From Synechococcus sp. MIT S9220 (lineage in GTDB: Bacteria; Cyanobacteriota; Cyanobacteriia; PCC-6307; Cyanobiaceae), in contig NZ_CP047958.1 of the NCBI RefSeq assembly GCF_014304815.1, forward strand, positions 310,001 to 374,000: 64,000 bases of DNA. The letters run 5' to 3'. The notes below the pieces were generated by a model. That model saw only the letters and a list, made by a program, of their open reading frames with translations. It was not told where the DNA came from and made no database searches. A program made the position numbers and the translations under genes. Numbering within the stretch: the stretch's first letter is position 1; each line of letters starts with the position of its first letter. Below are positions 1 to 64,000 of this stretch, piece by piece.

Positions 1-889
1 GAACCGACTCACTGATGGCGTCTTCGCCAAGGATCTGATCCTCCATGTGATTCGCACTCTGGGGGTGAAGGCTGGCGTCGGTTACGCCTATGAATTCGCA
101 GGGCCTGCGATTGAGGCTCTCTCCATGGAGGAGCGGATGACCCTCTGCAATATGGCGATTGAGGGAGGTGCACGCTGCGGTTATGTCAATCCTGATCAGA
201 TCACTTTTGATTACCTCAACGGTCGCGCCGAGGCTCCAGCAGCAGACATTTGGGACCGTGCTGTTGCCTGGTGGAGTTCACTCGCGTCAAACGATGATGC
301 GACGTTCGATGATGAAATTCGCTTCGATGCGGCTGCCATCGCGCCCACGGTGACCTGGGGGATCACACCAGGACAGGGCATTGGTGTTGATGAACGCGTT
401 CCGGTCTCTGAGCAGCTTGATCCGGCCGACCGCCCGATTGCTGAAGAGGCTTATCGCTACATGGATTTGGCTCCCGGACAGCCGATTGAAGGAGTGCCTG
501 TTGATGTCTGTTTCATTGGCAGTTGCACCAACGGTCGCCTCAGTGATCTTCAGGCCGCAGCTGCTGTAGCTCGCGGTCGGCACGTCGCTGAAGGAATCAA
601 GGCCTTTGTTGTGCCTGGCTCAGAACAGGTGGCTCGTGCCGCGATCAAGGAAGGCCTCGATCAGGTGTTTCGCGAGGCAGGCTTTGAGTGGCGTGAGCCT
701 GGATGTTCCATGTGTCTGGCCATGAACCCTGACCGTCTTGAGGGCAGCCAGATCAGTGCGAGTTCAAGCAACCGCAACTTCAAGGGTCGTCAGGGCTCCG
801 CCAGTGGCCGGACTCTGTTGATGAGTCCCGCGATGGTGGCCGCTGCTGCCATCGCTGGTCGAGTGAGCGATGTGCGCCAGCTGAGCTGA
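1..889 (+). CDS. leuC: 3-isopropylmalate dehydratase large subunit (3' part)
   Basis: Aconitase-family subunit that isomerises 2- to 3-isopropylmalate in leucine biosynthesis, working as a heterodimer with LeuD. The reading frame is already open at base 2, so the gene enters from the left edge and roughly the N-terminal third is missing. The visible part carries the [4Fe-4S] ligand signatures: GSCTNGR near base 520 and the CSMC pair near base 703, followed by the [12 protein letters not shown] active-site stretch near base 765. leuD follows after 58 bases on the same strand, the usual leuCD order. The fold and catalytic residues look intact, so I treat it as a functional gene cut by the window. 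Confidence 0.97.
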
Positions 890-947
890 GCGCGCATCGC
901 ATTCAGTTCCATTCCACCGCTGACCTTTCTCCCACGCTGATTGATCT

Positions 948-1565
948 GTGATGACTGAGACCATCGCCTTCCCTCAAGGCCCAATCGGCCATGTGTCGGG
1001 CCGAGGTCTTGTGCTTCGGGGTGATGACATCGATACCGACCGGATCATTCCAGCCCGCTTTCTTAAGTGTGTGAGCTTTGAAGCTCTTGGGGAACAGGCT
1101 TTTGCCGATGACCGCAAGGAACTGGCCGGTGAACACCCGTTTGACCAGGCAGAGCATCAAGGGGCTTCGATTCTGGTTGTTAACGACAATTTTGGCTGTG
1201 GTTCAAGTCGTGAACATGCGCCGCAGGCACTGATGCGCTGGGGGATTCGTGCTGTTCTGGGTGTGAGTTATGCCGAAATTTTTCAAGGCAATTGCCTCGC
1301 TTTGGGCATTCCCTGTGCCACGGCCACTCCTGATCAAATCTGCGCTCTTCAGGATGCGGTAGCAGCGGACCCCACTGCTGAATGGACGCTCGATCTTCAG
1401 GCCCTCACGTTCAGTGATGGATCAACGTCGCAGAGCATTTCTTTGGCTTCAGGCTCTCTGGACATGCTTCGCACTGGTCAGTGGGATGCCACGGGGCAGC
1501 TGGTGTCAAGAGACGCGGAGCTGACCCGCACGATGGCGGCACTCCCCTATCTGCATGGTTTTTAA
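948..1565 (+). CDS. leuD: 3-isopropylmalate dehydratase small subunit
   Basis: Small swivelling subunit of isopropylmalate isomerase. The 205-residue length fits the family. The N-terminal half shows the hallmark DDIDTDRIIPARFLK segment, and NFGCGSSREHAPQAL follows at about residues 83-97, with the YAEIFQGN segment after it. It lies directly downstream of leuC and is probably co-transcribed. The ATG at 948 sits just after the short leuC-leuD spacer; no competing upstream start preserves the family N-terminus. Confidence 0.97.
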   Translation: MMTETIAFPQGPIGHVSGRGLVLRGDDIDTDRIIPARFLKCVSFEALGEQAFADDRKELAGEHPFDQAEHQGASILVVNDNFGCGSSREHAPQALMRWGIRAVLGVSYAEIFQGNCLALGIPCATATPDQICALQDAVAADPTAEWTLDLQALTFSDGSTSQSISLASGSLDMLRTGQWDATGQLVSRDAELTRTMAALPYLHGF

Positions 1566-1645
1566 GCTCGCTGAGACCTTGTGATCAAGGGTCCACGGCA
1601 GACAGGGACCAGATTGTCTAAGACTGAGACAGTGGTACTGCTGCC

Positions 1646-2119
1646 ATGAACCAATTGCGACCGATTCAGCTCACCGCTGCCCTTCTGGTCAGCACACTGA
1701 TTCCCGTTGCTGTGACGAAGGCTGAACCTGTTCAGTCATTGCTCGTGCAGCCTCATGGATCTGCCAGGGAGCGATTGCTGACCAGCGGTGCCTGTTCCGG
1801 CTGTGATTTGCGATCGGCTCGTTTGCAGGGAGCCCATCTGATCGGTGCTGACCTTCGTGATGCCGACCTCCGAAACGCCGATTTGCGTGAAGCCAACCTT
1901 GAAGGGGCAGACCTAAGTGGTGCGCGTCTCGATGGCGCTGACCTGCAAGGCGCGCAACTCAGTAATGCTGATCTCTCAAGAACCGACCTGCGTCGTGCTG
2001 ATCTGCGTGGAGCTGTGGTGATTAATGCGTATGCGCCAGATGTGCGCACCGATGGCATGCGGTTTGCAGGTGCAGACCTCACCGGTAGCCATCTGATTTA
2101 TGGGGGTGGTCCGAACTAA
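1646..2119 (+). CDS. secreted pentapeptide-repeat protein
   Basis: 157-residue protein. Residues 1-26 look like a Sec signal peptide: a hydrophobic core ending near Lys-Ala-Glu. From about residue 47 onward it consists of A(D/N)LXX pentapeptide repeats (for example ADLRDADLRNADLREANL), which in this family form a right-handed quadrilateral beta-helix. A Cys pair (CSGC) precedes the helix. Such proteins are abundant in cyanobacteria and may be periplasmic or lumenal; no specific function can be assigned. It follows leuD after 80 bases and converges on the LptD-like gene, whose stop lies 12 bases away. Confidence 0.85.
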   Translation: MNQLRPIQLTAALLVSTLIPVAVTKAEPVQSLLVQPHGSARERLLTSGACSGCDLRSARLQGAHLIGADLRDADLRNADLREANLEGADLSGARLDGADLQGAQLSNADLSRTDLRRADLRGAVVINAYAPDVRTDGMRFAGADLTGSHLIYGGGPN

Positions 2120-2131
2120 AGCGGGTTCTGT

Positions 2132-5100
2132 TTAGAACGGTCGCCTTTCCAGCTCGTTGGGCAGATTGCGTGGTGTGTAGGGGATGAACGGTCGCCCTGT
2201 TCCTGTGAAGTTGAAGTCATTGAGGCGGAAGCGGAAACCACCGATGCCTTCATAAGGATTGTAGTAAAAACCAACGTCATAGCTTCTCCTTTGCCAGCGG
2301 AATTCGATGTTTGAGTTGATGACGTCACCATAAAATTCTGAGTTGGGATCAACGTTGAGGCTTACGCCTGCGTTGAACACAAGCGGCCCCGCGAGTTGCT
2401 GTGTAATGCCTATCCCAAGAGTGCCTAGGTCGATTGCCTGATCGAAAGAGAAGGGACTTGCCCCTTGTCTGAGAGTGCCGCCTCCGGAGATGGAAATTTG
2501 GGTGTAGTCAAGAAAAGGTTTGCTGAAGGTGCCGAGTGTTAGTGTTGGGCCTCCGCTTAAGCTGACGGTGCGCTGATTCGATCCGTCCCCGAAAGCAGCA
2601 AGGGTTGTGTTGATGTTTGTATTCACTTTGAGGCCTGGAACGATGGCTACAGGTGAGTAGCGGTAGGCCGCATCAGGAGTGAGCGCTGCCGGTTTCCCAA
2701 TCCATAGTGGATAACTGCTGTTCATCGACCCGTAGAAATTGGCACGCAGGGTGTCGATCAAGTTGGTGCTTGTGAAGCTCTCTGCTTGATAGTTGCCAAG
2801 GCCGAATCGCCAGATGTAACTGTTTGAGAGCTTGCCCCAATTCCAACCTCCTCTCTTTTCTAAGAAGCCTCCATACGCGCTATATACATCAGTTTCACCG
2901 AGAGAGCCATTCCATGTTCTGAAGCGATAGGCACCGAAAAGACGGCTCTTAACTGAGCCAATCCAGGGCAAGCTGAAATACCGACTTATATCCCCTCGGA
3001 AACGGCTGCCGTTCATGAAGTTACTGGGATTGAATGTGCTGATATCTGCTTCTGCTTTTGTTTCCCAGCCCAGCAATTCTCCACTGATTTTTGCTTCGAG
3101 GCCAAACAGGTCCCCAATTGCATTGTCTTGCGTCGCATTAGAGCTGTCAATGGATGTTCCTGGCGATACATAGCTGTTGTTGTTGCCGTCGATCGCACGT
3201 TGAACTAGGAACTGCGGTTCTAGATCTAGGTTGATGTTGTCGGTCAGCTTCATCGACTCGAGCAGGCGGCCAACGAAGAAGCCACTGCGATCACCGTTGT
3301 CGGTTCCCAGCACCCAGCGGTTCACAACTTCTTCTTCCTTCTCTATTCTTTGAGTCCTGGAAACGGGAATGGGTAGCTGTTCCTCAATGATTAAACGGTT
3401 GCGCTCGCTTTTAATTAGGATGTCGCCATTGTTCAGTTCAGTGGCTATTACATTTTCAGCGTCAATCCTTGTCTGAGCTGGAGTGTATGGATCGTTAGTA
3501 AAGCCCATTCTCTTGGCTGTCCATCCATCTGGTGTGATGAAAACCTGAGACGCCTGTACGCGCCAACGGCTAATCTGACCCTCGATTAGTTTGACTTTCC
3601 CAAAGTTAGATACAGCTTTAATCCCTCCGAATTCATTATCAGCTTCTACCTGTGAATTTTGAACTGCTTTGGGCACCCCCTGTCGGCGTTCAATTTTAAA
3701 AGATTGTCGAAATTGAATGCTGCTTATGCGTTGATCAATGCGAGCAATTGCCGCCTCGCGAAGCTGCTGCTGTTGCTTAGGTGTGAGGCTAGATTCTCGT
3801 GATTCTTGAGAAGTGGATTTGAATTCCGGATTTGAAGTGGCAGGTTTGGAACTATTGACTGGATTTCCCAACGCGATGTCTTCGAGTTGCTCGCTGAGGC
3901 TTTGTGGTGATTGTCGTGTACTACGAGCTGGGTCAGGGCATCCAAGCGGAGGAGGAACTTCGGCACCCGCAGGTTTGGGTTTTTCCTCACCCCAGCGATA
4001 TCGCAAACCAATCAGGTAGGCATTGCTGCCTTCTTTCACGCCGCTGTAGGTGCCAAAGGCTCCGGAGCGGTGATGAATGCGTCCCACCATGGAGAGCTCG
4101 GGAGACACGGTCGCTTCAAGTTCAAAAGCGAGGTAATTGAGCAGGTTTGCGTAATTTTCGCGGTAGGTGCGCTCGTAATTACTGACCGACGAGTTGTAAC
4201 TGATTCCTTCGACGAAGCCAAAGTTGAGCCATGGCTGGACCCAGAGTCGGGCACCAATACCGAGGATGCCTTCGCCGAAGGTCTGAGGAGGGGTGTTCGC
4301 GTTAGGAACGGTCTGATTAAAGGGGCCACCCTGTTGTTCTTGGGCCTGGTGGGCGAACAGATCAGCTTCGAGCTCCAGTTGTAGCGGTCCAGCCCGCCAG
4401 ATGCGCTTTTGCATGCTGACGCCAAGCAGGTACTCGGGACGCATCCGGCCATTGAATAAGAACGTGTCTCCGAAGTTGGAATCAATCATCTGGCCTCCCC
4501 AGGCGGTGACGGCCCAGGGGTGCGGATGCCAGTCGGGAATGGCAGGGATTGCCGGCGGGCAAGCTATTCCTTCATCTGTCTTGCTCTCCGTTGGGGTGGT
4601 GTCCGATACCAGCCAGTCTTCAACTGACAGTGGCTGCTCTCTCTCCCAGAAGTTCGCATTCTCACCCTGGGGACTGATGCGATTAGCCGTGAACGCGTCC
4701 AGTTCGATGTCAATGGCAGTCGCGAATCCCAGCCCAGTGCTTTCGACTACTGGCAGCAACCTGTCTTGGCCAGGAACCTCTGTAGGGACCTGGCCTGATG
4801 GCGCTGCATTAGGAGCCAGGCCTGTTTGGTTGCTTTGTAGTGGGTTGAAATCAATAGCAGCGGTTTCGAGATCAAGAACGCCGTAAACGTCCTCCATCGA
4901 TCCGGTGCCTTGGACCAAGCTGAACCGCAGGCTGCTGGCCTGGAAATACTGAACACCTTTCCGATAACGAACATTGCCGCGGGCGAACAGAGTGTTGAAA
5001 CTCGTGTCGAACTCAAGGCGATCTGCCTGCAGTACTCCTCCATTGATCTCAGCACTGACGTTGCCTTCAGCTACGAATAACTGACGTCTGGCGTCAAAGG

Positions 5101-5374
5101 TCTGGCGGTCGCCCCTTAGGCGTAATTCGGATGGAGGGTCAATGACTGAACCAGATTCAGCAATTTCCTCTTCCTCTTCCTCTTCCTCTTCCTCTTGCTC
5201 GGTTGTCAACGCTTCAAGATTGACATCGTCATCGGAAGGCGATTCGAGTGGCGTGGGATGGATGACTCCAAACTCGATCAGGTCTTCAATACCTTCCGAA
5301 CGAGCTGGTGCACAAAGAACTGCCGCCATAGCCAGCAGTCCCGTGATCGTGATGGGAGATCGGGAAGCTGGCAA
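2132..5374 (-). CDS. LptD/OstA-like outer-membrane protein (DUF3769 type)
   Basis: 1080-residue protein with an N-terminal signal peptide (residues 1-27). A run of nine to ten glutamates follows at about residues 61-70. An OstA/LptA-like beta-jellyroll segment (about 80-180: LRLRGDRQTFDARRQ, FVAEGNVSAEI, LFARGNVRYRKG) comes next, and the long C-terminal half is rich in aromatic and Gly residues, as in an outer-membrane beta-barrel. This architecture matches the cyanobacterial DUF3769/LptD-like family, inferred to place lipopolysaccharide in the outer leaflet. It lies downstream of psbI on the same strand with a 112-base gap. Family assignment is good; the precise role is inferred from homology. 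Confidence 0.85.
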   Translation of the reverse strand: MPASRSPITITGLLAMAAVLCAPARSEGIEDLIEFGVIHPTPLESPSDDDVNLEALTTEQEEEEEEEEEEIAESGSVIDPPSELRLRGDRQTFDARRQLFVAEGNVSAEINGGVLQADRLEFDTSFNTLFARGNVRYRKGVQYFQASSLRFSLVQGTGSMEDVYGVLDLETAAIDFNPLQSNQTGLAPNAAPSGQVPTEVPGQDRLLPVVESTGLGFATAIDIELDAFTANRISPQGENANFWEREQPLSVEDWLVSDTTPTESKTDEGIACPPAIPAIPDWHPHPWAVTAWGGQMIDSNFGDTFLFNGRMRPEYLLGVSMQKRIWRAGPLQLELEADLFAHQAQEQQGGPFNQTVPNANTPPQTFGEGILGIGARLWVQPWLNFGFVEGISYNSSVSNYERTYRENYANLLNYLAFELEATVSPELSMVGRIHHRSGAFGTYSGVKEGSNAYLIGLRYRWGEEKPKPAGAEVPPPLGCPDPARSTRQSPQSLSEQLEDIALGNPVNSSKPATSNPEFKSTSQESRESSLTPKQQQQLREAAIARIDQRISSIQFRQSFKIERRQGVPKAVQNSQVEADNEFGGIKAVSNFGKVKLIEGQISRWRVQASQVFITPDGWTAKRMGFTNDPYTPAQTRIDAENVIATELNNGDILIKSERNRLIIEEQLPIPVSRTQRIEKEEEVVNRWVLGTDNGDRSGFFVGRLLESMKLTDNINLDLEPQFLVQRAIDGNNNSYVSPGTSIDSSNATQDNAIGDLFGLEAKISGELLGWETKAEADISTFNPSNFMNGSRFRGDISRYFSLPWIGSVKSRLFGAYRFRTWNGSLGETDVYSAYGGFLEKRGGWNWGKLSNSYIWRFGLGNYQAESFTSTNLIDTLRANFYGSMNSSYPLWIGKPAALTPDAAYRYSPVAIVPGLKVNTNINTTLAAFGDGSNQRTVSLSGGPTLTLGTFSKPFLDYTQISISGGGTLRQGASPFSFDQAIDLGTLGIGITQQLAGPLVFNAGVSLNVDPNSEFYGDVINSNIEFRWQRRSYDVGFYYNPYEGIGGFRFRLNDFNFTGTGRPFIPYTPRNLPNELERRPF
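5165..5200. repeat. hexanucleotide tandem repeat TTCCTC inside the LptD-like gene
   Basis: Five perfect TTCCTC units (5165-5194) and one imperfect unit (TTGCTC, 5195-5200). On the coding strand this is GAGGAA and encodes the poly-Glu run near residue 65. Copy-number change would alter the acidic tract by two residues per unit without shifting the frame. Confidence 0.9.
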
Positions 5375-5486
5375 ATCCGCTTAAGAGTGGCCGCCGATCC
5401 TCACATGAGCAACCTCATCTTGAGTCCTGAAATGACCAGTGTTCGTCGTGACCCCTGAACGTCGTTCGTTCAGATCACTCCTGCAC

Positions 5487-5606
5487 TCAATCTTCCAGGT
5501 CCTTGCGACTCGGGGTGCGGCTGGGGTCACTCGCCAGAAAACCAAAGACGAAGATCCCGATAAAAAAGAAGACGACCGAGTAAACGGAGATCTTGAGGGC
5601 GAGCAT
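5487..5606 (-). CDS. psbI: photosystem II reaction centre protein I
   Basis: 39-residue single-span thylakoid protein of the photosystem II core. The translation starts [15 protein letters not shown] and ends [13 protein letters not shown], which is the diagnostic PsbI pattern of one hydrophobic helix (about residues 7-25) followed by the conserved DPSR-P-RKDLE tail. The length agrees with family members (38-39 residues). It reads toward the LptD-like gene and away from the alpha-mannosidase gene. A plausible promoter lies immediately upstream (5625-5652). Confidence 0.95.
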
Positions 5607-5624
5607 GGAGACCGACCGGCGTCT

Positions 5625-5652
5625 GGGATAGAGCCATCATCTTATGGGTCAA
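5625..5652 (-). promoter_or_regulatory. predicted psbI promoter
   Basis: On the minus strand TTGACC (bases 5652-5647) is followed after 16 bases by TATCCC (5630-5625), about 20 bases before the psbI ATG. The -35 matches the sigma-70 consensus at five of six positions and the -10 is weaker. The element overlaps the first codons of the divergent mannosidase gene if that gene starts at 5644. Prediction only. Confidence 0.4.
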
Positions 5653-8600
5653 GGTTGTGAATTCACGATGCAGCCCCCTCTACAGCCCCGGCGATTGGCG
5701 TGGATTGAAACGTTTCGAAGTCGCAGCCGCCTCGATCTGCTCTCTTTTTGGCATCGATGCGGTGATTTCCACAGGCAATCCGTCCTTGAAGAGCCTTGGG
5801 GAGCGCAGCATCGACCTGACTGGGCGAAGCGTGGACTGTTGATCTGGCCAAGAGGGGGCGTCTGGTTGCGAATTGAGCAGACCATCACCTGGCCAAAGCA
5901 CTGGCAGCACTGCGAAGACAGCCTTGAACGGCTTGTTCTCAGTTGGTGGGCAGACCAGGTGCGTCTCTGGGTGGATGGGGTTCTCGTGCATGAAGGGGAC
6001 CTGTTCGACACCCGTTGCCGCTGGAAGCTGCCGGTTCACTGGAATGAGGGAGCGGGCCTGAGGTTGCTGCTGGAGCTGCGCAGTCCCTGTCATGACGATG
6101 GTGCACTGATCACAAGTGATCTGGTCCGGGAGCCCGCTGTGCCCTCTGTTGATCCCCAGGCATGTCTGCTTCCTCAGGCTCTTGATCTCACAGGCATCAA
6201 GGCAGAGACGCTGCCTGAGTCGTGGCTTGATTGCGATCCGCTATCCACTGAGGCGGTGGTTCAGGTTGATCAACACCTTGCAGGGCTGGCTCATGCCGCC
6301 GGTGGATTGCACTGGGTTGGGCATGCTCATCTGGATCTGGCCTGGTTGTGGCCTGTTGCTGATACCTGGCAGGCGGCGGAACGCACCTTCCACTCTGCTT
6401 TGGACTTGATGGAGCTCTTCCCGGAGCTGCATTTCGCCCACTCAACCCCAGCTCTTTATGAGTGGATCGAGCGCCACCGCCCTGCACTGTTTGTACGCAT
6501 TCAGCAGGCCAGTCGTCTGGGTCGTTGGGAGCCCATCAACGGTCCCTGGGTTGAAACCGACTGTGTGCTTGTGAGCACGGCCTCACTCTGGCGGCAATTT
6601 TCATTAGGTCAGGAGGCCAGTCAGAGATTGTTCCCGGAGTGGTCTCACGATTTGGCCTGGTTGCCGGACAGTTTCGGATTTGGGTCCGGGCTGCCGGCCG
6701 TTGCCTACGCCACGGGCGTTCGCTGGTTCTGCACACACAAGCTGGCGTGGAATGCCACCAATGTTTTCCCGCACCGTCTGTTTCGCTGGCGCGGCCGCGG
6801 CGGCGCGGAGCTGCTGGCGTTGATGTTGCCAGGCATCGGCACAGATGCCGATCCAATGGCCATGCAGCAAGAGCAGCAGCGCTTTCAGGCCAACACGGGA
6901 TTCGACCAGGCCCTGTGGTTGCCCGGGGTTGGTGATCACGGCGGTGGGCCGACCAGGGAAATGCTGGAAGAGATGCAGCTTTGGCAAGACCATCCACAGG
7001 CCGCCCCACGTCGCGCTGGGACGGTGCGTGACTACCTGAAGCAGCTTGAGCCGCTCAGGTCAGCGTTACCCGTCTGGAAGGACGAGCTGTACCTGGAACT
7101 GCATCGGGGTTGTGCCACGTCTCGCCCGGATCAGAAACGACACAACCGCACTCTAGAGCGGTTGCTGCGGGAGGCTGATCTGGTGGAGGCCCTTGGAGCA
7201 AAATCCACGCAGCGGCGGGACTGGCAGGTGCTGCTGTTTCAACAGTTCCACGACATTCTTCCTGGAACCTCGATTCCTGAAGTGTTTGATCAGGCGGAGC
7301 CCCAGTGGCGAGCTGCCCGCCGACGTGTGGCAGTGCTGAGGACTGCAGGTCTTCATCAATTGCTCAGTCGTGTGTCGCCCGCGGACTCAGCGCCTGATAA
7401 GGCTTGTCAGCGCTGGGCATGGTGCGGGCTGCAGCCACTGCAGCGCTGGTCTCCACTGGTGCGGCTGCCGCGCGGTCGGTGGTCGTGTGAGGGCAACAAC
7501 CTGCCATCACAAGTTGCTCCAGGTGGTGATCTGTGGGTGCAGTTGCCGGAGGCCCAGGGGGTGATGGCACTGCCTCTGGAGTGTCATCCAGATGCACCAG
7601 CCGTTGCCTCAGCATCTGAGACAGCTGCTCCTGTTGTGCGGAATCCGGTTCGGGTTCAGCTCATCGCCCAGCAGAGCTGGCGCCTCTGCAACGGTCTGCT
7701 CACGCTTGAGCTGGACCGCAGGGGACTGACCCGCCTGCAGGACGAGCAGGGTGTTGATCAGCTTTCGGAACCAGTGCAGTTCCGGCGCTATCGCGACCGG
7801 GGTGAGTTCTGGGATGCCTGGGATCTGGCGGTGGATTATCCGCAGCACCCACTGCCGATGGATGCTGACTGGCAGCTGGAGTTGGTGGAGCAGGGCCCGC
7901 TGGTGGCCAGGGTCGTGATGAGCAGCTCGATCGAGAGCAGTGCGCTGCGGATGGATGTGCTGCTGCGAGCCGACAGCCCTGCCGTTGAATTGCAAGTAAC
8001 GATCGACTGGCGTCAGACCCATGAACTGCTTCGAGTGGTCTGTCCCCTTGCCAGGTCAGCGGTGCGCTGGGCTGCGGACACCAGCGGCGGTGTGATCGAA
8101 CGACCCGCTGTCGCCTTGACGCCCAGCGAGCATGCTCGCTGGGAGGTTCCTGTGATTTCCTGGTTGGCCAGTGAGGAAGCAGGCCCTGGTGGTGGGCTTG
8201 GCGTCTTGCTTGACGGTCCTCAGGGGGTTGATGCCGGCCCGCATCATCTGGGAATTTCATTGCTACGTGGGCCGACTTGGCCTGATCCATCGGCGGATCA
8301 GCGGCTTCATCGTCATCGCCTGGCACTGATGCCTGTTTCAAGCGGCTGGTATCGCGATGGTCTTGCGCAGGCGGCGATTCGCTTTCGTGAACCGGGCTGG
8401 CTGGGACCGATCGAATCCTGTGGTCGCTGGTATGGATTCCCTGCTCTGCCTCAGCAACTCGTACCGGTCTCGATCCGACCGGATCAATCCGCTAATGCGG
8501 TTCAAGATGCGGTTCTCGTTCAGCTGCTGAACCCTGGGAGCACAAGGGTGACCTGGTCGCCTGGCGATCAGGGCTGGTTGATTCAGGATGGACAACAGTC

Positions 8601-8658
8601 CACAACAATCAACCCAGGTGCGTTGCAAGAGCTGCGCTTAGCCCCTCAGTCGTCGTGA
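5644..8658 (+). CDS. alpha-mannosidase-like glycoside hydrolase (GH38)
   Basis: About 1000-residue glycosidase. The GH38 signature [11 protein letters not shown] is at about residues 224-234. The [13 protein letters not shown] motif at about 339-351 contains the expected catalytic Asp nucleophile. Downstream lie [14 protein letters not shown] (middle helical domain) and a long C-terminal beta-sandwich region, so the domain order is complete. GH38 enzymes remove alpha-linked mannose; the natural substrate here, perhaps envelope glycan or scavenged polysaccharide, is unknown. An alternative ATG at 5668 ([10 protein letters not shown]) would avoid overlap with the psbI promoter and may be the true start. 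The 3' end overlaps the convergent psbN stop by 13 bases. There is no signal peptide, so the enzyme is probably cytoplasmic. Confidence 0.9.
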
Positions 8659-8786
8659 TCATCGAAGGGATCGTCCAGACGCTTCGAGGGTGGTCCGAAG
8701 GCTGTGTAAACGCCAAAACCGGTTAGTCCAAGCAGGGCGGTTAACACCGCGATCGACACCGACAGCGCCGGGGAAGAGCTTTCCAT
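8646..8786 (-). CDS. psbN: photosystem II assembly protein PsbN
   Basis: 46-residue single-span protein. It begins [20 protein letters not shown], contains the conserved [20 protein letters not shown] segment, and so matches PsbN. Family knowledge: PsbN is needed for assembly of photosystem II heterodimers and is not a stable subunit. It is divergent from psbH, the classical psbN/psbH arrangement. Its stop lies inside the 3' end of the mannosidase gene. The ATG is chosen from the family N-terminus. Confidence 0.95.
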
Positions 8787-8804
8787 CACATCTCTCGACA
8801 GGAT

Positions 8805-8822
8805 CGGCCCTGATCAGGGCCG
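8805..8822. promoter_or_regulatory. 18-bp perfect palindrome between psbN and psbH
   Basis: CGGCCCTGATCAGGGCCG reads identically on both strands. It lies 18 bases upstream of psbN and 50 bases upstream of psbH, just 5' of a TACAGT hexamer at 8830-8835 that could be the psbH -10. Position and symmetry fit a dimeric-regulator operator; a leader or cruciform structure is the alternative. Confidence 0.5.
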
Positions 8823-8872
8823 GGACCCCTACAGTATCGGGACTGAACTTCACCCGAGACCTCAGGGCCGCT

Positions 8873-9073
8873 ATGGCACAACGCACTCGTTTGGGCGATC
8901 TGCTCCGTCCCCTCAACTCCGAGTACGGCAAGGTTGTCCCCGGCTGGGGAACCACCCCTGTCATGGGCATTTTCATGGTGCTGTTTCTGGTTTTCCTGCT
9001 GGTGATCCTCCAGCTCTATAACCAGTCTCTGATCCTTGAAGGAATCAACGTGAACTGGAACGGCGGCGCCTGA
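8873..9073 (+). CDS. psbH: photosystem II protein H
   Basis: 66-residue photosystem II subunit with one transmembrane helix (about residues 30-50, [20 protein letters not shown]) preceded by the conserved [19 protein letters not shown] segment and followed by NQSLILEGI. The ATG at 8873 ([11 protein letters not shown]) gives the normal family length, and the open frame further upstream is not part of the gene. PsbH supports assembly, stability and acceptor-side electron transfer of photosystem II. The tatA gene follows after 22 bases. Confidence 0.97.
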
Positions 9074-9095
9074 TTCGGCACGCTCATCACTTTCC

Positions 9096-9335
9096 ATGAA
9101 CATCTTCGGCATCGGACTTCCTGAGATGGCCGTCATCGGAGCCGTTGCGCTTCTGGTGTTCGGACCGAAGCGTTTGCCAGAATTTGGCCGGACGCTCGGC
9201 AAAACGCTCAAAGGATTTCAGACAGCCTCCAAAGAATTCGAACGCGAAATCAGCAAAGCGATGGCTGATCCTGAGGAACTTCCACCTTCCTCGCCTTCAG
9301 ACCCAGCCCCGTCTCCCAAGGCTTCTGAGGATTGA
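9096..9335 (+). CDS. tatA: TatA/E/Hcf106-type twin-arginine translocase subunit
   Basis: 79-residue protein with the family layout: a short N-terminal helix (IGLPEMAVIGAVALLVFGP), the invariant FGPKRLPE hinge, an amphipathic helix (FGRTLGKTLKGFQTASKEFE) and an acidic Pro/Ser-rich tail. TatA oligomers form the pore for folded twin-arginine substrates in the thylakoid and plasma membranes. It is followed by pth with three bases between the stop and a GTG start, suggesting co-transcription. Confidence 0.92.
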   Translation: MNIFGIGLPEMAVIGAVALLVFGPKRLPEFGRTLGKTLKGFQTASKEFEREISKAMADPEELPPSSPSDPAPSPKASED

Positions 9336-9338
9336 TCG

Positions 9339-9971
9339 GTGATCGAGCGTGGTGACCTCCGTCTGGTGGTCGGTCTGGGCAATCCCGGTGAAAAATATGC
9401 CTCGACACGGCACAACGTGGGATTCATGGCTCTTGAGTTGCTCACAGCTCGTGAGGGTGGGCGTTTTAAGCCGATGTCAAAGCTTCAGGGTGATCTCGCT
9501 GATGTCGGCTCCGGTAGCGCTCGACTCAGGCTGCTGATGCCACAGACCTACATGAATGACAGTGGTCGTTCGATCCGTGCAGCGCTGGATTGGTTTGATC
9601 TTGGGATTCATCAGCTGATCGTGCTCGTCGATGACATGGACTTGCCGCTCGGACGGTTGCGCCTGCGTGCGCGAGGAGGTGCCGGTGGACATAACGGCTT
9701 GAAAAGCACTATTCAGCATCTCGGCACCCAGGAGTTCGCTCGCCTTCGCATCGGCATTGGTGCTCCTGGTCGCAATCCCGAGGAACGGCGTGCCCGCACG
9801 GTGTCTCATGTGCTTGGTCAGTTCAACCGGTCTGAGGAACCTCTGCTCCAAGACGTGCTGAGCGAAGTGTTGTCCGGCCTCAATCACATTCAGCGACAAG
9901 GCCTGGATCGGGCTGGGAATGCCATCAATGCTGTGAATCTGGTGCCTGATCTTGATGGCGATCCGGCCTGA
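9339..9971 (+). CDS. pth: peptidyl-tRNA hydrolase
   Basis: 210-residue enzyme that releases peptides from peptidyl-tRNA after premature termination. Signatures: VVGLGNPGEKYASTRHNVGF near the N-terminus (with the catalytic His of RHNVGF), PQTYMNDSG, VDDMDLPLG and GGAGGHNGLKS. The start is GTG at 9339, three bases after the tatA stop. Its TGA overlaps the ATG of the next gene, so translation of pth and the DUF3146 gene is probably coupled. Confidence 0.96.
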   Translation: MIERGDLRLVVGLGNPGEKYASTRHNVGFMALELLTAREGGRFKPMSKLQGDLADVGSGSARLRLLMPQTYMNDSGRSIRAALDWFDLGIHQLIVLVDDMDLPLGRLRLRARGGAGGHNGLKSTIQHLGTQEFARLRIGIGAPGRNPEERRARTVSHVLGQFNRSEEPLLQDVLSEVLSGLNHIQRQGLDRAGNAINAVNLVPDLDGDPA

Positions 9972-10228
9972 TGGCACGCCTGCCTGTCACGACGGCTCAT
10001 CTTCGGGTGCACCAGCACAGCTTCCGAGACAAGTGTCTGCAAGGAGAGGTTCAGGCGGGTGGCTTCACCTGGACCTTTCACTGGTTGTTTGATCGGGGGG
10101 AGCTGAGTGTGGAGCCCTCCCTGGGCAGAGCCTTGATCCAGGACGCCTTGCTTCGCTTTCTTGTGAAATCCGACTACAGGTTGGAAGCCGGTGGTGACTA
10201 CAGCTTCACTGTGCGGGCCCGTTTCTGA
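9971..10228 (+). CDS. DUF3146 family protein
   Basis: 85-residue soluble protein that starts inside the pth stop codon (ATGA overlap). Its sequence, including QGEVQAGGFTWTFHWLFDRGEL and a C-terminal YSFTVRARF strand, matches the cyanobacteria-restricted DUF3146 family, for which no function is established. The 3' end overlaps the convergent RuvC-like gene by 23 bases. Confidence 0.8.
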   Translation: MARLPVTTAHLRVHQHSFRDKCLQGEVQAGGFTWTFHWLFDRGELSVEPSLGRALIQDALLRFLVKSDYRLEAGGDYSFTVRARF

Positions 10229-10643
10229 GTGGGGCGGGACCAGGCCAAAGGATCTTGCGGCCCAGCTCCGATTCAAGAATCACCAGGGCTGCAACGGCAT
10301 CCAGTTCGCTGGGGGGTAGCAGCAGGCCTCGGGGCATCAATCGCCGCCATCCTGTTGGGGGCCATAGCTGCCAATAGCGCTTGCGTGCCTGAAGTGTGGT
10401 GCCGCGCTCATCCACCACTCTGACGGGAAGATCTTCAGGAAGCTGGTGTCTCAAACTGTTGCTGGCTGTGCCATTCCCCAGCACCAAGCATTCAATCGGT
10501 GCGTCTTGCCTCCAGCACTGCAGGGTGTCCAGCACCGATTCGGTTGCCACAACGTGCCCTTCGATGACGCAATCTCTAGTGCAATCGACAAGGACCAGGC
10601 CGCACTTGTTGCGCCCTGGGTCAACAGAGACGATCCGGTTCAT
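10206..10643 (-). CDS. RuvC/YqgF-like RNase H-fold protein
   Basis: 145-residue protein with the RNase H-like nuclease pattern: SVDPGRNKCGLVL at the N-terminus (first catalytic Asp), a central LVLGNGTASNSL strand, the VDERGTTLQARKRYW segment (Glu after VVD) and ELDAVAALVILE at the C-terminus (final Asp). This resembles resolvase or pre-16S rRNA processing nucleases. The cellular substrate cannot be set from sequence. Its ATG overlaps the stop of the upstream DUF3084 gene (ATGA), so the two form an operon. Confidence 0.75.
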   Translation of the reverse strand: MNRIVSVDPGRNKCGLVLVDCTRDCVIEGHVVATESVLDTLQCWRQDAPIECLVLGNGTASNSLRHQLPEDLPVRVVDERGTTLQARKRYWQLWPPTGWRRLMPRGLLLPPSELDAVAALVILESELGRKILWPGPAPLRNGPAQ

Positions 10644-11851
10644 GGACTGTCGTCCTGAAGCGTGGATGTTGGGCGCAAAGGGCGGCTTGGACGCAGCTCG
10701 ATCGCAATGGGATCAGCGGTTTCACTACGCCGCACCGCAACTGCCTCGAGATCAACCCGTCCACCGCTGCGCTCGGTCAGTGCCCGAGCGAGTCTGTTGA
10801 CGGCGTTGGCATCAAATTGAAGGCCTTGACTCAGGGACCCTCTTCGGCGCACCTCCGACAGAGTCGACGCCAGCAGAAGGTTGATGCGGTTTCGCACCGC
10901 TTCTGGATTCGTGTCCTGGCTGGCAAGAGTGGTTTTGGCCAGAACTTCTCCCTCAATGGTGATGGCCACATTGGGACGTACATCCGGGAAGGCGTACACC
11001 ACGCTCTCACCGCGCAACACATTGGCCGCTGAGCGCAGTAGCACCACCCAGGTGCCCGGCTTTCGGATGGCTTGTTCCAGCCTTTCAATGTCCTGGCGGG
11101 GCACGAGGATGATCTGACGATCAGGAGCCTGTTCGGGCAGAACCTTCTGAAAAGCCTGCAGATTGGCTTCCCGCAGCACCTGGTCAATCACTTGCCGGGC
11201 TTGATCAGGACGATCCAGCTTGAGCGTGACAGTGGCCAGCGGCTGGCCACTGCTGATGGCCACATCTCCACGTCGCAGCGCTATCAGGTTCTTCTCCAAT
11301 TGCTGGAGCTCCGCTTCGCCTGAGCTGATGCGTTGACGCACTGCTCGAAGTTCATCATCCGTGCGTTGGATTTCCGCATCGCGGTTGCGCACGTCCTGGC
11401 TGAGTCTCTGCCGTTCTGCCTCAAGTCGGCGTGTCTGCTCTTGAAGGGGTTGAAGTGTGCTGCGCAGTTCTCCTGCTCGTGCCTGCGCATCAGCCAGGAT
11501 CTTTCTGGCTTTGATTTCATCGGCCCGAGCCTCTTCGAGTTGCTGCCGTGCCTTGCGCTGAGCCTTGCGGCTTCCCTTAAGGTCTAAGCGGCTGCTGCGC
11601 AGGCGGGCTTCGAGGTCATTGAGTTCAAACAGACCAACGCGCAGCTGGCGGCTCACCAGCAGCATCAGCCCAAGCGACAAGGCACTAATCAGGCTCCCCG
11701 TGAGCACAGTGATCACCACCGCGGTTTGACGTGGGCGAAGACCGAAAAGGCTCAGCCGGGCTTTGCCGACCCTCGAACCCAGTCGGTCACCGAGAGTGGA
11801 GAGCACGCCCCCGAGGATCAGCAGGGAAAGCAGCAGCAGCCAGCCGGTCAC
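10640..11851 (-). CDS. DUF3084 family membrane-anchored coiled-coil protein
   Basis: 403-residue protein. Two N-terminal hydrophobic segments (about residues 2-22 and 43-66) are followed by a long coiled coil (about 75-190, rich in Glu, Arg, Gln and Leu). The C-terminal globular region has the VTLKLDRPDQARQVIDQVLREA and GTWVVLLRSAANVLRGE segments typical of cyanobacterial DUF3084. The function is unknown. It reads directly into the RuvC-like gene and lies downstream of ntcA on the same strand. Confidence 0.85.
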   Translation of the reverse strand: MTGWLLLLSLLILGGVLSTLGDRLGSRVGKARLSLFGLRPRQTAVVITVLTGSLISALSLGLMLLVSRQLRVGLFELNDLEARLRSSRLDLKGSRKAQRKARQQLEEARADEIKARKILADAQARAGELRSTLQPLQEQTRRLEAERQRLSQDVRNRDAEIQRTDDELRAVRQRISSGEAELQQLEKNLIALRRGDVAISSGQPLATVTLKLDRPDQARQVIDQVLREANLQAFQKVLPEQAPDRQIILVPRQDIERLEQAIRKPGTWVVLLRSAANVLRGESVVYAFPDVRPNVAITIEGEVLAKTTLASQDTNPEAVRNRINLLLASTLSEVRRRGSLSQGLQFDANAVNRLARALTERSGGRVDLEAVAVRRSETADPIAIELRPSRPLRPTSTLQDDSP

Positions 11852-11909
11852 GGTGCGTCAAACATGCGGCAGGCCGCTGAGGTGCTGCCCATCTTCACCT
11901 GTCGCGGGG

Positions 11910-12644
11910 TTAACTGAAACGTTTGGCCAGTGCAATCGGATCCAGAACAGTGATCTTCTTGCGGTCAATTTCGACCAGGCCTGAATTGCGTAGATCGCCA
12001 AGCAGACGCGTGATCGTGACACGCGTGGATCCGATCGCTTCAGCGATGGCCTGATGAGACAAACGCAGGTCAATGGTGATGCCCTGGGGGCCAGGCATCC
12101 CGAAGTCTCTGCAGAGGACAAGCAGAAAACTCACCAGTCGGGAGGACATGTCCCGGTGCGTAAGGGTTTCAATCATCGTCTCGGTCTGCAGAATTCGGCT
12201 GGAGAGACCCTGAAGTAAAAGCAATCCCACGCTGGTGTTCGCTTCGATCGCCTGGCGTACAGAGCTCGCTGGGGCTGTCACCATTTCCACTCTGGTGAAG
12301 GCCACGGAGTGATAAAACCGATCGGAGCGATGTCCGGTGAGCAGTGAGAGAACGCCAAACAGGCTGTTTTCTCTCAGCAGGGCAACGGTGATCTCTTCAC
12401 CGGACTCATAAACCCTCGATAAACGCACAGCTCCTCGTCGGATCAGATAGACGCGCTCGGCCGGGTCTCCTGGGAAAAAGATGGTCTTATTCCGTTCCAC
12501 CATTTCGGTGCTGGCACCTTCCAGATCACGGATCACTTCCAGCAGGGTGCGGCTGGCGGGATTGGGCGCATTGGTCAGGCTTGTTTCTGCGGACCGCCCA
12601 GGCTGGGGAGCAGTCCGACTAAAGCCGCGCATCACTTCGGCCAT
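11910..12644 (-). CDS. ntcA: global nitrogen regulator NtcA
   Basis: CRP/FNR-family activator that responds to 2-oxoglutarate and controls cyanobacterial nitrogen assimilation. It has the cyclic-nucleotide-type sensor domain ([40 protein letters not shown]) and the hallmark C-helix and helix-turn-helix ([33 protein letters not shown]), nearly identical to known NtcA. ATG codons at 12644 and 12632 and a TTG at 12650 are possible starts; 12644 gives 244 residues. A near-consensus NtcA promoter lies at 12666-12707, suggesting autoactivation. Confidence 0.96.
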
Positions 12645-12665
12645 GACCAACGCATCAATGCGGGG

Positions 12666-12707
12666 AAGTTAAGGAGCGATGCGCGGTCACCCTGTAGCAA
12701 CGAACAC
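12666..12707 (-). promoter_or_regulatory. NtcA-type class II promoter of ntcA
   Basis: Read on the minus strand, GTG-N8-TAC (12707-12694) is separated by 22 bases from TAACTT (12671-12666), which fits the -10 form TAN3T. The published NtcA-activated promoter layout is GTAN8TAC, about 22-23 bases, then TAN3T. Only one base of the half-site departs from consensus. The site begins 13 bases beyond the end of rph. Confidence 0.65.
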
Positions 12708-12719
12708 GGTTCTCCTGGC

Positions 12720-13457
12720 TCAGTCTTCATGCAGTGCATCCAGCTGTGCAGCCATGAGCTGCTTCAACCCTGGTTCGGCAAGGTCCAGCAGGCTGTTGAG
12801 CTGCTGGCGACTGAATGGTGCACCTTCGGCCGTGCCCTGCAACTCCAATAGGTCGCCGGAGTTGTTCATCACCACATTGAGATCCACATCTGCCCGACTG
12901 TCTTCGCTGTAGTCCAAGTCCAGCAGAGCATGCCCATCGATCAGTCCCACAGAGACAGCCGCCACTTGGTTGATGACCGGATGAGTGCTGATGCGCCCTT
13001 GTGCAACCAGCCGCTCGCAGGCCTTTTGCAGGGCGAGCCATGCCCCCGTAATCGCTGCAGTCCGCGTTCCCGCATCCGCCTGAATCACATCGCAGTCGAT
13101 CAGCAGGGTGTTCTCACCCAACGCCTTCATGTCGATTGCCGCGCGAAGGCTGCGGCCGATCAGGCGCTGGATCTCCTGGGTGCGTCCTGACAGTTTCATT
13201 AGTTCCCTTCGCTGGCGGTCAGGGGTGGATCCCGGCAGCAGTCGATATTCAGCGCTGAGCCACCCAAGGCCCTGATCCCGTCGCCAGCGCGGGACGCCTT
13301 CTTCATTGCAGACGCTGCAGAGCACGGTGGTGCGTCCGGTGCGCACGATCACAGAGCTCAGAGCGAAGCCCATGGGATCCCAGTCGATCGAGAAGGACCT
13401 GAGGTCGGAGGGTTGGCGGCCATCTGGGCGACCAACGTTGTGCTGGGTCTCGCTCAT
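12720..13457 (-). CDS. rph: ribonuclease PH
   Basis: 245-residue phosphorolytic 3'-5' exoribonuclease that trims tRNA 3' ends. Motifs: [18 protein letters not shown] near the N-terminus, [17 protein letters not shown] (phosphate/RNA binding), [19 protein letters not shown] and [18 protein letters not shown]. The ATG at 13457 ([14 protein letters not shown]) is chosen because the family starts here; the open frame continues upstream without homology. It is divergent from the CobO-like gene. Confidence 0.96.
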
Positions 13458-13585
13458 GGGGAACCGGATCGGGATCTTGAGCCTGCCAGTTGGCGTAGAG
13501 ACACCAGGGATGGTGTCAAAGGGATTGTGATTTGCGCTTTCGCCGCTAGATTCAAATTCCGCTGGGTCGATTCGATTCCAGTCAC

Positions 13586-14209
13586 ATGGAAGCGACCGAG
13601 ATGACTGCCAGCCTGAGCCCAAGCCATCGACCCCGCCAGCAGAGCGGTGCCGATCATCGGGTTCTGAACCGTGCGGGTTTGCATCCTCTGCCATCGCTCC
13701 AGCCACAGCAGCCCCTGCATCTGGTGGCTCCTGAAGGGCAGTTGCAGGTGCATACCGCCCCTTATCGAGGAAGTTTCGGGACAGTTTTGAGTCAAGCCTT
13801 GCGTTCTGCTGGGCTTGGCAGTCGTGTTGCAGTGATGCAGTTCCTTAAAGGTGGTGTGGCTCAGGGGCCTAATGCGGCGATCACTCTCTGCGATCGCATG
13901 GTCTGGATGAGACCTGCTGTGATGGGATGTCTTTCGGATCAGGCCAGCTCAGCTGACCCCACAACTGTGGATGCTGTCCAAGCGGTCTGGCAGATCTGTC
14001 GTCGCCACCTGGCTAGCGGCGATCTTGATCAGTTGGTTTTGGATGAACTTGGCTTGGCCATTGCTCTCGGCTACCTCAACGAATCTGAGGTGCGTGACAG
14101 CCTGGACGCACGTCCTGGTTCCATGGATGTGATCATCACAGGACCGTCGATTCCGGACTCTCTCATGGGATTAGCCGACCAAGTGACGGAACTGCGCAGG
14201 GGTTTCTGA
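13586..14209 (+). CDS. CobO/BtuR-like protein with degenerate P-loop
   Basis: 207 residues. The region from about residue 50 to the end aligns with cob(I)alamin/cobyrinic acid adenosyltransferases of the CobO/BtuR type: [12 protein letters not shown], the Walker-B-like [18 protein letters not shown], and [22 protein letters not shown]. The nucleotide-binding loop that should read GNGKGKTT is replaced by APYRGSFG, so the invariant Lys and Thr are missing. I infer a paralogue that lacks classical ATP binding, not a normal adenosyltransferase. ATG at 13601 is an alternative start. The stop overlaps the dcd start (TGATG). Confidence 0.7.
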
Positions 14210-14802
14210 TGCTCAAAAATGACCGTTGGATCACTGAACAGGCTGCCGCTGGCATGCTCGAACCCTTCCAGAAAGGGTTGATTCGCCATCTCGACCCTGA
14301 GCAGAAGCTGGCACCTGTGCTCAGCTTCGGATGTTCCTCATATGGCTACGACCTGCGGTTGTCGCCTCAGGAATTTCTGATCTTCAAGCATGTTCCTGGA
14401 ACTGTGATGAACCCCAAGCGGTTCAATCCTGGAAACCTTGAACCAACCGAGCTTCACCATGATGACGATGGTGACTATTTCATCCTTCCCGCTCATTCCT
14501 ATGGCCTGGGAGTGGCTCTTGAAAAGATGAAGGTTCCGCCGAACATCACCGTGATCTGCCTTGGCAAGAGCACCTATGCGCGTCTTGGCATCATTGTGAA
14601 CACCACTCCGGCTGAAGCCAGCTGGGAAGGGCATCTCACGCTTGAATTCAGTAACAGTTCAGGAGCTGACTGCCGCATCTATGCCAATGAAGGCATCTGC
14701 CAGCTGTTGTTCTTTGAAGGCGATCCCTGCGACACCACTTACAGCGATCGGCAGGGTAAATACCAGCATCAACCCGAGCGGGTGACACTGGCCAAGGTTT
14801 AA
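14209..14802 (+). CDS. dcd: dCTP deaminase
   Basis: 197-residue enzyme converting dCTP to dUTP, the main dUMP source for thymidylate synthesis. Conserved elements: SYGYDLRLSPQEF, the HSYGLGVALEKMKVPPNITVICLGKSTYARLGI strand pair, NTTPAEASWEGHLTLEFSN (containing the catalytic Glu region) and GICQLLFFEG. It starts within the stop of the CobO-like gene and ends 28 bases from the convergent thyX stop, so two consecutive dTTP-pathway enzymes sit tail to tail. Confidence 0.96.
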   Translation: MLKNDRWITEQAAAGMLEPFQKGLIRHLDPEQKLAPVLSFGCSSYGYDLRLSPQEFLIFKHVPGTVMNPKRFNPGNLEPTELHHDDDGDYFILPAHSYGLGVALEKMKVPPNITVICLGKSTYARLGIIVNTTPAEASWEGHLTLEFSNSSGADCRIYANEGICQLLFFEGDPCDTTYSDRQGKYQHQPERVTLAKV

Positions 14803-14830
14803 GTCAGGCGGGTTGCGATCGTTCTCCGAT

Positions 14831-15556
14831 TCAGGGCGCCAGGCGCGCCTTGTGCAAGCGATTTTTCTCGTACCAGTCAGCAAACTCAGGTGCCCAGTTC
14901 TGAAGATGGGGCCACATCAAATCGCAAAGTTCTCTGATTTCCTGTTGCGCGTCGAGTTTGGAACGCAGGTCTAGGAAGTGAAGGAATGCTCGAAGACTGA
15001 AGCTGACAACAAAGTGCTGTCGATAGTCGAACGGGAGGATGCCACGGGCATGTTCCTCGGAGAAGCCATCGCGCAACAGATCGCGATAGCGCTCCGCGGC
15101 TTGTTGGCAGAGTTTGAGATCGATGAGTCGTTGCTCATCGACGTAGGTGTATTTCTTGCCTAGTCGGTCTCGGTATTCCCCGACCGGCCGCAGGTAGAAC
15201 ACTTCCTCGAGATCGAGTTTCCCTTCAGCAGCCCTGCAGATGCGCTCACCGGTGTAACGCATCGATTGCACATCAAAGCTCACGCCCACTCGGTGGGTTC
15301 GCGCCTGCTGCATGACCGAGTGAGGGAACCAGCCAACGTTCAACACGATCTGAGCATGTTCCAGTGGGCCGTAATGGCCCTTCATTCCACCCAGCAACCG
15401 CTTGATGCAAATTTCTCCAGCTCTCGTTTCGTTCGGCCACTGGTCGCGTTCCATCACCACGAACCCTTCGCTGTAGTCCTGGTGCATGCCGGCATACACG
15501 CTCTGTTGAGGATTGGGCGTGGCAGCGATCAGTTCGACCCGGAAGCGGGAATCCAT
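14831..15556 (-). CDS. thyX: flavin-dependent thymidylate synthase
   Basis: 241-residue FAD- and methylenetetrahydrofolate-dependent enzyme converting dUMP to dTMP. The ThyX motif appears as RTHRVGVSFDVQSMRYTG (form RHR-x7-S) at about residues 84-101. The SFSLRAFLHFLDLRS and AQQEIRELC segments toward the C-terminus are the usual substrate-binding and catalytic region. Its start overlaps the 3' end of the upstream thioredoxin-like gene by 28 bases. I see no thyA in this window. Confidence 0.95.
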   Translation of the reverse strand: MDSRFRVELIAATPNPQQSVYAGMHQDYSEGFVVMERDQWPNETRAGEICIKRLLGGMKGHYGPLEHAQIVLNVGWFPHSVMQQARTHRVGVSFDVQSMRYTGERICRAAEGKLDLEEVFYLRPVGEYRDRLGKKYTYVDEQRLIDLKLCQQAAERYRDLLRDGFSEEHARGILPFDYRQHFVVSFSLRAFLHFLDLRSKLDAQQEIRELCDLMWPHLQNWAPEFADWYEKNRLHKARLAP

Positions 15557-16170
15557 GAGGTTTTGAGGTTGCGGGTACGGGATGTTCGGTCGATCATCGC
15601 CTTTCCGGTCAGCATCGACAGGATTTTGGAGTGGCTTCTTGGACCGGTGGAATCCGCCGAGGCGGTTTGAGGAAGAGCACTCGTGCTGCCCACGCCAGCG
15701 AGAGCTGGAATTGAGCTGCCGTCGATCAAAGCATTGGCGATCGAATTCAGCTCGTTTTCAGTGCGTGCTCCGAGCGAGCGGCCCCGCATTGTGCCGTCTG
15801 CGGAGAACAGATTCAGCTGAGGGATCCCAGTGACGTCATAGCGATCGGTCAGGTCAAGCCAGCGCGGATTGTCGATGTTGACCAGAACCACATCCAGGTC
15901 GGCACTGTGACGTTGTTCAACCTCCAGCATCGCTGGAGCCATTTCGCGGCAGACCTCACACCAGTCGGCATAGAACTCGAGGATTGTGGGCCGACCGTTG
16001 CTGAGTGCCACTTCTGGCGACAACGAGCGTCTGGCGAGCTGATCAAGTGGCGATTCGATGGAACCGCCGTTGCGCACCAGGAAGAGGCTGACAGCCAGGA
16101 CCAGGGCTGAGACCAGCAGGAGAACTTTCTGCAGTGTGCTGAGGCTGGAGCTTGAAGCGCTGTCGGTCAT
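15529..16170 (-). CDS. membrane-anchored thioredoxin-like protein (TxlA/HCF164 type)
   Basis: 213 residues. One N-terminal membrane helix (about 14-32) is followed by a thioredoxin domain with the redox motif WCEVC (about 69-73, CxxC) and the cis-Pro loop VTGIPQL. This matches TxlA/HCF164, which hands reducing power across the thylakoid membrane for cytochrome b6f maturation. The C-terminal 45 residues are low complexity and overlap the thyX start. Divergent from the gene at 16292. Confidence 0.88.
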   Translation of the reverse strand: MTDSASSSSLSTLQKVLLLVSALVLAVSLFLVRNGGSIESPLDQLARRSLSPEVALSNGRPTILEFYADWCEVCREMAPAMLEVEQRHSADLDVVLVNIDNPRWLDLTDRYDVTGIPQLNLFSADGTMRGRSLGARTENELNSIANALIDGSSIPALAGVGSTSALPQTASADSTGPRSHSKILSMLTGKAMIDRTSRTRNLKTSWIPASGSN

Positions 16171-16291
16171 CGCGGACTGACATCAATGCCACCACTCTGA
16201 CAGGACAAACCGCTTGCTGTTGCTAGCGTCTGACCGCAGATGATCGCGTCGTTGATCGACGTTTGTCCGCCGCGAATCTGCCTCCAAGCCG

Positions 16292-16801
16292 ATGTCCGTC
16301 TTGCGTTTCCTGCTGTTACCGCTTCGGGCTCCGCTGCTGATTGTTCTGTTCGTGGTGTCGCTGTTCTTGGGCCATCACTGGGCGATCCAGGAAGCTTGGC
16401 TGGCTGATGCCCATTCGATTTCGGTGAGCACGTTCTGGGCGTTGGAGATGATCCAGGCGGTCGTGGTGGTGGTGATCTGCACCATGCCCGATCTACTGCT
16501 CCGTCAGCTTTCCATGCTGATGGCATCGAGTCGCGTGCTCAGCCTGGTGGTCACGCTCACGCTGTTAATCACAGTGGGGCTCTACGTTCTCAGTCTGAGC
16601 TTGTTGTCGGATGTGTTGATTCTGGGGTCTGCGACATTGCTGGCACGCCTCGATCTGAGTCGCATCAAAGTGGTTCCGCCTCCGCAACTGATGGCGTTCT
16701 GGCTTGCAGTGATCGTGATCGGAGGCATCTGGATTGGCCATGGTCTGCCCGATCCCCCGACTTCACTGGCTGCAGCGATCAGTGCTGGCATCGTTGCCTG
16801 A
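16292..16801 (+). CDS. conserved membrane protein of unknown function
   Basis: 169-residue, strongly hydrophobic protein with four likely transmembrane helices (about residues 5-30, 45-65, 75-110 and 130-150). I do not recognise a domain. It is divergent from the TxlA-like gene and its last 39 bases overlap the end of the convergent lytic transglycosylase gene. Start ATG (MSVLRFLLLPLR) is the only one that keeps the first helix. Confidence 0.75.
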   Translation: MSVLRFLLLPLRAPLLIVLFVVSLFLGHHWAIQEAWLADAHSISVSTFWALEMIQAVVVVVICTMPDLLLRQLSMLMASSRVLSLVVTLTLLITVGLYVLSLSLLSDVLILGSATLLARLDLSRIKVVPPPQLMAFWLAVIVIGGIWIGHGLPDPPTSLAAAISAGIVA

Positions 16802-18844
16802 ACTGTTGTTCAGGTACGCCCAGAGATTGCCGAGCACCTTCTTGGTGTAGAGACGGGTTTCAGGGTATGGAATGCGTTCGACCCAAAGCTCAGGGTCCTG
16901 GTCCAGTTCAGCGCTCACCCAGGATCCTGCCGCTCCAGGCCCCGCGTTGTAACTGGCCACTGTTAACCAGGGGTTGCCCTGCCAAAGCTCCAGCAGATCG
17001 GCCAGATAGCGGGCTCCGAGAATCGCATTGCGCTCTGGTTCGCGTAGATCGTCGCTGCTGAGCTCTTCTCCTGCCAGTTCCGCGGCAGTGGCTGGCATCA
17101 GCTGCAGAAGTCCCACGGCACCCACGGGTGAAGTCACGCCGGGCGAGAAGCGAGATTCCTGGCGGGCAATGGCCAGCAGCAGTTCTAATCGCACCTTCTC
17201 CTGCTCTGAAGCGGCCAGGAAGAGAGGCAGCAGCGGTCTGGGGTGAAGACTGTTGTGGAGCAACTGGCGCGTGTTGCAGTCCGGGGACACCAGTCGCAGG
17301 CTGGCCCGCCACAGCCGGCTGAGACCGGTCCAGTGGTCATTCACCGCCAGTCGAAGCCGGCCTTCCCGCAGGAGCTGCTGTGGAGATGGATCGGAGTTTC
17401 CTGCGTCGCTGCGCCAGGTTTCCCAGGCTTCCTGATTCATCTCAAGGCGCCAGAGCTGGTCAACCAGGGGATTGCCGCTGTCGAGGGGGCTCCAGGTTTG
17501 ACCAGAGTTCAGACGGTCAGCCTCTGTGGCCGTGATCACCTTGTCGCCTGAGAGAGCCGGCAGGTTTCCGGAACCCAGCCTGGCCTGAGCTCGCCAGGTG
17601 TAGTAACCGGGTGGCTGCTGACGCGTCAGCGTCTGCCAGATCTCTTTGGCAGCCTGGCGATCTCCGAGTTTGTCCAGGCTCATCCCCAGCCAGAACTGCT
17701 GGCGCGCCCGCAGGGGGTCAGGCAGCTGCTCCGCTGGGATCGCAGTCAGCCATGACCTTGCCGGTTCCCACTGACCTTTGAGCAGTGCTTCACGAGCCAG
17801 GTCCCACTGCAGTTGCCAGCTGGCGGGATGGCCGGGCCAGCGTTTCAGCACGACCAGCCCTCCTTCGCCCCCTGCCAGACGGACCCGGGCCGCGGCGACA
17901 TCGGCTGATCGCTTCTGGAGAGATTCAGGCAAAGCGTTGATCAGTGCCTGTTTCGGCAGCAAAGGCTCGCTCAGCAGTGCTGCAGATTGCAGTGCCTCCT
18001 CGCTGTCCGGGTGATCCTTGGCCAGCTGCAGCAACATCGCTTCACCGCGTTGTTGCTGATCCTGGTTGCCTCGAAGGAGTGTGCGTCCGATCGTCAGCGC
18101 CTGCGACGGGGCCAGGGGGGTTCCCTGCAGGCAAAGTTCTGCGGATCGGCCATCGCCAAGTTCAGCCAGGGCCGCTGCCAGTTGCAGACGCTGCTGCTGT
18201 TCCAGTCCTTCGCCTGTGATGGCACCGCAGGCCTTGCGAAGCAGCCGTTGCGCCCCAGGCCAGTTCGCTCCCCAGCGGGCCAGATGCAGGGCACTGGACT
18301 GGACCAGGGCCTGATCGGCGTCGTCCGGCAGTTCGGCGGCGGCCGCCAGCGCGGCTGGATGGGCGGGTTGAAGCCTGAGCAGCTCCTCCCTCAGCTGCGG
18401 CTGGCGATCTGCAAGGTGATAACGGGCATCGGCACTGGCCGTTGACGTGGGAAAACGTCGGAGTAGATCCCGCCAGTGTTGTTGCTCCTCCCCATCGCGG
18501 CCCAGTGATTTTGCCGCCAGGGCTTGTTGTTTGAGGGCGACGGCGGCCATTGGAGCTGGCCCCCAGCCCTGTCCGCTCAGCAGGTGCCAGCGCCTTTGCG
18601 GAGAATCGTCGCTGCGGCTGCCCAGCATCAGGGCGGCTTCGCGCCGCTGCTCAGGGTTCCCGGACCAGCGGTAGTGCGTCCAGAGCTGTGCATCACTCAG
18701 CTCCGGCGTGATCGGATGGTGTTGACTGCGCAAGAGCACACGACCACCCAAGATCGCCAGAACAGTAAGAAGCGTGGTGCCGCCGAGAAGTAGCGGTCCG
18801 CGGGTCTCTCGAGTGTTCAAGCCGTGGCTGGAAACTGCTGGCAT
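16763..18844 (-). CDS. soluble-lytic-transglycosylase-like murein hydrolase
   Basis: 693-residue envelope protein. It has an N-terminal membrane anchor or signal (about residues 17-35), a long alpha-helical superhelix built of Ala/Leu/Gln-rich TPR-like repeats (about 50-520), and a C-terminal SLT catalytic domain (about 560-680). The SLT signature ARQESRFSPGVTSPVGAVGL carries the catalytic Glu; LLQLMPATAAELAG and VASYNAGPGAAGSW follow. Family enzymes cleave the MurNAc-GlcNAc bond to give 1,6-anhydro products. It lies next to glmM and a GlcNAc-kinase-like gene, which hints at cell-wall sugar handling. Confidence 0.92.
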   Translation of the reverse strand: MPAVSSHGLNTRETRGPLLLGGTTLLTVLAILGGRVLLRSQHHPITPELSDAQLWTHYRWSGNPEQRREAALMLGSRSDDSPQRRWHLLSGQGWGPAPMAAVALKQQALAAKSLGRDGEEQQHWRDLLRRFPTSTASADARYHLADRQPQLREELLRLQPAHPAALAAAAELPDDADQALVQSSALHLARWGANWPGAQRLLRKACGAITGEGLEQQQRLQLAAALAELGDGRSAELCLQGTPLAPSQALTIGRTLLRGNQDQQQRGEAMLLQLAKDHPDSEEALQSAALLSEPLLPKQALINALPESLQKRSADVAAARVRLAGGEGGLVVLKRWPGHPASWQLQWDLAREALLKGQWEPARSWLTAIPAEQLPDPLRARQQFWLGMSLDKLGDRQAAKEIWQTLTRQQPPGYYTWRAQARLGSGNLPALSGDKVITATEADRLNSGQTWSPLDSGNPLVDQLWRLEMNQEAWETWRSDAGNSDPSPQQLLREGRLRLAVNDHWTGLSRLWRASLRLVSPDCNTRQLLHNSLHPRPLLPLFLAASEQEKVRLELLLAIARQESRFSPGVTSPVGAVGLLQLMPATAAELAGEELSSDDLREPERNAILGARYLADLLELWQGNPWLTVASYNAGPGAAGSWVSAELDQDPELWVERIPYPETRLYTKKVLGNLWAYLNNSSGNDASTDRCSQ

Positions 18845-18869
18845 TCTGTGCCCAGCAGGATCGAACTGG

Positions 18870-19073
18870 ATGGTTGCTCAGCGTCGGCAACCGCGACCTG
18901 GCCAGCGCCAACGCCTGCGCCTGGTTGTGGCCTTAGGACTGGCTTTTGTGGTTTGGGGCCTGCGCTGGCTCTGGCCGTTGCGGTGGTTGCCTGGCTGGGT
19001 GGTGCTGCTGGTGGGTTTATGGGCTCTGCTGGAACTGGCAGCTCTGCTGCTTATGCCTCAGCGATGGACTTGA
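18870..19073 (+). CDS. small membrane protein
   Basis: 67-residue protein with a basic N-terminus (QRRQPRPGQRQRLR) and two hydrophobic helices (about 16-34 and 37-58) rich in Leu and Trp. No family recognised. The ATG at 18870 is 25 bases from the divergent lytic transglycosylase start. Small size makes the call less secure, but composition and position between two expressed genes support it. Confidence 0.5.
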   Translation: MVAQRRQPRPGQRQRLRLVVALGLAFVVWGLRWLWPLRWLPGWVVLLVGLWALLELAALLLMPQRWT

Positions 19074-19159
19074 TCGGCATCGTGCGGCTGTAGCCCTGTC
19101 ACTGGTTCAGTGATGGGTTGTCTCAGGGCTCTTAAGGTTCAGTCCACAAATGAGACCTC

Positions 19160-20548
19160 ATGGCCTCTTCCGCTGCTCATCCGCTTGGTTCACTCCAGTC
19201 CCCGGAGGTCAGTTTCGGGACAGATGGGCTGCGGGGTCGTGTCGGTTCGGCGATCACGCCCGCTCTGGCTTTGCAGGTGGGTTTCTGGTGCGGTCGCGTC
19301 TTGCCGCCGGATGGTCCTGTTCTGATCGGAATGGACTCCCGCTGCAGCGGTTCGATGGTGGTGGCCGCTCTGACCGCAGGTCTGACTGCAGCAGGTCGTG
19401 AGGTCTGGACTCTTGGCCTTTGCCCCACACCGGCGGTTCCCGGTCTGATCCGTCGCTTTCAGGCATCAGGCGGGTTGATGGTGTCGGCCAGTCACAACCC
19501 GCCTGAAGACAACGGCATCAAGGTGTTCGGGCCTGATGGCAGCAAGCTGGGCTCCACGCTGCAGCGCCGCATTGAATCCGGTCTGCGTGGTGAGGCAGAC
19601 GCCTCTGGGCCGATGGGCGCCTGTGGCGCTGCAATCCATCGTGCTGAGTTGCTTGAGCACTATCGCGACAGTCTGCTGAGCAGCGTTCAGCATCAGCGTC
19701 TGGACGGAGTGCCGATCGTGCTCGATCTCTGCTGGGGTTCAGCAACCGCATGCGGTGCAGAGGTTTTCCGCTCACTTGGGGCCGACCTCACCGTGCTGCA
19801 TGGGGCGGCAGACGGTGAGCGCATCAACGTGGGCTGTGGGTCCACCCATCTGGGACCGCTGCGGGAGGCGGTGATCGAACGCGGTGCGGCCATGGGCTTT
19901 GCCTTCGACGGTGATGCCGACCGGATGCTGGCTGTGGACGGTCGCGGCCGGGTTGTTGATGGTGATCACGTGCTCTACCTCTGGGGCTCTGTGCTGCAAG
20001 ACAGCGGTGCGTTGCCTGACCAGCGCCTGGTTGCCACGGTGATGTCCAACCTCGGATTTGAGCGGGCCTGGCAGTCCAGAGGTGGTCAGCTGGAGCGCAC
20101 TCCGGTGGGAGACCAGCATGTGCACGCAGCGATGGTGAGCAGTGGTGCAGCCCTGGGAGGTGAGCAGTCCGGACACATCCTGTCCTCCGCCCATGGACTC
20201 GCCGGTGATGGGGTTCTCACGGCGCTTCAGCTCGCCACCCTTTGCCATGGCCAGCAGATGACGCTTGCGGACTGGCTGGACCGCAGCTTCCAGGCCTATC
20301 CACAGAAGCTTGTGAATGTGCGCGTGCCTGACCTCGAGCGGCGCAAGGGTTGGGCCGAGTGCGCTCCTCTGCGAGAGCTGGTCGACGAAGCTGAACGCTC
20401 GATGGCTGAAGACGGCAGGGTGCTGGTGCGGGCGAGCGGCACCGAACCTCTCTTGCGGGTGATGGTGGAAGCGGCCGAATCAGATGTGGTGGAACTCTGG
20501 ACCGGCCGTTTGGCCGAGGCGGCCGATCGCCATCTCAATGTGGCCTGA
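19160..20548 (+). CDS. glmM: phosphoglucosamine mutase
   Basis: 462-residue enzyme interconverting glucosamine-6-P and -1-P for UDP-GlcNAc synthesis. It has FGTDGLRG at the N-terminus, the phosphoserine loop VSASHNPPEDNGIKVFGPDG (about residues 107-126), the metal-binding loop FAFDGDADRM, the sugar-specificity GEQSGHI motif and the C-terminal VRASGTEPLLRVMVE phosphate site. All four alpha-D-phosphohexomutase domains are present. Its 3' end overlaps the convergent kinase gene by 14 bases. Confidence 0.95.
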   Translation: MASSAAHPLGSLQSPEVSFGTDGLRGRVGSAITPALALQVGFWCGRVLPPDGPVLIGMDSRCSGSMVVAALTAGLTAAGREVWTLGLCPTPAVPGLIRRFQASGGLMVSASHNPPEDNGIKVFGPDGSKLGSTLQRRIESGLRGEADASGPMGACGAAIHRAELLEHYRDSLLSSVQHQRLDGVPIVLDLCWGSATACGAEVFRSLGADLTVLHGAADGERINVGCGSTHLGPLREAVIERGAAMGFAFDGDADRMLAVDGRGRVVDGDHVLYLWGSVLQDSGALPDQRLVATVMSNLGFERAWQSRGGQLERTPVGDQHVHAAMVSSGAALGGEQSGHILSSAHGLAGDGVLTALQLATLCHGQQMTLADWLDRSFQAYPQKLVNVRVPDLERRKGWAECAPLRELVDEAERSMAEDGRVLVRASGTEPLLRVMVEAAESDVVELWTGRLAEAADRHLNVA

Positions 20549-21554
20549 GGGCGGAACGATCCAGAGCGCAGGCAAGCGCACCATCACAGGCATCCCCCGA
20601 TCCTGATTGCCAGCTGCTCCCCGGCAGCAACTCGAAGATCGCCGTGTTGACGAGTTCACGGAACTCTGAAAGATGCTCCAGCGCTCCGCCACGCGCACAC
20701 AGGGATGGAGTGGTCAGATCAAGGGCTTGAGCCGTGACTGCTGCTGCCTGCGCGAGTGCGGAGGCCGACTGCTGCAGGATGGCTCGAGCGGCAGGATCGC
20801 CTTGTGCGGCAGCGTCGTCGACCAGCGGCGCCAGCTTCGCCTCTGCGTCGGTGCCATGGCTTGGGCTCACCACGCGTGCTTTGAGCTCGAAGGCGGTGCG
20901 ACAACCCATGACTTCCCACAGCTGGTGCCGCAGCGTGCCATCAGGAGCGCGGCCATCGGCCATTTTCAGGCTCAGCTGAAGCGCATCGTGGCCGATGTCG
21001 AAGGCAGACCCTGCACCATCCAGGCGCCAGCCCCAGCCGCCGCAGCGGTGTTCGCGTCCGTTGGCGTCCCGACCCACCACGATCATTCCGGTGCCGCTGA
21101 TTAGCACGATGCCCGACTGATCAGGAAATGCGCCCCGCAAGGCGGTGCGTTCGTCGCCGGTTGCGATGCAGCACGTTTCGGGCAGTTGCAGTTCTGAAGC
21201 GAGTAGCGCTCCGCCCCTCTCCTGCAGGGGCGTTCCAGCCTCGATGCCACTGGCTCCAATGGCTGCAGCAAAGATTGGCTCTGACTTGTTGGGTTCCCGA
21301 CCGCATCGCTGAGTCCAGTCGAGTCGGGCTCTGTCGAGGCTGAAGCGGATGGCAGAACGAAAGCGCTCTTCTCCGTCAGCAGCATCCAGATGGCTCACTC
21401 CTGGCCCTAAACCATCGCCGACCGTTCGAAGTTTTCCGTCCTCCCAAGCACTCAATCGGCAACGGCATTGGGTCTGTCCGGCATCAAATCCAGCAAAGAT
21501 GGGAACTTGCTTGTTCAAGGCTCGCGGCGCATTTGGCTCAGGGTGGCCAGGCAA
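20535..21554 (-). CDS. N-acetylglucosamine-kinase-like ATPase (BadF/BadG family)
   Basis: 339 residues with an actin-like ATPase fold: FAGFDAGQTQCRCRLS (phosphate-1 loop), AAIGASGI, DERTALRGAF, then VLISGTGMIVVGRD (phosphate-2) and CGGWGWRLDGAGSAFDIG. These match BadF/BadG/BcrA/BcrD-type proteins that include eukaryotic and bacterial GlcNAc kinases. Convergence on glmM and proximity to a lytic transglycosylase favour an amino-sugar substrate, but this is inference. The first 40 bases overlap the end of the IctB-like gene. Confidence 0.8.
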   Translation of the reverse strand: MPGHPEPNAPRALNKQVPIFAGFDAGQTQCRCRLSAWEDGKLRTVGDGLGPGVSHLDAADGEERFRSAIRFSLDRARLDWTQRCGREPNKSEPIFAAAIGASGIEAGTPLQERGGALLASELQLPETCCIATGDERTALRGAFPDQSGIVLISGTGMIVVGRDANGREHRCGGWGWRLDGAGSAFDIGHDALQLSLKMADGRAPDGTLRHQLWEVMGCRTAFELKARVVSPSHGTDAEAKLAPLVDDAAAQGDPAARAILQQSASALAQAAAVTAQALDLTTPSLCARGGALEHLSEFRELVNTAIFELLPGSSWQSGSGDACDGALACALDRSALRPH

Positions 21555-22813
21555 AACCAGCCGCTGATTTGCACTTCAGGACGGAAGAAGATGGTGTCGG
21601 CTGCACCCTGGATCAGCAGACCAGCGATGGCTGCGAGGCAGCCCAGGCAGGGAAGAGCAAGCTCTGCGTCTGCAGTCAGGGCACGCCAACCGTTACGAAG
21701 GCTGGCAACCCCTAGCCCCAGACAGGCGAGCAGGCCAGGGATGCCGGTCTCAACCAGGATTTCAAGCGGCACTGAATAGGCACTGAGAGCGTTGAATTTC
21801 GGTTGCTGGTACAGGGGGTAAACGCTGTTGAAGGCTGCATTGCCCGGGCCGATGCCCAGCCAAGGACGGTCTTGGATCATGTCGATCGCCGCGAGCCAGA
21901 CGTTGATCCGGAAATTGTTGGAACTGTCGCCTCGACCTGCCATCAGGCTGGCGACTCGGGTGCGGATCGGTTCCACCTGTGTGGCGGCAACGGCCAGTAC
22001 CACGCCAGTCATGACGAGCAGGGCCAGGGGAAGAAGCCGTCGCCAGAGCGCTGGCCAGTTTCGGATGTACCGAAGCAGCAGGAGCAGCATCAGCACACCG
22101 ACTGAAGCCACAATCCCAAGCCAGCCACCGCGGCTATAGCTGAACAGCGTTGAAGCGCAGCCGAGGATCACTGCTGTGGCTGCGTAGAGCCTGGCACCCC
22201 AGCCACGCCAGCGAATCATTGCCACGACGGCAATCGGCAGGATTGGCACCAGGTACCCCGCCAGGAGATTGGGATTGCCCAGTGGCCCGTAGATGCGGAT
22301 GGTGCCCTCCGCCACCGAGTTGGGATCGGCCCAGCGAGCCAATTCCTCTGTGGGGGCATACAGCTGGCGTAATGCCAGCAGGCTGCTCAGCAGAGATCCG
22401 CCCAGCAAGGCCGCCACCAAGCGGTCCCACCACTGAGGCCCGACACTCAGTAGCTGGCGCATCAGGGCATAGACCCCGAGGTAGCTGATCAGTTTGAGCA
22501 GACCTTTGGCGGCGGCGCTCGGGACCGGTGAAAGACCTGTGGCCAGCATGGCCACAGCCAGGAAGAGCAGCAGCCAGCCACTGATCGAGCCGATGTGAGC
22601 GGGAGTTCTGGTGAGTGACCAGAGCACCCAAAGGGCTCCGCAGGCCAGCACGATCAGGCCCAGACCAGCACGCGTGAGGACTGGAAGTCCGGCCATCAGC
22701 AGGATCAGGACGATCCCCGCCAGATCGCTTAGGCGCTTCTGCTGTGCCGCTGAACCTGGTAGGAGTCCTTGCCAGCGCAGCAACCAAGGGGTAGGGGCCG
22801 AAGCCTCAGCCAT
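21515..22813 (-). CDS. IctB-like / O-antigen ligase-family membrane protein
   Basis: 432-residue polytopic protein with about ten hydrophobic segments and the Wzy_C-type loop PWLGIGPGNAAFNSVYPLYQ near residue 325. The pattern YGPLGNPNLLAGYLVPILP is shared with cyanobacterial IctB. IctB was originally proposed to act in inorganic carbon accumulation, while its family members are polysaccharide ligases or polymerases; I favour a glycan role here because of the surrounding amino-sugar genes. Its ATG overlaps the stop of trmB. Confidence 0.8.
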   Translation of the reverse strand: MAEASAPTPWLLRWQGLLPGSAAQQKRLSDLAGIVLILLMAGLPVLTRAGLGLIVLACGALWVLWSLTRTPAHIGSISGWLLLFLAVAMLATGLSPVPSAAAKGLLKLISYLGVYALMRQLLSVGPQWWDRLVAALLGGSLLSSLLALRQLYAPTEELARWADPNSVAEGTIRIYGPLGNPNLLAGYLVPILPIAVVAMIRWRGWGARLYAATAVILGCASTLFSYSRGGWLGIVASVGVLMLLLLLRYIRNWPALWRRLLPLALLVMTGVVLAVAATQVEPIRTRVASLMAGRGDSSNNFRINVWLAAIDMIQDRPWLGIGPGNAAFNSVYPLYQQPKFNALSAYSVPLEILVETGIPGLLACLGLGVASLRNGWRALTADAELALPCLGCLAAIAGLLIQGAADTIFFRPEVQISGWFCLATLSQMRREP

Positions 22814-23520
22814 CAGTGATTGAGAGGAACATCAGCGGGATTATCGACCCGTTGCCAGGCGATCTCCAGTTCTTCCAGCTCTGGCAGTGGCTGTTCGTTG
22901 CGCCGGTAAAGCACTCTGTAGGCAGGAAGGCCCTTCTCTTGCACGTAGCGTTCGCGTTCGGTCGGCACCGGTAGAGGGTTGTTGGTGCGCCAGGGACGCG
23001 TGTCTTCGTCGGGGCGGTCGAAGCAACCGCTCAGTTCGACCAGTGTGACCATCGGTTCCACCACTTCCAGGACATCGCTTTGTAGAAACAGCTCGCGACT
23101 GGGACTGAGAGCGGCAGCGATGGCGAGCAGTAGCGAGGGTTGCATCACCCGGCGCTTGCGGTGTCGCCGCTTGAACCAGGGATCCGGAAACTGGATGCTC
23201 ACCAGCTGCAGCTGATCCGCGGTCAGCTCCGCAAGCCAGCCCTCAAGGCTGATGTTGGCATTGCAAAAGAGGTAATGGAGATTGTGACGCTCGAGTTTGT
23301 CGCGGTCACGCTGGGCTGCCAGTACGAGCGGACGCCTGATTTCCACACCCAGATGATTCCAGTCTGGTTTCAGTGCTGACAGCTCCAGTAGACAGACGCC
23401 CCGGGCGCAGCCGATGTCCAAATGGATGGGGCGATTGGCGATGTCAAACAGCTGATCGGGACCGGGCAATTCCAGAGGCAGCTGAAAGAAGCGGCTGAGG
23501 GGATTGACGTGCTGCCGCAT
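22813..23520 (-). CDS. trmB: tRNA (guanine-N7-)-methyltransferase
   Basis: 235-residue SAM-dependent enzyme that makes m7G46 in tRNA. It shows the Rossmann SAM motif [16 protein letters not shown], the [10 protein letters not shown] strand, FCNANI, and the family hallmark [18 protein letters not shown]. It starts directly at the stop of the upstream FIST gene and its own stop overlaps the IctB-like ATG, so three genes form a tightly coupled unit. Confidence 0.95.
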
Positions 23521-24824
23521 CAGGATCGCGTTGCACTTTCGGAAGGATCGCAGCGCAACAGGCCCCAGCAGGCGGTGTAGCCATGAAAATGCGTGGCTCC
23601 TCCGAGGGGACCGATTTCGCCGTTGCAGAAGCTGCCGGCAACCGGAAGTTGTGGAAAGACATCGCGAGCGATGTTGACATCGCCATCGGGGCTGCCAAAC
23701 AAGCCGTTGCCCCGGCCCAGACAGGCGAAGAGGAGTCCCATTAACGGTGTGGCGTCGCTGCCTTGATCGCGTCTGGTCTGCAACAGCTGGCGGGCTTCCT
23801 GTCTTGAGGCCTGCGCTTCACGCAGCTGGAACTGCACGTTTTGTCCGGCACGTACGCGATCGGCAACGGCAACCGCGCCGTTGCGTGGATCCACGCCGAT
23901 CAGATTGCGCACCAGAAAGGACCTTTCGGGGCGATCAGCTAAGACGCCACCCTGATTCAGGCCAGCGAGCATGGCATCCGCAATGAATTGCTCCCGCTCC
24001 ACACCCAGAAACAGTGAGTGCTGCACCAATTCCCTGTCTTCGGCGCTGAGATCGGCAAGCACGCGCTGTAAGCAGGCCACTGGACTGGCCCTGCGATCAC
24101 CGTCGCTCAGTTCGAGCAGAACGTTGCGTTGAGCCTGTTCGATGGCGAAGACCGGTCCAATCGGTCGACATCCCTGGGCGACCACTGGATCCAGGCTCCA
24201 GGTGCCGCCGATGCTCAGGCCTACCGCTCCATCGATGACCTGATCTCCATAGAGCAGAGAACCATGATCAGCGTTGTGAGGTACCGCGATGCCTCCGACT
24301 TTGGCGATGCCGGGGTAGGCGTAATCCAGTCCGCTCACGAGATCGTTGATGGCATGACAGCCGGGATCGAGCAGCAGCAGCATTGAACGGCTGTGGTCAG
24401 GGTTCACCCCCACCCAGTCCTGCCAGTTCTGGGCGGCTCCATCAAGATCGGGCAGTTGGCTGCTGTTGAGACGGAAGCTGTTCAGTTCAGCTCCAGGAAG
24501 GTTCAGGAGACTGACGCTGAGTGCTGGCGTGCGTTCCACTTCATGGGCTTCGCCTGCGGTTGTGGTGCCAACGACACCACCGCCCAGACATCCGAGCCAG
24601 TGTTTGGCGTTCAGGCGTTTTTGCAGCAGCGGCAGTAGGCGGGTCAGATCGCTCGCGAAATGACTCGAGATGAACACGAGGGCCAGATCGGCCTCATTCG
24701 AGCCCAGAGCACTGGTGACTTCCCTTGCAGCATCTTCAAGAGAAGGCTTGCTGGAAAGGGCATGTCGGCATTGAGCCTGCAGCCCGCGGCTCCGGAACCA
24801 GTCGAGAGGATTGAACGGAACCAT
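23520..24824 (-). CDS. FIST-domain sensory/signal protein
   Basis: 434 residues with an N-terminal FIST domain ([40 protein letters not shown]) and a FIST_C domain toward the C-terminus ([56 protein letters not shown]). FIST domains are predicted small-ligand sensors. No output domain is attached, so it may bind its ligand in a stand-alone way. ATG at 24824 (MVPFNPLDW) is chosen; the frame stays open upstream into the divergent DUF3177 gene. It is the first gene of the trmB and ictB-like unit. Confidence 0.85.
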
Positions 24825-24894
24825 GGATTGGACCTTACCAATCCTGTCGACCTGCTGGATGACCGTGATAATGGCCCTCTGATGTCCCTGGCCG

Positions 24895-25506
24895 GTGTCC
24901 GATTTCACAACACGCACCCTGGTGTGGCTCACCTATCGCCTCGGGGCGACGATTGCTCTGGGCATTCCGCTTGTGCTTCTGATCTGGTCGGGGCTTCGAC
25001 GCGACCCTGCCTTGGTGAGGTTGCTCGGGATCTACTGGAAAGTGGCAAGTCTGCTGGCGATCAGCGTGCTGTTGCTGACTGATCAACGGCCGATCGGCTA
25101 TTTCACGGCATTTCTGGCGCCTCTGCTGATGGCTGCGTCTCTTTGGTTCTGGGTTGACCTCAATGAGGAGCTGGCCGACAGCCCTCCGGGGCGCGCGCTG
25201 CCGTTCACCGTTCGGGTCTGGCGATGGGCCCTCACACTCTTTGCCTTGTTCGCCGCCGTGATGTCGGGTTCGGCACTGGGTTGCACCCGTCAGCTCGAGA
25301 CCGATTCCTGTCGGCTTTGGCTGGAGGCGCCCCAGGGGCTGCATCGAGTCGCTGAGCGTGTGTTCGACTTCGTCTTCGGTGGTGAGTGGACGATGGCCGT
25401 GGCGGCCTTCATCGGCTACGTGGCTCTGGTGGCTTACGTCGTCGGCCTGCTGCAGTGGGCTCTGGTGCGTCTTCCCAAGCAGGGACGGGTCGCCGGGGAT
25501 TTCTGA
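24895..25506 (+). CDS. DUF3177 family membrane protein
   Basis: 203-residue membrane protein with about five hydrophobic helices. The LVWLTYRLGATIALGIPLVLLIWS start, LLTDQRPIGYF loop and WWVDLNEEL-like segment match DUF3177 of cyanobacteria. Function unknown. The start is GTG at 24895, divergent from the FIST gene with 70 bases between them. Three bases after its stop the next small gene starts. Confidence 0.8.
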   Translation: MSDFTTRTLVWLTYRLGATIALGIPLVLLIWSGLRRDPALVRLLGIYWKVASLLAISVLLLTDQRPIGYFTAFLAPLLMAASLWFWVDLNEELADSPPGRALPFTVRVWRWALTLFALFAAVMSGSALGCTRQLETDSCRLWLEAPQGLHRVAERVFDFVFGGEWTMAVAAFIGYVALVAYVVGLLQWALVRLPKQGRVAGDF

Positions 25507-25508
25507 TC

Positions 25509-25802
25509 ATGGAATCCACCGCCCTCGTTCAGGAGCTGGAAGAGCGCACGCGTCTGAGCCCTGATCGGGTGGTGAGGTTGCACGGGTTTGTGTTGGATGA
25601 GCCGTTTGAACTGTTGATCTTTCGTGGCTTCAGCAGCAGCACGACCCATCCCACAGCCTTTGATCCAGATGCATCGGTTCTCCCCGATGGCACGCGCTTG
25701 GATTGGGCGGAATTGCTGCAGGGCCCGCTGGACCCCTCCGGCGAAACCAGGCTTGTCGGGCCTGTGAATCCGGAAGACCTGCTGGCTCAGGCCAGCTGGT
25801 GA
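25509..25802 (+). CDS. conserved small cyanobacterial protein
   Basis: 97-residue acidic soluble protein (MESTALVQELEERTRLSP start). The segment RVVRLHGFVLDEPFELLIFRGFSSSTTHPTAFD looks like a compact beta-barrel and resembles hypothetical proteins shared by cyanobacteria and plastid-bearing organisms, but I cannot name a function. It follows the DUF3177 gene closely and its stop abuts the convergent ileS stop with no spacer. Confidence 0.75.
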   Translation: MESTALVQELEERTRLSPDRVVRLHGFVLDEPFELLIFRGFSSSTTHPTAFDPDASVLPDGTRLDWAELLQGPLDPSGETRLVGPVNPEDLLAQASW

Positions 25803-28712
25803 TCAGCGACGATTCAGAACATTGCAACAGCGCCCGCACAGGGTCGGATGCTGGGTGTGCTGGCCCACATCACTCTCGTAGTGCCAACAGCGTTCGCATT
25901 TGATCCCACGGGCTCTGCTCACCTCGATGATCGCGGTGTCGTCCGTCTGGTCGGCGAGGAGTTCGGCCCAGGGCTCTCCTCCTAATTGCAGCTGAGAGAC
26001 CAGCAGCCAGTCGCGCAGACCATCAGCCTCCGCATCGCCGTTCTCGTTCAACCAGTTGAGGGCTGACTCCAGCTCTGGATTGCGAGTTTCGATTCTGACG
26101 GCTGCCTCCAGCGATGCCCCCAGTTCCTGTCTGCTTCGGCAGTCCTCCAGAACTCTGTTCACCGCAGCACGCAGCTCTCGCAATCGCTGGATCGGTTCAC
26201 TGAGGCTGGGATTGCGCCAGTCGGCTGGAACAGTTGGCCAACCGCGCTGGAAAATCGATGTCTCCTCTACCTCGTAGGGCAGGTTCTGCCAGATGTCCTC
26301 GGCCATGTGGCACAGCACAGGAGCGATCAGACCAGCCAGTCGTTCGATGATCAGCGACATCACGGTCTGACAGCTCCTTCGTCGTCGGTCGGAGGGTGCG
26401 CTCACATAGAGCCTGTCCTTGGCGATGTCGAGATAAAAGTTCGACAGGTCGGTCACGCAGAAGTTCTGCAGTAGTTGGAAGAAGCGGAAGAATTCATAGC
26501 TCTCGAACGCTTCCGTGATCTCATCCATCACCTCCGCAGTTCGCTGCAGCATCCAGCGGTCCAGCAACGGCAGCTTCTCCACAGGAATGGCGTCGTCGGC
26601 TGGATTGAAGTCGTGGAGGTTGCCCAGTAAGTAGCGGCTGGTGTTGCGCACCTTGCGGTAGACATCCGCGAGTTGGCGAAGGATGCCGGCACCGATCGGC
26701 ACATCAGCGGAGTAGTCAACCGAGCTCACCCACAGGCGCAGCACATCAGCGCCGTAGGCAGGTTCTTGCTTCTGGTTCTTGCCGCCCTCGATGATCACCA
26801 TCGGGTCAACAACGTTGCCCAACGATTTACTCATCTTGCGACCTTTTTCATCCAAGGCGAAACCGTGGGTGAGCACTCGCTGGTAGGGAGCATGACCATT
26901 GACTGCCACTGATGTCAGCAATGAGCTCTGGAACCAGCCGCGATGTTGGTCAGAGCCCTCCAGGTACAGATCGGCGGGATAGCCAAGGCCCTCTTGTTGG
27001 TTGGAGACTGCGGCCCAACTGGAGCCGGAGTCGAACCACACATCCATGGTGTCGGTGCCTTTGCGCCATTGCTCAGCCTGATCGGCATAGGCGGGAGGCA
27101 GAAGATCAGCTTCGTCTTTTTCCCACCACACATCGGCACCGTGTTCGGCGATCAGCGCTTCGATGTGCGCGAGGGTGTCGGCGTTGAGCAGGACGTCGCC
27201 TCCACTGCGGTTGTAGAAGACGGGGATCGGCACACCCCAGGTGCGCTGTCGGGAGATGCACCAGTCGCCCCGTTCCTTGACCATCGCCTCGATGCGGTTT
27301 CGACCTGAAGCGGGTGTCCACTCGACTCGATCGATGGCATCCAGGGCCTGCTGACGGAAGCCATCGACGGAGGCGAACCACTGTTCGGTGGCACGGAAGA
27401 TCGTGGGCTTTTTGGTGCGCCAGTCATAGGGGTAGCGGTGTCCGTAGGCCTCCTGCTTCAGCAGTGCTCCTGCCGTCTCGAGCGCGTCGATGATCACTGG
27501 GTTGGCGTCCTTCAAGACATTGAGACCGGCGAAGGGTCCCGCCTCGTCCGTGAGCGTGCCAGCTTCGTCGACAGGGCACAGAACAGGTAGGCCATTTTTC
27601 TGGCCTGTGTGAAAGTCGTCGACTCCATGGCCTGGTGCCGTGTGCACGAGGCCTGTGCCCGATTCCGTCGTGATGTATTCACCGCCGATCACAACGGGGC
27701 TGGTGCGGTCCAGCAAGGGATGGCGGTACGTCAGTCCGGAAAGCAGCGCTCCCTTCACCGTGGCTTTGCGGACGAGTGGTCGCTCCAGCGTTGTGGCGAG
27801 GGAGTCGATCAGGTCAGCGGCCACCACAAGCAGCCGCCCCTCACCATCGTCGACGAGGGCATAGTCCAGGCGTTCATTGACGGAGACCGCCAGGTTGGCC
27901 GGAAGCGTCCAGGGGGTTGTGGTCCAGATCGCCACCTGAAGGGTCTTCCCGAGTGCGTCGGCATCACCGGGCAATTCGATGCCCTCTGTGCTGAGGGCGT
28001 CGCGCAGCGGTGCGGGTAGTTCAACCGCCGGGAAGGCGACGTAAACGCTGGGGCTGGTGTGGCCATCGGGGTACTCGAGCTCTGCCTCTGCTAGTGCTGT
28101 CTGCGAGCTGGGGCTCCAATGCACCGGTTTGAGACCCCTGTAGATGTGCCCTTTGAGCACCATCTCGCCGAAGACCTTGATCTGGGCCGCTTCGTAGTTC
28201 TTTTGCAGGGTGAGGTAAGGCTCTTGCCAGTCGGCCCAGATCCCCCAACGCTGAAACCCTTTCATCTGGCCGTCCACCTGCTTGCGGGCATAGGCGGCGG
28301 CCTTTTTGCGCAGCTTGATCGGTGTGAGCGCTTGGCGCTGATCCTGATCCATCGACTGCAGCACCTTCAGTTCGATCGGTAGGCCATGGCAGTCCCAGCC
28401 AGGGATGTAACGAACCTTGCGTCCTCGCAGGATCTGATATTTGTTGATCACATCTTTGAGAACCTTGTTCAAGGCATGGCCCATATGCAGGGGGCCATTG
28501 GCGTAAGGCGGTCCGTCGTGCAGGGTGAAGATCGGCCCTGAGTTCTGCAGGCCCAGCTTCAGGTCGATCCCGTTCTCACTCCAGAACGACTGCAGCTCTG
28601 GTTCTCGCTTCACGGCATTGGCGCGCATTCCGAAGCTGGTCTGCAGCAGGTTGAGCGTGTCCTTGTAGGAGGGACGTCCTTCGGCGTTGGCGTCGCGCGT
28701 CTCCTTGCTCAC
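25803..28712 (-). CDS. ileS: isoleucyl-tRNA synthetase
   Basis: 969-residue class I synthetase. The HIGH box appears as PLHMGH ([18 protein letters not shown]) and KMSKS as [14 protein letters not shown]. The editing domain ([31 protein letters not shown]) is intact. The C-terminal zinc-binding CERCWHYE...CGRCCNVL element is present. The GTG at 28712 (translated [12 protein letters not shown]) gives the family length; the frame runs on upstream without homology. It lies 22 bases downstream of the ycf66-like gene. Confidence 0.96.
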
Positions 28713-28734
28713 GGTTGGGCAGCTGCAGACGGAA

Positions 28735-29274
28735 TTATCCGTCCTCGCTGGCCAAGTTGGGTGCCGTTGCTTCCTTGGGCTTCTCCAGGGTTGTTGAAAG
28801 TGCGTCCTCCGTGGTGTCTGGCTGATTGGAGTCCTCAGGGCGAACCCAGCGTTTGCCGCTGCGGCTACTGCCCTCTTCACGATTGTCAGCAGGTGGTTCG
28901 GGTTTCAGGCTGCCGATAGCAGCCTGCAGATTGGTCAGCAGTGTGGTGACCGACGTGCTGAGCTGTTGCGCGCTCGTCGCCCAACGTTCTTTTGACTGCA
29001 GTCGCTGTTGCTCCTCTTGGCTGAGTCGTTGCCAGCGTGATTGGGCCACCTCTGCGCCGAGTCGACTGATCAGCAACGCGCTGCAGATGACGGCGAGCAT
29101 CGGTGCACCGCGCAGGCGGTCACTACTGGTGACCAAAACCAGGCCGAGCAGCAGCACAATGCCTCCCCAGATCCCGTCTCTGGGCCGACTCAGTTCCGTG
29201 GCGAGCAATGGCAGCAGCAGGACCGCCAGGCCCAACAGCAGACAAAGGTCTCCAGCGATTGTGGCCAGCATCAA
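28735..29274 (-). CDS. Ycf66-like membrane protein
   Basis: 179 residues. Three hydrophobic segments occupy residues 1-70, with a [24 protein letters not shown] loop similar to cyanobacterial and plastid Ycf66. Next comes a Gln-rich helix ([18 protein letters not shown]) and an acidic disordered tail. Function unknown. Same strand as ileS and divergent from tRNA-Leu. The Ycf66 assignment rests on the membrane region only. Confidence 0.6.
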
Positions 29275-29325
29275 GGAAGCAGCATGTCTGGGTGCATTCT
29301 GGTTGCCTGCCTAGAGTTGCAACCT

Positions 29326-29407
29326 GCCCATCTGGCGGAATTGGTAGACGCGCTGGTTTTAGGTACCAGTGGCTTCGGTCGTGGGGGTTCAAGTCCCCCG
29401 GTGGGCA
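29326..29407 (+). tRNA. tRNA-Leu(UAG)
   Basis: 82 nt, class II tRNA. The acceptor GCCCATC pairs with GGTGGGC (one G-U), followed by A73; CCA is not encoded. The D arm GCGGAATTGGTAGACGC and T arm GGGGGTTCAAGTCCCCC are canonical. The anticodon stem CTGGT/ACCAG encloses a loop with anticodon TAG, decoding CUA. A variable arm of class II type follows. Confidence 0.95.
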
Positions 29408-29461
29408 TCCGTTTCCCTAATTTGGTTCCACTTACTGCGGTCAGCCAATCTCCCCTCGTTG

Positions 29462-30496
29462 ATGACACAGGCCCTCGGACAACCTGCAACGCAAGGCGCC
29501 CAGACTCGCCTGCGCTCTGTGCCGAGGGAATTCTTGGCACCACCTGCTGCGTTGAACCTCACCGTGGGGTTGTTTCTTGGTGGTTATGTGCTGGCCGCAC
29601 TGACCATCTGGGGTTGGTTTGCGGCGGGATGGCCCCTACCAGTGTTGTTGGCAACCGGTTTTCTGGCTCTGCACTTAGAGGGCACCGTCATTCATGACGC
29701 CTGCCATAAATCAGCGCATCCTGTTCCCTGGATCAATCAGGCCATGGGGCATGGCTCAGCACTGTTGCTCGGCTTCAGTTTCCCTGTTTTCACCAGGGTT
29801 CATCTCGAGCATCACGCCCATGTGAATGATCCCAATAATGATCCGGATCACATCGTGAGCACCTTCGGACCTCTGTGGTTAATCGCTCCACGATTTTTCT
29901 ATCACGAGTGGTTTTTCTTTCAGCGCAGATTGTGGAAGCGCTGGGAATTGATGCAGTGGGGTCTCGAGCGCAGTGTCTTTCTGGTGATTGTTGTTGCTGC
30001 GGCCAAATTTCAGTTTCTTCCCTTTGTCTTCAACTGCTGGTTTGCTCCAGCTCTCATGGTTGGAGTGACTCTGGGACTGTTTTTTGATTACTTACCCCAC
30101 CGACCTTTTACATCGCGTAATCGCTGGAAGAACTCCAGGATCTATCCAGGCCGGCTCATGAATTGGTTGATCATGGGTCAGAACTATCACCTCATCCATC
30201 ATCTATGGCCATCGATTCCCTGGTTTGATTACAAACCTGCCTATGAGGCAACCAAGCCTTTGTTGGATTCCAAAGGCTCCCCGCAGCGGCTGGGGATTTT
30301 TGAAACACGTCGCGATGGATATAACTTTCTCTACGACATTCTTGTTGGTGTTCGTAGCCATAAACGCCGTAGGGGAAAAATGCGCCGTGTCGCCAGATTC
30401 ATGCCTTTGCGTCGGCTTCAAAGACCCTGGTTGGGATTCGTTAATGAGATTGCGATTAAAACCGAGTCAAAGCGTTCGTCCTCTTCCTCTCGCTGA
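29462..30496 (+). CDS. crtR: beta-carotene hydroxylase, CrtR type
   Basis: 344-residue membrane di-iron hydroxylase that makes zeaxanthin from beta-carotene. It has the three His boxes of the desaturase/hydroxylase superfamily: HDACHKSAH, HLEHHAH and HLIHHLWP, plus LEGTVIHDACH characteristic of CrtR. There are four hydrophobic segments between them. ATG at 29462 (MTQALGQPATQ) lies 54 bases after tRNA-Leu; the frame upstream passes through the tRNA and is rejected. Its stop abuts the gatC stop. Confidence 0.92.
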   Translation: MTQALGQPATQGAQTRLRSVPREFLAPPAALNLTVGLFLGGYVLAALTIWGWFAAGWPLPVLLATGFLALHLEGTVIHDACHKSAHPVPWINQAMGHGSALLLGFSFPVFTRVHLEHHAHVNDPNNDPDHIVSTFGPLWLIAPRFFYHEWFFFQRRLWKRWELMQWGLERSVFLVIVVAAAKFQFLPFVFNCWFAPALMVGVTLGLFFDYLPHRPFTSRNRWKNSRIYPGRLMNWLIMGQNYHLIHHLWPSIPWFDYKPAYEATKPLLDSKGSPQRLGIFETRRDGYNFLYDILVGVRSHKRRRGKMRRVARFMPLRRLQRPWLGFVNEIAIKTESKRSSSSSR

Positions 30497-30790
30497 TCAT
30501 TCGGCCAGGATTTTTGGCACTCGGAAGAAGTCTCCTTCTCTCAAAGGTGCCTGTTCCAGAAGTTCTTCTCGCACCTGGGTGGGTTCCACCTTGTCTGTTC
30601 TGGTGGCATTCACCACTTCCACCGCACGGGTGGTGGGAGGAACACCTTCGGTGTCCACGCCTTGGAGCTGATCCACATAATCGAGAATCCGCTCGAGCTG
30701 CCCTGTGTAGGTCGTGATTTTCTCCTCAGGCAGATCGAGGCGGGCCAGATGGGCCACCTTGCGCACGTCGTCGGCGGTGATCTTGCTCAT
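30497..30790 (-). CDS. gatC: Asp-tRNA(Asn)/Glu-tRNA(Gln) amidotransferase subunit C
   Basis: 97 residues matching Gat[21 protein letters not shown] at the N-terminus, [30 protein letters not shown] in the middle and [13 protein letters not shown] at the end. It stabilises the GatCAB transamidase that makes Gln-tRNA(Gln). The start overlaps the upstream creatininase-like stop by four bases, so translation is probably coupled. Confidence 0.95.
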
Positions 30791-31575
30791 GCAGCGGCGA
30801 GAAAAGTTTCCAGATCCTCGCGCAACGCCTTCGCTGCCGTGTTCAAGAGCTCCTGGCCGTGTTCTGGTCTGGCCAGAAAAGGGTCTGATCCCATGCGTCC
30901 GTCGGGGTAGCGGCGGCGGAAGTCCACAGGCCCATGAATTGATCCGCAGGGTGCTGGATCTGGCAGCGATCTCTGCTTGCTGATCAGGCTGTCGTGGAGA
31001 TGCAGGGTGACGGCAATCTCGCTGGGGGTGGCGTGCTGTCCTTCGCGGTCGCCGTAGAGCTCACGGGCTCGCCTCATCACCGGACCGGCCATGAACCAGT
31101 TCGCCAGCCTGCAGCGCAAACGCGGGGCAACCTCCAGGTTGCGGCTTGCTGCGGTGCCATAGGCCTGAGCGAAGGCTGCCTTGCTTGTGGCGATGTTGCC
31201 GCCATGACCGTTCACCACAAGGATCCGCTCGAAGCCGTGGGTGGCCAGTGAGATCACAAGGTCATGCATCACAGCCAGCAAGGTTGCGGGCTGAAGGCTC
31301 ATGGTGCCTGCAAATCCAAGATGGTGTTCGGCCATGCCGAAAGCTTGCACCGGTGTGACCAGGACGCCGCTCAGCCGTCCGAGCTCAAGTGCTACGGCTT
31401 CGGCGGTCAGGGCGTCGGTGCCGATGGCTCCTGTCGGGCCGTGTTGCTCAGTGGATCCAAGCGGAACAATGATTCCTTTGCAGCTCTGCAGGTACTGATC
31501 AACGTCAGGCCAGCTCTGCAGGGCCAGGCGAATGGCGTCGTTGTTAGCGGCCGGGCCGGGGAGGATGGATGGCAT
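30787..31575 (-). CDS. creatininase-family amidohydrolase
   Basis: 262 residues. The metal site pattern is clear: [25 protein letters not shown] (Glu, His and Asp ligands), [20 protein letters not shown] (second half-site) and [15 protein letters not shown]. Family members hydrolyse cyclic amides or act in cofactor biosynthesis; the substrate here is unknown. Directly upstream of gatC with a four-base overlap. Confidence 0.88.
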
Positions 31576-31619
31576 GCCGAACGTGGCGTTGGCTTGATGA
31601 TCGATCGTGAGAGCTGGCT

Positions 31620-32405
31620 TTAGATCGGTTTCTCCAAGCCTGACAGCGGATTGGTGCTTGTCATCACTTGCATGCAGGGATCGTCATCGCCCCCGATCTC
31701 ACTGCCGCTGTGGGGGATCTCAAGCCACTGTCTCAGTCGACCAGTGATCCAGATGAATGGCAGGGTGTCCGCTAGTGCAGCGGCCGACTTGAACAAATAG
31801 CCGCTGGCGATGAACGAGATCAGTTGCGGAGCCACCGGTTCGCCCGGACGCACGGGGAGAACGCCCGAGGCGTAATGGCTGATCAGCACCACAGCGCTGG
31901 TGTCCACCAACTGGCTCACCAGCGTGGAGCCGTTGTTGCGCAGCCACAGTGCCTTGCCTTTGCTCACCCTTTTCCAGAAATGGAACATGCGCACATCCAC
32001 GAACTGAGCCGTCAGATAGGCAGCCATGGAGGCGATGACTGATCCGAAGGCCAGGCGTTGGATGTCGAAGAAGGTGGCATCAGGCGCGCCTTCCACTCCG
32101 GGCAAAACTCCTCCCAGCCAAAGGATCAGCACGACCCAGCCATTGAGCAGCAGGCCAACCCAAACCACCTGCGCGGCCCTCTTCTCGCCCCAGAGCTCAC
32201 TGATCAGATCCGTGCAGAGAAAGGTGATCGGGTAAGGCAGAGCACCCACGGCCACCACAACTGGCCAGGAACCAATGTGCCCTAGTTCAAGGAAACGGGT
32301 CAGGCCAAGAATGTTGAGCATGCCCAGCGTCCCTAGAAACAGCCCGGCGAGCACCAGAAAGCAGAACTCACGCCGTTGCTGAAGCGCAGGATTCATCCGT
32401 GACAT
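31620..32405 (-). CDS. queuosine-precursor transporter (YhhQ/VUT family)
   Basis: 261-residue membrane protein with six predicted helices. YPITFLCTDLISELWGEKRA is the family signature, and the central TAQFVDVRMFHFWKRV and NGSTLVSQLVDTSAVVL segments fit the YhhQ/DUF165 transporters that import queuine precursors. Substrate assignment is from family knowledge. Its stop is 44 bases from the start of the creatininase gene on the same strand. A 214-base non-coding stretch separates it from the next gene; I see nothing in it. Confidence 0.82.
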   Translation of the reverse strand: MSRMNPALQQRREFCFLVLAGLFLGTLGMLNILGLTRFLELGHIGSWPVVVAVGALPYPITFLCTDLISELWGEKRAAQVVWVGLLLNGWVVLILWLGGVLPGVEGAPDATFFDIQRLAFGSVIASMAAYLTAQFVDVRMFHFWKRVSKGKALWLRNNGSTLVSQLVDTSAVVLISHYASGVLPVRPGEPVAPQLISFIASGYLFKSAAALADTLPFIWITGRLRQWLEIPHSGSEIGGDDDPCMQVMTSTNPLSGLEKPI

Positions 32406-32619
32406 TGACCAATGCTTTCAGGCTGCCAGGTTCTGCGCGCGCTTGCTGTTGCCCTGACGTCTTGGTCGGGGGCCATCATGCTGCCAATCGCCAATTGTTT
32501 CGGAATTTTTGCAATCGGCCTAAGCACCTGAATCTCCACTGCGAAGCTGCAGGAAGCGCATTGACGCTGTTGCTCAAAGAACACTCATCGTCACTCAGCT
32601 CATTACTTCCAATTGCCCA

Positions 32620-33297
32620 GTGCTGCCCCAGACCTTCTTCTGCCGCCCTGCTGAGGTAGTGGGACCTGAGCTGGTGGGCTGCCGGCTGGTGAAACGTCAG
32701 GCAGATGGATGTTTGCTTTGGGGCGTGATTGTGGAAACGGAGGCGTATTCGCAGGATGAGCCTGCCTGTCACGGTTACCGCCGCCGTTCACCGCAGAACG
32801 AAACGCTGTTTGGTGAGCCTGGTCGGTTCTACGTGTACGTGAGCTATGGCATTCACCACTGCGTGAATGTGGTGACCGACCGTCCTGACTGGGCGAATGG
32901 AGTCTTGTTGAGGGCTGTGGCGCTTCCCGATGAACCCGAGCGGGTTGCGGCCGGACCGGGCCTGTTGGCCCGCCGTTTCGGAATCGATCGCCGTTGTGAT
33001 GCTTTGTCGGTCTGTGGAGGCGGTGATCTCTGGTTGGCCTCTCGCCCCGCCGAGCTGAGTGAACCTGCTGTGGTCACCACCACCCGGATCGGGATCAGTC
33101 AGGGCGAAGAGCTGCCTTTGCGCTGGTACCTGCAGGCCAGTCGCAGCGTTAGCAAACGGGCTCGCGGGGATCGTTCCCCGAAACCCAGTGAAGCCTTGCG
33201 ACCCAACCCACGCTGGGCAGCTGAGCTGTGCGCCTCTACGATGGGTTCCAGTGAGGTGAGGCCAGTTGAGCGCCTGGACACACCGACACATCCTTGA
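32620..33297 (+). CDS. DNA-3-methyladenine glycosylase (AAG/MPG type)
   Basis: 225 residues. It has [20 protein letters not shown] (catalytic Glu), the base-flipping [19 protein letters not shown] segment, and [11 protein letters not shown]. It excises alkylated and deaminated purines in base-excision repair. The start is GTG at 32620, giving [20 protein letters not shown]. Its last 32 bases overlap the pyrB start, suggesting translational coupling. Confidence 0.9.
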
Positions 33298-34306
33298 TCT
33301 CGCGGCCTTTTCGTTAGAGGACTTCGCGACTGTTCTGGAGTTGGCCCATCGCTTCAGATCGATGCCGGCCACAGGTGCTCGTCGCCTGCCTGCGCTGCAG
33401 GGTCGCTTGGTGGCCACCCTCTTTTTTGAGCCCAGCACGCGGACCCGCAGCAGTTTCGAGCTGGCTGCCAAGCGCCTTTCTGCAGACGTCTCCAGTTTTT
33501 CGCCTTCCAGTAGTTCGCTCAGCAAGGGGGAATCACTGCTCGATACCGCCCGCACCTATGTGGCGATGGGCGCCGACATGCTGGTGGTGAGGCACCGCTG
33601 TACTGGTGTGCCTCGGCAGCTGGCTGAAGCTTTGGAGCGCACGGGTGAGCGCACCGTGATCCTCAATGCCGGTGATGGCCTGCACAGCCACCCCAGTCAA
33701 GGACTGCTGGATCTCTATACGCTTGCTCATCACTTTGATGCCAGCAATCCGCGCCCCGAGGCTTTGCGAGGTCGTCGGATTGTGATCGTGGGAGACATCC
33801 TGCACTCACGTGTGGCGCGCTCGAATCTCTGGGCTTTGACGGCTTGTGGCGCAGAGGTCGTGCTCTGCGGTCCGCCCACTTTGCTGCCAGATGCGTTCGC
33901 CGATTTCCTCGCTGAACCACCTCCAGGCCAGGCCAGCGATCCTGTTGACAAACGCGGGTCGCTGACGATCTGCCGCGACCTAGATGCCGCACTCAAGGGG
34001 GCGGATGCGGTGATGACCCTGCGCTTGCAGAAGGAACGCATGCGTCAGCACCTGCTCAGTGGGCTTGATCGTTACCACCGTGATTACGGTCTCAGCCATG
34101 AGCGATTGGCTCGATGCGGAGCCTCAATCCCGGTACTGCACCCTGGCCCGGTCAACCGGGGGGTCGAGATGAGTGGGGCCCTGCTTGATGACCTGAACGC
34201 CAACCTGGTGGAGAGTCAGGTGAGCAATGGAATCCCAATCAGGATGGCCTTGCTTTATTTGATGGCAGCGGCTGAATCCTCTGTGGACTCTCCTGCTTTG
34301 GGTTGA
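33266..34306 (+). CDS. pyrB: aspartate carbamoyltransferase catalytic subunit
   Basis: 346-residue enzyme of pyrimidine biosynthesis. Carbamoyl-phosphate site [48 protein letters not shown] and the aspartate loop [12 protein letters not shown] are all intact. It starts with TTG at 33266 within the glycosylase gene; the resulting N-terminus [16 protein letters not shown] fits the family. The 3' end overlaps the convergent NDH-2 gene by 52 bases. Confidence 0.95.
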
Positions 34307-35760
34307 GGCGAAAGACCGGAAACCTGATTGGAGTAGTAGTCCATCGCTGCCCTCAGTGCTGCTCCGGGCTCTGAGATGGATGGGCCTACTCCTGGTGCCA
34401 TCGGGAACGCAGCATCCGGTGCGTCCAAGCCCATGTGCTGACTAGGCATGCCCGTCAGCAACATCGAAGCTCTGGCCTGAGAGACCACCGCAAAGATCCA
34501 TTTCAGGAGCAATGAGAAGCGATTCTCCTCATTGGGCATGAAGGCGAGGTGAGCAGCGGCCCAAAGCAGCCAGCCAAGACCGCCCTTGAATTTGAATCCA
34601 CGCAAGTCTGCGACCGCATCGACACGATCCAGTACGGCCATGCTGCCGAAATCAAACCAGCTGAAGTTCGGCCGTGAACCTCCGGCCACAATTGCGGCGA
34701 TGTCTTTGCCCACAAACCCTCCGGCCTGGGTTGCAGGTCCTGCCATTCCAGGCAGCTGATTTCCATCTCGAGTGTGCTTGTAGCAGCAGAGATCGCCCAC
34801 CACCCGGATCTCGGGATGATCCTTCATGGAGAAATCTGGCTCCACAATCACGCGGCCAGCACGGTCCGTCTTGCAGCCCACGGAATCCGCCAACTTGCGG
34901 CCGAGATGAGATGGCCGTACTCCGGCGGTCCAGATCACGGTTGCTGCCTGCAGCTTGAGCTCACCATCCGGCGTTCCCACAATCACTTCACCGGGTTGCA
35001 TGCTCTGCACACGCCCTTTGAACAGAAACTCCACACCGAGAGCCGACAGAGTTTTCTGTGCAGCCTGAGATAGCTCTTCCGGCATCGCTCTCAGTACGCG
35101 GTCGCCTGGGTCGACCACAACGATCCTGGTGTCTTCCAGATTCAGCTGGCGGAATTCCTTGCGCATGGCATTGCGCATCAGCTCCGAAGCGGCCCCAGCC
35201 ATTTCGCAACCGGAGGGCCCTCCTCCAACGATCACGACGGTCTGCAGGAAACGACGTGCCTCAGGGTCAGGAGTCTGTTCGGCCTGCTCCATGGCCATCA
35301 GCAGACGCCGCCGAATCTCCTCGGCGTGTTCAAGAATTTTCATCGGTGGGGCAAAGGTCCGCCACTCTTCATGGCCGAAGAAGGTGCTTCCCGATCCTGT
35401 TGCCAGCACAAGGTGGTCATAGCTGTAGGCCTTGCCGCTGAAGATGATCTGCTTGTCTTCAGCCTTGATCTCAGTGACTTCACCAAGCAACACCTGCACA
35501 TTGCTTTGGCGTCCAACCAGCTGCCGCAGCGGAGTCGCTACATCACCACTGGAGACCAGTCCCGTCGCAACCTGATAGAGCAGAGGTTGGAACAGATTGA
35601 AGTTGCGTTTGTCGATCAGGGTGATGCGAACGTCTGCCTTGGCCAGAGCCTTGCAGGCACGAACACCCGCAAATCCGCCGCCCACAATGACGACGTGGGG
35701 CGCGTGTCTCAGACGCTCTTCGGGTGGATCCAGCTCGAGGTAGTAATGCTCTCCAGCCAT
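34255..35760 (-). CDS. type II NAD(P)H dehydrogenase-like flavoprotein
   Basis: 501 residues. Two Rossmann dinucleotide folds are visible: [18 protein letters not shown] for FAD (about residues 21-38) and [20 protein letters not shown] for NAD(P)H (about 172-191). The central [12 protein letters not shown] and VVGDLCCY segments are typical of NDH-2 and related NAD(P)/FAD-dependent oxidoreductases. C-terminal hydrophobic helices may attach it to the membrane. It probably transfers electrons from NAD(P)H to quinone; which paralogue is not resolved. Confidence 0.9.
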
Positions 35761-35838
35761 GGATACAACCTTGACAATCTGAATTCAGCGTATGGATGCC
35801 AAACAGTTTTGTCTGCGCCTTCAATCACTTGAAGCGGA

Positions 35839-36213
35839 TTAAAGCAACTTGAATCCCTCTAGTAGGAGGCCATAAAGCAGCCCAATTCGTGTCATGTCGA
35901 GCAATTGTCGACCTAAGTGACTGCCGCGATCTTTGGCCCAGTGCCTTCTCGCTCTCACCATCAGTTCCATCAGCCCCACGGTCAGCATCGCTGCCACAGG
36001 GTCCATCAGATTGAGAGCACCAGAGACGGAAGCAACGCCGTTCCCGATCATGAAACTTCCTGTTAGCGCGATGAGCAGGAGTGATGTTCGTCTCCATGGA
36101 TTCGTCGCCCACAGGTCCAGCCTGGTCGCAGCTTCTCCGAATGTTCGCTGAAGTCGAGTTGCTTGAAGACGCGCTGTCAACTTTGCAACCTCTTCAAAGA
36201 GAGGCAGGGACAA
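35839..36213 (-). CDS. Ycf20-like protein (DUF565)
   Basis: 124 residues. The segment ATRLDLWATNPWRRTSLLLIALTGSFMIGNGV, then LTVGLMELMVRARRH and IGLLYGLLLEGFKLL, matches Ycf20/DUF565 of cyanobacteria and plastids. Two or three hydrophobic helices. Function is not settled; in algae Ycf20-like proteins were linked to photoprotection. It is upstream of the NDH-2 gene on the same strand with 78 bases between. Confidence 0.82.
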   Translation of the reverse strand: MSLPLFEEVAKLTARLQATRLQRTFGEAATRLDLWATNPWRRTSLLLIALTGSFMIGNGVASVSGALNLMDPVAAMLTVGLMELMVRARRHWAKDRGSHLGRQLLDMTRIGLLYGLLLEGFKLL

Positions 36214-36406
36214 CCACCGATGATCCCCATCACCCGGCCCGAACCCTGCACTTCAATGTATACACCATCTATGGGGTGTTTGCCTCTATCAACCGCTACA
36301 TATTGAGGCTTTTGATGCAAAAAGCCCAAAATTGTCCGGTTGATGACCTGGTTGTTTTCGCAGAAAAGCCTGAACAGCTCTGCTTGGCAAGTGGAAACTT
36401 GAAGAT

Positions 36407-36607
36407 TCAGTTGGATTCAGCTTTTGCTTTGCGAGAGCTTTTGCCTTCGAGTAGTTCAAGTAGCGCTTCCATTTGGGCCATGACGCCTCGCACTTCACCG
36501 GCTTCTGGCAGCAGGCCGTCTTCCATGACGCCCTGATGCATTTCGCGGAGTTCCTGGCGGATGTAGCGCAGATGGCTCACTACCTGTTCTCTTTTCGACT
36601 GAGACAT
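36407..36607 (-). CDS. small helical protein, conserved-looking
   Basis: 66-residue protein, MSQSKREQVVSHLRYIRQEL at the start, then EMHQGVMEDGLLPEAGEVRGVMAQMEALLELL and a basic tail. It looks like two amphipathic helices. I have no domain match. The open frame continues upstream, but composition changes there, so the ATG at 36607 is preferred. It is the last of a run of small same-strand genes behind tRNA-Ala. The 193 bases between it and the ycf20-like gene hold nothing I can identify. Confidence 0.6.
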   Translation of the reverse strand: MSQSKREQVVSHLRYIRQELREMHQGVMEDGLLPEAGEVRGVMAQMEALLELLEGKSSRKAKAESN

Positions 36608-36672
36608 CAATCGTGGCTTTCTCAGCCTCTCTTTTACCGCATGGCCTGAATGAACGCTCTCAAGTGCGTTAA

Positions 36673-36825
36673 TCAGCGGCGGGAAAGGCCACCTGCCAAA
36701 AGAATCAGACCGTAGGTCAAAAGAGCGGAAGGTCTGACGAGCACTGAAAGACAGGCCGTGATGCTGAGCGCCAGCAGCAGTGAAGGCCTGATCGCCTGTC
36801 GATAGCCAAGCGTGGGCCTGATCAT
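36673..36825 (-). CDS. 50-residue single-span membrane protein
   Basis: MIRPTLGYRQAIRPSLLLAL starts the protein; a hydrophobic helix spans about residues 15-47 and the end is GGLSRR. The ATG lies three bases after the stop of the preceding small gene (TGA-ATC-ATG), which strongly suggests translational coupling. No family recognised. Short length keeps confidence moderate. Confidence 0.5.
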   Translation of the reverse strand: MIRPTLGYRQAIRPSLLLALSITACLSVLVRPSALLTYGLILLAGGLSRR

Positions 36826-36828
36826 GAT

Positions 36829-37002
36829 TCAGCGCTTCGCAAATTTCGCCCTGGCTTCGGCGTAAAACGCTGAATCGATGAAGTCGAGCTGGCACTCCTG
36901 TGCCATTGATTCAATTCTGCGGCGAACGGCTGGTCGCACAAAAAAAGGAACTTCCTTGAGCGACTGTTCCGCATCAGCACTCCAATTCAACCTTGATCTC
37001 AT
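36829..37002 (-). CDS. PCP_red-domain small protein
   Basis: 57 residues: MRSRLNWSADAEQSLKEVPF, then FVRPAVRRRIESMAQECQLDF and IDSAFYAEARAKFAKR. The pattern W-x-x-x-A-x-x-x-L-x-x-V-P-F-F-V-R...R-x-x-I-E-x-x-A resembles the C-terminal PCP_red domain found in the light-independent protochlorophyllide reductase ChlB and in stand-alone cyanobacterial proteins. The ATG is 10 bases from the 3' end of tRNA-Ala on the same strand, with a GAGG ribosome-binding site in that gap. Function unknown. Confidence 0.72.
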   Translation of the reverse strand: MRSRLNWSADAEQSLKEVPFFVRPAVRRRIESMAQECQLDFIDSAFYAEARAKFAKR

Positions 37003-37012
37003 AAGACCTCGA

Positions 37013-37085
37013 TGGAGAATAGGGGATTTGAACCCCTGACCTCTGCGGTGCGATCGCAGCGCTCTACCAGCTGAGCTAATTCCCC
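37013..37085 (-). tRNA. tRNA-Ala(CGC)
   Basis: 73 nt on the minus strand. The acceptor GGGGAAT pairs with ATTCTCC, giving the G3:U70 wobble that is the alanine identity element. D arm AGCTCAGCTGGTAGAGC and T arm CAGGGGTTCAAATCCCCTA are standard. Anticodon stem CTGCG/CGCAG encloses loop ATCGCAC with anticodon CGC (GCG codons). Discriminator A; CCA not encoded. Confidence 0.95.
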
Positions 37086-37156
37086 GGACAGAGCAACTTA
37101 GCGCCGGTTTTCCAACGCACTCGAAGGCAAAATGATCATCAGTGCTTCATGCCTGC

Positions 37157-37360
37157 ATGCTGATCACTCCGGAGCGACTGGCTTCATTTGATGAGGCAGC
37201 TGTTGCGACACTGGCGCGCCGTTTGGAGTACGACGACTACCCAACCCCCTTTGAAGGTCTGAATGACTGGCATCTCTTGAGAGCCCTCGCCATTCATCGA
37301 CCGGAGCTCACCGCTCCATACGTCCATTTGATCGATCAGGAACCCTTCGACGAGGACTGA
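37157..37360 (+). CDS. DUF2555-like small protein
   Basis: 67 residues, MLITPERLASFDEAAVATLA followed by RRLEYDDYPTPFEGLNDWHLLRALAIHRPEL and an acidic end. This matches a short cyanobacterial family (DUF2555) of unknown function. A GTG at 37142 would add five residues; the ATG at 37157 fits better. Four bases separate its stop from the coaBC ATG, so both are likely co-transcribed. Confidence 0.75.
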   Translation: MLITPERLASFDEAAVATLARRLEYDDYPTPFEGLNDWHLLRALAIHRPELTAPYVHLIDQEPFDED

Positions 37361-37364
37361 GCCA

Positions 37365-38627
37365 ATGCCGGGGCTACTCAAAGGACGACGGGTGCTGGTC
37401 GCTGCCTCTGGGAGTATTGCGGCTGTCAAGACTCCGCTGTTGGTCAGTGCGCTTGTGCAGGCCGGGGCTCAGGTCCGCTGTGTGCTCACTGAAAGTGCTG
37501 CCCGTTTGGTGAGCCCGGTGGCTCTGGCAACGCTCAGTCGTCAACCCTGCCTGCAGGACGCCGACCAGTGGGACCCTGCGTGCCCTCGCCCACTGCATAT
37601 CGAACTGGCTGAATGGGCGGATCTCGTGGTGGTGGCCCCGCTCAGTGCAACATCACTGTCCCGCTGGGTGCAGGGTGATGGTGAGGGATTGCTGGCCAGC
37701 CTTCTTCTGGCTTGTGAGTGCCCAGTTGTGGCGGCGCCAGCGATGAACACAGCCATGTGGACACACCCAGCTGTGCAGCGCAACTGGGGCCTTCTGCTAG
37801 ACGATCCTCGAGTGCTGCCCCTGGCGCCTGAGGGGGGTCTGCTCGCCTGTGATCGTCTGGGTACGGGCCGTATGGCTGATCCCGTCAGGATTGAACTGGC
37901 TGCCGCCAGCGCCCTCTTGCAAGCCGATGCTGAGGGCCACCTCAAATCCGACTGGCGCGGGAGACATGTGCTGGTGAGCGCCGGGCCAACTCTGGAAGCT
38001 TTGGACCGTGTCCGCGTTCTCTCTAACCGCAGCAGTGGCCGCATGGGTGTTTTGTTGGCTCAGGCCGCTCATCTGCGCGGTGCCACCGTTGATTTGGTGC
38101 ATGGCCCGCTGCAAGTTCCACCGTCCTGGTTGGAAGGTCTGCAGTGTCATGCAGTGGTGGGAAGTGCCGCCATGGACGACAGGATCCAACAGCTGCAGCC
38201 GAAAGCAGATGCGGTGTTGATGTGCGCTGCTGTCGCCGATTTGCGCCGTACCAGTCCCACTGATGTTGAGAAGCTGCCGAAAGACCAGCTGATTGAGTCG
38301 CTGGAGGGTGGTTGGGAGCCAGTGCCTGATCTGCTTCAGTCACTGGTGAGCAGGCGCCCCGCGGGTCAGTCTGTGCTGGGTTTTGCCGCCCTGACAGGAA
38401 CCGATGAGCAACTGCTTGAGCTCGGCCGCCGAAAGTTTCAGGCCAAGGGCTGTGATCTGTTGATGGTCAATCCTGTCGACCGAATCGGTCAGGGGCTCGA
38501 CAGTGATCAGAACGCCGGCTGGCTTTTGGGTCCAGGCGATCGCCATCAGGTCTGTCCCCTCGAAGACAAGCTCGTGTTGTCTCATCGCTTGCTGGACCGA
38601 CTGTCAGAGATCAAGCAGCCCTCTTGA
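37365..38627 (+). CDS. coaBC: phosphopantothenoylcysteine synthetase/decarboxylase
   Basis: 420-residue bifunctional enzyme of coenzyme A biosynthesis. The CoaC flavodoxin-like half shows ILVAASGSIAAVK-type start, LHIELAEWADLVVVAPLSA (catalytic His region), APAMNTAMW and the GGLLACDRLGTGRM loop. The CoaB half begins near residue 200 (RHVLVSAGPTLEALDRVRVLSNRSSGRMG). Family layout is complete. Follows DUF2555. Confidence 0.95.
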   Translation: MPGLLKGRRVLVAASGSIAAVKTPLLVSALVQAGAQVRCVLTESAARLVSPVALATLSRQPCLQDADQWDPACPRPLHIELAEWADLVVVAPLSATSLSRWVQGDGEGLLASLLLACECPVVAAPAMNTAMWTHPAVQRNWGLLLDDPRVLPLAPEGGLLACDRLGTGRMADPVRIELAAASALLQADAEGHLKSDWRGRHVLVSAGPTLEALDRVRVLSNRSSGRMGVLLAQAAHLRGATVDLVHGPLQVPPSWLEGLQCHAVVGSAAMDDRIQQLQPKADAVLMCAAVADLRRTSPTDVEKLPKDQLIESLEGGWEPVPDLLQSLVSRRPAGQSVLGFAALTGTDEQLLELGRRKFQAKGCDLLMVNPVDRIGQGLDSDQNAGWLLGPGDRHQVCPLEDKLVLSHRLLDRLSEIKQPS

Positions 38628-38740
38628 TCAAGCATCCCTCTTGACCAAGCAGCCATATCGGCGGGATCCTGCTCAAGAAGGTCGATGCATGTGCGCAGTT
38701 GCAGGCGGGCGATAGAGGGCCAGCCGCTGCTGCGATCCAT
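38582..38740 (-). CDS. possible 52-residue protein upstream of psbO
   Basis: MDRSSGWPSIARLQLRTCID followed by LLEQDPADMAAWSRGMLDQEG looks like a short helical, TPR-like peptide and does not have the composition of random sequence. It lies in the 322-base stretch between coaBC and psbO, antisense to both, and overlaps the coaBC end by 46 bases. Nothing else in that stretch is clear except a TTGACA at 38884-38889 that may be part of the psbO promoter. Speculative. Confidence 0.35.
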   Translation of the reverse strand: MDRSSGWPSIARLQLRTCIDLLEQDPADMAAWSRGMLDQEGCLISDSRSSKR

Positions 38741-38949
38741 CGTTTTAAGCAATGCGAACAGCTTTGGGCGGTTCCTGAAGGCTTGCCCGAAACGCATCGT
38801 CCTGGATGGTTTCACTGCCGTTGTGTTGCATGGAGAACACTTCACGTTGTTGAGACGTGCAAAAGGCAAGCCGGTGCGGCCGTTTGACACCTGTAAGATC
38901 CGCCTGTCCGGTGGACTTCGTCTACAGCCGGCGTTTCGGCTTTTCCTCC

Positions 38950-39771
38950 ATGCGCATCCGTCCTCTGCTGGCCCTTGTGCTGGCTTTCTGTCTGACCTTC
39001 GTCACTGCCTGCAGCGGAGATGCTCAGGCAGTTGATCGCTCGAACATCACGTACGACGACATCCGTAACACCGGCAAGGCGAATGATTGCCCCACGCTGC
39101 CTGAATCCGCACGTGGTTCCATTCCGCTGACTCCCGGCAACGACTATCAGCTGACTGCGATCTGCATGCATCCCAGCCAGGTCTTCGTCAAAGGTGAGCC
39201 TGCTAATAAGCGTCAGGAAGCCCAGTTCGTTGAGGGCAAGATCCTCACCCGTTACACCTCAAGTCTTGACCAGGTCTACGGAGACCTCGTTGTCGGTCAG
39301 AACGGCCTCTCCTTCAAAGAAGAAGGCGGTATTGACTTCCAGCCCATCACCGTTCTGGTTCCCGGTGGTGAGGAGTTCCCGTTCACCTTCTCCAGCAAGA
39401 ACCTCAAGGCTGAGGCTGAGGGCGCTGCCATCACCACCAGCACGGACTTCGAAGGTGAGTACCGCACACCGAGCTACCGCACCAGTAACTTCATCGATCC
39501 CAAGGGTCGTGCTCTCACAACCGGTGTGGACTATCCCCAGGGTCTGATCGGCCTCGGTGGTGATTACCAGAAGCTCGATAAGGAAAACAAGAAGCGCTAC
39601 ATCGACGGTCAGGGTGTGATGAGCCTGTCCATCACCAAAGTCGATCCCGAAACCGGCGAATTCGCTGGAGTGTTCTCCGCCATTCAGCCTTCCGACTCAG
39701 ATATGGGTGGTCGTGAAGTTGTTGACGTGAAGATCACCGGAGAGCTTTACGGCCAGCTGGAAGAAGCCTGA
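38950..39771 (+). CDS. psbO: photosystem II manganese-stabilising protein PsbO
   Basis: 273-residue lumenal extrinsic subunit that stabilises the oxygen-evolving Mn cluster. A lipoprotein-like signal peptide (MRIRPLLALVLAFCLTFVTA followed by CSGDAQA) precedes the mature beta-barrel. Landmarks: LTYDDI-type ITYDDIRNTGKANDCPTL, the Cys pair of the conserved disulfide (NDCPTL and AICMHP), FEGEYRTPSYRTSNFIDPKGR and GGREVVDVKITGELYG. The ATG at 38950 gives the signal peptide; the frame upstream is non-coding. A strong terminator follows. Confidence 0.97.
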   Translation: MRIRPLLALVLAFCLTFVTACSGDAQAVDRSNITYDDIRNTGKANDCPTLPESARGSIPLTPGNDYQLTAICMHPSQVFVKGEPANKRQEAQFVEGKILTRYTSSLDQVYGDLVVGQNGLSFKEEGGIDFQPITVLVPGGEEFPFTFSSKNLKAEAEGAAITTSTDFEGEYRTPSYRTSNFIDPKGRALTTGVDYPQGLIGLGGDYQKLDKENKKRYIDGQGVMSLSITKVDPETGEFAGVFSAIQPSDSDMGGREVVDVKITGELYGQLEEA

Positions 39772-39799
39772 TTGCTTCAAAACAGTTCGCTCAGCAACG

Positions 39800-39820
39800 A
39801 GGGGCTTCGGCCCCTTTTTT
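39800..39820 (+). terminator. rho-independent terminator of psbO
   Basis: AGGGGC-TTCG-GCCCCT: a six-base stem with a stable TTCG tetraloop, followed immediately by five more T residues. It lies 28 bases after the psbO stop and isolates psbO from the ATP sulfurylase gene. Confidence 0.92.
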
Positions 39821-39899
39821 GTTGTGACCCCTTTTCGCTGAAGTCTCAGGCTGTTGTCTGGGAGAATCGCGCCGTCTTTCCAATCCACTCCGGCCTGTC

Positions 39900-41066
39900 A
39901 TGACTGCCAGCTCCCCTTCCTCTCAGACCGGTGTGATCGCTCCCTATGGCGGCACCCTGGTGGATTTGATGGTTCCAGAGGGTGACAAAGCTGCAGTGAA
40001 GGCCTCAGCCAGCAGCAGCATCGAATGCTCCGATCGCAATGCCTGTGACGTTGAGCTGCTGGTGGTCGGTGGCTTCTCCCCTGAAAGGGGTTTCATGCAC
40101 CAGGCCGATTACGACGCCGTGGTGGCCGGGAACCGCACCACCTCGGGGTATCTCTTCGGACTGCCGATCGTGATGGACACCGACCGTGAGGACATCACGG
40201 TCGGGCAGAAGATTCTGCTCACCTACAAGGGCCAGGATCTTGCTGTGCTCACCGTTGAGGACAAGTGGGAGCCAGACAAGGTCATTGAGGCCAAGGGTTG
40301 CTACGGCACCACATCCTTGGAACATCCGGCTGTGCGCATGATCGCCACAGAGCGTCGCCGTTTCTACCTCGGTGGTCTGATTCAGGGCCTTGAACTGCCG
40401 TCGCGTGTGTTCCCCTGCAAAACCCCGGCTGAGGTCCGTGCTGGCCTCCCTGAAGGAGAGGACGTTGTGGCCTTCCAGTGTCGCAATCCCATCCACAGAG
40501 CCCATTACGAGCTGTTCACTCGGGCCCTGCATGCCAGCAACGTCAGTGAGAACGCAGTGGTGCTCGTGCATCCAACCTGCGGGCCCACCCAGCAGGATGA
40601 CATTCCTGGAGCTGTTCGATTCCAGACCTACGAGCGACTTGCGGCCGAGGTGGATAACGCTCGGATCCGCTGGGCTTACCTGCCCTACGCCATGCATATG
40701 GCAGGCCCCCGTGAGGCTTTGCAGCACATGATCATTCGCCGTAATTACGGCTGCACCCACTTCATCATTGGGCGTGACATGGCCGGCTGTAAGTCTTCCC
40801 TGAGCGGTGATGACTTCTACGGTCCCTACGACGCTCAGAACTTTGCCAAGGAGTGTGCGCCTGAGCTCACCATGGAAACCGTGCCCTCTCTCAACCTCGT
40901 CTACACCGAGGAGGAGGGCTACGTCACCGCGGAACACGCCGAGGCCAGAGGGCTGCATGTCAAGAAGCTCAGCGGCACTCAGTTCCGCAAGATGCTGCGC
41001 AGCGGTGAAGAGATCCCCGAGTGGTTTGCCTTCAAGAGCGTCGTGGATGTACTCCGGTCCACCTGA
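39900..41066 (+). CDS. sat: ATP sulfurylase
   Basis: 388-residue enzyme activating sulfate to adenylyl sulfate. It has FQCRNPIHRAHYELFTRAL (the HxxH nucleotide motif), VHPTCGPTQQDDIP, the YAMHMAGPREALQHMIIRRNYG segment and GRDMAGCKSS. No APS kinase domain is fused. The ATG at 39900 (MTASSPSSQTGVIAPYGG) fits the family N-terminus. psbO precedes it behind a terminator, and ftsH follows after 46 bases. Confidence 0.96.
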   Translation: MTASSPSSQTGVIAPYGGTLVDLMVPEGDKAAVKASASSSIECSDRNACDVELLVVGGFSPERGFMHQADYDAVVAGNRTTSGYLFGLPIVMDTDREDITVGQKILLTYKGQDLAVLTVEDKWEPDKVIEAKGCYGTTSLEHPAVRMIATERRRFYLGGLIQGLELPSRVFPCKTPAEVRAGLPEGEDVVAFQCRNPIHRAHYELFTRALHASNVSENAVVLVHPTCGPTQQDDIPGAVRFQTYERLAAEVDNARIRWAYLPYAMHMAGPREALQHMIIRRNYGCTHFIIGRDMAGCKSSLSGDDFYGPYDAQNFAKECAPELTMETVPSLNLVYTEEEGYVTAEHAEARGLHVKKLSGTQFRKMLRSGEEIPEWFAFKSVVDVLRST

Positions 41067-41112
41067 GCTCTCAACTACCTATTAACATTCCTTCATCAGA
41101 GGCGGAAGACCC

Positions 41113-42966
41113 TTGAACAAACGTTGGCGGAACATCGGCCTTGGTGCCCTCCTCGTGCTCGCGATCGTTGTCATCGCACCGGCTTTCTTTGGTGGCGCCG
41201 GCAACCCTCAACCCGAGGCACGCTCACTTCGCTACAGCGATTTTGTGGAGAGGGTCCAGGAAGATCAGGTCAGCAGAGTGCTTCTTTCACCCGATCGTGG
41301 TACAGCTCAGGTTGTCGAGACCGATGGTCGCCGCGCTGAGGTGAATCTGGCGCCCGACAAGGACCTCCTCAAGCTGCTCACCGATCACAACGTTGATATC
41401 GCTGTTCAGCCCTCGCGCCAGCCCGGCGCTTGGCAGCAGGCCGCTTCAAGCCTGATCTTCCCCTTGCTGTTGTTGGGTGGGTTGTTTTTCCTCTTCCGTC
41501 GTGCCCAGTCCGGTGGCGGCGGTGGTAATCAGGCCATGAACTTTGGCAAAAGCAAGGCTCGTGTGCAAATGGAGCCTTCCACGCAAACCACGTTTGGTGA
41601 CGTTGCGGGTGTTGAAGGTGCAAAGCTCGAACTCACTGAAGTCGTTGACTTCCTCAAGAACCCTGACCGCTTCACCGCTGTAGGAGCCACGATCCCTAAA
41701 GGTGTTCTGCTGGTCGGCCCTCCAGGTACCGGTAAGACTTTGCTTGCCAAAGCTGTGGCTGGTGAGGCCAGCGTTCCTTTCTTCTCGATCTCCGGTTCGG
41801 AGTTTGTCGAGATGTTTGTCGGCGTTGGTGCGAGCCGTGTTCGTGATCTTTTTGAACAGGCGAAGAAAAACGCACCCTGCATCATCTTCATTGACGAAAT
41901 CGATGCGGTCGGTCGCCAGCGTGGAGCTGGCATGGGTGGCGGCAATGACGAGCGTGAACAGACACTGAATCAGTTGCTCACCGAAATGGATGGTTTCGAG
42001 GGCAATACCGGAATCATCATTGTTGCGGCCACCAACCGCCCTGATGTCCTCGACTCAGCTCTGATGCGTCCGGGACGTTTTGACCGTCAGGTCACGGTGG
42101 ATCGACCCGACTACGCAGGTCGTCTACAGATCCTCGGAGTGCATGCTCGCGGCAAGACGTTGTCCAAAGATGTCGACCTCGACAAGGTGGCTCGCCGAAC
42201 TCCTGGCTATACGGGGGCCGACCTGTCCAACCTGCTGAACGAAGCTGCAATCCTTGCTGCCAGGCGTGATCTGAGCGAAGTCAGTAATGACGAGATCAGT
42301 GATGCCATCGAGCGGGTGATGGCGGGTCCTGAGAAAAAGGACAGCGTGATGAGTGATCGCCGTAAGCGGCTCGTTGCCTATCACGAGGCCGGTCATGCTC
42401 TGGTTGGTGCCCTTATGCCTGACTACGACCCGGTTCAGAAGATTTCGATCATTCCCCGTGGAAATGCCGGTGGTCTGACCTTCTTCACTCCCAGTGAGGA
42501 GCGGATGGAGTCAGGCCTGTATTCCCGCACTTACCTGCAGAACCAGATGGCCGTTGCGCTCGGCGGTCGTGTTGCTGAAGAGATCGTCTACGGAGAAGAC
42601 GAAGTCACCACAGGTGCTTCCAATGACCTCCAGCAAGTTGCTTCAACTGCAAGACAAATGATCACCCGCTTCGGGATGAGCGACAAACTCGGACCTGTAG
42701 CGCTTGGTCGTTCCCAGGGAGGCATGTTCCTCGGACGTGATATCGCGGCTGAACGTGACTTCTCGGAAGACACTGCGGCAACCATCGACGAAGAAGTTTC
42801 TGATCTTGTTGCTCTGGCCTACAAGCGTGCCACCAAGGTTCTTGTCGACAACCGCTCTGTGCTCGATGAGCTCGCAGACATGCTCGTGGACCAGGAAACT
42901 GTGGATGCAGAAGAGTTTCAGGAACTGCTGATTCGCAGTGATGTCCGTATTGCCGAATACGTCTGA
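41113..42966 (+). CDS. ftsH: ATP-dependent zinc metalloprotease FtsH
   Basis: 617-residue thylakoid or plasma-membrane AAA+ protease. Two N-terminal membrane helices (about 7-27 and 109-128) flank the lumenal domain. Walker A GPPGTGKT, Walker [12 protein letters not shown], the pore motif FVEMFVG, the SRH region and the zinc site HEAGH are all present. The start is TTG at 41113. In cyanobacteria such FtsH complexes degrade photodamaged D1 during photosystem II repair; which paralogue this is cannot be fixed here. Confidence 0.96.
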
Positions 42967-43594
42967 AACTGATCTGGGGTTGATTCGCTCGTTGCGGATC
43001 CAACCCCTTTTGGTTGTTTTGCGTCCAGAACGCATTGATCTGGAGGCAGTTTTTTTCACCACCCGTCTCTGCCGTCAGCTCGATCAGCTGGTAGAGGCGG
43101 GTGTTCAGCATGTAGAGATCGCATGGATTGATCATCCCCGCTGGCGTGATCTTGTGATCGCAGCGAGGTCTCGTCATCCACGTCTGTCCCTTGGAGCGGC
43201 ATCGATCACGCAGCAATCGGCTCTGCAGCAGGTTGCTGAGCTTGGATTCAGCTACGCCATGTCGCCGCTGTTGGATCGGGAGTTACAGCAACAAGCGAAG
43301 CAGCTTGATTTTTTGTTGGTCCCAGGTGTGATGACTCCCTCCGAGATCAGGCAAGCCTGTGATTTGGGTTGCCGTTTGGTGAAGTTGTTTCCGGCAAGCG
43401 TGGTTGGGCGCAGCTTTTATCGTCAGATCGCTGCGCCGATGGGGAATCTCCCTTTCATGATTGCTGCTGGAGGCTTGCGTGCCGGTGACCTCTACTCCTG
43501 GCTCGATGCTGGATATGACGCCATCGCGCTTGGTCGAACTGTGTTCGAAAACAATGATTTTGATCCCTCCCTTGCCGCCTGGATTGGCGCATGA
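42941..43594 (+). CDS. KDPG/KHG aldolase-family protein
   Basis: 217 residues with a TIM-barrel class I aldolase pattern: QHVEIAWIDHP (Glu of the active site), FLLVPGVMTPSEI and the Schiff-base Lys in CRLVKLFPAS, ending in AAGGLRAGD and IALGRTVF. It resembles 2-keto-3-deoxy-6-phosphogluconate/4-hydroxy-2-oxoglutarate aldolase (Eda). GTG at 42938 directly precedes the ATG; both overlap the ftsH end, so it is likely co-expressed with ftsH. Physiological substrate uncertain. Confidence 0.85.
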   Translation: MSVLPNTSETDLGLIRSLRIQPLLVVLRPERIDLEAVFFTTRLCRQLDQLVEAGVQHVEIAWIDHPRWRDLVIAARSRHPRLSLGAASITQQSALQQVAELGFSYAMSPLLDRELQQQAKQLDFLLVPGVMTPSEIRQACDLGCRLVKLFPASVVGRSFYRQIAAPMGNLPFMIAAGGLRAGDLYSWLDAGYDAIALGRTVFENNDFDPSLAAWIGA

Positions 43595-43646
43595 GTGGTA
43601 GCGATGAGACCCATCTGCTACAGATAAGAGAGATGTTTCAGGAACA

Positions 43647-44318
43647 ATGTCTCAGCTATCCATCAAGTTGAGCGACAAAGCTGATGCTTTGATCGCTCAG
43701 TTGCAGAAGGAAATTTTCAATCGACGTCGCAAGAAGGTCACCGCCTCCGGCGTCGTGGAGACTCTGGTCGAAAGCGGGGCTCGCTCGCAGTCCGACAAGC
43801 GTTTCTCAACCTCCTGGGTCAATCTCATTCAGGACATTGAAAAGGCCGCCAAGCTGGCCAATGCCCATGGCAGCAAACCCTCTTCACTCAGCGATGAGGA
43901 GTGGGTGATGGTGTTGAGCCATCGCAACCGCCAGTCCCCTGGTAAGCCTGCACGTCAGTCAGCTGCCAAAAAGCCTGCCGCTAAAAAGCCTGCGGCCAAG
44001 AAATCTGTGGCCAAAAAGCCCGCTGCCAAAAAGCGGGCTGCAGTGAAGGCTTCCACGGCCAAGGCTCCCGCAGCGAAAGCCGCAGTCGCCAAGACTTCCG
44101 TGAAGAAATCCGCTTCACGCAAGCCGGCCACGACGAGAGCCGCCAAAAAGACGACGACAACGTCGACAACCGTGAGCACTGCGAGCAAGCCACGCTCGGC
44201 TCGTCGTGCCCGCAAGGCCACCAAGTCATCGGCATCCGGGTCAGTGGCCGGACGCATGGCCAAGGCCGCAGCTCAGCTGGGGAGCGGAAGCGGCATTACG
44301 TCTCCGGCTCGCAGCTGA
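43647..44318 (+). CDS. histone H1-like Lys/Ala-rich protein
   Basis: 223 residues in two parts. Residues 1-100 are a compact charged region (MSQLSIKLSDKADALIAQLQ, later SDEEWVMVLSHRNRQ). Residues 105-205 are a strongly basic low-complexity tail of AAKKPAAKKP-type repeats, like eukaryotic H1 and bacterial H1-like proteins. I infer a nucleic-acid-binding or compacting role; the N-terminal half has no clear family. Downstream, an 11-bp hairpin separates it from aroC. Confidence 0.8.
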   Translation: MSQLSIKLSDKADALIAQLQKEIFNRRRKKVTASGVVETLVESGARSQSDKRFSTSWVNLIQDIEKAAKLANAHGSKPSSLSDEEWVMVLSHRNRQSPGKPARQSAAKKPAAKKPAAKKSVAKKPAAKKRAAVKASTAKAPAAKAAVAKTSVKKSASRKPATTRAAKKTTTTSTTVSTASKPRSARRARKATKSSASGSVAGRMAKAAAQLGSGSGITSPARS

Positions 44319-44325
44319 ATCACCA

Positions 44326-44351
44326 AGTGCAGCCTCACCAGAGGCTGCACT
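44326..44351. terminator. 11-bp hairpin between the H1-like gene and aroC
   Basis: AGTGCAGCCTC-ACCA-GAGGCTGCACT: an uninterrupted 11-bp stem with a four-base loop, beginning 8 bases after the H1-like stop and containing the last codons and stop of aroC. There is no T-run on either side, so it may be a U-tract-poor bidirectional terminator or an mRNA-stabilising structure. Confidence 0.6.
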
Positions 44352-45423
44352 GACCCTGTTGTCTGAGCAGGTGGTCGGCCAGAACCAGATTCACCATGGC
44401 CTCCACCATCGGCACGGCTCTGGGCAGCACACACGGGTCATGTCGACCTTTCGCGGCGAGGGTGGTGGCCTGTCCGCGATCGTTGATTGTTTGCTGCTCT
44501 TTGCGGATCGTTGCGGTGGGCTTGAAGGCCACCCGGATCACAATCGGCTCGCCGTTGCTGATGCCTCCCTGAATTCCTCCGGAATTGTTGGTGGCTGTGC
44601 GCAGCCGGCCTTCGTCGCTGGGCAGAAAGGCATCGTTGTGCTCGCTTCCTTTCAGCCGTGTGCCGGCGAAACCTGAGCCGATTTCGAACCCTTTGGTCGC
44701 GGGTAGTGACATCACCGCCTTAGCCAGATCCGCTTCCAGCTTGTCGAACACAGGCATTCCGAGGCCCACAGGAGGCCTGCGTACAACGCATTCGATCAGA
44801 CCTCCACAGGAGTCGCCCTCGCGGCCGATCGCCTCAATCCGCTCGATCATCCGATCGGCCATCGCAGCATCCGGACATCGCACGATGTTGGCTTCCACGG
44901 CTTCGCGGTTCACAGCATTGATGTCCACCGTTGCTTCGAGGTCATGAATGCGCCGGACCCAGGCCACGACCTCCGTGCCATGGACCTTGCTCAGCAACTG
45001 CCTGGCAATGGCACCAGCCGCCACGCGGCCGATCGTTTCGCGCGCCGATGCCCTGCCGCCGCCGCTGCGCGCCTGAATGCCGTATTTCGCTTGATAGGTG
45101 GCATCGGCGTGGGAGGGTCGAAAGGCAACCTCCATCTCCTGGTAATCCTGGGGTCGTTGATCTTTGTTGCGCACCACCATGGCAATCGGTGTGCCCAGGG
45201 TCATGCCATCCATGACACCGCTCAGGATCTCCACCTGATCGGCTTCCTTGCGCGGTGTGGTGATTTTGCTCTGGCCTGGTTTGCGCCGGTCTAGTTCGGC
45301 CTGAATCGCTGGCACGTCGAGTTCCAGTCGTGGCGGGCAACCCTCCAGGATCACGCCGACCCCGCCGCCATGGGACTCGCCGAAGGTGCTGATGCGGAAC
45401 AGGGTGCCGAAACTGCTGCCCAA
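44335..45423 (-). CDS. aroC: chorismate synthase
   Basis: 362-residue FMN-dependent enzyme making chorismate, the branch point to aromatic amino acids and quinones. It starts with [22 protein letters not shown] and carries [32 protein letters not shown] and [16 protein letters not shown], the family FMN/EPSP-binding motifs. Length is typical. Convergent with the H1-like gene. Confidence 0.96.
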
Positions 45424-45457
45424 TGGAATGCTTTCTCTCGTTCGAGCGTAAGAGAGC

Positions 45458-45961
45458 TCAGATCAGCTCGCTCAGGGCCCCTGAAGGCTGTTCAGAAGCC
45501 GGTCGGTCCCGAAGCATCTCGAAGTCGTTGAAGTCGAAACCTGGTCCGACACAGCAGCTCACCAGGGAGTACTGCCCCTCCGCGCGTGCGGCCATCCAGT
45601 GGCCAGCGGGCACCACGTGAACAGGATTGTGCATCGAGAGCACATGCTGCATGGCTTGGCCTCCGTCCGGTTCAAGAGTCCAGAGACTCAAGGGTGTTCC
45701 CTGGAGATGGGTCCAGACCTCATCGGCCTGATGCACGGCATGCCAACGGCTTCTGGACCCTGCATCCAGCAGGTAGAGGATGCTGGTGATGGCTGTTCGT
45801 TGCTGGCCATCGGCACGGGTGACCCGTGAAGAGCTCCGATAGAGCTCACGGAACCAGCCACCCTCTGGATGGGGTTCGAGGCTCCAGTCCTGAATCAGTT
45901 GATGGACGACCTCCATCGGTGAGTGGCTCGAAGATGGGGTCTCCTCTGAGATTGGCTCCAT
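45458..45961 (-). CDS. DUF985-family cupin
   Basis: 167 residues. The segment [20 protein letters not shown], then [26 protein letters not shown] and [27 protein letters not shown], matches cupins of the DUF985 family. The conserved His/Glu cupin ligands are present. It is the third gene of the betaine-synthesis operon: its start overlaps the stop of the sarcosine/dimethylglycine methyltransferase gene. Function unknown; a regulatory or product-handling role is inference. Confidence 0.82.
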
Positions 45962-46818
45962 CAGTTCAGGGGTTTACTGAAACGCATCAAGCCCCAGCTG
46001 AGCTTCCCTGACTGGCCACCATCAACCCAATGGCCTAGCCCGGCATCCATCCGCTCCAGATAAGCCGGCGTGATGCTGCGTTCCAAATCCTCACGGCGTC
46101 GTCGCAACTCCAGGCGGACCCTGTTGTAGTGCTCGATCAGCATCGGTGTGCGGTCATGCCATGCCGTACGCGTTAGCCCTGCCTCGGTAGCCCAGCGGTG
46201 ATACCGCTCTAATGATCCGAGATCCGCAAGGTGAATGCGATCGAGAATCGCCGTCAGTGAATCAGCATTGACACCATCGGCTGCCATGGGGTCGGTCATC
46301 ACCATCACGCCACCAGGTTTCAGCAAACGTGCTGCTTCCTGCATCACTGTCCGTCGGTCACCGGAGTGGAGAATCGCGTCCTGACTCCAAATCACATCGG
46401 CGCAGCCATCGGGGAGGGGAACTGCCTCGAAGGAAGCATCGTGAACGGTGATGCACTCAGAGAGACCGGCCTCTTGATTGAGCAGCCGATGTCGGTTGTT
46501 CTCAACGGCGGAGATGTTGATGGCATCCACCCGGATCCCAGGGCTGCTGCAGAGTCTCCTAGCGGCTCCCCCGTAGCCAGACCCGAAGTCCACCACCCTC
46601 AGCGTGGTCGCTTGGTTCGGGGGAAGAGGCTGGCCGATCAAGGCGATTAAGGCGTCGACAGTGCGACGGCTTGCGGTTGCGATCGGTTCCTCCGCACTCT
46701 CATAAAGGCCGATGTGAATGTCCTCGCCGCCCCAGATGCCTGCGTAAAACCGATCGGCATCATCACTGTCGTAGTAGTTGGCCGCGGTGCTGGCTGCTTC
46801 GGAATAGGTGCTCGTCAT
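45961..46818 (-). CDS. bsmB: sarcosine/dimethylglycine N-methyltransferase
   Basis: 285-residue SAM-dependent methyltransferase. SAM motif I reads RVVDFGSGYGGAARRL. IWSQDAILHSGDRRTVMQEAARLLKPGGVMVMTDPM and a C-terminal HYNRVRLELRRRREDL segment follow, all typical of SDMT. It carries out the last two methylations to glycine betaine. Three bases separate it from the upstream GSMT gene, and the cupin gene overlaps its stop. Confidence 0.93.
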   Translation of the reverse strand: MTSTYSEAASTAANYYDSDDADRFYAGIWGGEDIHIGLYESAEEPIATASRRTVDALIALIGQPLPPNQATTLRVVDFGSGYGGAARRLCSSPGIRVDAINISAVENNRHRLLNQEAGLSECITVHDASFEAVPLPDGCADVIWSQDAILHSGDRRTVMQEAARLLKPGGVMVMTDPMAADGVNADSLTAILDRIHLADLGSLERYHRWATEAGLTRTAWHDRTPMLIEHYNRVRLELRRRREDLERSITPAYLERMDAGLGHWVDGGQSGKLSWGLMRFSKPLN

Positions 46819-46821
46819 CGC

Positions 46822-47664
46822 TCAGATCGCTGTGATGTCGGTGTCGAACAGATATTCCTTCTCAGCGACATGCACGTAGAAGTCGGGATCATCGTGGCCG
46901 CGTTGATAGTCGCCATAGCTGGTGATCCGCTGGAAGCCCACCTCTCGCATCAGGCGCCGCACATAGCCGTGCCGCAGCGGGAACATGTTCAGGTGATAGG
47001 TGCTTCCATCGCTGAAGGCATAACGGAAACGGGCCAGTCCATCGTCAACGTGTTCCGGTCCCACTTCAACGTCTTTACCGCAATAGACATTGCTCTTGCC
47101 GCTTGTGGAGGTTCCCTCCAGCAGGCGGTCATAGTTGCGGTGATCAAGAATCAGAATGCCGTTGTGCTTCAGCACCGCGTAGTACTCGGCCAAGGCCTTT
47201 CGACGGTCTCGTTCGCGGAACAGGTGGGTGAATGAGTTACCCAGGCAGATCACGGCGTCGTACTCGCCGTGAATGTCGCGGTTCAGAAAGCGCCAGTCCG
47301 CATGAACCGTGCGCATCAGCAGATCGCGTTCCCGGGCGTTTTTGAAGGCACGGGCAAGCATGTTGGGGCTGCCATCCACGCTCACCACATCGAAGCCCTC
47401 GCGTAGCAGACGGACGGAATGGAAGCCCGTGCCTGTCGCCACATCCAGGACCGAGCGGGCGCCGTGCTCGTGCAGTAGGCGCACAAAGAAGTTGCCTTCA
47501 GCTTCTTCCCTGGCATCCCAATCAATCAGGCGATCCCAGCGGTCTGCGAATTGCTCAATGTATTCCTGCTGATAATGATCCGTTTCCCGGACGCGTTCGG
47601 GTCGCTGCCCGAAGCGTTGCGCATCACCGGATTCCGCTGAAGGGTGGCTTCTGAGTGTGGTCAT
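46822..47664 (-). CDS. bsmA: glycine/sarcosine N-methyltransferase
   Basis: 280-residue SAM-dependent methyltransferase. VRETDHYQQEYIEQFADRWD at the start, RSVLDVATGTGFHSVRLL (SAM motif I) and CLGNSFTHLF fit GSMT, which methylates glycine to sarcosine and then dimethylglycine. With the SDMT gene it forms a complete three-step betaine pathway. It is divergent from the betaine ABC transporter, 246 bases away. An inverted repeat in that gap may be an operator. Confidence 0.93.
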   Translation of the reverse strand: MTTLRSHPSAESGDAQRFGQRPERVRETDHYQQEYIEQFADRWDRLIDWDAREEAEGNFFVRLLHEHGARSVLDVATGTGFHSVRLLREGFDVVSVDGSPNMLARAFKNARERDLLMRTVHADWRFLNRDIHGEYDAVICLGNSFTHLFRERDRRKALAEYYAVLKHNGILILDHRNYDRLLEGTSTSGKSNVYCGKDVEVGPEHVDDGLARFRYAFSDGSTYHLNMFPLRHGYVRRLMREVGFQRITSYGDYQRGHDDPDFYVHVAEKEYLFDTDITAI

Positions 47665-47756
47665 GCCGGTCGGCTCCTCTACTGCGCGGGGGCGGTGCGA
47701 AGGACAGCAGCGGCGCTGTCTGACAGCTCGTTACCGACCCTCTGAGCTGTATCGAC

Positions 47757-47782
47757 GTTGCGAAACGGGCTCAATTCGCAAC
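47757..47782. promoter_or_regulatory. inverted repeat between betaine synthesis and uptake operons
   Basis: GTTGCGAA and TTCGCAAC, an exact 8-bp inverted repeat with a 10-base spacer, sit in the 246-base divergent intergenic region, 92 bases from the bsmA start and 128 from the proV-like start. A dimer-binding operator is plausible. The rest of the gap shows a TATAAG hexamer at 47877-47882 that may be the proV-like -10. Confidence 0.5.
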
Positions 47783-47910
47783 CTAATCACGGCGTTTGAA
47801 GCTGTCAGCTACGCAGATGAAGGCTTTGTGGAAAACGGATGGTGACTGACCGCTGATCAGCAGGTCAGGCCACTGCTATAAGCAGCTCAGGCTTGGGCGG
47901 AGGCTCTGAA

Positions 47911-49044
47911 GTGCAGTCAGAGATCTCCATCGAGTCGGTCTGGAAGCTGTTTGGCAAATCCTCTTCAGAGTTGATTGAGCAGCTGCGCTCAGGTGCGGAT
48001 CCTGAGGATCTTCATGCCAGTCGCGGCGTGCGGGCTGCTGTCCAGGATGTCTCGATGCAGGTTCGTGCCGGCGAGATCTTTGTGGTGATGGGTCTTTCCG
48101 GCTCAGGTAAATCCACCTTGCTGAGGATGCTGAATGGTCTGATCTCCCCCTGCGAGGGGGAGGTGACTGTCAAGGGTCGTTCGCTGAACTCGATGACGGC
48201 ACCCCAGCTCGCGGAGCTGCGGCGTCATCAGATGGCGATGGTTTTTCAGTCGTTCGCGCTCTTCCCCCATCGCAACGTGCTTGAAAATGCTGCTTTTGGT
48301 CTTGAGGTTGCGGGCATGGCTCGCAAGGCGAGGACTGATCGCGCCATGCAGGCACTTGAGCGTGTAGGACTGGCCGCAGAGGCCCGTAAAAGACCACGCG
48401 AGCTGTCCGGCGGTATGCAGCAAAGGGTCGGTTTAGCTAGGGCTCTGGCCCTTGATCCGCCGATTTTGCTCATGGATGAGGCCTTCTCTGCCTTGGACCC
48501 TTTGATCCGCAAGGACATGCAGGATCTGTTGCTGGACCTGCAGGCCGAGCACCGTCGCACGGTGGTGTTCATTTCCCATGATCTTGATGAGGCGATCAGG
48601 ATCGGTGACCGGATTGCCTTGATGCAGGCCGGGCGTCTATTGCAGTGCGACACCGCTCAGCGGTTGCTGCAGCATCCAGCCAATAACGAGGTCAGACGCT
48701 TTTTTCGCGACGTCGATGTGGCGTCCGTTCTGACAGTGGAAGCGATTGTGCAGCCTCCTCCTCGTCTGAGTGTTTGCGATGTGGGCGAACCTCTGCCTGA
48801 TGACGGGGTCGTCACGATGTATGTGACGGATCGTCTGCAGCATTTTCGCGGTCTGATCCGACCAGGTCTCGGCTGGGTCGACATGGCTGCCATCAAGACC
48901 TTGTCGATAGGCACATCGGTGAAGGCGGCCATTGATGTGGTGGCAACCAGTTCTGAGCCAGTGCCCGTGCTGGATGACGAGCAACGGCTGCTGGGCGTGA
49001 TCAGCGCGCGTCAGTTGCTGCTTGCAATGGAGGCAGGCGGTTGA
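47911..49044 (+). CDS. proV: glycine betaine/proline ABC transporter ATP-binding protein
   Basis: 377-residue ATPase of a ProU/OpuA-type importer. It has the ProV-specific N-terminal helix (VWKLFGKSSSELIEQLRSG), Walker A GLSGSGKST, Q-loop VFQSFALFPHRNVLENAAFG, signature LSGGMQQRVGLARALA and Walker B ILLMDEAFSALDP. A CBS-type domain occupies the last 100 residues. The GTG at 47911 is preceded by a GGAGG site 8 bases upstream; an alternative TTG lies at 47893. It is followed by the permease with a four-base overlap. Confidence 0.93.
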   Translation: MQSEISIESVWKLFGKSSSELIEQLRSGADPEDLHASRGVRAAVQDVSMQVRAGEIFVVMGLSGSGKSTLLRMLNGLISPCEGEVTVKGRSLNSMTAPQLAELRRHQMAMVFQSFALFPHRNVLENAAFGLEVAGMARKARTDRAMQALERVGLAAEARKRPRELSGGMQQRVGLARALALDPPILLMDEAFSALDPLIRKDMQDLLLDLQAEHRRTVVFISHDLDEAIRIGDRIALMQAGRLLQCDTAQRLLQHPANNEVRRFFRDVDVASVLTVEAIVQPPPRLSVCDVGEPLPDDGVVTMYVTDRLQHFRGLIRPGLGWVDMAAIKTLSIGTSVKAAIDVVATSSEPVPVLDDEQRLLGVISARQLLLAMEAGG

Positions 49045-49940
49045 CGCTGATCCTTGCTGCTGCTCATCAACCCGGTTGGCTTGGTCAGGCGATCGATCTT
49101 TCTGTTGAGTGGTTGTTGGCCAACGCCCAGGGATTGTTTGATCTGATCAAGGTGTCGGTGCTGGCCCTGGTCTCTGTCACTGAAATGGTGTTGGAGTGGC
49201 CACCGGCCTGGATGTTCGCTCTGATTACCGCGGCGCTGGGGTTCTGGCGCGTCAATGGTGGGTTCGCGCTGTTCGTTCTGCTCGGCTTCAATTTGGTGCT
49301 CTCTATGGCGCTTTGGAGCGAGATGATCGCCACCCTTTCGCTGGTGATCACAGCCTCCGGTCTGGCTCTGTTGATCGGCCTGCCGCTGGGCATTCTCTCG
49401 GCACGTTCACGATTGGTCTGGAGGCTGGTGCGTCCCTGTTTGGATCTGATGCAGACGATGCCTGCTTTTGTTTATCTGATTCCAGCAGTGATGTTGTTCA
49501 GCACGGGTGCAGTTCCTTCAATTCTCGCCACTTTGATCTTCGCCATGCCGCCGGTGGTCCGGCTCACGCATCTGGGAATCATCCAGGTTCCGGATGACCT
49601 GATCGAAGCCGGTCGCTCCTTCGGCTGCAGCGATCGCCAGTTGCTCTGGAAGGTGCAGATGCCCAGTGCCATTCCCACCGTGATGACCGGGGTCAATCAG
49701 ACGATCATGTTGTCTCTGTCAATGGTCGTGATCGCTTCGATGATCGGTGGCGGAGGTCTCGGTGATGTGGTGTTGCGTGGGATTCAGCAACTTGATGTGG
49801 GGATGGGGTTTGAAGGTGGGATCGCCGTGGTGATCTTGGCGGTGATCCTCGACCGTCTCAGTCAGAGCTTCGCCGGGCGACGCGGATCATCATTTCAACA
49901 ACGCCTGCGCGCATGGATGGCTGTTTGGAGGTCGTCATGA
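49041..49940 (+). CDS. proW: glycine betaine/proline ABC transporter permease
   Basis: 299-residue inner-membrane permease with about six or seven helices. The EAA loop appears as LIEAGRSFGCSDRQLLWKVQMPSAIPTVMTGV, and PLGILSARSRLVWRLVRPCLDLMQTMPAFVYLIPAVMLF is typical of ProW/OpuAB. It starts with TTG at 49041 overlapping the ATPase stop and overlaps the binding-protein gene, so the three genes are an operon. Confidence 0.92.
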   Translation: MTLILAAAHQPGWLGQAIDLSVEWLLANAQGLFDLIKVSVLALVSVTEMVLEWPPAWMFALITAALGFWRVNGGFALFVLLGFNLVLSMALWSEMIATLSLVITASGLALLIGLPLGILSARSRLVWRLVRPCLDLMQTMPAFVYLIPAVMLFSTGAVPSILATLIFAMPPVVRLTHLGIIQVPDDLIEAGRSFGCSDRQLLWKVQMPSAIPTVMTGVNQTIMLSLSMVVIASMIGGGGLGDVVLRGIQQLDVGMGFEGGIAVVILAVILDRLSQSFAGRRGSSFQQRLRAWMAVWRSS

Positions 49941-50917
49941 GCGGTCGACAGATCCGACGACGAGCTGTCCTGCTCGGAGGCCTGGGGGTCGCGGGGATCT
50001 CCGCAGCCAGCTTGGTCAAGCTCAGTGCACCATCCTCCTCGGTGAGCTTTTCGCCCCCCGCTGGCAAGGGAGGTGTGGAGGGCTCACGCAGCTCGCTGCC
50101 CAGTTCTGCATCCGCAAGACCCACACTGCGCCTTGGTTGGTCACCCTGGGCTGACGCTGAGGTGGTGAGCCTCATTGCTCAGAGAGTGATCCAACAGGCT
50201 TACGACGTGAATGTTGAGCGCGTGCTTGCCGACATCGGTATCCAGTACGCCTCCATCGCTCGCGGTGATCTGGATCTGATGCTGATGGCATGGTTGCCGT
50301 TGACGCACCGTGACTATTACCGGCGGGTGCGCGATCGGGTCGTCGATTTCGGTTCGATGTATTCAGGCCGTCTGGGCTGGGTGGTGCCGGATTACGTACC
50401 TGCCTCGGAGCTCTCTGCGATACCTGATTTACGCGACCCTTCCCTGGCGCGGCGGTTCGACAACCGCGTGCAGGGGATTGATCCTGGCTCGGGCCTGAAT
50501 CAGGCCTCGGCTGAGGCACTCAAGAACTATCGCCTCAACGATCTGGAGCTGGTTGCGTCAAGCAGTGCTGCCATGACGGCGGTGCTTGATCAGGCCATCC
50601 GCAAGCAACGGTGGGTGGTGGTCACCAGCTGGACGCCGCATTGGATGTTCGCTCGTTATAGGTTGCGTTTCCTTCAGGATCCACAACGGGTGTTTGGCGG
50701 TATCGAGTGGATTCATGCGCTCGGTCGCCCTCAGCTGGATTTAGATATGCAAGATCTGGCTGGTTTCCTCACTCGCTTCCATTTGCCCGATCAGGAGATG
50801 TCGGATTTGCTGTTTCAGGCCAATGATCAGACGGCTGAGGCTGCGGTGGATGACTACATCGCCTCCCATCCGGCACGGGTTCGGTACTGGGTCACTGGTG
50901 ACATATCGGCAACTTGA
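49937..50917 (+). CDS. proX: glycine betaine ABC transporter substrate-binding protein
   Basis: 326-residue OpuAC-type binding protein. The N-terminus MSGRQIRRRAVLLGGLGVAG has a twin-arginine-like RRAVL motif followed by a hydrophobic stretch, suggesting Tat export or membrane anchoring. The ligand-binding body shows LGWSPWADAEVVSLIAQRV, MLMAWLPLTHRDYY, IDPGSG and the aromatic TSWTPHWMFARY stretch used to cage the trimethylammonium group. ATG 49937 follows a GGAGG site by 5 bases; ATG 49913 is an alternative. Confidence 0.9.
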   Translation: MSGRQIRRRAVLLGGLGVAGISAASLVKLSAPSSSVSFSPPAGKGGVEGSRSSLPSSASARPTLRLGWSPWADAEVVSLIAQRVIQQAYDVNVERVLADIGIQYASIARGDLDLMLMAWLPLTHRDYYRRVRDRVVDFGSMYSGRLGWVVPDYVPASELSAIPDLRDPSLARRFDNRVQGIDPGSGLNQASAEALKNYRLNDLELVASSSAAMTAVLDQAIRKQRWVVVTSWTPHWMFARYRLRFLQDPQRVFGGIEWIHALGRPQLDLDMQDLAGFLTRFHLPDQEMSDLLFQANDQTAEAAVDDYIASHPARVRYWVTGDISAT

Positions 50918-50972
50918 GCCGTTGCATTGCTCCCTGATCTGAGAGCTCACTGACCGACCAGGCAGCCAGCAA

Positions 50973-50998
50973 AAAGCCCCCTCGTGAGAGGGGGCTTT
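50973..50998. terminator. bidirectional terminator between proX and psbA
   Basis: AAAGCCCCCTC-GTGA-GAGGGGGCTTT: an 11-bp stem with a four-base loop and A/T-flanked ends, placed 56 bases after the proX stop and 38 bases after the psbA stop (convergent genes). It can serve either transcript. Confidence 0.9.
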
Positions 50999-51035
50999 CC
51001 GATTCAGTTGACCTGAATCGTTTGTTGATTCCAGA

Positions 51036-52115
51036 TCAACCGATGGCGGGAGCTTGCAGAGCCACAGGAGTGGACTCAGCAGCAGCCAGGTCGAGGGGGA
51101 AGTTGTGAGCGTTGCGCTCGTGCATGACTTCCATGCCGAGGTTGGCGCGGTTCAGCACATCAGCCCAGGTGTTCAGGACGCGGCCCTGACCATCAAGGAT
51201 GGACTGGTTGAAGTTGAAACCGTTCAGGTTGAAGGCCATGGTTGACACGCCAAGGGCGGTGAACCAGATGCCGACAACGGGCCAGGCAGCCAGGAAGAAG
51301 TGCAGGCTACGGCTGTTGTTGAACGACGCGTATTGGAAGATCAGGCGACCGAAGTAACCGTGGGCAGCCACGATGTTGTAGGTCTCTTCCTCTTGGCCGA
51401 ACTTGTAGCCGTAGTTCTGGGACTCGCTCTCGGTTGTTTCACGAACCAAGGAGGAGGTCACCAGTGAACCGTGCATGGCGGAGAACAGTGAACCACCGAA
51501 GACGCCAGCCACACCAAGCATGTGGAAGGGGTGCATCAGGATGTTGTGCTCGGCCTGGAACACCAACATGAAGTTGAAGGTGCCGGAGATGCCCAGGGGC
51601 ATGCCGTCAGAGAAGGAACCCTGACCGAAGGGGTAAACCAGGAACACGGCGGAGGCAGCAGCCACAGGTGCGCTGTAAGCAACGCAGATCCAGGGGCGCA
51701 TGCCGAGGCGGTAGGAGAGTTCCCACTCGCGACCCATGTAGCAGAAGATGCCGATCAGGAAGTGAAAGACAACCAGCTGGTAAGGACCGCCGTTGTACAG
51801 CCACTCGTCGAGAGAAGCAGCTTCCCAGATGGGATAGAAGTGAAGGCCGATGGCATTCGAGGAGGGAACAACAGCACCAGAGATGATGTTGTTGCCATAG
51901 ATCAGGGAGCCAGCAACGGGCTCACGGATGCCGTCGATGTCGACGGGGGGTGCTGCGATGAACGCAACGATGAAACAGGTGGTGGCAGCCAGCAGGGTGG
52001 GGATCATCAGCACACCGAACCAGCCCACATAGAGGCGGTTGTTGGTGGAGGTGACCCACTCGCAGAACTGCTGCCAGCCATTAGCGCCGGAGCGCTGCTG
52101 AATGGTGGTGGTCAT
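51036..52115 (-). CDS. psbA: photosystem II D1 protein (high-light, Glu130 type)
   Basis: 359-residue reaction-centre protein. Chlorophyll-ligand His118, redox Tyr161 and the Mn-cluster ligand Asp170 are at their expected positions. The C-terminus ([19 protein letters not shown]) has the normal Ala344 processing site. Residue 130 is Glu, which in cyanobacteria marks the high-light/stress isoform D1:2; D1:1 has Gln. The start lies behind a structured leader. A terminator is shared with proX. Confidence 0.97.
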
Positions 52116-52131
52116 GAGAACGGGAAAGAAT

Positions 52132-52172
52132 GTCTCCGAGGAGACGGTTACGGAAGGGCAGGAAGCCCTGCC
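52132..52172 (-). promoter_or_regulatory. structured 5' leader of psbA
   Basis: On the transcript, GGCAGG-GCTT-CCTGCC (52172-52157) begins at the predicted 5' end, and a second inverted repeat GTCTCC-TC-GGAGAC (52145-52132) lies closer to the ATG. The second hairpin contains the only GGAG ribosome-binding-like stretch, about 18 bases before the start codon. Such structure could control stability or translation. Confidence 0.55.
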
Positions 52173-52179
52173 AAGCGTG

Positions 52180-52209
52180 ATTGTAAAGCAACATTGCGCA
52201 AGATGTCGC
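52180..52209 (-). promoter_or_regulatory. predicted psbA promoter
   Basis: TACAAT (52185-52180) preceded after 18 bases by GCGACA (52209-52204). The -10 is one base from consensus and the -35 matches at four of six positions. Transcription would start near 52173, exactly at the first leader hairpin. Confidence 0.55.
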
Positions 52210-52289
52210 TTGCTTTATGAAGCCGACGTGAAGAACCATTGAGACCTCGCTCAGGCGTTCTCAGGGACGTGGTTGTTAGCGTCCAAGCC

Positions 52290-53906
52290 ATGCAAGGCCT
52301 TCTGCAACCGCCTGAGCTCCTGACTCAGCCCAAGCATTCCGGCGAAAGGGTGCTGCTAGTCAGGCTGCCTTGCAACCCCATTTTTCCGATTGGCCCGATC
52401 TATCTGGCTGATCACCTACACAAGTGCTTTCCAGGAATCCCCCAGCGGATTCTCGACTTGGCGGCGTTACCGGTTCTGGACGTGCACCGGGTTCTGCGCA
52501 TCACGATTGACCAATTCCGCCCCACACTTTTGGTGTTTTCCTGGCGGGACATTCAGATCTATGCCCCTGTTGATGGTCGGGGTGGCAACCCACTGCAGAA
52601 CTCGTTTGAAGTCTTCTACGCCCGCAATCCCCTGAAGCGTTTGCACGGTGCATTAGGTGGACTCCGCCTGATGACCAGCCATTACGGAGAGCTCTCCCGC
52701 AATCAGGCTCTGGTGCGCAGAGGGCTTCGTCAAGCAAGGCGTCATCGCCCTGAAGCCAGGGCCGTGCTTGGCGGCGGCGCCGTCAGCGTGTTCTATGAAC
52801 AGCTCGGACGTTCTCTGCCCAAGGGAACGATTGTGTCCGTGGGCGAGGGCGAGCCTCTTCTGGAGAAACTGCTTCTCGGTCAATCACTGGATGGAGAGCG
52901 CTGTTTCGTGGTTGGTGACCCCCCTCGGCCGGGGCTGATCCATGAGCAACCGGAGAGTCGACCGAAAACGGCATGCGACTACGACTACATCGCCTCGATT
53001 TGGCCCCAGCTCGATTGGTACCTCGAGGCCGGTGATTTCTACGTCGGAGTGCAGACCAAACGTGGCTGTCCCCATAACTGCTGTTATTGCGTTTACACGG
53101 CTGTGGAGGGCAAGCAGGTGCGTCTGAACCCTGTTCAAGCAGTGGTTTCGGAGATGCGTCAGCTCTACGACAGAGGTGTTCGAGGCTTTTGGTTCACCGA
53201 CGCTCAATTCATTCCGGCTAAGCGCTACATCGAGGACGCCAAGGAGCTGTTACGTGCCATCAAGGCTGAGGGTCTGACCGACATCCGTTGGGCTGCCTAT
53301 ATCAGGGCCGACAATTTGGATCCAGAACTGGCTCAGCTGATGGTGGAGACCGGGATGAGCTACTTCGAGATCGGCATCACGTCGGGGTCGCAGGAGCTCG
53401 TGCGCAAAATGCGGATGGGCTACAACCTGCGCACGGTTCTGGAAAGTTGCAGGATGCTTGCGGAAGCTGGCTTCCGTGACCATGTGTCGGTGAACTATTC
53501 GTTCAACGTGATCGACGAGCGTCCGGAGACGATCCGCCAGACCGTTGCTTATCACCGTGAGCTGGAGCGCATCTTCGGCGCAGATCTTGTTGAGCCCGCG
53601 ATTTTCTTCATCGGGCTGCAGCCCCACACTCATCTTGAGCAGTATGGATTCGATCAGGGTCTGATCAAACCCGGTTACAACCCCATGAGCATGATGCCCT
53701 GGACGGCGCGCAAGCTTCTCTGGAATCCAGAGCCGATGGGAAGCACGTTCGGCAGAATCTGTTTAGAGGCTTTTGACCTTGATCCTTCCGATTTCGGCCG
53801 AACCGTGATGTCACTGCTTGAGAGGGATTACGGCGTGGCTCCTCTGCAGGAAGCACTCCGTGCACCGCTTCAGGGTCGAGCTGCTTTGGCCAAAGCCGTG
53901 AGCTGA
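52290..53906 (+). CDS. B12-binding-type radical SAM protein
   Basis: 538 residues. The N-terminal part (ERVLLVRLPCNPIFPIGPIYLADHL, then VLGGGAVSVFYEQLGRSLP) resembles a cobalamin-binding Rossmann domain. The radical SAM cluster motif is RGCPHNCCYC (CxxxCxxC), followed by FTDAQFIPAKRYIEDA, YIRADNLDPEL and FEIGITSGSQELVRKMRMGYN. BchE-like oxidative cyclases share this layout, but the reaction here is unknown. It is divergent from psbA. ATG at 52290 is chosen; a TTG at 52239 would add 17 residues. The 3' end overlaps the CPBP gene by 37 bases. Confidence 0.85.
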   Translation: MQGLLQPPELLTQPKHSGERVLLVRLPCNPIFPIGPIYLADHLHKCFPGIPQRILDLAALPVLDVHRVLRITIDQFRPTLLVFSWRDIQIYAPVDGRGGNPLQNSFEVFYARNPLKRLHGALGGLRLMTSHYGELSRNQALVRRGLRQARRHRPEARAVLGGGAVSVFYEQLGRSLPKGTIVSVGEGEPLLEKLLLGQSLDGERCFVVGDPPRPGLIHEQPESRPKTACDYDYIASIWPQLDWYLEAGDFYVGVQTKRGCPHNCCYCVYTAVEGKQVRLNPVQAVVSEMRQLYDRGVRGFWFTDAQFIPAKRYIEDAKELLRAIKAEGLTDIRWAAYIRADNLDPELAQLMVETGMSYFEIGITSGSQELVRKMRMGYNLRTVLESCRMLAEAGFRDHVSVNYSFNVIDERPETIRQTVAYHRELERIFGADLVEPAIFFIGLQPHTHLEQYGFDQGLIKPGYNPMSMMPWTARKLLWNPEPMGSTFGRICLEAFDLDPSDFGRTVMSLLERDYGVAPLQEALRAPLQGRAALAKAVS

Positions 53907-54784
53907 CGCCATAGCAGAACGCTCAGAGCAATGATTCCCACCAGCCCGCCCAAGGGGTTGGCATGGGCGCCACCGGGGCCGATCAGCCAGTCGGGAGCAC
54001 TGGGTGAGACCTGCAGCAAGCCTGAACGCAGTGCGAACCAGCCGCCGACCAGACCTCCATGTAATCCGACACAGCCCCATAGGCAACCTCTGTCCAGGCG
54101 CCGTTGCACAGCAAGAATGAGACCAAGCAGCAACAACCCTGTCAGTAGACCGACCATTGGCAGAAAACCCTGATCAAATCGGGTGTGCGCGAGGCTGAAG
54201 ATCACGGCCTGACCGATGACGGCTGTGCGGGGACCGGTCAGTGCGTTGAGCTCTCCCCAAAGCCAGCCCCTAAAGAGCAGTTCCTCAGCTAATCCGAGTC
54301 CGAAGCAGAGCAACAAGGCGTTGATCACATCACCCGTGGTGAGCTCCCCGAGCCAGCGTCCCCAGGATCCCAACAGCAACGGCAGGCAAGTCAGGGCCAG
54401 CAGACCAGCGGAGCGCAGCAGACCCTGGATCAAGCAGGATCCGGCTGATGACTCACTGCGGCGGCTGCGAACTCCAAGGGTTAGCCAGGGCTGGCGACTG
54501 TTCCAGCGTTGGCGCACCCAGCTGGGCAACACCAGGATGAACAGCACGAAGGTGATGACGGTGCCGATCAACGACAGCCGTGGAGGTGAGGACCCAGGGA
54601 TCAGGTAGGCGATGGGTTGTGCCATCAACCATCCCAGTCCGTACAGCGCGGGAATCAGAATGATCGCCGTGACCCAGCGGGGTTGGTGGCTGAGCAGACC
54701 ACCCCAGGCTTCGGCAATGGGTTTAACGATTATTCCTCCGGCTCGATTGTGCTGGTGAGCCCCTTGCCCTTGAGTGTTTCGCAA
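53870..54784 (-). CDS. CPBP-family intramembrane metalloprotease
   Basis: About 304 residues and seven or eight helices. The Abi/CPBP motif EELLFRGW (EExxxR) and the FxxxH-like IFSLAHTRFD are present, with a third conserved motif near LLLGLILA. The family includes CAAX-type prenyl endopeptidases and bacteriocin-immunity proteins; the substrate is unknown. No ATG precedes the first helix: the in-frame TTG at 54784 lies inside clpS and gives a poor N-terminus, so the true start may be a rare ATA/ATT codon behind the GGAGGA at the clpS end. Confidence 0.8.
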   Translation of the reverse strand: MRNTQGQGAHQHNRAGGIIVKPIAEAWGGLLSHQPRWVTAIILIPALYGLGWLMAQPIAYLIPGSSPPRLSLIGTVITFVLFILVLPSWVRQRWNSRQPWLTLGVRSRRSESSAGSCLIQGLLRSAGLLALTCLPLLLGSWGRWLGELTTGDVINALLLCFGLGLAEELLFRGWLWGELNALTGPRTAVIGQAVIFSLAHTRFDQGFLPMVGLLTGLLLLGLILAVQRRLDRGCLWGCVGLHGGLVGGWFALRSGLLQVSPSAPDWLIGPGGAHANPLGGLVGIIALSVLLWRQLTALAKAARP

Positions 54785-55050
54785 TAGAACTCGGCCGGCT
54801 CCAGGTCGCAGACGATCACAAGCCCCACGCCTGTGTTGTGAGCTTCAAGCATGACGGCCATGCAGTCTTGTTCGCTGAGTTGGGGCACCACCTGGCGCAA
54901 GGTGGTGACCACGTACTCCATGGAGTTCACAGGGTCGTTGTGAAGCAGCACTTTGTACCGGGGAGAGCGCTTGCGCACCTTTTCCGGTGCCTTATCCAGG
55001 ACGGCCGCTCCACCTGGACTGCGGCTGGGGGTATCCACCGCCATGACCAT
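54730..55050 (-). CDS. clpS: ATP-dependent Clp protease adapter ClpS
   Basis: 106 residues. The N-degron-binding core is clear: RYKVLLHNDPVNSMEYVVTTL (HNDxxNxMExV), CMAVMLEAHNTGVGLVIVCDLEPAEFYCETL and the final GLTSTIEPEE. It hands N-end-rule substrates to ClpAP/ClpCP. The frame is open far upstream, antisense to other codons, without homology; ATG at 55050 or 55044 is the start. The 3' end overlaps the CPBP frame. Confidence 0.93.
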   Translation of the reverse strand: MVMAVDTPSRSPGGAAVLDKAPEKVRKRSPRYKVLLHNDPVNSMEYVVTTLRQVVPQLSEQDCMAVMLEAHNTGVGLVIVCDLEPAEFYCETLKGKGLTSTIEPEE

Positions 55051-55099
55051 GGTTCTCAGAGACAAGGAATCTAAAGGGACTGGAAGCACAGCTGGCGAA

Positions 55100-56326
55100 T
55101 CAGAGGGCCTTGATCCGCGCCATGGCGCTGTCGACATTGTCTCGGCTGTTGAAGGCCGAGAGGCGGAAGTAACCCTCTCCGGCTGCGCCGAAGCCACTTC
55201 CAGGGGTGCCGACCACATTCGCCTGATTGAGCAGATGGTCAAAGAAGCCCCAGGAGTCCATGCCATCCGGAGTTTTGATCCATACGTAGGGAGCGTGCTC
55301 CCCGCCATAGACGGTGAGGCCAGCGGAATTGAGTTCGCGACGGATGATCGCGGCGTTTTCCATATAAAAGGCCACCAAGCCTTTGACCTCTCGCTGGCCG
55401 GCATCGGAGTAAACGGCCTCTGCCCCACGCTGAATGATGTAGCTCACACCGTTGAACTTGGTGCTTTGTCTGCGGTTCCAAAGGCCCCAGAGTTCAACCG
55501 CTTCACCAGCGGAGGTTTTGCCTTTGAGTCCCTTGGGTACAACGGTGAGCGCACAGCGGGTGCCGGTGAAGCCTGCGTTCTTGGAGAACGAGCGGAATTC
55601 AATGGCGCAGTCGCGGGCTCCCTCGATCTCGAAGATTGAGTGGGGAAGACTCGGGTCCTGGATGAAGGCCTCGTAGGCGGCGTCGAACAGGATCAGAGAG
55701 CCGTTGGCGCGGGCGTAGTCCACCCAGGCTTTCAACTGCTCCTTCGTTGCGACGGCTCCTGTGGGGTTGTTGGGAAAGCACAGGTAGATGAGGTCCACAG
55801 GTTCGCTGGGGATCTCGGCCGTGAAGCTGTTGTCGGCACTGATGGGCAGATAAGTGAGGCCGGCATAGCGACCTTCGTCACCGGCATCGCCGGTGCGACC
55901 GGCCATCACATTGCTGTCCACATAAACGGGGTAAACAGGGTCTGTGACGGCGATCTTGTTTCCGGCCCCGAGAATGTCCAGGATGTTGCTGCTGTCGCAT
56001 TTGGAGCCATCGGAAACGAAGATCTCCTCAGCGCTGATGTCACATCCGCGGGCTTGGAAGTCGTGCTTGGCGATGGCCTCCCGCAGCCAGCCGTAACCCT
56101 GTTCAGGGCCGTAGCCGTGAAAACCCTCAGCGGTGCCCATCTCATCGATGGCTGATTTCATCGCTTCGCGACAGGCCTGGGGGAGCGGTTCCGTGACATC
56201 GCCAATGCCCAGGCGAATCAACGCTGCATCGGGGTTGGCGGCAGCAAAGGCCTTCACCCGACGTCCGATTTCAGGGAACAGATAGCCCGCCTTGAGTTTG
56301 AGGTAATTGCCGTTGACCTGAACCAC
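55100..56326 (-). CDS. dapL: LL-diaminopimelate aminotransferase
   Basis: 408-residue PLP enzyme that converts tetrahydrodipicolinate directly to LL-diaminopimelate in lysine and peptidoglycan synthesis. It shows [64 protein letters not shown] and the PLP Lys in [19 protein letters not shown] at 56326 ([11 protein letters not shown]) gives the family length; ATG at 56350 would add eight residues. clpS lies downstream on the same strand, 49 bases away. Confidence 0.94.
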
Positions 56327-56388
56327 AGAAAGACCGATTTCTGCGGGCATCCTGCTACATACGATGAAGGAAGTCGGGTCGGAAGACC

Positions 56389-59052
56389 GTGACCGTCGCG
56401 TTGAATCCATCCACCGCGCCTGTGGCGTTTGACGAGTTGGTGGATGCGGGCATCAACAGGCCCGCTCGCTATATGGGCCATGAGTTGGGTGTGGAGCCCA
56501 GGGACTGGCATGCCGCCCGGGTTCGCTGGGCCCTCACCTATCCCGAGCTTTATGAGGTGGGCTCCAGCAATCTGGGGCACATCATTCTCTACTCGATTCT
56601 CAATGCCTTGCCTGGGCAGGTCTGTGATCGCTCCTACCTGCCTGCCGCCGATCTCGCCGAACGCCTCAAGCAGCGTGAGCAGGCGCTGTTCGGAGTGGAG
56701 AGCCGCTGGCCCCTCAACGCCTTCGACATCCTTGGCTTCAGCCTGAGTTATGAGCTGGGCGCCACCAACATCCTGGAGATGTTGGATCTCTGCAGGGTTC
56801 CGATCCGAGCGGCAGACCGCGGTGACTTGCCGCTGAGTGACCCTCAGGCTCCGCCGCTGATCTTTGCTGGAGGGCCAACGGCCACCAGCAACCCAGAGCC
56901 TTATGCCGCCTTTTTCGATTTCATCGCCTTGGGTGATGGTGAGGAGCTGTTGCCGGAGATCGGACTGGTGCTGGCCGAAGGCAAGCAGGCAGGACTGACG
57001 CGCTCGGCTCTGCTGCTTGATCTGGCCATGGTGCCAGGGGTTTATGTGCCGTCTCTCTATGCCCCGGGTCTGGATGGAGTCAGCCTTGAACCGCTTAAGC
57101 CAGAACTCCCCAAACGGGTGTTGAGACGGGTCGCCACGCCGATGCCCCATTACGCCATGGGTCTGGTTCCCCACGTGGAAACGGTCCATGACCGACTGAC
57201 GGTGGAAATCCGACGGGGCTGCACCCGTGGCTGTCGTTTCTGCCAGCCGGGCATGCTCACGCGGCCGGCGAGGGATGTGGAGCCCGAAGCCGTGATCGAG
57301 GCCGTTGAAACGGGAATGCGGCAAACGGGTTACAGCGATTTCTCACTGCTGTCGCTCAGCTGCAGTGATTACCTCGCTCTCCCAGCAGTGGGGGTGGAGC
57401 TTCGCAATCGGCTTGCGGATCGCAATGTCACTCTTCAGCTCCCTAGCCAAAGGGTGGACCGTTTCGACCAGAACATCGCCCACATTCTCGGAGGTGCACG
57501 CAAGGCAGGACTCACCTTCGCTCCGGAAGCCGGCACGCAACGTCTGCGCGACATCGTCAACAAGGGGTTGACCGACGATGACCTGCTGCAGGGCATCCGT
57601 ACGGCGATGCAGAACGGATACCGCAAGGTCAAGCTCTATTTCATGATCGGGCTTCCGGGAGAGACCGATGCCGATGTGCTCGGCATCGCCGAAACCTGTC
57701 GGATGCTTCAGGAGTGTTGCCGTGATCTGGGCCGCCTCAGCCTCAACACCACCATCAGCAACTTCACACCGAAGCCCCACACTCCTTTTCAGTGGCACAG
57801 CGTTTCCACCAGCGAGTTTCTCCGTCGTCAGCAACTGCTGCGTGATGCAGGTCGACGCCTTCGAGGTGTGCGCTTCAACTTCACGGATGTGCGCCTGTCG
57901 GCGATGGAAGATTTTGTGGGTCGCGGAGACCGGCGTCTGGCGCCTGTGATTGAAGCGGCCTGGCGTGCCGGCGCAGGCATGGATGCCTGGTTCGAGGCTC
58001 TGGATCGCACTTACAACGCCTGGACTAGTGCCATTGCCCAGGCCGGGCTTGAGGGGAGTTACCGGCAGATGGAGCTTGGTGGCTGGAGTGCAGTTTCGGC
58101 GCTGGATCGTGATGATCTTGAGGTGTTTTGCCGGCAACCCCTGCCCTGGGATCACATCGACAGCGGCATCGACAAGGGCTGGCTCGCCCAGGATCTGCAG
58201 CATGCGCTCGCCTCGAGTGTTGTGCCCGACTGCTCTTTTGAAACGTGCAGCAGCTGTGGCGTTTGCGGCCCTGATCTGGGTCACAACGTTGTGGTGGCGC
58301 CACCTGTAATTCCAGTGGCCAGGCCTCAGCAGGCGCCACCGAGTGACCGTGTCTGTCGTATTCGCTTTCGCTTCAGCAAAACTGGAGCGATGGCCTTGCT
58401 CAGCCATCTGGATCTAGTGCGTCTTCTCGAGCGAGCACTGCGCAGGACCGAGCTGCCCGTGAGCTTCACAGGTGGGTTTCATCCATTACCTCGGCTTCAG
58501 CTCGCACTGGCGCTGCCTTTGGGAGTGGAAGGGGGAGGCGAATGGATGGATCTGGAATTTGTGGAGACAGTTGACGCGTTGATGGTCAAAGAACGTTGGC
58601 AGCAGACGTTGCCACCGGGATTGCATCTGATCACGGCTGAGGAGGTGGCCGTGTCATCTCCCAGCCTGGCTCAGCAGGTGCGAACCAGCCGCTGGCGTTT
58701 TGTGCTGAGTGGCTCTGAGCTGCTGTCGCAGAGTGAATCCGTCGATTGGTCGCAGGCCATCGCGGCTCTGCTGGCACAGAACGAGCTGATCTGGGAGGAC
58801 ACCGACAAGAAAGGGCGTCCGCGTCGTCGTGATGTGCGTGAACTGCTCCAGGATCTGCGCCTGCTGGAGCAGCTTGAGCCCTGCTCGGAGGACATTGGCG
58901 CCAGAGCGGAGCTGGAGCTGCTTGCTGCCGTTGATTCCCAGGGCCGCAGTCTTAAGCCTTCTCAGTTGCAGTTCTGGCTCTCGCAATCTCTTGGGTTGGA
59001 CTTGTCACTCTCCCGTGTTCGACGGGTGGAGCTGACTCTGCTGCAGTGCTAA
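56389..59052 (+). CDS. TIGR03960-type radical SAM protein with TIGR03936 C-terminal domain
   Basis: 887 residues in two parts. The N-terminal B12-binding plus radical SAM part has [20 protein letters not shown], the cluster motif [20 protein letters not shown] and [20 protein letters not shown]. The C-terminal part (about 660-887, [21 protein letters not shown] and [23 protein letters not shown]) is the DUF2344/TIGR03936 domain. Family members carry both parts in cyanobacteria; a role in tRNA or rRNA modification has been suggested but not shown here. GTG start at 56389. rne follows on the same strand, 263 bases downstream. Confidence 0.88.
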
Positions 59053-59067
59053 ATTCAATTCAGGACT

Positions 59068-59274
59068 TCAATCCAGAGGCTTGAGCCACGGATTCGTCCC
59101 GGCCTTCTTGTCCCAATCATTGTTTGGAACGAGAGGCCTAGGCCTCCGCTCCTGCCAGCGCCCCCGCGCTGATGTTGATCGGCCATAGGAGTGATCCACT
59201 CCGTGCCATTTCGACCCCAGGGTCTTTTCAAAGTAATTCCAATTCACCCCCGATCGATGAGCCCAGCGGCTCAC
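59068..59274 (-). CDS. possible 68-residue protein upstream of rne
   Basis: MSRWAHRSGVNWNYFEKTLG, later PLVPNNDWDKKAGTNPWLKPLD. The composition (many Trp, Asn, Lys and Pro) is protein-like rather than random. It is antisense to the rne leader and lies within the 263-base gap before rne, which otherwise contains only a perfect 14-bp palindrome at 59133-59146. No family recognised; low confidence. Confidence 0.35.
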   Translation of the reverse strand: MSRWAHRSGVNWNYFEKTLGSKWHGVDHSYGRSTSARGRWQERRPRPLVPNNDWDKKAGTNPWLKPLD

Positions 59275-59315
59275 TGACCGGTCACTGCCCTGACGGGCGT
59301 CGTCAGTTTCTGTTT

Positions 59316-61250
59316 ATGCCCCAGCAAATCGTCATCGCCGAGCAGCTGCGCATCGCGGCGGTTCTGTCCGATGACCGTGTTGATGAGCTGATCGTGGCGC
59401 AAGGCCGCTATCAGATCGGTGACGTGTACCTCGGGACGGTGGAGAACGTGCTTCCGGGGATTGACGCCGCCTTTGTGAACATCGGTGAGAGTGAGAAAAA
59501 CGGTTTCATCCATGTGAGCGACCTGGGCCCGCTGCGCCTTAAAAAAGGTGCTGCAGGGATCACTGAGCTGCTCGAACCGCGCCAGAAGGTGCTCGTTCAG
59601 GTGATGAAAGAGCCCACCGGCACCAAGGGCCCACGTCTCACCGGCAATTTGGCTCTTCCAGGCCGTTATCTGGTGTTGCAGCCCAGTGGCCAGGGCGTGA
59701 ATATTTCCCGTCGTATTGGCGCCGAAGGGGAGCGCAATCGCCTCCGAGCTCTCGGGGTGCTGGTGAAACCGCCGGGTGCGGGTCTGCTCGTCCGCACGGA
59801 AGCAGAGGGCATCAGTGAAGACCTGCTCATCGACGATCTCGAATCCTTGCTGCGTCAGTGGGAAGCGATTCAAAAAGCAGCCGAAACCGCTTCGCCTCCC
59901 GTTCTGCTCAACCGGGATGAAGATTTCATCCATCGGATTCTCAGAGACCACACCGGCCCTGATCTGGCCCGCGTAGTGCTGGATGACGCCGCAGCTGTTG
60001 ATCGAGTGACCAGCTTCCTGGGGCAGGAAGGGGCGAACGTTTCAGTGGAGGCACATACCGAATCCGACGAGCTGCTTGAGCACTTCAAGGTGAATGCGGC
60101 CATCCGTGATGCTCTGAAACCTCGGGTGGATCTTCCCTCCGGCGGTTACGTGATCATCGAGCCCACCGAGGCTCTCACGGTGATCGATGTGAACTCGGGC
60201 TCGTTCACCCGTTCCGCCAATGCCCGTGAAACAGTCCTCTGGACCAATTGCGAAGCAGCTGTCGAGATTGGACGGCAGTTGAAGCTCCGCAACATCGGAG
60301 GCGTGATCGTCGTCGACTTCATCGACATGGATTCCCGTCGCGATCAGCTGCAGTTGCTGGAGCATTTCATGACGGCGATGCGCGATGACACGGCGCGCCC
60401 TCAGATCGCCCAACTCACCGAGCTCGGCTTGGTTGAGATGACGCGCAAGCGTCAGGGACAGAACATTTATGAGTTGTTTGGTCGAGTCTCCCCTGGTTAC
60501 GAGGCAGTGCTGCCTGGCAAGGATCTTCCTCAGCCTCAAGCTGCCGCCACAGGTCTGGTGAGATCGGCGACATCGGCGACATCGGCGCGTGAGGAAGTCG
60601 CGGCTCCTGCTGACTCAGGAGGCGGCCGCCGCCGACGTGGTGGCCGCGGCCGGGTGAATGGATCCACGGAGAACAAGCTGGTGGATCCGACCCTTGAGGC
60701 GACGGTGGCCGGTGAATCCACATCGGATGCCACCGAGCCCGCAGGCGCCAACCGCCGTCAGGATCCTGAACTGGTCGCTGTCCCGATGGACGATGACCAG
60801 GAAAGGGTCTTTGGCTGGTTGGGACTGAATCCAGTGCTTCTGTTGGATCCACCTCCTGAAACTGACAACCTGCTCGTACGGGTGGTGCGACCTGGAGAAG
60901 ATGCCGACGCGGTCTTGGAAGATGCACGTCAGCAGCTGGCGGCCAGTTCAGGTCGCCGCCGTCGCCGTGGCTCCCGCGGAGGTCGAGGTGGAGCACGCAA
61001 TGGCTCAACCGCTCCCGCACCTTCGCCTGTGTCGGCCACGGAAACTGCTGAAGAGGCGCCACTGCTGGTTGAGATCACTCCATTGGAGGTCACTCCTGCC
61101 AACGACGCTCCGACAGCGTCGCGAACGGTTGCTGCTCCTGAGTCACAGGTTCCTGAACCCGTTGCAGCAGCAGTTGCCGAGCCTGAGAAGCCGGCTGAAG
61201 AGGCCCGCCCTGGCCGTCGTCGTCGTCGCTCTTCCGCCACCGCCGAGTGA
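59316..61250 (+). CDS. rne: ribonuclease E/G
   Basis: 644-residue endoribonuclease, the main mRNA-degrading enzyme. S1 domain: [38 protein letters not shown] (about 31-70). The catalytic core has [12 protein letters not shown] and [16 protein letters not shown] (Asp residues for Mg). The C-terminal third is disordered with three Arg clusters: [26 protein letters not shown] and the final [13 protein letters not shown], close to the RRRRRRSSA nonapeptide known to bind PNPase in cyanobacteria. ATG at 59316 ([15 protein letters not shown]). Confidence 0.95.
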
Positions 61251-61819
61251 TTGCTGGTGTCGATGAGGTTGGCCGTGGATGCTGGTTCGGGCCTGTCTTC
61301 GCTGCCGCGGTCTGCCTGACGGATTCTGCTGCGAATGCACTCTCCGATCTCGGCCTGACGGACAGCAAAGCCCTCTCCCCCAAGCGCAGAGCTGCGCTGG
61401 TTCCCGAGATTGAAGCTCGAGCCACCAGTTGGGCCCTGGGCCAAGCGGCTGCGCGTGATGTGGATGCGAAGGGGATCAGGGTGGCGACGGAACTCGCCAT
61501 GCTCCGCGCTCTTCAAAAACTCCCCCAGGTTCCAGAGTTGGTGCTGGTGGATGGGGTATTGCCCCTACGCCCCTGGACAGGCCCTCAGCGCACCATTGTG
61601 CGTGGTGACAGCAGTGAAGCCTCGATTGCTGCCGCCAGCGTGCTGGCAAAGGAAGCTCGCGATGCCTTGATCCGTCGCCTGGCTCGACGTTTCCCTGGCT
61701 ATGCCCTGGAACGCCATGCCGGATACGGTACCGCTCAACATCGAGCGGCCCTGCTGGCTTCAGGTGCCACTCCGATGCATCGTCACACCTTCCTCACCAA
61801 GGTGTTCGCCAGGGTCTGA
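61247..61819 (+). CDS. rnhB: ribonuclease HII
   Basis: 190 residues. [19 protein letters not shown] gives the two N-terminal acidic residues. [25 protein letters not shown], the [21 protein letters not shown] motif and [19 protein letters not shown] follow. It removes RNA from RNA-DNA hybrids and ribonucleotides from DNA. GTG start at 61247 overlaps the rne stop (GTGA), so it is translated with rne. Convergent with DUF1997; 60 bases overlap. Confidence 0.94.
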
Positions 61820-62362
61820 GCGCCGATCTGAACCTGGTGTGTCCTCAGCTGGTGATTGCAGTGCCCAGTCCTGAAAATCACGCACCAGCTGTCGCCCGAC
61901 CCGACCTTTGATTGTCATCAGGATGCCGTTCAGGATCGACTCGCCGGTGCTTTCCAGAACCCGTTTGGGAATCAGCTTCAGCAGTGGTGGCTGACTGACG
62001 TTCACTCCCAGTTTGGCCTCGCCCTGCAAGCCGTGATCCGTCACTTGCAGTTGTGCTTCCAGGCTCAGCTGGAAATCATCCACAAGCCCAAGCCCTTCAA
62101 GCGTGGCGTCAGTTGCCTGGATGGAGATCGTTCCATCACCCGGCTCGATTTTCAGGGATACGACAGGACAGACCTGCAGTTGAAACACCTGAAGTGTGGT
62201 GACCGTGTACCGGTAACGACCTGGACCGATCCTGTCGAGCTGACGCGCATCCAGAAGAGCTTTGATGACTCGGTCTTCCTGTTGCAGGTAGCTGCGTAGG
62301 GGCTGGGTCTGGTTGGCGACCGGCAGATCGAGATGCTGACTGGCGCGGAAGGCAAGGGTCAT
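61760..62362 (-). CDS. DUF1997 family protein
   Basis: 200 residues. The body ([48 protein letters not shown] and the C-terminal [33 protein letters not shown]) matches DUF1997, a cyanobacterial and plastid family of unknown function with a lipid- or hydrophobic-ligand-like fold by prediction. No signal peptide. Convergent overlap with rnhB and divergent from pheA. Confidence 0.82.
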
Positions 62363-62412
62363 GCCCCTTGTGCTGACGCGGCATGATCCTATCGATGCAA
62401 GTGCTTGGATCC

Positions 62413-63252
62413 ATGCCGATTCGGATGGCGTTTCTAGGGCCGAAAGGCACTTATGGCGAGCGAGCGGCCAAAGAGATGATCCGGCTCGAACAGATCAGTG
62501 ATGCTGAGTTGGTTGCATGCACTGGGCTGCGTTCAGTGGTCGACCACGTGGCGGATGGTCGTTGTGAGGCTGCTGTGGTGCCCGTTGAGAACTCTGTGGA
62601 GGGTGGTGTCACGGCCAGTCTTGACGCTCTCTGGTCTCATCCCGATCTGTGCATTCGACGCGCTTTGGTTCTGCCGATCCGCCACGCCCTGCTCAGTAGT
62701 GGTTCGATTGAGAGCGTCACGGAGGTGCTGTCTCACCCCCAGGCACTGGCGCAATGCAGTGGCTGGCTGGCAACCCACTTGCCGCAGGCGCTGCAACTGC
62801 CGACCACATCCACTGCGGAAGCAGCGCGGATGGTGAAGGGCAGCCGTTTCAGAGCAGCGATTGCAGATCGGTCCGTTGGCGAACTGCAGGGTCTCGAGGA
62901 ACTGGCGTTCCCGGTGAATGATGTTGTGGGCAACAGAACCCGCTTTCTGCTGCTCCAACGCGGCGAGCGTCTGCGCGGAGGTCAGCTCGCCAGCCTGGCG
63001 TTCTCTCTGCATCGCAATGCTCCTGGGGCCTTGATTGAAGCTCTGCAGGCGATTGCTGGCCTGGGCCTCAATATGAGCAGGATCGAGTCGAGACCGTCGA
63101 AACGTGAATTAGGTGAGTATGTGTTCTTTGTGGATGTGGAGTTGCCAACATCCGGCGCGGATGTCGTCCTGACAAAACTCCAGACCCTTTTGAGCCCTCT
63201 GTGTGAGCATCTGGCTGATTTCGGCGCTTATCCCAGTTCCGAATTCAACTAA
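62413..63252 (+). CDS. pheA: prephenate dehydratase
   Basis: 279 residues, the phenylpyruvate-forming step of phenylalanine synthesis. RMAFLGPKGTYGERAAKEM at the N-terminus, VPVENSVEGGVTASLDAL, the substrate segment VVGNRTRFLLLQRG and a C-terminal ACT domain (APGALIEALQAIAGLGLNMSRIESRPSKR with the ESRP motif) are intact. No chorismate mutase domain is fused. ATG at 62413 fits the family best; 62383 and 62398 are in-frame alternatives. Confidence 0.93.
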   Translation: MPIRMAFLGPKGTYGERAAKEMIRLEQISDAELVACTGLRSVVDHVADGRCEAAVVPVENSVEGGVTASLDALWSHPDLCIRRALVLPIRHALLSSGSIESVTEVLSHPQALAQCSGWLATHLPQALQLPTTSTAEAARMVKGSRFRAAIADRSVGELQGLEELAFPVNDVVGNRTRFLLLQRGERLRGGQLASLAFSLHRNAPGALIEALQAIAGLGLNMSRIESRPSKRELGEYVFFVDVELPTSGADVVLTKLQTLLSPLCEHLADFGAYPSSEFN

Positions 63253-64000
63253 TCAGCGGCGAGGCGGAAGACTCCGAACTGCATCATCCCCCGAGTGAAG
63301 GCCCAGCGCATCAACATCATCGTGGGCGTTTCACGAAGTCCCTGGAGCAGGGCGGGTGGACCGAGTCTGAGCACCGCCACCGGGCGGCGAAATCCCTCCA
63401 GGATCGATTCGTTCCAAGACGGAAGAGTCGCCCTGGTCCAGTCGTCAGTGTCGATCAGCCCCCTGCGCTGACTGCTGCACTCAAGGTTGTGCTGGAACCC
63501 AGGGATGCTGGCAAATTCGGGATGAGCCCACTGAGTCAGCAGCTGGTGCATCACCCAGCGCTCGCGGGCATCCAGAGCACCGTCGCGAGGATCGCGACGG
63601 TTCCAATCGGCGACAGCCAGAGCTCCACCTGGTTTCAGAACCCTCAGAAGTTCGTCTGCGAACTGTTGCTTATCCGGCATGTGTGGGCCTGCTTCCACAC
63701 TCCAAACTCCGTCGAATTCAGCGTCCGCAAGATTCAGGTTCAGAGCGTCCATGACCTCAAAGCGGCAGGACAGGTTGTCCGGCGTTAGATCGGTGGCCCG
63801 TTTGATCTGTGCGGGACTAATGCTGACCCCAAGCACGTTAAAGCCGTACTCCTTGGCAAGAATCCTGGCGCTGCCGCCAATCCCGCAGCCCACATCGAGC
63901 ACCCGTGAGCCAGGAGGCAGACGATCCAATCCACTCCAATGCACCAACTCGTGCACGAAATCGGCTTTGGCGCGGCGGAAATCCCGTCGTTTCGGAGGAT
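63249..64000 (-). CDS. MPBQ/MSBQ methyltransferase (3' part)
   Basis: SAM methyltransferase of tocopherol/plastoquinone-type prenylquinone synthesis. Visible part: LPPGSRVLDVGCGIGGSARI (SAM motif I), ILAKEYGFNVLGVSISPAQIKRATDLTP, VWSVEAGPHMPDKQQF and VLKPGGALAVADWNRRD, close to cyanobacterial MPBQ/MSBQ methyltransferase. The frame stays open through the right edge, so the N-terminus is outside the window. The stop overlaps the pheA stop by four bases (convergent). Confidence 0.85.
   Translation of the reverse strand, partial: PPKRRDFRRAKADFVHELVHWSGLDRLPPGSRVLDVGCGIGGSARILAKEYGFNVLGVSISPAQIKRATDLTPDNLSCRFEVMDALNLNLADAEFDGVWSVEAGPHMPDKQQFADELLRVLKPGGALAVADWNRRDPRDGALDARERWVMHQLLTQWAHPEFASIPGFQHNLECSSQRRGLIDTDDWTRATLPSWNESILEGFRRPVAVLRLGPPALLQGLRETPTMMLMRWAFTRGMMQFGVFRLAAD

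Follow-up and report, generated by a model that had tools for sequence, protein, structure and literature searches.

Between psbN and psbH, two divergent photosystem II genes, the window (the whole 64,000-nucleotide stretch of DNA analyzed here, part of a 2.42-Mb genome) carries CGGCCCTGATCAGGGCCG, an 18-bp sequence at positions 8805-8822 that is, on inspection, exactly self-complementary. Is this palindrome a binding site for a regulator of both genes, part of an RNA, or an accident of composition? An earlier note on this DNA had described it as perfect, 18 bp from the psbN ATG and beside a TACAGT hexamer, and these details hold: the hexamer lies at 8830-8835, and the gap of 86 bp is bounded by the psbN ATG at 8786-8784 (minus strand) and the psbH ATG, which begins at 8873 (plus strand). 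The features of the region are listed below.

8646-8786, minus strand: psbN, 46 amino acids (Pfam PF02468).
8792-8801, minus strand: CTGTCGAGAG, mostly conserved, directly 5' of the psbN ATG; eight of its ten positions are invariant in the genus alignment (columns 38-47), and the second-genus alignment is similar.
8797-8855, minus strand: psbNH (Rfam RF01753), matched along the whole model (positions 1-60 of 60) with 78.9 bits against a gathering score of 45, E 1.2e-18.
8800-8803, minus strand: 3' arm of a proposed outer helix, from the covariation alignment.
8805-8822, minus strand: the palindrome, a 7-bp stem and 4-nt loop (GAUC) of the psbNH hairpin; -12.5 kcal/mol when folded alone, z -3.87; the stem covaries in relatives.
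8824-8826, minus strand: predicted psbN transcription start, from the -10 spacing, in an arrangement like that of PMC10268837.
8826-8829, minus strand: GGGG, 5' arm of the proposed outer helix, which would pair with 8800-8803; none of the four pairs is changed on both sides.
8830-8836, both strands: near-symmetric -10 TACAGTA, read as TACAGT on the plus strand (psbH) and TACTGT on the minus strand (psbN); conserved, and a putative shared bidirectional promoter.
8838-8833, minus strand: GATACT, an alternative -10 seen in the sequence.
8842, plus strand: predicted psbH transcription start, an A, from the -10 spacing.
8873-9073, plus strand: psbH, 66 amino acids (Pfam PF00737).

Sixty first-order Markov simulations of the window put the expected number of perfect palindromes 18 bp or longer at 0.25 per 64 kb and 0.00034 per 86 bp. 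The window contains two, that at 8805-8822 and a 22-bp one at 8122-8143. One of 18 bp is unremarkable for the window as a whole; in the 86-bp gap, chance does not predict one. The longer palindrome falls within a GH38 alpha-mannosidase ORF (5644-8658), from which it follows that perfection by itself is no sign of function. Among 19 loci compared, it is intact in three (L006, L086 and L087, of which L006 and L087 are apparently the same contig) and therefore looks like chance within coding sequence. The GH38 ORF, on the plus strand and ending at 8658, converges on psbN, which ends at 8646 on the minus strand, with a 13-bp overlap of their ends (8646-8658).

We gathered orthologous gaps from five sources: 80 named loci; the genus of the window, with a psbH match in 29 of 31 genomes; the family, with 368 of 400 genomes matched, from which came 16 new loci and then 40 stretches; one small-genome genus (41 genomes, 33 matched, 30 loci); and single-genus representatives (30 of 30 matched). 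From the 227 loci with a psbH match, 178 gaps were analyzed, leaving out 47 outgroup loci from the named set, as listed by us, together with copies from this genome and near-copy loci (L001-L004 and L088). Two of the 178 (L200 and L156) have no -10 anchor, giving 176 gaps and 117 distinct blocks; 116 of these were folded, the one lost probably being L015, which contains an N. For covariation we aligned 22 genus sequences and, out of the other 95 distinct ones, 21; the remainder were folded only. Genome size and sequence are the basis on which we applied the labels LL-like, HL-like and Cyanobium-like and assigned named loci to g1 or g5, all of these being inferred.

The exact 18-mer occurs in three of 231 loci, each a copy from this same genome, and the only perfect palindrome of at least 14 bp among the 178 orthologous gaps is that of the window. 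In the window's genus, the flanks of the gap are conserved and the palindrome arms vary jointly, with pairs such as CGGTCC/GGACCG, CGACCC/GGGTCG and TGGCCC/GGGCCA in relatives, around centers (for example, TCTTCA or TGTTAC) that are not palindromic. The perfection of the palindrome is thus incidental; its loop merely happens to be self-complementary in this genome. Comparison across relatives was among the checks named in the earlier note; the -10 region is conserved and the palindromic sequence is not, close to the outcome given there as speaking against a regulatory site.

We consider it probable that the palindrome forms the psbNH RNA stem (RF01753), located in the 5' leader of the psbN mRNA. 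The Rfam match has a score above gathering and lies in the psbN-psbH gap on the psbN strand, and its stem carries paired changes; these observations favor the leader hairpin that the earlier note had offered as a fallback. In Weinberg et al. 2010 (PMC2864571), where psbNH is listed from cyanobacteria and marine samples, the motif is rated 'probably' RNA, 'probably' cis-regulatory and 'probably not' a riboswitch. The hairpin is therefore already known as a catalogued cis-regulatory RNA candidate and is no newly found protein-binding site. It shares with psbNH RNA the gap, the strand, the hairpin and a full-length match above gathering, and differs in that its loop is self-complementary, which makes the palindrome perfect.

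RF01753 matches a single location in the genome. Within the window's genus, 29 of 31 genomes have a match (28 above the cut-off), and the two others, assemblies with a completeness of 58% and 63%, have no psbH match either. Across 400 family genomes, searched with stricter filters at which weak matches are lost, 73 match at E <= 0.001, in four of 59 genera, with 61 above the cut-off; the matches above it are in g1, g5 and g30, and every g10 match is below. None of 14 control genomes has a match. A separate element, the Plastid-psbN 5' UTR RNA (RF04353), is likewise named for psbN leaders, those of plastids; its match here lies elsewhere, antisense within psbH (8914-8975, minus strand), and at 43.2 bits falls short of its gathering score of 50. 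Conservation of psbH codons is the probable cause of this sub-threshold match, and this prompts a question about the RF04353 family.

The stem was evaluated in two alignments read on the minus strand. In the genus alignment (22 distinct sequences), 87.2% of cells pair, a value matched by 4 of 500 shuffles, and 12 cells are changed on both sides, which no shuffle in 500 reaches; four of 11 pairs are changed on both sides, a count reached by 32 of 500. In the second genus (21 distinct sequences), 90.1% of cells pair and 17 are changed on both sides, neither reached in 500 shuffles, and three of 12 pairs are changed on both sides (reached by 152 of 500); in all these comparisons, kinship among sequences can outdo shuffles without any structure. 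When the partners are slid, pairing drops to 32-55% in the genus and to 23-71% in the second genus, and the covariation score falls from 0.231 to at most 0.082 and from 0.210 to at most 0.052, respectively. Every double change in the genus alignment is within the inner helix, which is the palindrome, and none is in the outer helix, which RNAalifold places in a shifted register in this alignment. The GGGG at 8826-8829 may be promoter or discriminator sequence instead of a helix arm. We also considered an intrinsic terminator and rejected it, as there is no terminator call at the palindrome and no T run in its flanks.

On the minus strand, folding is better than that of shuffled sequences (p <= 0.05) for seven of 22 distinct sequences in the genus and nine of 20 in the second genus. 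The single g30 sequence also beats its shuffles, equally well on both strands. Elsewhere folding is mostly no better than shuffled: p <= 0.05 is reached by 2 of 29 sequences in the Cyanobium-like group, 1 of 28 in the LL-like and 0 of 16 in the HL-like, which limits the hairpin claim to g1, g5 and one g30 sequence. Covariation and folding together support the hairpin in part of marine Synechococcus, in two genera and one sequence of a third; in the other groups it looks to have been lost, never present or undetectable, with the -10 retained. A hairpin throughout the picocyanobacteria was considered and set aside: stems are visible by eye in many Cyanobium-like and LL-like sequences and mostly fold like shuffles. 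The small HL-like genomes (L170-L199) keep a symmetric TACAATA -10 in an AT-rich region and have no hairpin.

Which message would carry the hairpin? The mean fold z of the minus strand is -1.15 in the genus and -2.05 in the second genus, compared with -0.67 (3 of 22 at p <= 0.05) and -0.79 (3 of 20) on the plus strand; the psbH side of the -10 gives 0.26 (0 of 22) and 0.01 (0 of 20). Counts of G.U against A.C also favor the minus strand (46 v 9 in the genus, 67 v 18 in the second genus). We rejected this polarity as strong strand evidence: dropping the columns in which G.U is commonest removes it (12 v 9 in the genus, 9 v 18 in the second genus), and the asymmetry is reproduced by column shuffles, leaving it as weak evidence only. 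The psbN leader is the likelier home of the hairpin, an assignment that is moderately supported, not proven, by these comparisons.

The starts of the two messages depend on the promoter. The earlier note had suggested TACAGT as the psbH -10; this is plausible and the hexamer is strongly conserved, but a consensus sigma-70 promoter scan of 8000-9700 found nothing, and the promoter reading accordingly rests on conservation. Alignments were anchored on the six letters TACAGT, which leaves the seventh, A7, outside the anchor. This A is required solely by a -10 read towards psbN. Over five groups, 123 of 132 distinct sequences have it; the share is smallest among the LL-like (21 of 28), while the HL-like, which are without the hairpin, have it in all 22. 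At the ninth position from the start of TACAGT (8838), a C is found in 118 of 132 distinct sequences; it would be an extended -10 G in the psbN direction only.

TACAGTA looks like a bidirectional promoter common to psbN and psbH. Near-symmetric -10 elements have been described in which -11A of one strand falls on -7T of the other, and from which transcription starts divergently, usually at a distance of 18 bp (PMC10268837). The mark of a bidirectional promoter is divergent starts mapped 7-25 bp apart. In TACAGTA, -11A and -7T likewise coincide reciprocally on the two strands, and the predicted starts are 16-18 bp apart. The present case differs from that work in that the starts are predicted from sequence alone and in that the minus-strand +1 at 18-bp spacing (8824) is a C, a poor start; the G at 8826 would give a spacing of 16 bp, not 18. 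A published psbN start site for these organisms was not found in the literature searched, including passages of PMC3276175, PMC5069720, PMC5126843 and PMC5295598. The predicted first 43 nt of the psbN message, which run from 8826 to the end of the ATG, have a folding energy of -17.2 kcal/mol (z -2.18). A 46-nt stretch beginning at 8829 reaches -19 kcal/mol but a z of only -1.24, which counts against the leader-hairpin reading; for the predicted psbH leader the values are -3.6 kcal/mol and z 0.52. CTGTCGAGAG, at the other end of the psbN leader, is probably the psbN translation initiation region; within the gap it ranks with the better conserved stretches, in marine Synechococcus and through to genomes of the Cyanobium-like group.

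The same observations bear on other readings of the palindrome. In the earlier note, a dimeric regulator was proposed to act on both genes, which as a DNA operator would block or activate the divergent psbH and psbN promoters. The dyad is indeed perfect, sits at the position of a psbH -35 adjoining the divergent promoter, and has symmetrical arms in several relatives. An operator would, however, be expected at orthologous promoters, where the palindrome is not conserved; the exact site is found in this genome only (231 loci), and the arm letters vary so long as they remain paired, so that structure is kept and a recognition sequence is not. Eight genomic near-copies (2 mismatches over 16 bp) are inside open frames of at least 120 codons, the shortest having 129 codons, which in a GC-rich genome is weak coding evidence; near-copies with up to 2 mismatches thus occur in open frames, not upstream of other genes. 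Since the stem is kept by paired changes, the centers are non-palindromic and just one of 178 gaps has a palindrome of at least 14 bp, a dimer operator is disfavored, and we regard it as improbable; the proposal of a regulator acting on both genes is not supported.

It is similarly unlikely that the hairpin acts towards psbH or on both strands, for example, in longer transcripts that run on from upstream through psbH, or by blocking polymerases that collide. The variable columns fail to discriminate the strands, and the plus-strand fold is equal or better in some sequences among those listed, which would suit such a role. Against it, the conserved psbH -10 is downstream of the palindrome, so that the proximal psbH transcript would not contain it; there is no terminator call at the site, the Rfam model is on the psbN strand, and the minus-strand mean z is better in both genera. 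Still less probable is the absence of any function, in which a chance palindrome and GC-rich filler separate two promoters and the covariation is only apparent, from shared ancestry. Chance palindromes do occur in the window, as at 8122-8143, folding is mostly non-significant beyond the marine Synechococcus genera, and one shuffle measure (pairs changed on both sides) is unexceptional. The very low expectation in the gap argues the other way, as do the paired changes in two separate genus alignments and the independent curation of RF01753 as an Rfam family.

If the palindrome is, as we favor, the psbNH stem in the psbN leader, a palindrome that seemed unassigned is tied to an RNA candidate already catalogued next to this pair of photosystem II genes, and a mechanism can be proposed. 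The TACAGTA box would serve both genes, giving a psbN RNA from about 8824-8826, with the hairpin 2-4 nt from its 5' end, and a psbH RNA from about 8842, without the hairpin. This 5'-terminal stem-loop could slow the kind of decay that begins with sensing of the 5' end, or modulate the start of translation, and psbN output would be adjustable separately from psbH despite the single promoter. Such tuning of psbN mRNA stability or translation, letting psbN vary apart from psbH, is the least sure part of the mechanism, and we would place it somewhat below even chances. A stable 5'-terminal stem is expected to hinder 5'-end-dependent mRNA decay, as in the E. coli ompA type. The psbN hairpin, stable and predicted to lie within 2-4 nt of the 5' end, resembles this mRNA-stabilizing type. 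Cyanobacteria reportedly have no close RppH homologues (PMC10989914), and the decay step may therefore differ from that of E. coli.

With a shared promoter and the predicted starts, the first half of the RF01753 model would be promoter and psbH leader, not RNA. Approximately half of the model, the part spanning the -10 box and psbH leader, is thus probably promoter rather than RNA and would lie outside the psbN RNA, a further difference from the family as modeled. More tentatively, a symmetric promoter might fire psbN and psbH in fixed proportion, with the hairpin, on one message only, setting their ratio post-transcriptionally; the psbNH motif would then be composite, made up of a bidirectional promoter plus a short hairpin, and not a 60-nt RNA. 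This composite view is the sole part of our reading that may be new. The identification of the palindrome with psbNH also gives a simple, testable model in which PsbN, an assembly factor, and PsbH, a subunit, could be made in unequal amounts from one promoter. In strain WH7803, psbH is reported as upregulated under UV at low light and psbN as among the assembly factors with parallel expression (PMC7393227), which is in keeping with a shared promoter and no demonstration of one. The role of PsbN in cyanobacteria has been described as still needing single-mutant study (PMC4823308).

Adjoining the psbH ATG, the 9-mer TCAGGGCCG is repeated at 8862-8870. The repeat is unchanged in a relative (L085) that has a different hairpin arm, suggesting that it is probably unrelated to the hairpin.
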